A stretch of 41,418 bases of DNA from Candidatus Aminicenantota bacterium (GCA_022865785.1 JALHTJ010000127.1:1-41418), one strand, 5' to 3'; shown: positions 1-41,418, numbered from the stretch's first letter. Translations and numbers: made by a program. The notes: generated by a model from the sequence alone, not told the origin.

Positions 1-1
1 G

Positions 2-1960
2 CCGGACAGCCTCTGGGTCTGCTACACCATGGTGGCCTACAACCGCAACAGCCAGGTTTTTCTCTACAGCCTGGAACAAAAAAAGAAATTTACGCTGACC
101 GGCGATTTCTACAACAACCTCAACCCCTGCTTCGACGGCAATGGCGATTATCTCTACTACCTCTCCAGTCGCAATTTCGACATCACCATGGACTTTTACG
201 AGGACAATCACGTCATCGCCAATCCCTACAGGGTGATGGCGGTGCAATTGCAAGGCGGACAAAAACCGCCTTTTGCAGATGGCCAAACAGAGGAAGCCAA
301 GCCCGCAAAGAAAAAAAGTGAAGGCGGCAAGACCGCGCAGCCTGCCCGCTCCAAGCGGATTCAAATCGACCTGGAAGGCCTGGCTTTGCGCACCTTTGCC
401 CTGCCGGTTCCGGCCGGTAACTATTTCTTCCTGCGTGCCGGTCAGGGCCGGGCGCTCTGGTGCTCGGTGCCGGTGTTCAGCGAGGACGAATACGAGGAGA
501 TCTTCAAGCCGGGGCGCGACAGCAAGTGGCAGCTGCACAGTTTCGACATGCAAGAAAAAAAGGAGGCGGTGCTGGAGGACAAGATCCGTGACTACGCCCT
601 TTCGGTGAACGGCGAACAGATCATATTGGCCCGGGAAAAAGATTTTTTCATCGCCAAGCTCGAAGACCTGTGTGAAGCCAAGAAACTGGAAGGAAAAAAG
701 ATCCATGGTCTGAAACTCGACGGCATGCTTTATTACCTGGACATCCTGGCCGAGTGGAAACAGATTTTTTCCGATGCCTGGCGCTGGTACCGCGATTTTT
801 TCTATGACGCCGGCATGCACGGACAGGACTGGCAGGATGTCGGCGATCGCTACCGCGCCATGATCCCGGAGCTCAGCTCGCGCGCCGGCCTCAACTGGCT
901 GATGTCGCAGATGGTCGGCGAGCTCTGTGTCGGCCATGCCTATATCGGCGGTGGTGACATGGGGCCTCTGGCTCTGCCTGAAACTCCTGTTTACACAGGC
1001 CGCTTGGGTGCGGATTTGCTATATGATACTGCTGCCGGTTTTTTCCGCTTCGAAAAGATCTACGGTCCCAGCGAATATAATCTCGAGCTCAAGGCACCGC
1101 TGCAGCGGCCCGACATCAAGGTCAGGGAAGGGGATTACCTGATCGCCATCAACGGCAAGACCCTGCGGAAAAACGAGGATTATAACCGCTACCTGCAGGT
1201 GACCGACGGCCAGAAGCTGTCGATCACCGTCAACGCGGCACCGACGCTGCAAAATGCCCGGACCTACGAGATCGAGCCTCTGCGCAGCGACCGCGCTTTG
1301 CGCTACAACCGCTGGCTTACCGAGAATATCCGCAAGGTGCTGAAAGCAACGAACAACCGCGTCGGTTATATGCACATCAACAATATGGGCTCCCGAGGTA
1401 TCGGCGAATTCGACAAGTTCTGGCGCGCTTTCCGCAACCTGGAGGGCATTATTATCGATGTGCGGCGCAACTCAGGCGGTTGGACCGAATATTTTCTTAT
1501 CGACAAATTGGAACGTCAGCAGGTGGGCTTCAACGTGCTGCGCGATATGAAACCGTTCCGCTACCCGGGCAGCGTGGGTCCGCAGTGCTATGTCGCTGTG
1601 TCCAACGAGGACAACGGCTCTGACGGCGAGGCCTTCATCCAGCATTTTCAGGATCGCCATTTGGGCCCGGTGATCGGCGTGCCTTCATGGGGCGGCCTGG
1701 TCGGCATCATCAACGGCCAGCGGACCGTTGACAACGGCAGCGTCAACCAGCCCAACAATGCCTTTTACGGCAAGTCGGGCCAGTGGTGGGTAGAGAACAA
1801 GGGCGCCATGCCCGACATCGTCGTCGACAACGATCCCGCTTCGGTCATGGCCGGCCGCGATTTGCAGCTGGACAAAGCCATCGCGACGATCCTGGCCGCT
1901 ATTGAAAAAAACACGAAAAACAAGTTCCCGCCGCAGCCGGCGTATCCGGATAAGAGATAA
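2..1960 (+). CDS. Tricorn-type protease, C-terminal part (PDZ + S41 serine protease), 5' end outside window
   Basis: Reading frame is open to the window edge (…PDSLWVCYTMVAYN). Contains AYIGGGDM…LGADL, a PDZ-like segment and GSDGEAFIQHF…GGLVGI typical of Tricorn/S41 catalytic core. Confidence 0.88.
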   Translation, partial: PDSLWVCYTMVAYNRNSQVFLYSLEQKKKFTLTGDFYNNLNPCFDGNGDYLYYLSSRNFDITMDFYEDNHVIANPYRVMAVQLQGGQKPPFADGQTEEAKPAKKKSEGGKTAQPARSKRIQIDLEGLALRTFALPVPAGNYFFLRAGQGRALWCSVPVFSEDEYEEIFKPGRDSKWQLHSFDMQEKKEAVLEDKIRDYALSVNGEQIILAREKDFFIAKLEDLCEAKKLEGKKIHGLKLDGMLYYLDILAEWKQIFSDAWRWYRDFFYDAGMHGQDWQDVGDRYRAMIPELSSRAGLNWLMSQMVGELCVGHAYIGGGDMGPLALPETPVYTGRLGADLLYDTAAGFFRFEKIYGPSEYNLELKAPLQRPDIKVREGDYLIAINGKTLRKNEDYNRYLQVTDGQKLSITVNAAPTLQNARTYEIEPLRSDRALRYNRWLTENIRKVLKATNNRVGYMHINNMGSRGIGEFDKFWRAFRNLEGIIIDVRRNSGGWTEYFLIDKLERQQVGFNVLRDMKPFRYPGSVGPQCYVAVSNEDNGSDGEAFIQHFQDRHLGPVIGVPSWGGLVGIINGQRTVDNGSVNQPNNAFYGKSGQWWVENKGAMPDIVVDNDPASVMAGRDLQLDKAIATILAAIEKNTKNKFPPQPAYPDKR

Positions 1961-1974
1961 CGCGTTATTGAGTA

Positions 1975-1996
1975 GGGGCGTATAAACATACGCCCC
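1975..1996. repeat. REP-like palindrome, type B (ggggcgtat-aaac-atacgcccc)
   Basis: 9-bp perfect stem, 4-nt loop; identical 22-mer at 18110-18131. Confidence 0.85.
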
Positions 1997-2023
1997 AAAG
2001 ATCGGATTATTGTCGTGATATTG

Positions 2024-2045
2024 GGGGCGAATAATTATTCGCCCC
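2024..2045. repeat. REP-like palindrome, type A (ggggcgaataa|ttattcgcccc)
   Basis: 11-bp perfect palindrome paired with the type B copy 27 nt upstream. Confidence 0.85.
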
Positions 2046-2052
2046 TACCGTT

Positions 2053-2823
2053 TTACCATCTGGGGAACCAGGGAAAGAAAATAGAAGTCTGCTTTTTATA
2101 GGCCTCAAAATCGGGGCGGCCGCTGTACTTTTTTTCCAGCAGCGGCACGCCGGAAACGAAGCGCAGCAGGAAAGTGATGACCACAGGGCCGATCAGCCCC
2201 AACCAGCCCCGGGGTGCGGAGAGCGCCAGCACGGCCATGCCCCACCAGAGGGCCGCCTCGCCGAAATAGTTGGGATGGCGGCTGAAGGCCCACAATCCGC
2301 CGGTCATGATCTTGCCGCGGTTGGCCGGATCTTTAATGAATGCGGCCAGCTGGCGGTCGCCGATGGTTTCGAATAGAAAGCCTGCCATCCAGATGAGCAG
2401 GCCCAGCCCGTCCAGGAGATGCAAGGCCGGCTGCGCCTGGCCGACGATCAGCAGCAGCGGCGCGCTGACCAGCAGCAGCAGAAGTCCCTGCAGCATGAAG
2501 ATCTGCCAGAAGCTGCGGATTATAAAGTGCTTGCCCCACTGGCGGCGCCAGGCGGCGTAGCGGAAATCCTCTTCGCGTCCGCGGTTGCGGCGGAATATAT
2601 GCAGGGCCAGGCGGCCGCCCCAGAGCGCAACCAGAGCCAGGGCCAGCCATTGCCGGGCCTGGCCGTCGCCGCGCAGCAGGAAAACGGCCAGGCTGACCAG
2701 GATGAAACCCAGACCCCAGGCGATGTCGACGACTCCGTTGTTTTTTTTGATCAGGGCAAGGACGAAAACCAGTGTCATGTAAATGAAAATCACCAACGCT
2801 GCTTGGGCAATCACATGGGCCAT
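2053..2823 (-). CDS. DUF1295 / steroid 5-alpha-reductase-like membrane protein
   Basis: Multi-[23 protein letters not shown] motif. ATG at 2823 preferred over GTG at 2829 because of the GGGAGG Shine-Dalgarno sequence. Confidence 0.85.
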
Positions 2824-2855
2824 TGGCACCTCCCTTTTCCCGATGGATTGAAATT

Positions 2856-3746
2856 TTATTTTATGCGGCTCGTTTTAATTAGAAAGCGGCGGGCGCGCAA
2901 AGCGCTCCTCTCCTTGTCCTTGATCTCGAGCATGATGTCGAAATCCAGCCCTTCCCCGGCGGCGATGAATCCGGCAAAATCCTCAAGATCGATGCTTTCG
3001 GCATGGCGGCCCTTCCGTTCGCCTTTTTTCTGGGAACTGTAGTCGATCATGGGCAGACCGTCGTTTGTTCCCCAGGTGGCCGCCGCCTGGCGCCAGGCCG
3101 TGCCCAGCGCTTCCCCGTTGCCGTTCAACTGGTGATGAAAGGAATCGAAAAGAACGGGGATGCCCGTACGCCGGCTGATCTGCAGACAGTCGGTAATGCT
3201 GTATTGGCGATCGTCGTTCTCCACCGCCAGGCGGCGGCGGATTTTTTCGTCCAATTGTTCGAAACGGGCGCAGAAGCGTTCCAGGCTCGCTTTTTTGTCG
3301 CCATATACGCCGCCGCCATGGATCTGGATCCGGGCCGTCAGGTCCAGTCCCAGCAGGTCCAGTACTGCCGCGTGGTAGGCCAGTTCGGCGGCGCTGCGTC
3401 TGAAAATATCCGGGTCGGGCGAATTGATCAGGGTGAACTGGTCGGGATGCATGGAGATCCTCATGCCGTTCCGGCGGATCAGGCTGCCAAGAGCAATGAA
3501 GCGCCCGGCGAATTCCTCCTGCCAGGGGAACGTACAGACCGGATGAGATGCAAAGGGGACAAGGTCGGAGGTGATGCGGAAGAACAGCAGGCCCTTGGCG
3601 AGGTTGAACTCCAGGATCCGGCCCAGGCACTCCAGGTTCTGGCGAACCGTTTCCTCCAGACGCGCCGGTGAGTAGGAACGCAGGCGGAAAGTGCGGCTCG
3701 GCGTGCAGCCGATGGTGCGGTTGAGGCAGGGATAGCCGATCTTCAT
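2856..3746 (-). CDS. uvsE: UV-damage endonuclease UvsE-like
   Basis: Starts [14 protein letters not shown]; contains [58 protein letters not shown], typical of UvsE. Supplied ORF is N-terminally over-extended. Confidence 0.9.
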
Positions 3747-3753
3747 TTTATTT

Positions 3754-4683
3754 TTACCCTTTTTCCATGGCCGATCGATACAGATAGCGGTTAATCTCTT
3801 TTTCGTCGACCGGAAGTTCCGGGAAGATCTCCTTCCAGGTATCCTGGTCCTCCATGCACAAATAAAGGGGAACATGACGGGAGAGGCGGGTGCGGATCTC
3901 GTCGCGGACGAAACGGAACAATTCCAGGCGCAGGGGGGTGAAATAGCGGTATTTTTTGTCCTGGCCCTCGATCAGCTCGCCCCAGAAAAGCTGGGATTCC
4001 CGGTGCCGGAAAATGTGTTTTTTCAATTCCGGGGGAAAGCGCAAAGCTCCCAGGCTCCACCAGGCGATACACTCCGGCCGGATAACCGTCGCCAGGCGGC
4101 GAATGAGTTCACGGTAATTTTTTTTCCAATTCGTGCAGAGGATGAGCGGGTCGAAATGGATGCCGATTTTAAAGCCCTTTTCTTGGACGGCGGCCAAGGC
4201 CTGCAAGCGGCGGGCCAGGGAGGGGGTGAGTCGTTCTTCGCGGCGGATAAGCGGGGCGGGGTTCAATGACCAGGAGACCACGATGTTGGCCGGGACCTCC
4301 TTGGCCTCCAGCAGGGCCCGGATGGCAACCGCCTTGGTCTTGAATTCGAAAACCGCTTCGGGAAATCCCTGGAACAACTCCAGTACCCGGGCGGCGCTGG
4401 GACGAATTTGTTCATAGGCCAGGGAATCGCTCAACTCGCCTGTGCCGATGCGCACTTCCTGGTTCTTGGCCAGGAATTCGTGCAATTCCCTTTCCAGGGC
4501 GGCCCAGTTGCTGAAAAAAACGGCCTGGCTCTTGTCTTCCAGGTAGGCTTGCAGAATGCAGTAGCTGCAGTCGAAAGGGCAGCCGCTCTGCAGGTTGAGG
4601 TTGAAGTAGCCGCAGGGAACAGAGCCCGGGGAACAGGGGCAGTGCTTGACGAACGCCCCTTTTTGCAGCGCCTCTTTCAACAT
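3754..4683 (-). CDS. Spore-photoproduct-lyase-like radical SAM protein
   Basis: CPFDCSYCILQAYL (CxxxCxxC cluster motif); FEFKTKAV and FKIGIHFDPLI…W…Y segments resemble the SPL family; 7 nt upstream of uvsE start. Confidence 0.82.
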   Translation of the reverse strand: MLKEALQKGAFVKHCPCSPGSVPCGYFNLNLQSGCPFDCSYCILQAYLEDKSQAVFFSNWAALERELHEFLAKNQEVRIGTGELSDSLAYEQIRPSAARVLELFQGFPEAVFEFKTKAVAIRALLEAKEVPANIVVSWSLNPAPLIRREERLTPSLARRLQALAAVQEKGFKIGIHFDPLILCTNWKKNYRELIRRLATVIRPECIAWWSLGALRFPPELKKHIFRHRESQLFWGELIEGQDKKYRYFTPLRLELFRFVRDEIRTRLSRHVPLYLCMEDQDTWKEIFPELPVDEKEINRYLYRSAMEKG

Positions 4684-4698
4684 GATGGCCGGAGGCCT

Positions 4699-5256
4699 TC
4701 ATCCTTGCTGGATCTTGGCGACGGTGACTTCGTCCTGGTTGTTGTACTTGCCGTCGAGCTCTTTATAGGATAGGATCGGCAGGTCGGAACTTTCGATGAA
4801 GATGACCTGAGCGATGCCTTGGCCGGGGTGCAGGGCTGCCGGCCAGGTGCCGCAGTTGGCGATGGAAATGGTCAGGTATCCCGACCATTCCGGCTCCAGG
4901 GGGGTGACGTTGACCAGGACGCCGCAGCGGGCATAGGTGGATTTTCCGAATACCAGCCCCAGGATTTTTTTCGGCATACGAAAATACTCCACGCTTCGGC
5001 CCAGGATGAAATGGCCGGGGGGGATGACGATGACATCTTCGCTCAAGGTCTCGAAATTGGCTTCGTTGACCTTGTGGGGGTCCATAAGCGCCGGCGGCCC
5101 GGCCAGGCGCCGGTAGGTCCTATCCAGTCGCAGGTCATAACCATAGGGGCCGAGTCCGTAGGAAATAACGCCGGAGCGGACCGATGTGGCGACGAAAGGC
5201 TCCAGCAAGTGGTTGCTTTCAGCCTGTTCCTTGATCCAGCGCGAAGATTTAAGCAT
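4699..5256 (-). CDS. dcd: dCTP deaminase
   Basis: GPYGYDLRLDRTYR, VIPPGHFILGRSVEYFRMP, GKSTYARCGVLVNVTPLEPEWSGYLTISIAN, HPGQGIAQVIF. Confidence 0.93.
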   Translation of the reverse strand: MLKSSRWIKEQAESNHLLEPFVATSVRSGVISYGLGPYGYDLRLDRTYRRLAGPPALMDPHKVNEANFETLSEDVIVIPPGHFILGRSVEYFRMPKKILGLVFGKSTYARCGVLVNVTPLEPEWSGYLTISIANCGTWPAALHPGQGIAQVIFIESSDLPILSYKELDGKYNNQDEVTVAKIQQG

Positions 5257-6140
5257 CAGATGATGGAATATTTGGATATTTTGTTGCTGATCAGGTAGTA
5301 CAGCTTGCTCAGGTATTTGATGTCGTTGATCAGGTCCTTGGAAAATTTGAACAGGTATTTGACATAATTGGTCTCTTCGCCCAGACGCAGCTTGTTTTCG
5401 AACTCCAATGTGAAGTCCTTCAGCTCGAGCATCAGGTTCTGGATATGCAGCAGGTTGTCGATGCTTTCGATCAGGGCGATGGTCGAGGCGTTTTTAAAGT
5501 TGCTTTTGGGGAAAAGCTTGATCCGCTCCAGTGCTTCGGAGTTGACTTCTTTGGCCAGATAAGCGATCTCGTCCAAGTAAGGTTTCTTATAATCGTCATA
5601 ATAGCGGAGTTTGTGCAGGGCCCTTTCCTGAATTTTGGCGTTCTGTTCCAAAATGGAATGGAAATATTCGTTCAGGCCCAGGTGATCTTTTTCAAAATTA
5701 TTCAGGTCGATGAAGATGCGGCCGATGTAGATCTTGTCGTTGTAAGAATTCTGCAGTTCGTCCTGGTAATGGGAATAGAATTTTACTTCGAATTTGCTAT
5801 GCTCACGGTACATCAGGCGGCCTATGATAATGTCCTGCTCGTTGATCAAATAGTTGGCGTTTTCCTCGATTACAGCGCTGTAAACGAAAAGTGAATTGAC
5901 GATGAAATCCTTCAGGCTATCCAGGAATTCTTCGTTTTGGGATAAAAAGCCGGTCAATTCCGGAAATGATTCACCGCGCAATTGGGTATAAAATGGGGAA
6001 AACAGCATGTTGCTGCCTTTGAGAAACAGTTCAAAGTGGAAGTTGTCCCTGATCCTTTTGAACAGGTTGTTGTGCTGGATCTGCGGGTAATTGTCCAGGC
6101 TGCAGCCGTTGAATTTATTTAGAACTTGCAAAGTTTCCAC
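5256..6140 (-). CDS. Hypothetical protein, helical, first gene of the dcd-spl-uvsE cluster
   Basis: Stop overlaps dcd start (TGATG). GTG at 6140 preceded by GGAGGCAACA is a better start than 6188. No family recognised. Confidence 0.8.
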   Translation of the reverse strand: METLQVLNKFNGCSLDNYPQIQHNNLFKRIRDNFHFELFLKGSNMLFSPFYTQLRGESFPELTGFLSQNEEFLDSLKDFIVNSLFVYSAVIEENANYLINEQDIIIGRLMYREHSKFEVKFYSHYQDELQNSYNDKIYIGRIFIDLNNFEKDHLGLNEYFHSILEQNAKIQERALHKLRYYDDYKKPYLDEIAYLAKEVNSEALERIKLFPKSNFKNASTIALIESIDNLLHIQNLMLELKDFTLEFENKLRLGEETNYVKYLFKFSKDLINDIKYLSKLYYLISNKISKYSII

Positions 6141-6241
6141 TGTTGCCTCCGTGAAAATTATAGGCGAATGCAAGGGAAAAGTAAACAAGCAAGCTGCCCA
6201 TTTAAAAAAGGTGCGAAAAAAAGAATTGAAGCGGTAAGCGG

Positions 6242-6270
6242 TTGACAGTGAACCGGTTTTTTTCTATCAT
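6242..6270 (+). promoter_or_regulatory. sigma70-type promoter, TTGACA-N17-TATCAT
   Basis: -35 6242-6247, -10 6265-6270; ATG at 6281. Confidence 0.65.
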
Positions 6271-6280
6271 GTTCTTCACA

Positions 6281-6643
6281 ATGAAGAAAATAGCGGTACT
6301 GATATTTCCCGTGCTTTTTGCCTTGCTGGCGCTGGCCTTTTTCCTGTTTTTGTATCATGATGCCGTGAATTCCCCGGGCATGACCAGCGCCTGTCTGGTG
6401 TTTTTCACAGCTATGGGCTGGAGCGCCTTGATCGTTCTTAACCGGAAAGACATGCTCAGGCTGAAAGTGTTTTTTGCCACGGTCGCATTTCTTGTTTCGG
6501 TTTTACTGATCGAGTTCATTCGACCGTTTCCGGTCGACCTGCTGCAGCACCGCTTGATGGTCGCAGTTCAGGCGTTTGGAATGGCGGGAATCATTTTTTA
6601 TCTCTATATTCTGAAAAGGAAAGGGGAGCGCCACCATGACTGA
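6281..6643 (+). CDS. Small multi-TM membrane protein, hypothetical
   Basis: MKKIAVLIFPVLFALLALAFFLFLY…; overlaps the MFS gene start. The annotated TTG start at 6242 coincides with the -35 box, so ATG 6281 is preferred. Confidence 0.7.
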   Translation: MKKIAVLIFPVLFALLALAFFLFLYHDAVNSPGMTSACLVFFTAMGWSALIVLNRKDMLRLKVFFATVAFLVSVLLIEFIRPFPVDLLQHRLMVAVQAFGMAGIIFYLYILKRKGERHHD

Positions 6644-8225
6644 AAACCAATCTTCAGGCCTCGCCGCCGCAATCAATAAATCGTTGCGGGAACTCGCTCA
6701 GACCTTCGCTGCTTTTTTCAAAGCGCCCAGGGCATTGTGGGGGATCAACATCCCCTACGTATTTGAAGGTCTGGTCTATTTCGGCATCCTGACCATCCTG
6801 GGCAAATTCTGTTCTGAAAACGTTTCCTTGAACGATATCCATTCGGGCTGGGTTTACGGCGGCGTCACCGGCGGTATCACCTTTGCCATGCTGCTGTTTG
6901 GCGGCGTGTCCGACAAGATCGGCGTGCGTGTCTCGTTGGCCCTGTCGCTGGCGGTGATGATGCTGGGCCGGGTGCTGGTGGCCCTTTCCGGCACGCTTTC
7001 CTTAGGCAGCGGCCTTGGTTCACCCATGTTTTTTCTCATGGCCGCCGGCCTGCTTTTAATGGTGTCTGCTTATGGTATATATATGCCGGCGGCCTATGCC
7101 GGGGTAAAACGGTACACCAACCCGCAGACCGCCGCCATCGGCTACGCGGTAATCTACGGACTGATGAACCTGGGAGCTTTCTTTTCGGGATTTGTTTCGG
7201 CCAATACCCGGCACGCTTTTGTGCTGAAATTCCCGCCCAACGGCCTAACCGCGGTATTTTGGATTTATGCCGGGATCACCCTTTTCGGTTCGCTGCTGAC
7301 CCTGCTGATCATCACCCGCAAGACCGACCGCCGGGCCCTGGATCAGGTCGGCCGTGAAACGCGGCAGATGAACACGGCGGAGCAAAACCAGGCCGCTGAC
7401 GCTAGGGCCGCCGCCAATAAAAAAAAGATCACGGCGCAAGTTCCGCTGCTGGCCTTCCTGGCCTGGATCGCCCTGTCCCTGGCGGCCCTGGTGCTGCTGG
7501 TTCTGTCCCGCTCCGGCAAGGTCTCGCTGCCCGGGGTGTTCCTGTGGCCGCTTCTGGCTTTTGCCGTCCTGGGAGCCGGATGGGAATTCTTGCGTCGGCG
7601 TCCCGAACATCCTTTCCGCGACGGCCGTTTCGTGTTTTTCATCTTCATCCTCATTCCGGTGCAGACCTTGTTCGCCCATAACTGGCTGACCATTCCCTAC
7701 TACCTGGACCGCGCTTTCGCCGGTACCGGTGTCAGCCGCAATTTCGAGATCTTCTCCAACATCAACCCCATCCTGATCTTCGTCCTTTCCCCGCTTATCG
7801 CCGCCCTGACCGCGCGCAGCAATGTGTACAAGATGATGATCGCCGGGACCTTTGTCATGGCCCTGCCCACTTTTTTACTGGCCATCGGCCCCAATGTCTA
7901 CCTGTTCCTTTTGTACATCCTACTGATGTCGGTGGGCGAAGCTATGTGGCAGCCCCGCTTCCTGCAGTGGGTGGCCGAGATCGCCCCGGAAGGCAAAACC
8001 GGATTGTATATGGGCATTGGCCAGTTTCCTTGGTTTTTGACCAAGATGATCACCGCGATGTATTCGGGGTATGTCATTGCCCGTTACTGCCCCAAGCCCG
8101 AGTTGGGTCTGCCGATGCGCACCGGGACCATGTGGCTGCTTTATGCCGTGATCGCCATGGCCTCGCCCATTGCCCTGGTCCTGGCCCGCAGGTGGATGGC
8201 CAAGGGCATGACCCGCAAGGGGTAA
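6636..8225 (+). CDS. MFS transporter (POT/peptide-transporter-like)
   Basis: ~12 TM segments; GVSDKIGVRVSLALSLAVMMLGR motif; 529 aa. Confidence 0.8.
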   Translation: MTENQSSGLAAAINKSLRELAQTFAAFFKAPRALWGINIPYVFEGLVYFGILTILGKFCSENVSLNDIHSGWVYGGVTGGITFAMLLFGGVSDKIGVRVSLALSLAVMMLGRVLVALSGTLSLGSGLGSPMFFLMAAGLLLMVSAYGIYMPAAYAGVKRYTNPQTAAIGYAVIYGLMNLGAFFSGFVSANTRHAFVLKFPPNGLTAVFWIYAGITLFGSLLTLLIITRKTDRRALDQVGRETRQMNTAEQNQAADARAAANKKKITAQVPLLAFLAWIALSLAALVLLVLSRSGKVSLPGVFLWPLLAFAVLGAGWEFLRRRPEHPFRDGRFVFFIFILIPVQTLFAHNWLTIPYYLDRAFAGTGVSRNFEIFSNINPILIFVLSPLIAALTARSNVYKMMIAGTFVMALPTFLLAIGPNVYLFLLYILLMSVGEAMWQPRFLQWVAEIAPEGKTGLYMGIGQFPWFLTKMITAMYSGYVIARYCPKPELGLPMRTGTMWLLYAVIAMASPIALVLARRWMAKGMTRKG

Positions 8226-8229
8226 AGCT

Positions 8230-9147
8230 TCAGGTTTTTCGGAAAATATCAGGCTCGATAAATATCTTGTTGACCCCTGGGTAATGGCCGCGTATGTCTG
8301 CCTCAATGCCGTTTATCAGATTGCAGATTTGCTTGGAATTCAAACGCGGATTGAATTCTGCCTTGATGGCAAGCAGGATGTCGTCGGCGCCCAGGTGCAG
8401 GGAGCGGATATGGATCACGCGGCTGATGCTGTCTTCTTTAAGCAGCAAGAGGCGGATTTTGCGTAGCAGGTCCGGATCGGCGCTTTCACCGATGATCAGC
8501 GACTTGGTTTCATTGCCCATGAACAGCGCCGTGACCGCCAGAAGCAAGCCGATCAGGACTGAAGCCAGGCCGTCGAAAAAAAGAATGCCGGTAAAATGCT
8601 CAAGCAAAAGGGCGGTCATGGCGATGGCCAGGCCGATGAGCGCGGCGGTGTCTTCCAGGAATACCACGATCAATTCCGCTTTTTTTGAATTGCGCAGGTA
8701 GGGGATCAGTCCGGTCTTGCCGCGTTCGATGTTGATCTTTTTAAAAGCGACTCGCAGGGAAACCGCTTCGGCGATGATGGCCACACCCAGGACGATCAGG
8801 GCAACCGGGATATGGGCCACGGGAGCCGGGTGGCGCAATTTCTGCACGCCTTCGTAGATGGAGAATATGGCGCCGCTGGTGAACAGGATGATGGCTACGA
8901 TAAAGGACCAGAAATAGGCTTCACCGGAAAATCCGAAGGAATGGAGCTCGTCGGCTTTCCTGGCGGCTTTTTTGATGCCGATGAACAGCAGTACTTGGTT
9001 CAGGGTATCGGCCGTGGAATGAATCGCTTCGGCCAACATTGCCGACGAAGCGCTGAGCCAAGCCACCGCGAATTTGACCAGGGCGATGAACAGGTTGGCG
9101 ATGAAAGCGGCCATGATCACGGTTTTCGAACTTTTCGCTTTTTTCAT
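8230..9147 (-). CDS. Cation diffusion facilitator (CDF) family transporter
   Basis: LAEAIHSTADTLNQVLLFIGIKKA and C-terminal cytoplasmic domain typical of CDF efflux proteins. Confidence 0.9.
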   Translation of the reverse strand: MKKAKSSKTVIMAAFIANLFIALVKFAVAWLSASSAMLAEAIHSTADTLNQVLLFIGIKKAARKADELHSFGFSGEAYFWSFIVAIILFTSGAIFSIYEGVQKLRHPAPVAHIPVALIVLGVAIIAEAVSLRVAFKKINIERGKTGLIPYLRNSKKAELIVVFLEDTAALIGLAIAMTALLLEHFTGILFFDGLASVLIGLLLAVTALFMGNETKSLIIGESADPDLLRKIRLLLLKEDSISRVIHIRSLHLGADDILLAIKAEFNPRLNSKQICNLINGIEADIRGHYPGVNKIFIEPDIFRKT

Positions 9148-9440
9148 TGGTCGTGTCCCATTTTATTTTACGGATATTTTGCCGGAACCTGCATTTTATG
9201 CTGGAAGCGCGGGTCTGTCAATGTCCCGTTGCGGCGCTGTGGCTGAAAACTCGTCTTAATTTCACTTTTTTTGCGGAAAAAACGGTTCTTTGCTTGTATA
9301 AAAGAAATCTGTCCGCAGGCATCGTGAGCTAGGTCAAAGTGGTGACTCTTTCGCTGCTACTGAAAAAATTTGTGCCGCCGGTCAAGCGCCGGTTGGCATA
9401 AGGGTCGTGGTCGTTCTTGCCCGGTCCGCTGCGGCCGAGA

Positions 9441-10904
9441 TCACTTGCGGAATTCTTTTAACAATTCCGAAGCCAGAAACCATTTTCGGTATTCCAGCCC
9501 GTGAATGTAATTGTCGATGATCTTCCGGGCCACGGGTTTGTTGCCTTTTAAAAGGAAAATAAATTCTTTTTCGTGGTTTTTCACATCGCCGAATAAAAAA
9601 TCCTCAAAGTTGCGCCAAACTTTCTGTGTTTTTTCGATCCGGACTTTGTATTGCCTGTCGACCACGTCGGAAATTTTGGCATATGTGTTGAAGGCGTGGC
9701 CGGCATCTTCAAGAGCCAGAGCTGGAAGTGGTGAGAAGTGGTTTTTTAGCGCGCTGTCGGCGTTTTCCCGGCTGTAACCGTCAGGAGCTGCGCCCATGGA
9801 TACATACCAGGGCGAAAAGGCGTTGCTGTCCGGGCGGCGCAGGGATATCCAGATCAGGCTGGAAATCTCGACGGGCATCCAGCCTCGTATTTGGGCAACA
9901 AAGGAGTATTGGGTGGTTTCAGTGCAGATAGTGCGGTTGTTGCTGGAGTTGGGCGAGCCATTTTTATAATGGTTGCTGCTATCGTACTTACTTCCTTCAT
10001 AATGGTCGCGCAATACCCGGAAAAGGTCGTTCAGGCGGATACGGCGCCGGGGTTTGAATGAAAATGGCAATGGGTCTTCCAGTTTGAGTGCTTTGGCGGC
10101 CAGCAAATTGGTACCCTGCCATTGCCGCAAAACGTTCTTTATGTCGGTGAAATTGTTTGGATTTGAATAGACCCTGGCGAAATTGAATTCGCCGTCCTTT
10201 TGCGGATTGAACCAACCCCGGCCCACGGCGTATTCAATGATGTCCGCTGCGCCCTGGAAATTCTCGCGATCTTTCAGGTCCACGGCAGTAATGGTGTAGC
10301 GATTGGCGATGACCGCCACTTCGTTGTCAGGAACACGTTTGGCGACCCAGTGTCTGCCGTTGACCGCGTGTAAAAGCCAACCTTCGCGGGCATCGGCGAT
10401 GATGTAGGTCCGTCCCGAGGAATTGTACCCGTGCTGGGAGATCAATTCGCCGGCAATGCGTACCCCTTCACGGGCCGTATGCGCCCGTTCGGCGACAAGA
10501 CGCCTCAGGCTGAAGCCGATGCCGCCTGCAAACAGTTCGGGCTTGTCTTCGCGCGATAAGCAGGCATTGGAGGTCACGGCTACCCCGTATTCGCTGACGT
10601 AGGTATCGGCAAAATCGCTTTCCGGGATCTCCAGCCACAACAGACCGGGAACGTTAGCAGTTTGGGGAAGTACAGTGCCGCTTTTCAAGGTGAAGACACT
10701 ATCACGCCGGTGTTCCCGGGCCGGGACTTTGTAGATGTTGACCAATAGCCGGCCACGGTTGTCTTCATTGTGGGCCAAAAGCACCGAACCGTCGGCCGTG
10801 GCGTCCTTTCCGGTCACAATGGTGAAGCAGTTGAGGTTTTCATCAGTCGCCAGCAGCCAGCCGGCCCAAAAAACTATTAGCATGAAAATAATGCTTTTCT
10901 TCAT
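9441..10904 (-). CDS. C69/U34 family dipeptidase, exported
   Basis: Signal peptide MKKSIIFMLIVFWAGWLLA, then N-terminal-nucleophile region CFTIVTGKDATADGSVLLAHNEDN; Met at 10904 chosen. Confidence 0.85.
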   Translation of the reverse strand: MKKSIIFMLIVFWAGWLLATDENLNCFTIVTGKDATADGSVLLAHNEDNRGRLLVNIYKVPAREHRRDSVFTLKSGTVLPQTANVPGLLWLEIPESDFADTYVSEYGVAVTSNACLSREDKPELFAGGIGFSLRRLVAERAHTAREGVRIAGELISQHGYNSSGRTYIIADAREGWLLHAVNGRHWVAKRVPDNEVAVIANRYTITAVDLKDRENFQGAADIIEYAVGRGWFNPQKDGEFNFARVYSNPNNFTDIKNVLRQWQGTNLLAAKALKLEDPLPFSFKPRRRIRLNDLFRVLRDHYEGSKYDSSNHYKNGSPNSSNNRTICTETTQYSFVAQIRGWMPVEISSLIWISLRRPDSNAFSPWYVSMGAAPDGYSRENADSALKNHFSPLPALALEDAGHAFNTYAKISDVVDRQYKVRIEKTQKVWRNFEDFLFGDVKNHEKEFIFLLKGNKPVARKIIDNYIHGLEYRKWFLASELLKEFRK

Positions 10905-10967
10905 GATTTTAAAATAGCATAACTTTGGCGTTTTGACAAAAAATAAAAAATTGTCTTGTTGAAAGTT

Positions 10968-11064
10968 CAATAGTTCAAGGATTAAGGAGTTAGCCGCAAT
11001 CAACCGAGTTCTGCCAAACTATTTTGAACTTTACAACTCTTGAACCATTTGACTCTTTAACCAT
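10968..11064. repeat. Imperfect long inverted repeat (gtt(a/g)aag/agagtt motif family)
   Basis: Left arm gttgaaagttcaatagttcaaggattaaggagtta resembles reverse complement of right arm; related element at 20554-20662. Confidence 0.55.
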
Positions 11065-11122
11065 TCTACTGCATCTGTTACAATTCATTTTCTTTTTGAA
11101 CTAAAAAAAACAAGGATATTTC

Positions 11123-11758
11123 ATGATTACAAAAGCAAATGCTTTCCGTTTCCGCGCTTTTACCGCTTTTTGGCTGGCCTTTTCATTTTTTTTAAGTGTC
11201 CTGTCGGGCCTCATTTTATTCCTGCGCCCCGAAGGCAGTCTGGCAGCTTGGACCGCCTGGACGGCGCTGGGGTTGAACAAGAAGCAGTGGGAGGGGGTGC
11301 ATACGGTTTTCGTTTTTGTTTTGCTTATCAGCGCCTCGATCCACTTGCTATACAATTGGCGCGTCTTGACAGCCTATTGCCGGCTGAAAAAAGAGCAATT
11401 TGGAAGGGTTTTCAAGGGCATGGCTGCGTTTCGCGAACTCTTCGCCGCGGCACTGCTGACCGTGCTGGTCCTGATTGGAGTCATAGGCGAGTGGCTGCCT
11501 TACCAATGGCTCAGCGGTTGGCGCGGAGCATTCAAGAGCGGCTCGGCCTTGGTGACTCTCACCCCGCCCGTTGCCGACGCCGATAAACTTTCGCTGGCCG
11601 TTCTTTGCGCCTTGTCGGGGATTTCCGAGCAACGGGTTTTGCGCAATGCCGGGGCCAAGGGCTTGCAACTCAATGCTTTGAGCGAAACCTTAAGCGATAT
11701 CGCTAAAAAAAACCGCATGTCACCTGAAAAGATATATGGGTTGCTTTTTTTGAAATAA
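11123..11758 (+). CDS. DUF4405-like membrane protein
   Basis: FWLAFSFFLSVLSGLILFL…WEGVHTVFVFVLLISASIHLLYNWR pattern; SD aagga upstream. Confidence 0.7.
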   Translation: MITKANAFRFRAFTAFWLAFSFFLSVLSGLILFLRPEGSLAAWTAWTALGLNKKQWEGVHTVFVFVLLISASIHLLYNWRVLTAYCRLKKEQFGRVFKGMAAFRELFAAALLTVLVLIGVIGEWLPYQWLSGWRGAFKSGSALVTLTPPVADADKLSLAVLCALSGISEQRVLRNAGAKGLQLNALSETLSDIAKKNRMSPEKIYGLLFLK

Positions 11759-11777
11759 TTCCTGCAGCCGCATCAAC

Positions 11778-12926
11778 TCATTTCTTTTTCAGGATAGAAA
11801 AAATTTCAAAATGGTCGGTCTGGGGAAAATTGTCGAGCAGCCGCAATTCCTGCAGTTTGAAGCCATGGGCGGAGAACAGCCGCAGGTCACGGGCCCAAGT
11901 GGCCGAATCGCAGGAAAAATAAATAATTGTTTCAGCACCGCTTGCGGCCATGGCGGCGATGATCCTGGTTGATAGCCCCCCGCGGGGGGGATCGGCTACG
12001 TATAGCCCGGCCGGCGGCAGGTCGGCCTGAAACACGTCGGCCTGGAGGATGCGGACGTTACCGGCCCGGTTCAGTTCCAGGTTGGCGCGCAGGGCCGCCA
12101 GGTTTTGCGAATCGTTTTCAAGGGCCAGCACGCTTTGGCAGCGGCGGGCCAGCGGCAGGGTGAAAAAGCCGCAGCCGCAGAAGAGATCGGCGGCCGTATC
12201 CGCATTCATGCCGTCCAGGTTTTTTTCAATAAGATCCAGCATGGGCAGCAGCTGGAAAAGGTTGGCTTGGATAAAGTTATCAGGGGAGATCTGATAGGCG
12301 TAAGCGCCAACTTCGAAGCGGACCGAACGCTCGCAACTGAACCAAGCGTTCGACTCGCCTGGAGAAGCCAGCCGGGCGGCGAGATCCCGGCCGTTGCTGA
12401 TGACCCGCAGCTGGGCGTTGGCATATTTGCTGAAAGCTTGGCGCTGGGTGAGAAAATGGGCTTCCACCGCCTCCGGTACCAGCAGGCACTGCCGGATGGG
12501 GATCACCTGTTGCGATTCTTTTTTAAAAAATCCGCCCACACCGTCACGAACCTGGAATTCGCTCTTGCTGCGATAACGCCAGGGCCGGGAAGACAAAATG
12601 TCCAGCGGGCCGGGAAAAACAAAGCCGGCGATTTTCTTCAGGTTACCCAGCAGTATTTCGCTTTTGCTGCGCAGTTGCTCATCATAGCTCATGTGCTGCA
12701 GGTTGCAGCCGCCGCATTCATGATAGTGGGGGCAGGGCGGTTCGACCCGTCGGGGCGAAGCTTCGATCACCCGCAGCAGTTTTCCCCGCCAGACCGATTG
12801 CCGCCGGTTTAAGGCGGCATATTCCACGGTTTCTCCGGCGATGACACCGGGGATGAATATGGTTTTTTCTGATTCGTGAATGATGCCACAACCGCCCTTG
12901 GCAATGGCCTGCACTTTCCCGATCAT
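11778..12926 (-). CDS. TRAM/RumA-type 23S rRNA (uracil-5-)-methyltransferase
   Basis: C-x5-CGGCNLQH cluster, QANLFQLLPMLDLI, LFCGCGFFTLPLA, VADPPRGGLS, IIYFSCDSATWARDL. Confidence 0.9.
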   Translation of the reverse strand: MIGKVQAIAKGGCGIIHESEKTIFIPGVIAGETVEYAALNRRQSVWRGKLLRVIEASPRRVEPPCPHYHECGGCNLQHMSYDEQLRSKSEILLGNLKKIAGFVFPGPLDILSSRPWRYRSKSEFQVRDGVGGFFKKESQQVIPIRQCLLVPEAVEAHFLTQRQAFSKYANAQLRVISNGRDLAARLASPGESNAWFSCERSVRFEVGAYAYQISPDNFIQANLFQLLPMLDLIEKNLDGMNADTAADLFCGCGFFTLPLARRCQSVLALENDSQNLAALRANLELNRAGNVRILQADVFQADLPPAGLYVADPPRGGLSTRIIAAMAASGAETIIYFSCDSATWARDLRLFSAHGFKLQELRLLDNFPQTDHFEIFSILKKK

Positions 12927-12946
12927 TGGCTTTTGACTCCGGCTTT

Positions 12947-12979
12947 AAAAAAACGGGGCGCGTTTGCCGGCGCGCCCCG
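12947..12979 (-). terminator. Intrinsic terminator downstream of the 12994-14193 gene
   Basis: On minus strand: cggggcgcg-ccggcaaa-cgcgccccg followed by T7 (plus-strand a-tract 12947-12953). Confidence 0.8.
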
Positions 12980-12993
12980 CGAACCTGATTGCC

Positions 12994-14193
12994 TTATTCG
13001 ATGGCGATGGCGATCTTTTCGCTCATGAATTTTTTAATGTCCAGAATGGTGATAGTCACGCTCTGGCCGACTTCGTTAAATTCGACTTTATAATCCCTGT
13101 CCCGTTTGAAATAGCTTGGATAAATGGTTATATCCTTGATCTTGCTGAGCTGGAAATCGGCCGCGGTGGCGGTGATCTTTGGGTCACCGCGCAGGTCCAG
13201 CGAACGGTCGAACCTGGCGATGTCGACTTTCTGCAGCTTGGTGGAACGCAGGAAGCCACCCTTGATGATGCCGTTTTTCGTCAGGTTTTTGCGCCGGTCC
13301 ATGGCAAAATAGACCGAATTGAAGGTGGCCTGCATTTCCTGGTTCTGATCGTTGAGATTGCTCATTTTACCCAGCATGTTTTGTTTTTCCTGGTTGAGCA
13401 GGTCCAACTGGGAGATCAACTCGCTGCGCCGGAGTTCCATTTCAGTGATATCGCTTTGCAATTGATCTTTTTCGGCGATGGCTTTGTCCTTGGCGTCGAC
13501 CAGCTCTTTTTTCACTTTTCTCTGGATCTGGTTGGGGGAGATGGGGGCGCTGCCCTGAGTGATGAAGGTGCCGTATTCGTCTTCGGCATAGAAGTTCCAG
13601 ATCTTGAAACCGGGAACGATCGGCTCGAAGAGCAGGGTCCTTTCCACCAGTTCCATGGCCCGGGCTTTATCCACGCCTTTTTCATTGAGCAGGAAATTCA
13701 TGGCGATCTGGTAATGGTTCTCTCCCTTTTCGACCATGTGCGGCTTGGGCAGCAGCGTTTCCAGTTCCTGTACCCTGGCGTTCAGGTTATGTATATCGTT
13801 GTTCTTGTCCAGGATATCCTGGAGAAGTGATTTGATGGAGACGTCTTTCTCATTTTTTATCTTTTCTTCCAGGACTTTTTTTTGCTCGGGAGAGAGGTTC
13901 ATGATGTTGACTTCGGGAAGGTCTTCGCCGGTCTTTGTTTTGAAGTCGCTTAAAATATCGAAAACTTCGTTCTGCTTTTCCTGGATGCTTGATTCCAACT
14001 GCTGGATCTGCTGCACTGTCTCTTGCATCTGCTTCATTTTTGGTGAGAGCTGAGGGCCTGCCGGCCCCTTGAAGATGAAAAAAGCCAGTACGATTATCAC
14101 CAGAGCCAGGGCGCCGATGACATAATAGAATTTCCTGGAATTTTTTTCCGGTTCCTTTTCCTTAACTGGAACCTTTGCTTTTTCTTGGATCAT
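12994..14193 (-). CDS. Single-TM coiled-coil protein with LysM-like segment, hypothetical
   Basis: TM segment FYYVIGALALVIIVLAFFIF; two coiled-coil regions; HMVEKGENHYQIAMNFL…PGFKIW between them. Confidence 0.75.
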   Translation of the reverse strand: MIQEKAKVPVKEKEPEKNSRKFYYVIGALALVIIVLAFFIFKGPAGPQLSPKMKQMQETVQQIQQLESSIQEKQNEVFDILSDFKTKTGEDLPEVNIMNLSPEQKKVLEEKIKNEKDVSIKSLLQDILDKNNDIHNLNARVQELETLLPKPHMVEKGENHYQIAMNFLLNEKGVDKARAMELVERTLLFEPIVPGFKIWNFYAEDEYGTFITQGSAPISPNQIQRKVKKELVDAKDKAIAEKDQLQSDITEMELRRSELISQLDLLNQEKQNMLGKMSNLNDQNQEMQATFNSVYFAMDRRKNLTKNGIIKGGFLRSTKLQKVDIARFDRSLDLRGDPKITATAADFQLSKIKDITIYPSYFKRDRDYKVEFNEVGQSVTITILDIKKFMSEKIAIAIE

Positions 14194-14279
14194 GCTTTCC
14201 TCCTTGCCGAACTTCTCAATTGTTGTTCAATAAATAATATTTTATCACAAGCATCCTGATGAAACAATCCGGAACTCTC

Positions 14280-14308
14280 TTGCATAATCGGGTTCGGCAT
14301 CATATAAT
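14280..14308 (+). promoter_or_regulatory. sigma70-type promoter, TTGCAT-N17-TATAAT
   Basis: -10 14303-14308; followed by aggag SD and ATG 14331. Confidence 0.65.
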
Positions 14309-14330
14309 TCTGTTTTTATAGGAGATTTCC

Positions 14331-14876
14331 ATGACACGCGAGCAAGCATTGGAATTGCTTCAGCAGCACCTGAAAAACCGCAACCTGGTCAAGCACTGCC
14401 TGGCTGTTGAGGCCTGCATGAAGGATTTTGCCCTGCATTTCGGCCTGGACCCGGAGCCATGGGCGTTGGCCGGACTGCTGCACGACCTGGATTACGAATA
14501 CACGGTTCAAAACCCGGCCGAACACACAGAAAAAACCGCTGAGATGCTGGCCGCCTATGTCTTGCCGGAGGAAATCATTCATGCCATCAAGTCCCACAAT
14601 ATGCGGGTCGAGCCCAGCTCCAAAATGGATTTCTCCCTGCTGACTATCGATCCGGCCAGCGGTTTCATCATTGCCTGCGCCCTGATGCATCCGGAGAAGA
14701 AACTGCAAAGCCTGGATCTGCCTTTCCTGAAAAAGCGCTTCAAGGAGAAAACCTTTGCCAAGGGGGCTTCGCGTGAGCAGATGGCTGGCTGCGTCAAATT
14801 GGCAATGACCCTGGACGAATTTCTGATGCTTTGTCTGGGCGCCATGCAAAAAATTTCCGCTGAACTCGGATTGTGA
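14331..14876 (+). CDS. HD domain (HDIG-like) phosphohydrolase
   Basis: NRNLVKHCLAVEACM, ALAGLLHDLDYE, IIHAIKSHN. Confidence 0.85.
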   Translation: MTREQALELLQQHLKNRNLVKHCLAVEACMKDFALHFGLDPEPWALAGLLHDLDYEYTVQNPAEHTEKTAEMLAAYVLPEEIIHAIKSHNMRVEPSSKMDFSLLTIDPASGFIIACALMHPEKKLQSLDLPFLKKRFKEKTFAKGASREQMAGCVKLAMTLDEFLMLCLGAMQKISAELGL

Positions 14877-15601
14877 TGGACCTGCTGCTGACCCGCGACC
14901 TGACCAAGATATACAACCGCGTTCCCGTGGTCGACGGCATCAACCTTGAATTCAAGTCCGGGAAGATCACTGCCCTGCTGGGGCGCAACGGTGCGGGCAA
15001 GACCACCACCTTCCTGATGATGGCCGGCATCGTCAAGCCCGACAGCGGCAGCGTTGAACTCAATGGCGAGAACGTCAACGGCATCCCTTCTTACGAGCGC
15101 TCGCAGAAGGGGCTGATCTACCTTCCCCAGCAGCATTCGGTTTTCATGAAAACCACGGTTTTCAACAACCTGTTCATGATGCTGGAGATGCATAGCCCCG
15201 CTGACGAGGCCCGGCAGAAAACCATGGACTTGCTGGCTGATTTCGGCCTGCTGGCGGTCAAGGACTCACCGGCCCACCAGTTGTCGGGCGGGGAGAAAAG
15301 GCGCCTGGAGATCGCCCGTTCCATGATCATGGCGCCGCGCTTCCTGTTCATGGACGAACCGTTCACCGGCATCGATCCCATCACCATTATGGATATCCAG
15401 ACGATCATTATGAAGCTCAAGGCCAGGGGCATCGGCATTATTATCACCGACCATAATGTCAAGGACACTTTTTACATCACCGACCTGGCCTATATCATCC
15501 ACAAGGGACATATCCTGAGTTCCGGTACTCCGGCCCAGATAGTGCAGGAGGAAAAGACCCGCCAATTGTTCCTGGGCAAAGATTTCGAGTGGAACGGCTG
15601 A
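14876..15601 (+). CDS. lptB: ABC transporter ATP-binding protein, LptB-like
   Basis: Walker A GRNGAGKTTT, LSGGEKRRLEIAR, FMDEPFTGIDPITIMDIQ, GIIITDHNVKDTFYITDLAYIIHKG (LptB-like). ATG overlaps stop of the HD gene. Confidence 0.78.
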   Translation: MDLLLTRDLTKIYNRVPVVDGINLEFKSGKITALLGRNGAGKTTTFLMMAGIVKPDSGSVELNGENVNGIPSYERSQKGLIYLPQQHSVFMKTTVFNNLFMMLEMHSPADEARQKTMDLLADFGLLAVKDSPAHQLSGGEKRRLEIARSMIMAPRFLFMDEPFTGIDPITIMDIQTIIMKLKARGIGIIITDHNVKDTFYITDLAYIIHKGHILSSGTPAQIVQEEKTRQLFLGKDFEWNG

Positions 15602-16524
15602 GCCCTCCCTTTTACCTTGAACTGTCCGCGGCCGATTGGCGCTTGAAGCGAGAGTTTTTTGCGGATCGTTTCAATAACTGCCGACTCTGTCCGCGCCAAT
15701 GCGGCGCCAATCGTCAAAACAATCATTCCGGCGTCTGCCGGGCGGGCCGGGAAGTCAAGATCGCCTCTCACAACCTCCATTTCGGCGAAGAGCCGCCGAT
15801 TTCCGGCTGCCGGGGCTCGGGCACGGTGTTTTTTTCCGGCTGTACATTGAGCTGCCTGTTCTGCCAGAATTACCCTATCTCGCAGCTCTTTCACGGTGAG
15901 TTTTATCAGGTCGAGCAGCTGGCAGGAATTTTTTTATCGCTGCAAAAGCGGGGCAGTCACAATATCAACCTGGTGTCGCCGACGCCTTACCTTCATCACA
16001 TCATGGGCGCCCTGGAGATCGCCCGCGCCAAGGGACTCGATATCCCGTTGGTCTACAACACCAGCGGCTATGATAGGGCCGAGGTGATCGCCCAGTTGGA
16101 AGGTGTCGTGGATATCTACTTGCCCGACTTGAAGTACGGTCCCAGCGAAAGCTCGCGACTGCTGGCGTTAGAGCTGTCGGGCGCCGGAGATTATTTCGAG
16201 TATGCCGCGGCTGCCATTACCGAAATGTTCCGGCAGACCGGGCCGCTGCAGCTGGACCATAATGAAGTGGCTGTGCGCGGCACAGTGATCCGCCACCTGA
16301 TCATCCCCGGCAGCACGGAGAATTCCCTGGAAGTGTTGCGAACCATTGCCGCCAACGATTTCAAAGAGGCCTGGCTCAGCCTGATGAGCCAGTATTTTCC
16401 GGCTCACCGTGCCGCCGGCTGCACGCCCTTGAACCGCCGCCTGCAACCCGAAGAATACCGGCTGGTCAGGGACGAGGCCCTGAAACTGGGCCTGGAGAAC
16501 GGCTGGTTCCAGGAAATGGACTAG
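15589..16524 (+). CDS. Radical SAM protein, PflX/PflA-like (COG1313-type)
   Basis: CRLCPRQCGANRQNNHSGVCRAG and GCTLSCLFCQNYPIS; LPDLKYG; overlaps end of lptB by 13 nt. Confidence 0.85.
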   Translation: MERLSPPFYLELSAADWRLKREFFADRFNNCRLCPRQCGANRQNNHSGVCRAGREVKIASHNLHFGEEPPISGCRGSGTVFFSGCTLSCLFCQNYPISQLFHGEFYQVEQLAGIFLSLQKRGSHNINLVSPTPYLHHIMGALEIARAKGLDIPLVYNTSGYDRAEVIAQLEGVVDIYLPDLKYGPSESSRLLALELSGAGDYFEYAAAAITEMFRQTGPLQLDHNEVAVRGTVIRHLIIPGSTENSLEVLRTIAANDFKEAWLSLMSQYFPAHRAAGCTPLNRRLQPEEYRLVRDEALKLGLENGWFQEMD

Positions 16525-16544
16525 AATGAAATCAACCATGCGGT

Positions 16545-16573
16545 TTGCCATTTAACGTGCTTTCCTCTATAAT
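16545..16573 (+). promoter_or_regulatory. sigma70-type promoter, TTGCCA-N17-TATAAT
   Basis: Upstream of DUF401 gene; followed by gggag SD. Confidence 0.6.
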
Positions 16574-16597
16574 CGGATTTCCCCTGGGAGTGAAAAG

Positions 16598-17830
16598 TTG
16601 ATCCTAGCCGCCAAATTCCTGCTGCTGGTCGTCCTGCTGATCCTGCTTCTGCGTTGGAAGGTTGAACTCTCCCTGGCCGTTTTTGCCATCACCCTGCTCA
16701 CCGTGGCCCTGTTCGGAGTCAAGCTGCTCAAGGCCGGCGAGAGCGCCTGGGCGGGAGTAAGTGATCCCCAGACCCTGGAGTTGTTCCTGATCATCATCCT
16801 GGTGCAATATATCGGCGCCGTGCAGAAAAGCCGGCGCATGTACGACCGCCTGATCGATTCGCTCAACACCATGATCCGCGACAAGCGCCTGGTGGCCATG
16901 GTCTCTCCGGCCATTATCGGCTTTCTGCCCATGCCGGGAGGGGCGCTGCTCTCGGCGCCGCTGGTCCAGGTTTCCACCGATAAAATGAAGCTGAAGCCGG
17001 CTTTCAACGCTTTCCTCAACTTCTGGTTCCGTCATGACTGGGAACTGATCTGGCCGCTCTATGCCGGACTGCTGCTTTTCCAGACCTTGTCGCGCCTACC
17101 AATGCGCCGGATCATTTTGTTCCAACTACCCTTCTCGATCCTGCACATCAGCACCGGCCTGGCCGTCTCCTTCTGGTATTTCCGCCGCCACGGGATTCAA
17201 CGGGAATACCCGGGTGCGAGCAACGGCATCCACGCCACGGTGCGCGACTTCTTTTCCGGAACCTGGCCGATCCTGGCTGTGGTCCTGCTTTTCTTCGTGA
17301 AGGTCCCGCCGCTGCTGCCGCTGCCGCTGCATTGGGCGCTGCTGCTGGTCGCCGCAATTTTAAGCATATGGAAGAAAGTCGGTGCGAAAGAGATAGGCGC
17401 CGTTATTTTCGGGAAATCCACGATCCGCAGCCTGCTGGTCATCGCCGCCGTTATTGTCTTTCAACGAGTCATTCAGATTTCGTCAGCTTTTGACACGCTC
17501 AAGACTATGGACATCTCTCTGGGCCTGGCAGTGGCTTTCATTTTCATGGTTTCCTTCACCGTGGCTTTTTTGACCGGGGTGAACACGGCCTACATCGCCA
17601 TCGCCTTCCCGGTGCTTCTGCCCCTTATTCAGCATCTGCCCAATTACTTTTACCTGTCGCTGTACATTTACGTGGTCGGATTCGCCGGCATCCTGGTCTC
17701 GCCGCTCCACCTCTGCCTGGTGCTGACCAACGAGTATTTCGGGGCTTCCTTGCTCGACGTTTACCGCTACATGGCCATCCCGATATTGCTGATGATCGGC
17801 ATTGCCACCGGGCTGGTGCTGATACTGTAA
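16598..17830 (+). CDS. DUF401 family membrane protein
   Basis: Multi-TM; SPAIIGFLPMPGGALLSAPLV, FWFRHDWELIWPLYAGLLL, LVSPLHLCLVLTNEYF. TTG start after gggagtgaaaag. Confidence 0.85.
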   Translation: MILAAKFLLLVVLLILLLRWKVELSLAVFAITLLTVALFGVKLLKAGESAWAGVSDPQTLELFLIIILVQYIGAVQKSRRMYDRLIDSLNTMIRDKRLVAMVSPAIIGFLPMPGGALLSAPLVQVSTDKMKLKPAFNAFLNFWFRHDWELIWPLYAGLLLFQTLSRLPMRRIILFQLPFSILHISTGLAVSFWYFRRHGIQREYPGASNGIHATVRDFFSGTWPILAVVLLFFVKVPPLLPLPLHWALLLVAAILSIWKKVGAKEIGAVIFGKSTIRSLLVIAAVIVFQRVIQISSAFDTLKTMDISLGLAVAFIFMVSFTVAFLTGVNTAYIAIAFPVLLPLIQHLPNYFYLSLYIYVVGFAGILVSPLHLCLVLTNEYFGASLLDVYRYMAIPILLMIGIATGLVLIL

Positions 17831-17838
17831 CGATTTTT

Positions 17839-17860
17839 GGGGCGAATATTTATTCGCCCC
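17839..17860. repeat. REP-like palindrome, type A (ggggcgaata-tt-tattcgcccc)
   Basis: 10-bp perfect stem, 2-nt centre. Confidence 0.85.
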
Positions 17861-17886
17861 TGCAAAATAATACAGCAGACGAACCA

Positions 17887-18120
17887 TTGTTGCGATCCCC
17901 ATCGAAGACCGTTGGATCCATTGTCCGCGGTTTTAAGATAGGCATCAGCCAATGGTTTAGAAAAAACACCGAGATATATGCGGTCTGGCAGCGCAATTAT
18001 TATGAGCATATCATCAGCAATGAAAAGGAATTGCACCAAGTTAGAAAATACATTCAGGATAATCCTATATCATGGCTGGAGGATGAAGAAAATCCAGCAA
18101 GAATCTGTAGGGGCGTATAA
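17887..18120 (+). pseudogene. REP-associated tyrosine transposase (RAYT/TnpA-REP) C-terminal remnant
   Basis: LRSPSKTVGSIVRGFKIGISQWFRKN…AVWQRNYYEHIISNEKELHQVRKYIQDNPISWLEDEENP matches the C-terminal signature of RAYT proteins; N-terminal HUH part missing; stop codon lies inside a REP palindrome. Confidence 0.82.
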
Positions 18121-18131
18121 ACATACGCCCC
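18110..18131. repeat. REP-like palindrome, type B
   Basis: ggggcgtataaacatacgcccc, identical to 1975-1996. Confidence 0.88.
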
Positions 18132-18160
18132 ATGAAGATCGGATTAGGCGAAATCAATCA

Positions 18161-18182
18161 GGAGCGAATATTTATTCGCCCC
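18161..18182. repeat. REP-like palindrome, type A (one mismatch)
   Basis: ggagcgaatatttattcgcccc. Confidence 0.8.
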
Positions 18183-18210
18183 CGATGTTAATGCAATAAT
18201 TTGATCTTAT

Positions 18211-18233
18211 AGGGCGAATATTTATTCGCCCCT
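18211..18233. repeat. REP-like palindrome, type A
   Basis: agggcgaatatttattcgcccct. Confidence 0.8.
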
Positions 18234-18247
18234 ACGGATGCGTCACC

Positions 18248-19222
18248 TTATTCGATTATCCCGGTTTCTTTCAAAATCTTCAAAAATCTGTGGACTCCCA
18301 AACCGTCAACCAGGTTCTTGCCTGAAGCTCCCATCTGCTCGCGGCGCTCCTGGGTGAGCTGGGCGAGCATATCCCGGAATGAATCGCTGGTCAGGGTTTC
18401 CAATTTGCCGAACGTAAGGCCGGCCTGGTGTTCGGCCCAGGCGGCTGCCGCAACTGCCTGGCCGGGCTCCTGACAAAAATACAGCGCCGGCGTGCCCGCG
18501 GCGGCGGCTTCCAAAATCTCGTCGCCGGCGGGGACCAGGGTCAGGTCGGCCTCGAAATAGGCGCGGGCCGGGCTCTCGCTCTTGCCGCAAAAATGGATGC
18601 CGGGATAAATTTTCATCAGGTTGCGCTTGTCGGCTTTTTTCAGGCTCAATCCAGGAGCGATCTTCATTTTGAAGTGCAGGCGGTGCAGGGTATCGACGAT
18701 GCGGCGCAGGTCGCGGTAGGAGAGATGGTCGCCCAAATTAACAAAGATATTTTTTATGTTTTTGCGGTATTTTCTCTTGGCTTCATGGAAATGGCGGAAC
18801 TTGTGATGCAGCAGGGCATATGCCGGGCCAGAAATGACGATCGGTCCGGCCTCAGCCTGGTTTTTTTCTTCAGTCAGAGGCTGCAAAAGGAGGTCAACTG
18901 GCTGACAGGCGCTGCCGGCATTAACGATCTGCATGGTTTTTACCCCGGCCTTCTTCGCTTTCTCCATCAGGGTGCTGTCCGGAGTGGAAAAATGGGGCAG
19001 GTCGAAGATTATGGCCGTGATCCCGGTCAGATCCATGGTGCCCGGATCTGCACCCAGTTGCCCAGGAATGTTTTTTTCAGCCAGAAATTTAGCCGTTTTC
19101 TTGTCTTTGCTGCTGAAGATCAGCACCGGGGTGTTTTTTTTCAGGAGAGCTGCCAGCCAGGCGCAACGGCGCAAGGCCTGCAGGCCGGATTGCGGTGCGA
19201 GGTCGGCGCGAAAGACGATCAT
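18248..19222 (-). CDS. PseG/SpsG-like glycosyltransferase-fold protein
   Basis: Two-domain layout with GLQALRRCAWLAALLKK, IFVNLGDHLSYRDLRRIVDTL, FCGKSESPARAYFEADLTLVPAGDEILEAAAAGTPALYFCQEPGQ. Confidence 0.65.
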   Translation of the reverse strand: MIVFRADLAPQSGLQALRRCAWLAALLKKNTPVLIFSSKDKKTAKFLAEKNIPGQLGADPGTMDLTGITAIIFDLPHFSTPDSTLMEKAKKAGVKTMQIVNAGSACQPVDLLLQPLTEEKNQAEAGPIVISGPAYALLHHKFRHFHEAKRKYRKNIKNIFVNLGDHLSYRDLRRIVDTLHRLHFKMKIAPGLSLKKADKRNLMKIYPGIHFCGKSESPARAYFEADLTLVPAGDEILEAAAAGTPALYFCQEPGQAVAAAAWAEHQAGLTFGKLETLTSDSFRDMLAQLTQERREQMGASGKNLVDGLGVHRFLKILKETGIIE

Positions 19223-20434
19223 TTAGCCCAGGACTTCTCTGATCTTCTCCATGGCGGCATCGATGTCGGCTTTTGTGATGACCAGGGGCGGTGCAAAGCG
19301 GATGATCCAGTCGTGGGTCTCCTTGCAGAGCAGGCCCTTTGCTTTCAAAGCGGTGGTGTACTGGCGGGCCTTGCCTGCCGATTCGTGCAGAACCACGCCG
19401 ATCAGCAGCCCTTTGCCGCGCACGAGCTTAATTTTTGTCGTTTTTTTCTGAAGATCTTTTAATTGGCTCATGAAATAGCTGCCCATCTCAGTGGCGCGCT
19501 CGGCCAACTTTTCATCCAGCAGCACGTCGATCGAGGCCATGGCCACGGCACAGCCCAGGGGATTGCCGCCGAAAGTGGATCCGTGGCTGCCGGGTTTGAA
19601 GACCCCCAGCACATCCTGGTTGGCGGCCACGGCGCTGACCGGGAATACCCCGCCACCCAGGGCCTTGCCCATGATGATGATGTCGGGATCGATATCTTCG
19701 TGTTGGTAGGCGAATAGCTTGCCGGTGCGGCAAAAGCCGGTTTGGATCTCGTCCACGGCCAGCAGGATGTTGTTTTTTCCAGCAATCGCGCTCAAGCCTT
19801 TCAGGTAGCCGTCGTCTGGAACCACTACGCCGGCTTCGCCCTGAATGGGTTCGACCATGATGCCGACAGTGTTATTATTGACCGCTTTTTCCACGGCTTT
19901 CAGGTCGTTGTAAGGGACAATCTTAAATCCGGGGGTAAAAGGACCATAGTTGTCTTTGGCAAGCGGATCGGTGGAAAAGGAGACGATTGTGGTGGTGCGG
20001 CCGTGAAAATTATCGCTAAAAACGATGATTTCGGCCTTATCGGCGTCCACTTTCTTGACCAGGTAACCCCACTTGCGCATGGTTTTTATGGCCGTCTCCA
20101 CGGCCTCGGCTCCGGTGTTCATTGGCAGGATCATCTCTTTGCCAGTCAACTCGGACAGTTTCTTGGCGAAAATGGGCCAGCGGTCGTTGAAAAAGGCCCG
20201 CGATGTCAGGGTCAGGATGTCGGCCTGGTCTTTCAGGGCCTTAATGATGGCCGGATGGCGGTGGCCCTGGTTGACGGCCGAATAGGCCGACAACATGTCG
20301 ATGTAGCGCTTGCCTTCAGGGTCTTCTACCCAAATGCCTTCGGCTTTGGCGATAACCACTTCCAGGGGGTGGTAGTTGTGGGCGCTGTACTGATGCTCGA
20401 TATCCATTAATTCCTGCGAACTTAATTTATTCAT
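19223..20434 (-). CDS. rocD: Ornithine--oxo-acid aminotransferase
   Basis: EDPEGKRYIDMLSAYSAVNQGHRHP, MNTGAEAVETAIK, FHGRTT, VDEIQTGFCRTGKLFAYQHE, MGKALGGG, HGSTFGGNPLGCAVA. Confidence 0.92.
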   Translation of the reverse strand: MNKLSSQELMDIEHQYSAHNYHPLEVVIAKAEGIWVEDPEGKRYIDMLSAYSAVNQGHRHPAIIKALKDQADILTLTSRAFFNDRWPIFAKKLSELTGKEMILPMNTGAEAVETAIKTMRKWGYLVKKVDADKAEIIVFSDNFHGRTTTIVSFSTDPLAKDNYGPFTPGFKIVPYNDLKAVEKAVNNNTVGIMVEPIQGEAGVVVPDDGYLKGLSAIAGKNNILLAVDEIQTGFCRTGKLFAYQHEDIDPDIIIMGKALGGGVFPVSAVAANQDVLGVFKPGSHGSTFGGNPLGCAVAMASIDVLLDEKLAERATEMGSYFMSQLKDLQKKTTKIKLVRGKGLLIGVVLHESAGKARQYTTALKAKGLLCKETHDWIIRFAPPLVITKADIDAAMEKIREVLG

Positions 20435-20553
20435 GAAATCACCTCGTTTTAGTTTGGATTTTATTGTAGCAGTTTAAACTATTTCGTCAAGAGGTGAGAG
20501 AAGAGGGTGTCCGGCATGCATTGGCCGGAGAAAAATAGCGGATGAAATTTTCA

Positions 20554-20662
20554 AGGTTAAAGAGTTGAAGGGTTGAAGAGTTAAGAATTGGGGGAAAACG
20601 CCAATTGAATCGACTGATTGTTTCTAACCCATCAACCCTTTAACTCATGAACTCTTTAACTT
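20554..20662. repeat. Imperfect long inverted repeat (gttaaagagttgaagggttgaag family)
   Basis: Left arm aaggttaaagagttgaagggttgaagagttaag, right arm aacccatcaaccctttaactcatgaactctttaactt. Confidence 0.65.
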
Positions 20663-20744
20663 CTTTTTTTGTCGGGCTTGATTATTTTTAACGAAAACGG
20701 TATGTTTTTGCATTAGGCAATGAATTGATGCTGAGGAGGTTAGG

Positions 20745-21194
20745 ATGAAGGTTGGAAAGATTCTCGAAAACAAGACCAGCGTGGTATTTTCAGTTCACAT
20801 TGACGCCATTGTCAACGATGCCTTGCAAAATATGGATGAAAAAAATATTGGTGCCCTGATGGTGATCGACAGCCAGGAAAACATCCAGGGCATCGTTTCC
20901 GAAAGAGATATCATGCGCAACTGTTACCGCAACCAGGCCAATGTCAAGGGGCTGGCCATCCGCGACGTTATGACTCCGCGCGCCAAGCTGCTGGTGGCAC
21001 GAGCCGAAGATGACATCAACAATCTGATGGGGGCCATGACCCAGAACCATATCCGCCACATCCCGGTGGTCAATGAACAGGACAAGGTTGTGGGCATGGT
21101 GTCCATTGGAGATATCATCAAGGCCATGTTAAAGGACAAGGATTACCAGATCAGGCACCTCAAGGATTATATCGAAAGCAAATATCCGTTATAG
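20745..21194 (+). CDS. CBS domain pair protein
   Basis: Two CBS repeats (IGALMVIDSQENIQGIVSERDI; IRHIPVVNEQDKVVGMVSIGDIIKAML); strong aggagg SD. Confidence 0.92.
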   Translation: MKVGKILENKTSVVFSVHIDAIVNDALQNMDEKNIGALMVIDSQENIQGIVSERDIMRNCYRNQANVKGLAIRDVMTPRAKLLVARAEDDINNLMGAMTQNHIRHIPVVNEQDKVVGMVSIGDIIKAMLKDKDYQIRHLKDYIESKYPL

Positions 21195-21231
21195 GGGCGT
21201 GGTTCCCGCGCCCAAGGCAAAGAATCTGTAG

Positions 21232-21251
21232 GGGCGAATAAATATTCGCCC
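21232..21251. repeat. REP-like palindrome, type A
   Basis: gggcgaata-aa-tattcgccc. Confidence 0.82.
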
Positions 21252-21281
21252 TTGGTATCAAGGCATTGGTTTCGAACTATT

Positions 21282-21303
21282 GGGGCGTATGGTTATACGC
21301 CCC
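21282..21303. repeat. REP-like palindrome, type B
   Basis: ggggcgtat-ggtt-atacgcccc. Confidence 0.82.
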
Positions 21304-21325
21304 TACGGATTATTCGACCCAGATT

Positions 21326-21356
21326 CCCCCCTTACTCAAGGGGGGACAAGGGGGGA
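21326..21356. repeat. G/C-tract hairpin repeat (cccccctt-actc-aagggggg acaagggggga)
   Basis: 8-bp stem, 4-nt loop plus a second caagggggga module. Confidence 0.6.
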
Positions 21357-21422
21357 TTTTGATAAGGTCTATTATTCTTATCTTATTACTCGTCACGCGT
21401 CAGGTTCACGTGTCATGATCGT

Positions 21423-22553
21423 TCAACGTTTTTCAGCGTTGACCTGTTCGCTGAACCATTTCCAGATCGCATGGTGGAAGGCGAGCGTGGGCGGGTTTGC
21501 CCGCAGGAAGGCCAGGGGATTGAAGTCCAGGGGGGCTCCGGTCTTGCGGCGCTGGAAAAGGCCTTTGCGGTAGAGGGTGTGGCGTTCGGGATGAAATTGG
21601 ATGCCCAGGACATTGGCAAAGAGGCGGTGTTCAACGGCTTCCACGATTTTTCCGTCCAGTGAAGTGGCAGTCACATGCAAATTTGCACCCAGTTCAGCGA
21701 TCGCCTGGTGGTGGGCCGTGGCCACGAAGGGACGGTCACCTCTTGAAAATCCCATCTCGCGCACAAAAACGCTGTCTGCACCCAAGCGGATACGATGGAA
21801 CGTCATCATCAGTTCCGTATCGTTCGGGAAGAGCTTTCCCAGATAGATTCCCGAATGTACCCGGTCGGGATCTGCTGCCAGGACTTCTTCCACCGTCTTT
21901 TGGCCGTACACTTCGCTGGGGATGTCCTGGATCAGGCTGCCGCCGGCGGCCACGTTCAGGCTCTGGGCCCCCAGGCAGATGGCCAGCAGGGGGAAATCCC
22001 TGCGCCCGGCCAGGAACGGGATGAAGGCCGGGTTCTTGCTGCCGCCCAGCAGGTGAAAAAGGAAAGAGATCTCGTAAAAGGAGCGCGTTGGCGTCGTGGG
22101 TTCGGAAAGCAAGCTGATCCCCTGGTTATACAGCGTTGGAGGAATATCCATGCCCCCGGTGAAAAGGATGCCGCTGGCCGCGCTGAAGATCTCCTTGAAT
22201 TGAGCAGTCCAGAGGTTTTCCTGGAACAGGTCTTTGGCATCCACCCGGCCCGTTATTTTTCGGAATTGAACCCAGGTGAGCCGATTCTGCTGCACGTAAG
22301 TGAAGGCTTCCTGGTAAGCTTTGGCTTCCTCGCCATTGGCGAGTTCATCCTCGTGGTAGATCCCCAGCAGCACAAGTGATTTCAACGGCATGATGTTTTT
22401 TTCGTACAATTCCACTATGTTCTGAACCTGGAAGAGAGTAGGATGGGTCATGACGATGACCGGGACTCCCGGGGGGAAGCCCAGGGTTTCGACGGTCGCC
22501 AGTGCGTTGTTCAAGAACAGAAGAAAAATAAGGGAACGAATGACTTTTTTCAT
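21423..22553 (-). CDS. Exported class I glutamine-amidotransferase-like (peptidase C26) protein
   Basis: Signal peptide MKKVIRSLIFLLFLNNALA; LLAICLGAQSLNVAAGGSLIQDI nucleophile elbow; VTATSLDGKIVEAVEH…GIQFHPERH. Confidence 0.82.
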   Translation of the reverse strand: MKKVIRSLIFLLFLNNALATVETLGFPPGVPVIVMTHPTLFQVQNIVELYEKNIMPLKSLVLLGIYHEDELANGEEAKAYQEAFTYVQQNRLTWVQFRKITGRVDAKDLFQENLWTAQFKEIFSAASGILFTGGMDIPPTLYNQGISLLSEPTTPTRSFYEISFLFHLLGGSKNPAFIPFLAGRRDFPLLAICLGAQSLNVAAGGSLIQDIPSEVYGQKTVEEVLAADPDRVHSGIYLGKLFPNDTELMMTFHRIRLGADSVFVREMGFSRGDRPFVATAHHQAIAELGANLHVTATSLDGKIVEAVEHRLFANVLGIQFHPERHTLYRKGLFQRRKTGAPLDFNPLAFLRANPPTLAFHHAIWKWFSEQVNAEKR

Positions 22554-22565
22554 GGATGGATTCCT

Positions 22566-22594
22566 CGCGGGTAAGAAAAAAGGGAGAGGCCCCA
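22566..22594 (-). terminator. Intrinsic terminator after fabF
   Basis: Minus strand: gggagaggcc-tgg-ggcctctccc followed by T tract (plus-strand aaaaaa 22566-22571). Confidence 0.8.
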
Positions 22595-22609
22595 GGCCTC
22601 TCCCCATGT

Positions 22610-23878
22610 TTATTCGCTGAATTTTTTCAAGAGCAGGGATGCGTTGGTGCCGCCGAACCCGAAGGAATTGGACAGGGCGTAGGGGATGTCCCGGCTGATG
22701 CCCTGGTTGGGGGTGTAGTTCAAGTCGCATTCTTCGTCTGGGGTTTCATAATTGATGGTCGGCGGGATGAAGGAGTGGGTGATGGCCAGGGCGGTGTAGG
22801 CGGCCTCGGCGCTGCCAGTGGCGCCGAGCATGTGGCCGGTCATGGACTTGGTCGAGCTGATCGCTAAGCGGTAGGCATGTTCTCCGAATAAACGCTTGAT
22901 GGCGAGGGTCTCCAGCTTGTCGTTGAGTTCCGTCGAAGTGCCGTGGGCGTTGATGTACACGATGTCTTCGGGTTTGATTTGGGCGTCGGCCACGGCCATT
23001 TTCATGGCCCGGTAGGCGCCGTCTGCTTCGGGATCCGGGGCGGTCATGTGGAAGGCGTCGCCGGTGAAGCCGTAGCCGGCGATCTCGGCGTAGATCCTGG
23101 CCCCCCGGTTGTGGGCGTGTTCCAGGGATTCCAGGACTAGTACCGCAGACCCCTCGGCGATGACGAAGCCGTCCCGGCCTTTGTCAAAAGGCCGGGAGGC
23201 CTTTTTGGGCTGGTCGTTGAGCGTGGAAAGAGCGCGCATGGCGGTAAAGCCGGCCACGCCCAGCGGCGTGATGGGATATTCGGCGCCGCCGGCGAGCATG
23301 ATGTCGGCCTCGCCGCGCTGGATGATGCGTGTCGAGTCGCCGATGGCGTGGGTACCGGTGGCGCAGGCGGTGCAGTTGGCCAGGTTGGGGCCTTTGAAGC
23401 CGAACTTGATTGATACCTGACCGGCGGCGAGGTTGGCGATACAAGCCGGAAGGAAGAAGGGCGATATGCGGTCCGGCCCCTTTTGCATCAATATTTCCTT
23501 GTTGATCTCGATGGTATGGATGCCGCCGATGCCCGAGCCGATATAGATGCCCGCCTTCTCTTTATCAATGGCGTTCAACTCCAGCCCGGAGTCCTTGACC
23601 GCCTCTTCCGAAGCGATCAGGGCGAACTGGATGAATGGATCGTACTTCCGGACCTCCTTGCGGTCGAAGTACTGGTTAGAGTCGTAGTTCTTGATCTCGC
23701 CTGCGATGCGGCTGGCGTGGTGCTGGGCGTCGAAGCGGGTGATGGGGCCGATGCCGCCATGCCCGTTGCGGATGCTCTCCCAGTTCTCGTCCTTGCTCTT
23801 GCCGACGGGCGTAAACAGCCCGATGCCGGTGACGACCACCCGGCGCAAAGGTATTGTTTTGCTTATGAATGGATCCAT
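22610..23878 (-). CDS. fabF: 3-oxoacyl-ACP synthase II
   Basis: RRVVVTGIGLFTPVG, NCTACATGTHAIGDS, INAHGTSTELND, STKSMTGHMLGATGS, NSFGFGGTNASLLL. Confidence 0.95.
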   Translation of the reverse strand: MDPFISKTIPLRRVVVTGIGLFTPVGKSKDENWESIRNGHGGIGPITRFDAQHHASRIAGEIKNYDSNQYFDRKEVRKYDPFIQFALIASEEAVKDSGLELNAIDKEKAGIYIGSGIGGIHTIEINKEILMQKGPDRISPFFLPACIANLAAGQVSIKFGFKGPNLANCTACATGTHAIGDSTRIIQRGEADIMLAGGAEYPITPLGVAGFTAMRALSTLNDQPKKASRPFDKGRDGFVIAEGSAVLVLESLEHAHNRGARIYAEIAGYGFTGDAFHMTAPDPEADGAYRAMKMAVADAQIKPEDIVYINAHGTSTELNDKLETLAIKRLFGEHAYRLAISSTKSMTGHMLGATGSAEAAYTALAITHSFIPPTINYETPDEECDLNYTPNQGISRDIPYALSNSFGFGGTNASLLLKKFSE

Positions 23879-23893
23879 GTTAGCGAACGGGAC

Positions 23894-24136
23894 TTACTGG
23901 GCTTTTTTCAGGACGTAGTCAACGGCCGATCCCACGGTCGTCAGCTTCTCGGCTTCTTCTTCTGGGATTTTGAGCTCGAATTCATCTTCCAGGGCCATGA
24001 TCAATTCCACCTGGTCCAGGGAATCGGCGCCCAGGTCTTCGACGAACTTTGCTTCTTCGGTAACCTGATCTTCACCGACATTCAGCTTTTCGGCTACAAC
24101 CGCTTTGACTTTGGTCAGGATTTCTTCTTTTTTCAT
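23894..24136 (-). CDS. acpP: Acyl carrier protein
   Basis: [23 protein letters not shown] phosphopantetheine site. Confidence 0.95.
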
Positions 24137-24153
24137 TTTTTCCTCCTTGGATT

Positions 24154-24894
24154 TTAAATCAATAGTCCGCCGGAAACGTTTAGAACCGTTCCAGTTATAT
24201 ATTGAGCGGCAGGCGATGCCAGAAAATAAACGGCTTGCGCCACATCTTCCGGTGTACCTGCTCTTTTGAGTGCGATCTGCGCGATATAGGCTTCTTTGAC
24301 ATTTTCAGGGAGCTTTTCGGTCATTTCGGTCAGGATAAAACCAGGAGCCACGGCGTTGACTGTGATGTTGCGGCCGCCCAGCTCGCGGGCCATGGATTTG
24401 CTCAGGGCGATGATCCCGGCCTTGGAAGCGGCGTAATTTGCCTGGCCCGCGGTGCCCAGGATGCCGCTGACCGATGCCAGGTTGACGATGCGGCCGAAAC
24501 GCTTTTTCATCATCTCCTTGGCGGCGAACTGAGAGCAAAGGAATGTACCCTTGAGGTTGATGTCCATGACCAGGTCCCAATCGCTTTCCGCCATGCGGAT
24601 AGAGAGGTTGTCGCGGGTAATGCCGGCATTGTTGACCAGGATATCGACGGAGCCGAAGGCGGCCATGGTCTGTTTGATCAATGCCTCGGCGTCATGACTT
24701 TTGGAAACATCGGTGGTGACGGCCAGGGTGCGGACACCGGTTGCTGCGATTTCGCCGGCGGTCTTGGCGGCTTCTTCGCCCATGATGTCGGAAATGACGA
24801 CGTTCATCCCTTTCTGGGCCAGGTGTCGGGCGATGGCCTTGCCAATGCCGCGCGCCGCGCCGGTGACGATAGCATTTAGAGCCGGTTCAGACAT
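24154..24894 (-). CDS. fabG: 3-oxoacyl-ACP reductase
   Basis: [62 protein letters not shown]. Confidence 0.93.
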
Positions 24895-25930
24895 ATTTCA
24901 GCTCCTTGATGTTTTTTTTCATATTGCCGATTTCCAGCGATATTTTTTCCAAAACCCTTTCAGAGACGAATTTGTAGCTGAGAGAAATGGCGTTCTTGAT
25001 GGCCTTGGCGTTGGAGCCGCCGTGGCCGATGATGACAATGCCATTGACTCCCAGTAGCAGGGCGCCGCCGTATTCGGCATAGTCGAGTTTCTTTTTGATG
25101 CGGTTCAGCGATTTTTTCAGAAAGAAAAAACCGATTTTGGAAAAGATATTGGACATGATCTCTCTTTTCAGCATGGAGAGCATGACTTCCACCACGCCTT
25201 CGGATATCTTCAAGGCGACGTTGCCGGTGAAGCCGTCGGTGACGATCAGGTCGGCTTCGCCGATATATACGTCACGGCCCTCGACGTTGCCGATGAAGTT
25301 GATTTCCATCTGTTTGAGCAGGTTGTGGGTGATCTTGGTCAATTCGTTGCCCTTGACCTCCTCTTCACCGATGTTCATCAGGGCGATGCGCGGATTCTCG
25401 ATGCCGTAAATGCTTTCCAGGTACACCTTGCCCATCAGGGCGAACTGTACCAGGTTGTGGGGCTTGGAATCGGTGTTGGCGCCGACGTCGACCAGGAGCG
25501 AATTGCCCTTCAGGGTGGGGATCATGATGGCCAAGGCGGGACGGTCAATGTTTTTCATTGAACCAAGAATGGTTTTGGCCATGGCCATGACGGCTCCGGT
25601 GTTGCCGGCCGAAACCATGGCTTTGGCTTTATCGTTTCTCACCAGGTCGATGGCTTTCTTGATCGATGTCTCTTCGCGTTTCCGCCAATAGGAAAGGAAA
25701 TGCTCTTTCATGGAGATCTCTTCCAGGGCGTCGACGATCTCCAGGCGGTCCTGGCGGAAATTCTTGTATTTTTTCAATTCTTTTTGGATCTCTTTTTCCT
25801 TGCCGACAAGGATGATCCGGAAATCGTCATTATGGCTGTTCTCGCGGATGTAATCTACCACTCCCTCGATGACGATGCTTGGGGCGTGGTCGCCGCCCAT
25901 GGCGTCAACTGCAATCTTGACAGGTTCCAT
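24887..25930 (-). CDS. plsX: Phosphate acyltransferase PlsX
   Basis: KIAVDAMGGDHAPSIVIEGV, SAGNTGAVMA, PALAIMIPT, LVDVGANTDSKP, VTDGFTGNVALK. Met at 25930 chosen. Confidence 0.95.
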   Translation of the reverse strand: MEPVKIAVDAMGGDHAPSIVIEGVVDYIRENSHNDDFRIILVGKEKEIQKELKKYKNFRQDRLEIVDALEEISMKEHFLSYWRKREETSIKKAIDLVRNDKAKAMVSAGNTGAVMAMAKTILGSMKNIDRPALAIMIPTLKGNSLLVDVGANTDSKPHNLVQFALMGKVYLESIYGIENPRIALMNIGEEEVKGNELTKITHNLLKQMEINFIGNVEGRDVYIGEADLIVTDGFTGNVALKISEGVVEVMLSMLKREIMSNIFSKIGFFFLKKSLNRIKKKLDYAEYGGALLLGVNGIVIIGHGGSNAKAIKNAISLSYKFVSERVLEKISLEIGNMKKNIKELKYV

Positions 25931-25935
25931 TTCAA

Positions 25936-26118
25936 TCAGGCTTCGCTGCCTTTGATTATCTGTTTGCCCTGGTAATAGCCGCAGTTGCCGCACAGACGGT
26001 GGGGGAGCTTGGGTTCATTGCACTTGGGGCAAATGGACAAACCTTCCACTTTCAGGGCATCGTGAGACCTTCTTTTATTTTTTCTGGAATGGGAATGTCT
26101 TCTTTTAGGTTGGGGCAT
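25936..26118 (-). CDS. rpmF: 50S ribosomal protein L32
   Basis: MPQPKRRHSHSRKNKRRSHDAL…CPKCNEPKLPHRLCGNCGYYQGKQI. Confidence 0.95.
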   Translation of the reverse strand: MPQPKRRHSHSRKNKRRSHDALKVEGLSICPKCNEPKLPHRLCGNCGYYQGKQIIKGSEA

Positions 26119-26121
26119 CTG

Positions 26122-26631
26122 TCACCTCTTTACTTTTTCAAACAAGAATTTTATTTCGTTTTTATTCTGTTCGCATTGGCAGGAACTGTGGTTCAGGTTG
26201 GTGCCGCAACTGGAGCAGATCCCTTTGCATTCGGCTTTACAGACTGGTTTGAAGGGAGTGAACAGATTGACCTGTTCGATCAGTATCTTTTCCAGGTCGA
26301 TCTGGTCGTTTTCATAAAAAATATATTCCAATTCCTCCTCATCCAGGGCGGTGTTGCGCTGATCCACCATTTCACTGGGGAAAAGGATAATGTCGAAACG
26401 GGAATTGATTTTCAAGTCGAATTGTTCCAGGCAGCTGACGCAAATCAAAGAGATGGCAGTCTTGATTTTACCCTGGGCCTGAACGCGCTGGTTTTGCCGC
26501 TTTAAAAATATCTGGTACTCGATCCCTTCGAGAAAAAAACTTTCGTCCTCGAGCAAATGGGTGCTGTCGATCTCTATGGTGTCGTTTAGTGCGTAGCCCC
26601 TATCAGAGATTTTATTTACGTTTATTATCAT
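26122..26631 (-). CDS. DUF177 (YceD-like) protein
   Basis: CVSCLEQFDLKI…CKAECKGICSSCGTNLNHSSCQC; upstream of rpmF as is usual. Met at 26631 chosen. Confidence 0.88.
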   Translation of the reverse strand: MIINVNKISDRGYALNDTIEIDSTHLLEDESFFLEGIEYQIFLKRQNQRVQAQGKIKTAISLICVSCLEQFDLKINSRFDIILFPSEMVDQRNTALDEEELEYIFYENDQIDLEKILIEQVNLFTPFKPVCKAECKGICSSCGTNLNHSSCQCEQNKNEIKFLFEKVKR

Positions 26632-26668
26632 TTTTACCCTTATCCCAGTATTCGTTGACAAGTCAAAA

Positions 26669-26697
26669 TTTATAGCACACTTCTACCCGATTGTCAA
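26669..26697 (-). promoter_or_regulatory. sigma70-type promoter TTGACA-N17-TATAAA for the DUF177-fab operon
   Basis: Minus strand ttgaca atcgggtagaagtgtgc tataaa. Confidence 0.7.
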
Positions 26698-26744
26698 CAA
26701 AGAACCTGCGTAAAATACTTAGACTGGACCGAGACCGCAAGCGA

Positions 26745-26774
26745 TTGACAGGATTGAACATTTCGCATTATAAT
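26745..26774 (+). promoter_or_regulatory. sigma70-type promoter TTGACA-N18-TATAAT, divergent from the fab operon promoter
   Basis: Both hexamers match consensus exactly; ATG at 26781. Confidence 0.75.
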
Positions 26775-26780
26775 AAAAAA

Positions 26781-28127
26781 ATGGAAGTAAAAAAAAATAT
26801 TTTGCTGTTCCTGATTTTGGCTTTTGCATTCACCGCTTGTTCGCCGAAAGCCGCTACTGTAAAAAAAGACAGACCGGTCGTGGTGATCCTGGGAATTGAC
26901 GGAGCCTGCTGGAATTTGATCGATCCCCTGGTCGCCAAGGGACGCCTGCCGCTTTTCAAGGAGTTGAAAGAGAAATACGCCTGGGGATACCTTCGCACCA
27001 GCACTCCGGCCAAAAGCCCAATTATCTGGACCAGCATTGCCACCGGCAAGACCCAGGCCAAACATGGCATCGATGATTTTCGCTCCAAAAAAAAGGATGC
27101 GCGCGGTAAATTCTCCATGTTCACTTCCAGAGATATCAGGGAAGCGTTGCTCTGGGACATGCTTGACGTCAACCGCCGGCGCAGCGTATTGGTCAATTGG
27201 TATCTGAGTTATCCGCCCCAGCCGCTCAATGGCGTGAATGTGTCGGATTATTTCCGCAGCAGCGCCATCAGCAGCAATGATAAAAAGAAAAACATGCTGA
27301 GCCAAACCGTCTTTCCACCCGAACGCTCTGCCGAACTGGTGAAATTCCTTGTCCCCGATTATCGGCAGGCCTTGAAAAGTACTAATCTGCCGGATTTTCC
27401 GGAACTTTATAAGCAGATGAATACTGGCATAGGCTACCTTGACCTGCCCATCTTTAAAAACTACCCCGAATGGGTTGTGCAGGAAAAACTGGTGGACGAT
27501 GTTGCCGACCACTTGTTCCGCAGTGAAGATTTCGATCTTTTCGCCGCCTATTTCAAAATGTCCGACGTGGTCCAGCATTTCGCCTTCATGTCTTTTATCG
27601 ACGATGCGTACAAGAAGATTCTGGACCGCTCCTTCGTGAACGGCAAACTCCCCGATGACCTTGAAACCCAAGCATATGCGAAAATAGCCGATATCGTATG
27701 CCCGGTCTACCAGAACCTGGAGAGGAGCATTGGCCGTTTTCTGAATAACAAGAAATACCGCGATGCCTATTTCATCATCCTTTCCGACCATGGCTTCTCT
27801 TTTTTCTTCCGCAACAACACGGTCCGCTACAACCACGTCGGGCCGGAAATAGCCCCGGACGGGATTATCATCATGCGCGGACCCGGGATCAAGCCGGGAA
27901 AAATCAAGTTGGCCCGCATCTATGACATCGCGCCGACTGTGCTGTATTTGCTGGATCTGCCTTTAGACCGGCGCATGGATGGGGAGCCTTTGCTCAGGCT
28001 TCTCACCTTCAGGCACGACAGCCACTATACGGTGTACAAGAAAAAAAAGCCGCAGCCGTTCAAAAAGAACCTGGAATTGGATGAAAAAAACCTGCAGGAG
28101 TTGAAGGCTCTCGGTTACATCAACTGA
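26781..28127 (+). CDS. Alkaline phosphatase superfamily (type I phosphodiesterase/pyrophosphatase-like) lipoprotein
   Basis: Lipobox-like LAFAFTACSP; VVVILGIDGACWNLIDPLVAKGRLP, TPAKSPIIWTSIATGKTQAKHGI, ILSDHGFSF, YDIAPTVLYLLDLPLDRRMDGEPL. Confidence 0.88.
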   Translation: MEVKKNILLFLILAFAFTACSPKAATVKKDRPVVVILGIDGACWNLIDPLVAKGRLPLFKELKEKYAWGYLRTSTPAKSPIIWTSIATGKTQAKHGIDDFRSKKKDARGKFSMFTSRDIREALLWDMLDVNRRRSVLVNWYLSYPPQPLNGVNVSDYFRSSAISSNDKKKNMLSQTVFPPERSAELVKFLVPDYRQALKSTNLPDFPELYKQMNTGIGYLDLPIFKNYPEWVVQEKLVDDVADHLFRSEDFDLFAAYFKMSDVVQHFAFMSFIDDAYKKILDRSFVNGKLPDDLETQAYAKIADIVCPVYQNLERSIGRFLNNKKYRDAYFIILSDHGFSFFFRNNTVRYNHVGPEIAPDGIIIMRGPGIKPGKIKLARIYDIAPTVLYLLDLPLDRRMDGEPLLRLLTFRHDSHYTVYKKKKPQPFKKNLELDEKNLQELKALGYIN

Positions 28128-28129
28128 TG

Positions 28130-28176
28130 AAACCGGCTGGGACCCAGGCTTAATAATCCTGCCAGTCCGGTTTTTT
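28130..28176 (+). terminator. Possible terminator for the phosphatase gene
   Basis: aaaccggctgg…ccagtccggtttttt; overlaps 3' end of the convergent M16 gene. Confidence 0.5.
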
Positions 28177-29403
28177 GGGACAGCGGCCGTAGGTGAGCAG
28201 CGCCGCCTGGTCCAGATCAAGATATTTCCCGCAGAAACCGTTGATATCCCTGCTGCTGGTGGCATTGATCTCGGAGATGATGTCGGCGACTTTCTGTTCC
28301 TTGCCGAAATACAACTCCTGGCTGGTGTTGAAACGCATCTTGGCCACATTATTTTCCAGGCTGAGGATGATGGATGATTTGATGTGGTCCTTGGCCCTCT
28401 CCAGTTCTTCGTCGCTTATGCCTTTTTGTTTTAAGCGCCCGATTTCACTGCGCACTGCTTCTAGGTAGGCGCTGACCTTATCGGGCTCGATAACGGCATA
28501 AATGAGTTGAACGCCGCATTCCTGGTAGGAGTCGATAAAAGAGCTGACGGTGTAAGCCAACCCTTTTTCTTCCCTGATGCTTTGAAAAAGCCGTGAGCTC
28601 ATCCCTCCGCCCAGGATATCGTTCATGATCATGATTGGATGGCGCAGGTGAGATACCAGGGAAATGCTGTCCAAGGCAGTCAGTACGTAGCACTGGTTCA
28701 GGGTCTTGTTTTTTTTATGAAACCGGCGCGGACGGAAGCGGGCGCGGGGAAATTTGAACTGCCGCGGGGTACCGGGGGGGTACGCTGCGAAAAAATCACT
28801 GGCCAGGGCCACCAGTTCCCTATGACGAATATTGCCGGCGGCGGACAGCAGCATGTTTTCCGGGATGTAATGCTCCCGGTAAAAAGTGAAGACCTGGCCG
28901 CGGTTCAGCCCGGCGACGTGCTTTTCCCTGCCGCCGATCGGATAGCCCAGGGCGTTGCCGGCGTATATCTTTTCATAAAACGTCTCGAAAGCGTTGGTTT
29001 CCGGGTTGTCGTCGGCTTCCTTTATTTCTTGAATGATAACGTTTTTTTCCTTGACGAACTCATCCTCGGGAAAAATGGAATGGAACACGATATCAGACAG
29101 CAGGGCGAAGGATTCGCTCAGTTTTTCATCGATTGACTTGATGTAATACTGGGTGATCTCCTTGCTGGTGAAAGCGTTAAGCCGTCCCCCCAACCGGTCG
29201 GAAATGTCGGCGATCTGCTTCAGATCATGGCGGCGGCTGCCTTTGAATAGCATGTGCTCGATCAGATGGTGTACGCCGTTGCTGTCGGCAGTTTCGGCTC
29301 GGGAGCCGCTTTTCAGGGAGTAGCTGAGCGCAAAAGAAGGAAATTCGGGAAAATTTTCCGATATAACGGTCAGGCCGCAGGGCAATACTGTTTTTTCGAC
29401 CAT
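28150..29403 (-). CDS. M16 family zinc peptidase
   Basis: HHLIEHMLFKGS (HxxEH), VIIQEIKEADDNPE, ILGGGMSSRLFQSIREEKGLAYTVSS. Met at 29403 chosen, SD aggag upstream. Confidence 0.92.
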   Translation of the reverse strand: MVEKTVLPCGLTVISENFPEFPSFALSYSLKSGSRAETADSNGVHHLIEHMLFKGSRRHDLKQIADISDRLGGRLNAFTSKEITQYYIKSIDEKLSESFALLSDIVFHSIFPEDEFVKEKNVIIQEIKEADDNPETNAFETFYEKIYAGNALGYPIGGREKHVAGLNRGQVFTFYREHYIPENMLLSAAGNIRHRELVALASDFFAAYPPGTPRQFKFPRARFRPRRFHKKNKTLNQCYVLTALDSISLVSHLRHPIMIMNDILGGGMSSRLFQSIREEKGLAYTVSSFIDSYQECGVQLIYAVIEPDKVSAYLEAVRSEIGRLKQKGISDEELERAKDHIKSSIILSLENNVAKMRFNTSQELYFGKEQKVADIISEINATSSRDINGFCGKYLDLDQAALLTYGRCPKKPDWQDY

Positions 29404-29741
29404 GGGGGCTGCACTCCTATGGCAGGTTGGCATGATTATAGCATTCCCAGCCGGATTTACCAATTACCGGCAGATTTTTCACTAACTTAGAGGAAATCGG
29501 AAGGAGGATCGGGAGTTCACAGCCGAAAGAATTAATTCAGTGAAATATCAATTAATCAAACTGCGCCACCCCAATGTTCGTAATGCGTAAGGCGTGATGC
29601 GCCAGGAAGGATCGAAAAATTGCCGGTTTTTCTAACTTTTGTCTTTCTCATCCTCGCTTGACCCCAGGGGAGGCGAAAAGGCCGGAATTTCTAGTAAATG
29701 AAAGAGGTTTTTCAATGAGATCAGGGGATGTTCAGGAGAAT

Positions 29742-30464
29742 TTAATCGATTGCTTCTATTTTTTTTACCATGGCGCTGGCTTTCATGGACATGGGGCTTA
29801 GCATTCCGGCCAGTTTTTCGAATTGATCTCTGGCTGCTTGCTTTTGACCCTGACGCAGCAGTACGAAACCCTTGTAATAAAGCGCTTCGTCAAAATAGGC
29901 TGGATCCATGGCGCGGATGATGGCATCGAATATTTCGCCGGCTTTGTCCGCTTCGTCCTCGCCAAGATAGCAAATGGCGCGGAAGAATTCGATCTTGGGA
30001 TAGGCGGCTTCCTCCATGAGGGGTCCTTCAAGCTGGTTCAGGGCCGGGCGGAACTGTCTTTCTTGGAGATATTTCATGGCCCGTGAAAACTTTGCCTCAA
30101 TGGTCGCACCGTTTTCCGGAATACTCCTCAGTTCGCCCTGGTGGTATGGGGGAATTTCAAATGCCGAAATTTCCAGAAGCAGGCGGGTTTGCCGTTTCTG
30201 CTGCACCAGCAGAACGGAAAACAGGATGAGCAGGAAAAGTGAAGACATGACCAGTAGTGGTTTGAAAAGTTTCAGGACAAAAACCCGCGGCTTTTCCTCC
30301 AGGGTAATACGGACATCTTTATTTTGCAGTGCTTCATTCAGTTTCAACCCGAGAAAGCACTTTCGGCATTGGAAAAAATGCTCTTCAAATTTTTCGCGCC
30401 GGGGTTCATTTATTGTTTCTTGCAAATAGGCATCAATCAGGTTTTGAAATTCATTGCATCTCAT
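29742..30464 (-). CDS. Membrane anti-sigma factor: zf-HC2-like N-terminus, one TM, TPR-like C-terminus
   Basis: CNEFQNLIDAYL…FEEHFFQCRKC, TM LLVMSSLFLLILFSVLLV, helical repeats afterwards. Confidence 0.78.
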   Translation of the reverse strand: MRCNEFQNLIDAYLQETINEPRREKFEEHFFQCRKCFLGLKLNEALQNKDVRITLEEKPRVFVLKLFKPLLVMSSLFLLILFSVLLVQQKRQTRLLLEISAFEIPPYHQGELRSIPENGATIEAKFSRAMKYLQERQFRPALNQLEGPLMEEAAYPKIEFFRAICYLGEDEADKAGEIFDAIIRAMDPAYFDEALYYKGFVLLRQGQKQAARDQFEKLAGMLSPMSMKASAMVKKIEAID

Positions 30465-30479
30465 GTTGCCCTCATCACC

Positions 30480-31031
30480 TTAATATAACTTTTTGCGAAA
30501 AATCTCGTTTTTTATTTTTTTTATGGCCCGCTGTTTGCGGACACTGATGTAATGGTTGGAACGGTTAATCATGTCTGATATTTCAGTGATTTTCTTTTCC
30601 TGCAGGTAGAAGGCATTCATAATAAGCCGGTCTATTTGCGGCAGGTCCTTGATCAGCCGGTTCAAAACCTCGCTCAGCTTCTGATTTTCCATCCTTTCGG
30701 TTTCGGTGAAATCGTAAGTCATTTCGCAGACCAAGCTGACTTTTTGCCGGATTTCATTGTTTTTCCTCTGCTTGTAGAAATAATTGTAAAGCACCCGTTT
30801 GGCGATGCCGAACAGGAATGGTGCGATCCAAACTGCGCTCGTCATCTTGCCCTGGTCAAGTCCGCGGAAAAATGCGCTGAAAACCTCTTGTACCAAGTCT
30901 TCATAATTATTCTCGCCCTTGATGCGGTTGCGAAAATACAAAAAAATGCGCGGATTGAATGTTTCGATCAGTTTTTTTTGCGCTTGCGGGTCATGGTTGC
31001 ACAATTTTTCAAAAAAGTGGGCGCTGTCCAT
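30480..31031 (-). CDS. ECF-type RNA polymerase sigma factor
   Basis: NNYEDLVQEVFSAFFRGLDQ (region 2), LPQIDRLIMNAFYLQEKKITEISDMINRSNHYISVRKQRAIKKIK (region 4). Confidence 0.9.
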   Translation of the reverse strand: MDSAHFFEKLCNHDPQAQKKLIETFNPRIFLYFRNRIKGENNYEDLVQEVFSAFFRGLDQGKMTSAVWIAPFLFGIAKRVLYNYFYKQRKNNEIRQKVSLVCEMTYDFTETERMENQKLSEVLNRLIKDLPQIDRLIMNAFYLQEKKITEISDMINRSNHYISVRKQRAIKKIKNEIFRKKLY

Positions 31032-31034
31032 CTT

Positions 31035-31427
31035 TCAGGGCAGTGGATGCAAATCCTTTTCCAGAAAATTGTTGCTGAAATCGGATTCGGGGATTGCTTT
31101 TTCCACGTTCACATCCACCCTGATCTTCAGCGCCTTACCGGCCCTGAAATTGGTCTTGAATATAATAAAACTGTTTTTTAAAAAAATGGTGGGGTCAATG
31201 ACTTTAATCTTATATTCGGCCCGTTTTACGCTATTGATCGCCAGCTTCAGAAAAATCTTTTCCCGGGTTTGCAGAGGGAATTGGTAATCCTGGCTGGAAG
31301 AATTTTCAATTTTCAAGGCAATGAAGCCGTCCTGAAGCACCAGGATGTCACTGATTTTGAAATCCGGCACTTCTCCGGCCTGCAAAAGCATCAAAGCCGG
31401 CATCAGAAAAAACGACAATATTTTCAT
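31035..31427 (-). CDS. Small exported protein, CARDB-like
   Basis: Signal peptide MKILSFFLMPALMLLQAG; DFKISDILVLQDGFIALKIENSS…VDVNVEKAIPESDFSNN resembles CARDB strands; 3 nt upstream of sigma gene. Confidence 0.6.
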   Translation of the reverse strand: MKILSFFLMPALMLLQAGEVPDFKISDILVLQDGFIALKIENSSSQDYQFPLQTREKIFLKLAINSVKRAEYKIKVIDPTIFLKNSFIIFKTNFRAGKALKIRVDVNVEKAIPESDFSNNFLEKDLHPLP

Positions 31428-31486
31428 TGTGGCCACCCTCAGAATACATACAGATAATAAACCAATATCTCAAATATAACAACCGA

Positions 31487-31515
31487 TTGCAAAAAAAAAC
31501 GTTATGGCCTATAAT
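31487..31515 (+). promoter_or_regulatory. sigma70-type promoter TTGCAA-N17-TATAAT for the CHAT gene
   Basis: -10 31510-31515, ATG at 31524. Confidence 0.7.
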
Positions 31516-31523
31516 TTTTGCCG

Positions 31524-33113
31524 ATGAAGAAGATAGGTCTGGCATGGTTTTTCCTTTTGTTGATGTGGTCGCTGCCGGCTTCGGAGCCTGCTATTCACGG
31601 AAAGGGCTTGCCGCGGTTGAAGAAAGATTTTTCCAAAATCATCTGCCGCTTGCTCAGCGGCTTTGAACTGCGCCGCGAGAGTCGATTTTTGCAGGCAGCG
31701 CTTTTTTTCAGCGAGATCAGGTCCCATCCGCTTTGGGAAATGACCTGGGGTAAACGCAGGCAATCGCTGGCAGCCGAACAAAAACTGCTGAAAGCTAGCG
31801 CCCTGCTCTGCAGTCATCTGCGTAGCGATACTTACCTGTCCAAAAAAAGCGAATGGAATCTATCCCTGCTGGCAATGGATTATTTACGCATGGCAGACCG
31901 TGTTCAGGTGCCGGCGCTCAAGGCGGCACTGTGTCCGCCTGATGGTTGGGAGATCGGCCGGGTGCAAAAACAACTAGAGGCCGGGCAGGTGCTGCTGAAG
32001 TACGCTTTACTTGAAAACCGCATACTGGTATTTTTCATCGCTGACGGCGCGGTCGGATATGAATTTCTCTCGGCCAGTACGGCGCATGCCGTGCAAATGA
32101 TCGACCGGCTTTCCGAACCACTGGAGGATTTAGCCAACGGCAGGGTCGATTATCTGCGCATTCATTTTGACATGGAACTGGCGCAACGGCTTTACAATAT
32201 TTTCCTGAAAAAGGCGGTCGAGCGTTTTCCTCATTGCGACGAGCTTTTCATCATTCCCGATCAGGAACTTTTCAAGCTGCCTTTTGAAGCCCTGGTTATG
32301 GGTTTTAACAAAAACTTCCAGCAGGACGATGTTTTGTTTTCTGAGTACAAGGCAGCCGATTATGTCATTCAAAAATACACGGTTTCGTATTATCTTTCCC
32401 TTGCCGATTTTTTACGGAAATTCCCTGGCTCCAAGAGTCATCCGCTCACTCTGGCCGCTTTCGGCCAGCCGCTTATCACGCAGGCACCGAAAAACGCACA
32501 TTTCCCGAACCAGGCAAGTGTCAGCTACATAGCCGAAATCCCTTCAACGCGCCTGGAGATACTGAACCTGGAAAAAATGTTTGCCGTTTCGCGCCGGCGC
32601 ATATTCCTGGGCGCCAGTTTCAATCATGCCAATTTTGTCCGCTTCGCGTCCCAGGCCAGGCTTATCCATATCGCTACCCACTTTTTTACCAACCACGAGG
32701 ATCCGTCCTGCTCGGCTTTTCTGTTTTCCTCGACCGCCACATACCCGTCTATGTGCCAGGCCAAACAGATTCTCAAACTGCGTCTGCAGGCTGAACTGGT
32801 AATCCTCAGCGCCTGCGAAACTTCGGAAAAAAATTTACTGGGCCTCAAGTCGTTGAGCGGCATGACGGCCGCTTTTCGCCAATCCGGGGTGCGGGATCTG
32901 ATAGCCAGCCTCTGGCCTGTGGATGAATTCAGTTCCCTGATCGTGCCGTTATTCTACGGGGAATACCTGCAGAGCGGGGCTTGCGCCGCGGCCTTAAGAA
33001 AGGCCAAATTGATTCTTTTCGACAAAACCATTCCCATCCAGGACAATGTCCGGCTCTCATTGGCCCATCCCTTCCTGTGGGCCAATTATGTCCTGGTTCA
33101 TTTCTATCGCTGA
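31524..33113 (+). CDS. Exported CHAT-domain (caspase-like) protease
   Basis: Signal peptide MKKIGLAWFFLLLMWSLPAS; LIHIATHFFTNHEDPSCSAFLF (His) and LVILSACETSEK…GMTAAFRQSGVRDLIASLWPVDE (Cys) typical of CHAT. Confidence 0.88.
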   Translation: MKKIGLAWFFLLLMWSLPASEPAIHGKGLPRLKKDFSKIICRLLSGFELRRESRFLQAALFFSEIRSHPLWEMTWGKRRQSLAAEQKLLKASALLCSHLRSDTYLSKKSEWNLSLLAMDYLRMADRVQVPALKAALCPPDGWEIGRVQKQLEAGQVLLKYALLENRILVFFIADGAVGYEFLSASTAHAVQMIDRLSEPLEDLANGRVDYLRIHFDMELAQRLYNIFLKKAVERFPHCDELFIIPDQELFKLPFEALVMGFNKNFQQDDVLFSEYKAADYVIQKYTVSYYLSLADFLRKFPGSKSHPLTLAAFGQPLITQAPKNAHFPNQASVSYIAEIPSTRLEILNLEKMFAVSRRRIFLGASFNHANFVRFASQARLIHIATHFFTNHEDPSCSAFLFSSTATYPSMCQAKQILKLRLQAELVILSACETSEKNLLGLKSLSGMTAAFRQSGVRDLIASLWPVDEFSSLIVPLFYGEYLQSGACAAALRKAKLILFDKTIPIQDNVRLSLAHPFLWANYVLVHFYR

Positions 33114-33285
33114 AAGCTCCTCAATCCCGGAAAAATTTTGCAAAGACGCGGATCATGTACAGGTGATCGGCTGTGCCGGCCGTTTCCCGGATCGAGCGCC
33201 TGGCCAGCATGGCTTTGCGACATCGACCGTTTGCATTTCCAGTCCGGACGATACAACCGCACCAATGGTCGATCCGCAGGCCATC

Positions 33286-33314
33286 TTGACTGCTGTTTTA
33301 AAAAACGCTACACT
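33286..33314 (+). promoter_or_regulatory. sigma70-type promoter TTGACT-N17-TACACT
   Basis: Followed by aggag SD and ATG 33332. Confidence 0.55.
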
Positions 33315-33331
33315 GCCAGCCAGGAGCAACG

Positions 33332-34099
33332 ATGATCGCCTTGCTGGAGGAGACGCGGGAGTTCCGCCGAGTAGCCGAGGTCCTATTCATCAAAGGCTGG
33401 GCTGAAGCCAGTGCCGGCAACATTTCCCTGCGCTTGGCCGCTCCCCCCGCCCTTGACAAACTTAGACCCGAGCCTGACAAAATCATGGAAGCCTCAGTGG
33501 ACATGACGGATCTGATCGGAGATTGCTTCCTGGTTACCGCCAGCGGCAGCCGCATGCGCGAAATCGCCGCCGAACCTGAAACGGGTCTTTGCCTGATCCA
33601 AATCATTGACAACAGGCATTTTTGGATCATTGACGGTTCCGAGAAATTAAGTAGCGAGTGGGCCACCCACGCCGGCCTGCATTCTCTTTTCAAGGAGAAC
33701 CGCAGCGGCGAACGGGCCGTGGTTCATTGTCATCCGCTCAGCCTGATCGCTCTGAGCCATATTTTCAACTCTGAAAAAGAAATCAATGAGAGGATTTTCC
33801 GCCTGCAGCACGAGACGCGTCTGTTCGTCCCGGAAATGCTCGGGTTGATCCCCTACGCCGTTACCGGCTCCAAAATCCTGGCCAAGGCCAGCAAGGAGAA
33901 ATTGAAGAAATACCGTCTGGCCCTTTGGGACAAGCATGGCGTCATCGCCTCGGGAAAAAACCTGAGCCAGGCTCTGGACCGGATTGAAATCGTGGAGAAA
34001 GCGGCTGCTCTTTATATGCAGTTGAAATCCATAGGCCTGGAACCGGAGGGGTTGAGCGACAAGCAGATTACCGAGACTCTGCGCGCCTTTAAAAAATGA
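33332..34099 (+). CDS. Class II aldolase/adducin family protein
   Basis: AEASAGNISLRL, SSEWATHAGLHSLF, AVVHCHPLSLIAL, LWDKHGVIASGKNLSQALDRIEIVEKAA; rhamnulose-1-phosphate aldolase-like. Confidence 0.82.
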   Translation: MIALLEETREFRRVAEVLFIKGWAEASAGNISLRLAAPPALDKLRPEPDKIMEASVDMTDLIGDCFLVTASGSRMREIAAEPETGLCLIQIIDNRHFWIIDGSEKLSSEWATHAGLHSLFKENRSGERAVVHCHPLSLIALSHIFNSEKEINERIFRLQHETRLFVPEMLGLIPYAVTGSKILAKASKEKLKKYRLALWDKHGVIASGKNLSQALDRIEIVEKAAALYMQLKSIGLEPEGLSDKQITETLRAFKK

Positions 34100-35067
34100 A
34101 AAAAACATTTACGGTCATTTCGATTTTCATGCTGACCTCGGCGCTGTTCCCCAACCGGGATCTGACCTACCGCTTGGAGTACCAGATCTGCGGCAGCGCG
34201 GTTTCGCGCTTGCTATTGGTCATTCCCATCCGCGTTTATTATGATGCGTCGGCAGCGATCGACCTGAAGGTTCGCCCGGGGCCCGACGGCGCCGCCGTCT
34301 TTACCTATGCCGGCATTCCCCGCTCAGCTTACATCATCAGGACGCTTGGTTTCTCCGGCAAAACCCTGGCCCTGCTCAGTGTCGATCAGGACGAAGCTGC
34401 CGGAAAGATTTTTATCGATCAACTCTTGCTTCAGTGGCAGAAGCAGACACCTGAATTTTCCGAGCGAGTGAAAACAATAAAAAAATTCCCCCACCAGCTG
34501 ACAACTACCGGTCCGGAGGCATTTGCCTTTGAAAGGGACGGCCAAGGCTATTACAACAATTTCACTGTCGGCCTGGAACCGCGTTACAAATACCACCCTG
34601 CTCAAATCGGCATCTATTTCAAGATCTTTCCCACACTGGCTGAATTACTGAAACTGCTTAACCATCGTTTCACCCCCGGCCAGGCCAGTGCTCCATTCGG
34701 CCCGTTTCCCGCCGAGTGGACGGGCGATGGGCTTGATTTTTCCGACAGCCTGAACCGGGTAGCGGTGCTGCTGGAAAAGATTGTCAGGTCCAAGGTCACG
34801 GTAAAGCAAAAATCCCCTTTGCGACTGCACTTCCGCATTGCCGCCAATAATTCCGAAGAGATGGAGATATGCGGGGAATCTTATCCCGACGTTCCGCTTT
34901 GGAAAGGATTCATGATCAGGGAAATTTTTCGCCGGGTACGGTTGCGCCAGGCGGACCGGGCTCTGCTTGCCGACGAATTATGGATGGGGGTGCGCAACAG
35001 CAAAGGCCAGGGCGGTTTTTGCAGACTGCAACTGAAAATGATCGAATCTGAGGAGGATAAAAAATGA
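34096..35067 (+). CDS. Exported hypothetical protein (possibly DUF3108-like)
   Basis: Signal peptide; LTYRLEYQICGSAV…; overlaps preceding stop and following fabD start by 4 nt each. Confidence 0.6.
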   Translation: MKKTFTVISIFMLTSALFPNRDLTYRLEYQICGSAVSRLLLVIPIRVYYDASAAIDLKVRPGPDGAAVFTYAGIPRSAYIIRTLGFSGKTLALLSVDQDEAAGKIFIDQLLLQWQKQTPEFSERVKTIKKFPHQLTTTGPEAFAFERDGQGYYNNFTVGLEPRYKYHPAQIGIYFKIFPTLAELLKLLNHRFTPGQASAPFGPFPAEWTGDGLDFSDSLNRVAVLLEKIVRSKVTVKQKSPLRLHFRIAANNSEEMEICGESYPDVPLWKGFMIREIFRRVRLRQADRALLADELWMGVRNSKGQGGFCRLQLKMIESEEDKK

Positions 35068-36014
35068 ACGACAGCGCCTTTTTATTTCCCGGTCAGGGTT
35101 CGCAGGCTGTTGGCATGGGGCTGGACCTTTTCGAGAAAAGTGAATTCGCCAAAAAAACCTTCAAGCAGGCCGATGATATCCTGGGATATTATTTATCACG
35201 CATTTGTTTTACGGGTCCGGAAGAGGAACTGAAACTGACCTGCAACACCCAGCCGGCCCTGCTCACGGTTTCCTACATTCTTTATTCACTTTGGCAAAAG
35301 GAACCACTGCTGGCGGCCGGGCACAGTCTGGGTGAGTATTCGGCCCTGCTTTGCGCCGGGGTGTTCACTTATGAAGAGGGGCTCACCCTGGTTCACAAAC
35401 GGGGCAAATACATGCAGGAGGCAGTGCCAGTCGGCAAAGGGGCCATGGCCGCCCTGATCGGCGCAGATATAGAGAATGTGCGCCGTACCGTTGCTGTGGT
35501 GAACGATGAGAATGGCGGCTTGCCCGCCGACCCCGAAGGGGTAAGGCGGGTTGTCAACCTGGCCAACTGGAACAGTGCCAGCCAGGTTGTGATCTCGGGC
35601 GAAAAAGGGGCGGTAGAGGATGCGGCGCGACGCCTGGGGGTAAAAACGATCTTTTTGCCGGTTTCCGCTCCTTTTCATTCGGAGCTGATGCTCCCGGCTG
35701 AGGAGAAATTGGCCCTGGACCTCGACCGCGTGGTTTTTGCCGATCCCAGATTCCCGGTCATTAACAATTGGCAGGTGCAAAAGGTCAGGAGTGGGGCAGA
35801 CGCCCGCGCCGGTTTAAAAATGCAGGTTTCACGTCCGGTCCGCTGGCAGGAAACCATGGAGTCACTGCTCCTTGATCCAGGCGTCGCCAGATTCGCCGAG
35901 ATAGGCAGCGGCAAAGTGCTGGCCGGGCTGCTCAAACGCGCCGCCCGGGACAAGCAACGTGATATCCCGGTCGTGAATATTGAAAATCTGGCCGATATCG
36001 AAAAAAATCCCTGA
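35064..36014 (+). CDS. fabD: Malonyl-CoA--ACP transacylase
   Basis: AFLFPGQGSQAVGMG, AAGHSLGEYSALLCAGVF, APFHSELMLPAEEKL, EIGSGKVLAGLLKR. Confidence 0.94.
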   Translation: MNDSAFLFPGQGSQAVGMGLDLFEKSEFAKKTFKQADDILGYYLSRICFTGPEEELKLTCNTQPALLTVSYILYSLWQKEPLLAAGHSLGEYSALLCAGVFTYEEGLTLVHKRGKYMQEAVPVGKGAMAALIGADIENVRRTVAVVNDENGGLPADPEGVRRVVNLANWNSASQVVISGEKGAVEDAARRLGVKTIFLPVSAPFHSELMLPAEEKLALDLDRVVFADPRFPVINNWQVQKVRSGADARAGLKMQVSRPVRWQETMESLLLDPGVARFAEIGSGKVLAGLLKRAARDKQRDIPVVNIENLADIEKNP

Positions 36015-36209
36015 ATATCCCCTTCAGCCGCTTGGGGAAAAGAAAATCAGGCAAAAAGCCCAAAAAAAACACTGTAACAATGAAAATCTAATAACCAAGT
36101 AATATAGGCATTTGACAGAAAAAAAACTCCATAAGGCAAGCCTGTTTTGGATGTCCGAGTGTCAACATTTCCATATCCCCGATAAGTCTATAAAAAAAAC
36201 AAAAAAAAC

Positions 36210-36238
36210 TTGACATTTTATTTTCAATATGTTAATAA
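36210..36238 (+). promoter_or_regulatory. Candidate promoter of pil operon, TTGACA-N17-TAATAA
   Basis: Lies in AT-rich leader upstream of pilM. Confidence 0.5.
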
Positions 36239-36275
36239 AACTTTAGTATGAAAATTACATACAGTGGAGAGTGCC

Positions 36276-37358
36276 ATGCCTCTAATCGGTTTTAAAAAAT
36301 CCAAACCCATCGTTGGACTTGACATAGGTTCATTTGCTTTGAAACTGGTGGAGTTGAAGGCGAAAAAAAAAGGAAGCGAAACACGCTATGAACTTGTCTC
36401 CCTCGGCTATGAACCTGTTCCCTATCAATCCATCGTAGAAGGAAGCATAATGGATTCGACGGCTGTGGCCGAGGCCATTCAACATGTATTTTACGACAGC
36501 AAGGCCAAAACCAACCATATCGCATTTTCCGTGTCGGGAAGTTCGGTTATTGTCAAGAAGATTGAAGTACAGCGCCTGAATCCCGATGAAATGCACGAGC
36601 ACATCCTGTGGGAAGCCCGGCCGCACATCCCCTTCACTCCCGATGAGGTTAACATTGACTATGAAGTAATCGAATCTCCCGATTCCCCTCCTGACCGGGT
36701 GGGGGTTATTTTATCGGCGGTCAGAAAGGAAAAAATGAATGATTATCTCAACGTGATCACCAGCGCCACCAAGGTAGCCAATATCGTTGACCTGGATTCT
36801 TTTGCTGCCCTGAATAGCGTGCTGCTCAATTATGAACTGTACCGCGATAAGGTCCTGGCCATAATCAATATTGGGGCATCGATCTCCAATGTGATCATTT
36901 CCAAGGCCGGCCACCCTGTATTTGTCCGGGATATCGCTTTCGGCGGCAACCAGTTCACCGACCTGCTGCAAAAAGAATTGAATCTCAAGTATGAAAAGGC
37001 CGAAGCGGTCAAAAAAGGCCGTGCCGTAGAGGGAATCTCCACCGCTGCGGTTAAACCGATCATCAACATTGTGCTGAACGACCTGCGCAACGAAATCAAA
37101 AAGACGTTTGAATTTTACCGCTCCAATACCACAGAAGGCCGGATCGACAACATCCTGCTCTGTGGCGGCAGTGCCAACCTGGAAGCGATCACCGACTATT
37201 TCTCTCAGGAATTTGATATCCCGGTTGAAGTGGTTAATCCCTTCAACAATATCGACATCAATTACAAAAAGTTTGATCTGAACTTCATCAAGGACATGGC
37301 TCCGTTGTTTACGGTTGCCGTAGGTCTGGCCCTGAGGGCCGTAGGGGATTCGAGATGA
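36276..37358 (+). CDS. pilM: Type IV pilus assembly protein PilM
   Basis: PIVGLDIGSFALKLVEL, INIGASISNVIISKAG, LLCGGSANL; ATG 36276 preceded by ggag preferred over GTG 36264. Confidence 0.93.
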   Translation: MPLIGFKKSKPIVGLDIGSFALKLVELKAKKKGSETRYELVSLGYEPVPYQSIVEGSIMDSTAVAEAIQHVFYDSKAKTNHIAFSVSGSSVIVKKIEVQRLNPDEMHEHILWEARPHIPFTPDEVNIDYEVIESPDSPPDRVGVILSAVRKEKMNDYLNVITSATKVANIVDLDSFAALNSVLLNYELYRDKVLAIINIGASISNVIISKAGHPVFVRDIAFGGNQFTDLLQKELNLKYEKAEAVKKGRAVEGISTAAVKPIINIVLNDLRNEIKKTFEFYRSNTTEGRIDNILLCGGSANLEAITDYFSQEFDIPVEVVNPFNNIDINYKKFDLNFIKDMAPLFTVAVGLALRAVGDSR

Positions 37359-37954
37359 TCAAAATCAATTTATTAAAACCGGAAAAAAAAGAGGTGGCTG
37401 CTGGAGGGACGACCATCAGCTTGACCGAAGAGGCAAAGCCGAGCCAGTTGAGCCTGCCGGCGCTGATCGGCGCCATTGCCATCACGATTTGCGGCATCGG
37501 TTTGCTGTACTTCCTGCAATCAAGCGAACTGTCTTCTGAAACAAAACTGTTGGCTGACCGGACCCTCAGGAAGGCGGAACTTGAAAAAGTATTGAAGGAG
37601 CTTGCTGAAATTGAGACAACCAAATTGGAATTGGACAACAAAATAAAAATCATCACCGACCTGAAACTGCGGCAAAAAGATGTGGTTTTCATGATGGACA
37701 AAATGTCCAGAAGTCTGCCCGAATGGGTTTGGCTGACTAATTTGAATTTCAGGGGTGGGTCGGTGGCTATCAGCGGCAAAGCGCTTTCCAACAACCTGAT
37801 CGCGGATCTGATCAACAATCTGCAGAATTCGAATTCGTTTGTCAATGTCCAGTTGAAATCGACTACAAGAAAAAAGGAAGCCGGTATCGATATTTTTGAA
37901 TTTCGGATCGAATGTCAGTTTATCCGTCAGTCTGATCTCAATAAGGTGGTTTAA
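37355..37954 (+). CDS. pilN: Type IV pilus assembly protein PilN
   Basis: MIKINLLKPEKK, single TM, PEWVWLTNLNFRGGSVAISGKA; between pilM and pilO. Confidence 0.88.
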   Translation: MIKINLLKPEKKEVAAGGTTISLTEEAKPSQLSLPALIGAIAITICGIGLLYFLQSSELSSETKLLADRTLRKAELEKVLKELAEIETTKLELDNKIKIITDLKLRQKDVVFMMDKMSRSLPEWVWLTNLNFRGGSVAISGKALSNNLIADLINNLQNSNSFVNVQLKSTTRKKEAGIDIFEFRIECQFIRQSDLNKVV

Positions 37955-37955
37955 A

Positions 37956-38594
37956 ATGGAAATTCAAAATTTACCTTGGTATGGGCAATTGCTGGTTTTT
38001 CTGATTGTAGGTGTCGTCCTGTTCGGTATTTTTTATTTCGTCATTTATTCACCCACCCAGGACGAGATCGCGTCCATCGTAGTTCAAAGCGAAAGACTTG
38101 AGGATGAAATCCGCAAAGCGGAAAAAAATGAAAGTAAATTGGAAAAACTGAAGGAAGAAAAAGCGCTCAATGAAAAGATCCTGGAAGACTTGAAGGGTAT
38201 TCTGCCGGAGAAGAAAGAAGTGAGTCAGATTCTACGCAAGATCCAGGCCATCGCCTCCAATGCCCGCCTGAAAACCTCCACCTTCAATTTCAACAAGGAA
38301 ACCAACCGTGAAATCTATCTGGAATGGCCGATCGCCATCAGCCTGGAAGGCAACTATCACAATTTGGGCATATTTTTCGATCAGGTTGCGCGCCTGAAAA
38401 AAATATTCACCATTGACGGGCTGAATATCACTCCCCTGCGTTCTCTGAGTTATGATTATACGGTCCAGGCCAGTTTTACCGCCACAACCTATATCTATCG
38501 CGAAGGAGGCAAAATCAGGCAGGCCGTCCCCAAGCGCGCCCCGGCCCGCAGGCCTGCAGCTCCGGATACGGGGTTGAAACCAGGAGATTTTTAA
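37956..38594 (+). CDS. pilO: Type IV pilus assembly protein PilO
   Basis: TM + coiled coil, LKGILPEKKEVSQILRKIQAIA; Met at 37956 chosen. Confidence 0.88.
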   Translation: MEIQNLPWYGQLLVFLIVGVVLFGIFYFVIYSPTQDEIASIVVQSERLEDEIRKAEKNESKLEKLKEEKALNEKILEDLKGILPEKKEVSQILRKIQAIASNARLKTSTFNFNKETNREIYLEWPIAISLEGNYHNLGIFFDQVARLKKIFTIDGLNITPLRSLSYDYTVQASFTATTYIYREGGKIRQAVPKRAPARRPAAPDTGLKPGDF

Positions 38595-39068
38595 ATGAAA
38601 ACCATATTTGTTCTCTTTATTTTATTATTTTCCCTGTTTATGCAAGCCCAGGAAATACCCATGGATATTCCCGAGGCTAGTGATGAAGAGACCGCCGAGA
38701 TCAGTGTTATGCCCGGAGAGTTTGTCTACAATCCAGAAGGCCGCCGTGATCCTTTCTGGAACCTGCTGCAGGGCAAGAGTGTCAAGGAAAACCGCGAGGC
38801 CATAGAAGGCATCGCCGGACTGATGATCGATGAACTGGAACTCGAGGGCATCGTTTTTGCTCAAGGGTCTTTCAAGGCATTGCTGAAAGGTCCAGATACC
38901 AGGCCCTATATCGTTAGCATCGGCGACAAGGTCTATGACGGGGAAGTCGTGGCCATGGACAGAAATTCCGTCAGTTTCAAAAAAAGCTTAACCTTGGCCC
39001 TGGCCGGACAGAAAGAACGCATTCTTATAAAGACCTTAAATCCTGAAGAGGAGGAAGAAAGAAAATGA
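38595..39068 (+). CDS. pilP: PilP-like pilus assembly lipoprotein/periplasmic protein
   Basis: FVYNPEGRRDPFWNLL…LELEGIVFAQGSFKALLKGPDTRPYIVSIGDKVYDGEVV; operon position. Confidence 0.82.
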   Translation: MKTIFVLFILLFSLFMQAQEIPMDIPEASDEETAEISVMPGEFVYNPEGRRDPFWNLLQGKSVKENREAIEGIAGLMIDELELEGIVFAQGSFKALLKGPDTRPYIVSIGDKVYDGEVVAMDRNSVSFKKSLTLALAGQKERILIKTLNPEEEEERK

Positions 39069-41410
39069 AAAAAGCTACAAGTAGAATTTTGTTGATAGTT
39101 TTCTTTTTAATATGCGGCCTGGGGCTCGACGCCAAGGTGACCATCAACAAAATTGAATATTTCCCCGGCGAAGATTTCGTGCAACTGCACATGCAAACCG
39201 ACAAGATTCTCCCAATTCCCGATATTTTCTATCCTCAGAAAGACAACCTCAATCGCCTGGTCATGCGTATCAAGGATGTCGATTTCAAGGTGGAAAACAA
39301 TTACCTCACCTTCGATTCGCCTGTGATCCAGGACCTGAGCATCAAAAATTCCACTGACTTCACCGACGTTGAGATCACTTTAAAAAGCGATGTAAATTAC
39401 CGTGTATTCACCAACCAGACCGGTTTGTATATCGAATTCCCCGTGCTCAAGGGGCTGGCCACAGCAAAAGAGAAAAGCGTCGTTGTCGACCCGCAGCCCA
39501 GGCCAAAAACCACCCAGGATCCGCTTCCGGTCCGGACCGCTGCTGCGGGTTCCGGCCCAGTAAGTGTTCGGGACGTGAAAGTGACTTCTGCTGAACCCGG
39601 CCATATTTGCTTCGAATTCGTCTTGTCGGAACAAACCGAATATCGCGTCATACCGCTCGAACAGCAGCCGGTGCGCCTGGCCATCGACTTAAAGAACGCC
39701 CAGTCCAGGAAGATCCTTAAAACCGTAAATTTGCAGAATGTCAAAGCCATTCGCGGCGGTAATAATTCAGCCGAAGTCTTCCGTATCGTTTTTGATCTGA
39801 ACTACCTGAAGCATTTTTCGGTGCAGGCCAAAGGCAACCTGCTGCAGGTGGAATTTTTTGATAATTCGCAGCAGAGCCCGGCAATCCCGGTTGTGGCTCA
39901 GAAACAGGATATTGCAGACTTTTCCTCAACGCCGGCCCAACCGGTGTTGAAAACCGAACCGGTGGCCACCGTCAAAGCGCCAGACAAGATCTTGCTGACC
40001 CCTGCGGCAGAATCCATAGCCAGGCCCGCGGCTGCCAGCAAGGAATTTTTCGGACCGGAAAAATCCAAGGCCGAGAATGAGATTGCAAATCTGCAAGAGG
40101 ACGCCCCGGTCCAGGAAGAACCGGGACAGGTTCAAAACCTAAATTTCCAGAAGAAAACCGTCGATGAAGGCCGGCCGCAGTTTTCCGGAGACCCCTATGA
40201 TTTTTCCTTCAAGAATGCCGATATCAGCAACATACTAAAGTTCATCTCCAAAATTACCGGGTTGAACATGGTCATTGACCCCGATGTAACCGGTCGCTTC
40301 ACCTGCGAACTGGTGCAGGTCCCCTGGGACCAGGCCCTGGAGCTGGTCCTGAAAGTAAATGGCCTGGACATGGTCCAGGAGGGCAATATTCTGCGCATCG
40401 GCAAGGTGGAAAAACTGGCCCAGGAGTCCAAGCGTAGGCAGGAACTGCGCGAGGCGCGCGAAATGGAAGGCAACCTGGAAGTTTCTACCCGCACCCTGAG
40501 CTACGCCAAGGTCAAGGACGTGCAGGCGATCCTGAAAAAGCAGATGAGCCCGCGTGGCGAGCTGGTCATTGACGAGCGCACCAACACCTTGATCATTTCG
40601 GAAGTGCCGGATCGCATCAAGGTTATCGACGGACTGATCGACACCCTGGACGCCGCCAATCCCCAGGTGCAGATCGAGGCGCGCATTGTAGAAACTTCTA
40701 GTGAATCCTTGAATACCTTTGGTATCCAATGGGGTTACAACGCCATCGCTAACGCTTCACACGGCAACCAGACCAACATGATATTTCCCAACTCCGTTGT
40801 CAGCGGCGGCGTGGTGGAGTCTAAAACCAACCCCAACGGCTACGCCATCAATTTGCCGACGGCCGACAGCGTGGTGTTCCCGAAAATCTCCCTGGGCAAC
40901 ATCGCTGGCACATTCAATCTCGACGTAGCCTTGAGTGCCCTTACATCGAAGGGTAAAGCCAAAATTATTTCGGCACCTCGGGCTACCACCCAGAACAATA
41001 TGCCGGCCGAGATCACCCAGGGCGAGCGAATTCCCATCCAGACCAACCAGAACAACACCATCACCACCCAGTACATCAATGCTGCCTTGGAACTAAAAAT
41101 CACACCGCAGATCACGGCCAGGGGCTCGGTGATTATGCAGGTCGATATCAAGAACGACATCGCTGATTTTTCAAAACCTGTTAATGGTATGCCCACCATA
41201 AAAACCGAAACGGCCAAGACCACGGTCATGGTCCAAGACGGAGGTACAATTGTCATTGGTGGTTTATATAAAATAAATGAAGACAGCAGTAATACAGGAG
41301 TACCCATTTTGAGCCGAATTCCTCTTATTGGATCTTTATTTCGCAATTCGAGAAAATACGGAAAATCACAGGAACTGATGATCTTCATTACTCCGCGTAT
41401 CATTAAATAG
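39065..41410 (+). CDS. pilQ: Type IV pilus secretin PilQ (AMIN + secretin)
   Basis: AMIN-like domains, FSFKNADISNILKFISKITGLNMVIDPDVTGRFTCELVQVPWDQALELVLK, secretin core ending GVPILSRIPLIGSLFRNSRKYGKSQELMIFITPRIIK. Confidence 0.95.
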   Translation: MKKATSRILLIVFFLICGLGLDAKVTINKIEYFPGEDFVQLHMQTDKILPIPDIFYPQKDNLNRLVMRIKDVDFKVENNYLTFDSPVIQDLSIKNSTDFTDVEITLKSDVNYRVFTNQTGLYIEFPVLKGLATAKEKSVVVDPQPRPKTTQDPLPVRTAAAGSGPVSVRDVKVTSAEPGHICFEFVLSEQTEYRVIPLEQQPVRLAIDLKNAQSRKILKTVNLQNVKAIRGGNNSAEVFRIVFDLNYLKHFSVQAKGNLLQVEFFDNSQQSPAIPVVAQKQDIADFSSTPAQPVLKTEPVATVKAPDKILLTPAAESIARPAAASKEFFGPEKSKAENEIANLQEDAPVQEEPGQVQNLNFQKKTVDEGRPQFSGDPYDFSFKNADISNILKFISKITGLNMVIDPDVTGRFTCELVQVPWDQALELVLKVNGLDMVQEGNILRIGKVEKLAQESKRRQELREAREMEGNLEVSTRTLSYAKVKDVQAILKKQMSPRGELVIDERTNTLIISEVPDRIKVIDGLIDTLDAANPQVQIEARIVETSSESLNTFGIQWGYNAIANASHGNQTNMIFPNSVVSGGVVESKTNPNGYAINLPTADSVVFPKISLGNIAGTFNLDVALSALTSKGKAKIISAPRATTQNNMPAEITQGERIPIQTNQNNTITTQYINAALELKITPQITARGSVIMQVDIKNDIADFSKPVNGMPTIKTETAKTTVMVQDGGTIVIGGLYKINEDSSNTGVPILSRIPLIGSLFRNSRKYGKSQELMIFITPRIIK

Positions 41411-41418
41411 GAGGGAAA

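Follow-up and report, generated by a model that had tools for sequence, protein, structure and literature searches.

A genomic link between an exported CHAT protease and an ECF sigma/anti-sigma pair in Acidobacteriota

For most CHAT proteases of bacteria, and for many anti-sigma factors of the ECF type, no partner, signal or cut site is known. Among described systems, the closest to the locus analyzed here couple a sigma factor to a CHAT domain. Craspase, the type III-E CRISPR assembly of Cas7-11, Csx29, Csx30 and CASP-sigma (PMC10028731), links a CHAT protease to a sigma factor and a sigma inhibitor; it is cytoplasmic, RNA-triggered and CRISPR-bound. In Myxococcus xanthus, DdvA is the anti-sigma factor of the ECF sigma factor DdvS, and its activating signal was not known as of 2015 (PMC4374960). 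DdvS controls a CBASS/CRISPR island (PMC12288465). DdvA is a transmembrane anti-sigma factor of 991 residues that carries its CHAT domain at the C-terminus of the same chain (PDB 8rot, 8rw5). ECF54 sigma factors have genes for CHAT proteins, subtilases or carboxypeptidases nearby; proteolysis has been proposed for them, and they are described as having no anti-sigma factor (PMC8999054). In the RseA/DegS/RseP (sigmaE) and RsiW (sigmaW) systems the anti-sigma factor spans the membrane once with its N-terminus inside, and the site-1 enzyme acting on RseA, DegS, is a PDZ serine protease.

The locus lies in a genome of Candidatus Aminicenantes (Acidobacteriota), at positions 29742-33113 of the window, by which we mean the whole 41,418-nt stretch of DNA that was analyzed. 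All four genes described in the earlier note are present there, in the divergent layout and with the 3-nt gap that it reported between the genes of the small exported protein and the sigma factor. A CHAT protease gene on the plus strand diverges from a minus-strand operon transcribed in the order small exported protein, ECF sigma factor, anti-sigma factor:

29742..30464, minus strand: membrane anti-sigma factor, 240 aa, with a zf-HC2 zinc finger, one transmembrane helix and a predicted periplasmic TPR domain at residues 119-237 (zf-HC2 match, AlphaFold2, Foldseek)
30480..31031, minus strand: ECF-type sigma factor, 183 aa (Sigma70_r2 above the cut-off; NCBIfam sigma70-ECF, TIGR02937, E 8e-17)
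31035..31427, minus strand: small exported protein, 130 aa, with conserved KRAEY and PE...NN motifs (13 orthologues adjoin the sigma gene)
31524..33113, plus strand: exported CHAT cysteine protease, 529 aa (PF12770, signal-like N-terminus, AlphaFold2, Foldseek)

The CHAT protein scores far above the family cut-off (PF12770, E 8.4e-43; 147 bits, cut-off 24), and its gene is single-copy in the genome. We place its start at ATG 31524 because all close orthologues begin with MKK or MKR; TTG 31518 was set aside but remains an alternative start. The resulting N-terminus, MKKIGLAWFFLLLMWSLPAS, is signal-like, and this feature is conserved across orthologues, including longer ones of other genera, which bolsters the earlier proposal that the protease is exported. 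The longer orthologues have N-terminal extensions that are TPR-like where recognized, while TPR repeats were not recognized in the CHATs of the window's genus. More widely, most CHATs, TPR forms among them, begin with signal-like N-termini, and several relatives in other families additionally have a C-terminal transmembrane anchor. The His/Cys dyad, which the earlier note had called intact, is indeed kept without exception by 14 orthologues and by a set of 14 diverse CHATs, arguing for an active enzyme. A further position, the fourth after a conserved Trp (W-x-V-x-D/E), is acidic, with Glu in the window protein:

32679..32681, plus strand: codon of the predicted catalytic His 386 (IATHFF)
32814..32816, plus strand: codon of the predicted catalytic Cys 431 (LSACE)
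32925..32927, plus strand: codon of Glu 468, fourth residue after Trp 464 (WPVDE), at the aligned acidic position

A direct sequence search of the short window CHAT against solved structures gave no match, making a fold search and a wider alignment necessary. The AlphaFold2 model (mean pLDDT 82.5) matched the Craspase TPR-CHAT best in Foldseek (E 5.6e-14), followed by DdvA (E 2.8e-11) and separase, and this structural resemblance lends weight to the Craspase analogy drawn earlier. When a profile built from the wider CHAT family was compared with PDB, it ranked DdvA first (8rot, annotated 'CHAT domain-containing protein', E 3.3e-12), before Craspase and separase, and the His and Cys positions are kept in the alignment of DdvA with the window-related CHATs.

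How far do these resemblances go? The locus cannot be assigned to Craspase, since no cas1 was found in the genome and the CHAT is predicted to be exported. Judged by cas1, it is thus CRISPR-free as the earlier note had supposed, and defence-system models (PADLOC) did not match any protein of the window. Moreover, Csx30 is not a zf-HC2/TM/TPR protein, in contrast to the window anti-sigma factor, and Csx29 has Ser in place of the acidic residue (WKVRS) that the window-type CHATs keep. The locus is of the DdvS/DdvA-like kind in all but the fusion: an ECF sigma factor and a transmembrane anti-sigma factor are coupled to CHAT, but here anti-sigma and CHAT are two proteins from two divergent genes, each with a part of its own (a signal peptide on the CHAT, a TPR domain on the anti-sigma factor), and there is an additional small exported protein. 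With ECF54, compared by description only, the locus shares an ECF sigma factor with CHAT in its gene context, but it differs in having a clear membrane anti-sigma factor.

The anti-sigma factor has the zinc site, the adjoining ECF sigma gene and the single transmembrane helix of a zf-HC2 (ZAS-like) membrane anti-sigma factor. The zf-HC2 model scores above its cut-off in the window protein and matches all 14 orthologues scanned; residues C3, H29, C33 and C36 of the zinc site (H-x3-C-x2-C) are invariant. TPR models match up to nine of these 14 orthologues. AlphaFold2, run on a 14-sequence alignment (mean pLDDT 84), produced zinc-finger helices at residues 1-48, a long transmembrane helix at 62-99 and a confident TPR bundle at 119-237, with residues 100-118 devoid of predicted secondary structure. 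The nearest solved folds include the periplasmic TPR proteins BamD, YbgF and YfgM. Contact with the sigma factor requires the zinc finger to be inside the cell, which puts the TPR domain outside. A topology with a cytoplasmic zinc-finger domain and a periplasmic TPR domain is thus supported by the model, in keeping with the outward-facing TPR domain of the earlier note, and so is, by its N-terminus, export of the CHAT to the side that this domain faces. The arrangement resembles that of RseA and RsiW also in that the genome encodes candidate site-2 proteases of the M50 family (three clear PF02163 matches and one fragment).

A search of related genomes showed that the CHAT and the anti-sigma factor occur together in 11 of the 16 genomes of the genus and are both absent from the other five (some genomes are incomplete). 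The gene order is identical in all 11 and also in genera g9 and g6, and the module stays together in three other genera altogether, although in g3 no small exported protein was detected with it. The co-occurrence of CHAT, ECF sigma and zf-HC2-TPR proteins, which the earlier note had proposed to look for, is thus borne out. Does it mean anything? The four genes might be neighbors merely through inherited gene order, without a functional link, and since the flanking genes are syntenic within the genus too, co-occurrence within the genus proves little by itself. In g9 and g3 (L070, L071, L073), however, the window's flanking genes were not found and the module is still together. Conversely, a close relative whose flanking DNA is 91-94% identical (L076) has lost the module as a unit, by one deletion corresponding to window positions 29466-32914, which removed the anti-sigma factor, the sigma factor, the small protein and all of the CHAT except its last 66 codons. 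Independent recurrence of the association with another type of sigma/anti-sigma pair, described below, and the fusion in DdvA likewise speak against inherited order. That explanation is largely refuted, and we consider it very improbable.

The recurrence is extensive. Elsewhere in the class, in other families, the CHATs are exported TPR forms about 1000 aa long, and the adjoining operon encodes a sigma factor from a different ECF group together with an anti-sigma factor (type II, as opposed to type I of the window). The periplasmic domain of the type II anti-sigma factor had no Pfam match but reads as Ig-like from its sequence. When a sigma factor of this second group was used as a query over 100 genomes, there were 49 strong matches and 19 weaker ECF matches. 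A TPR-CHAT was encoded less than 4 kb away from 42 of the 49 strong matches and from none of the 19 weaker ones. In 38 of those 42 cases the CHAT gene follows downstream in the opposite orientation, usually at a distance of about 700 nt, which is just the room needed for the anti-sigma gene. In other classes of the phylum, sigma factor, transmembrane anti-sigma factor and CHAT were together in 16 of 20 sampled loci, mostly on one strand.

The linkage of CHAT with sigma and anti-sigma factors is far beyond chance. It is not absolute: G016, and apparently also G021 and G027, have the sigma/anti-sigma pair in one place and the closest CHAT in another. The pair sits away from the CHAT in G016 and G027, while the nearest CHAT gene of G016 and of G021 diverges from Ser/Thr kinase or PP2C/FHA genes. 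Three plasmid CHAT records with annotated genes (Pseudosulfitobacter, Sphingobium, Nostoc) list no adjoining sigma or anti-sigma gene; two further plasmid records carry no annotation in that region. On balance, a functional link between the exported CHAT and the ECF sigma/anti-sigma pair is very probable. Because DdvA unites anti-sigma factor and CHAT in one protein, it also provides gene-fusion evidence for their working together.

What form might the link take? We favor, with a probability of roughly 45%, the reading that the four genes form one envelope-to-transcription signaling module, in which the CHAT cuts the periplasmic side of the anti-sigma factor and thereby frees the sigma factor. 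An envelope signal would be sensed by the TPR domain, by the small exported protein or by the CHAT itself. The CHAT, acting as a separase-like, Arg-specific enzyme, would then cut the anti-sigma factor in its exposed juxtamembrane loop after Arg 113 (GELR/S, the slash marking the cut), removing the TPR domain. The short stub that remains would be cleaved in the membrane by a site-2 protease of the M50 family, after which the sigma factor would be free. The CHAT would thus take the site-1 role that DegS has for RseA, with a cysteine protease in place of a PDZ serine protease. Periplasmic cleavage of the anti-sigma factor by the CHAT, as a step and at this site, is what we tentatively hypothesize from the sequences, at odds slightly short of even.

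DdvA itself suggests a different division of labor, in which the locus would be a split version of that protein and the exported CHAT a non-proteolytic (or self-cleaving) sensory subunit that binds the anti-sigma factor on the outer side of the membrane and controls it through conformation. Such an arrangement would fit the single chain of DdvA and also the many loci in other classes where the CHAT is co-directional with the anti-sigma gene, as expected for a stoichiometric complex. A pure scaffold would, however, have no need of the invariant His and Cys that the stand-alone CHATs keep, and we regard this alternative as somewhat unlikely.

The proposed cut site was suggested by conservation in the loop between the transmembrane helix and the TPR domain:

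30123..30134, minus strand: codons of E111-L-R113-S114, a juxtamembrane E-x-R-(S/G/N/D) motif with invariant E and R, candidate CHAT cleavage site

The motif is present in all 21 type I anti-sigma factors, and several of them have an indel directly after it. Cut at Arg 113, the protein would lose its TPR domain and keep about 25 residues outside the membrane as a stub. Short stubs of this sort are the usual kind of substrate for site-2 proteases. In type II, a hydrophobic-Arg-small motif occurs within 30 residues after the transmembrane helix in 42 of 59 CHAT-linked anti-sigma factors, compared with 4 of 16 zf-HC2 proteins that have no such link (Fisher p 0.001), a difference that is only suggestive because the linked proteins are mutually homologous, the controls are unrelated to them and only 16 were usable; common ancestry alone could explain part of the excess. 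The anti-sigma factors of genus g23 mostly have ERK or ERQ rather than this pattern. Furthermore, the anti-sigma factors of G016, G021 and G027 keep E-x-R though their CHAT is elsewhere, so the motif may serve something else.

On the enzyme side, the acidic position of the CHAT corresponds to the Asp that ends the WxVxD motif of other CHATs, including type II, and the LWDVTD motif of separase; a kinase-linked CHAT (L044) has Gln there. Separase accommodates a P1 Arg in an acidic S1 pocket. The aligned residue suggests an Arg pocket in the window CHAT as well, an argument that depends on the specificity of separase and on an alignment that is short and weak (E about 0.005). Separase, a eukaryotic intracellular cohesin protease, shares the CHAT/clan CD fold, but its sequence similarity to the window CHAT is very weak.

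Regulation of the two transcription units bears on the direction of the link. Two promoter-like sites, found by conservation and a consensus scan, stand back-to-back in the intergenic region, the operon site being the weaker one; the third element was found by conservation:

31487..31515, plus strand: sigma70-type CHAT promoter, TTGCAA-N17-TATAAT
31454..31482, minus strand: promoter-like site of the small protein-sigma-anti-sigma operon, TTGTTA-N17-TATTAT
31448..31471, minus strand: conserved GAGATA-N6-TANNAT-N2-GTAT element overlapping the operon promoter

The CHAT promoter is conserved in 11 genus members and is less perfect in two members of another genus. It ends about 8-10 nt before the ATG (8 nt in the window), hence the CHAT mRNA is probably leaderless. 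No ECF-like site was recognized upstream of the CHAT. With a conserved promoter of the sigma70 type to itself, the CHAT does not resemble a straightforward target of the sigma factor. This matters because the link could run in reverse: the CHAT may be an effector acting on another envelope or extracellular target, while the sigma/anti-sigma pair senses its activity, controls its partners, or holds it inactive through the TPR domain. The kinase and phosphatase genes adjoining the CHAT in related genomes indicate that it can work with other regulators. Yet besides being at odds with the promoter, the reverse direction leaves unexplained why an acidic pocket residue is paired with a conserved Arg, and we judge it unlikely.

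The GAGATA element was considered as a sigma-specific promoter with a regulon and rejected. A scan of the genome at up to one mismatch returned the locus copy only, and elsewhere in the genus the element occurs at about control frequency; no sigma regulon could thus be found through it in the genome or the genus. As the element overlaps a sigma70-like promoter, we do not label it an ECF promoter.

Returning to the cleavage model, it is possible, at odds below even, that it applies across Acidobacteriota, with exported CHATs acting as Arg-specific, separase-like site-1 proteases that cut ECF anti-sigma factors at a conserved juxtamembrane Arg, free of CRISPR and with an interchangeable sensor domain (TPR or Ig-like). 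The locus and its relatives tie the two orphan protein groups together across the phylum. If the model is true, caspase/separase-type proteolysis of a sigma inhibitor is a widespread means of envelope signaling and not a CRISPR specialty as in Craspase, and a ready model is at hand for the fused anti-sigma factor DdvA. Three points go beyond the earlier note, namely DdvA as the closest precedent, the second form that recurs through the class and the phylum, and the candidate cut site; the findings that the note had named as contrary to its idea (no co-occurrence, a lost dyad, a cytoplasmic CHAT or TPR domain) were not encountered, the locations being predicted.

The identity that the note gave to the small exported protein was not confirmed. 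Its most likely start is ATG 31427, and its 11 orthologues searched gave no convincing Pfam family. The earlier description as CARDB-like found no support in Pfam, as none of the 11 matched the CARDB profile at E 0.1. The sole resemblance to CARDB is the C-terminal signature PESDFSNN.

The whole module is absent from one close relative (L076:2771-3094 in JAHIKI010000065.1) through a single deletion, and all that remains of CHAT there is its last 66 codons, fused to the M16-peptidase flank. In the window, the CHAT -10 box stops 8 nt 5′ of the ATG (box through ATG, 31510-31524) and the spacing is similar genus-wide; the CHAT transcript is probably leaderless.

Close relatives of the window CHAT are also found with other divergent genes, namely a Ser/Thr kinase gene (L044:192-4645) and genes for a PP2C phosphatase and an FHA protein (L050:308-2923). 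At four loci from other Aminicenantia (L079, L080, L082 and L086), the sigma/anti-sigma operon sits between two genes for predicted exported TPR-CHAT proteins, and in several of the genomes with this paired arrangement a glycosyltransferase gene intervenes. No CHAT gene was found in the neighborhood of a type II-kind anti-sigma (L135:6447-8654) in which the TM helix is followed by a TPR-rich part of 640 residues.

Three predicted exported CHATs (L077:6835-9420, L085:6275-8848 and L107:5848-8448) have an N-terminus resembling a right-handed β-helix (NVPHNYPTIKGAIK... type). At L067:8920-11502, the CHAT frame shifts close to the gene end (second fragment, 10323-10523), reflecting either a frameshift or an assembly error.
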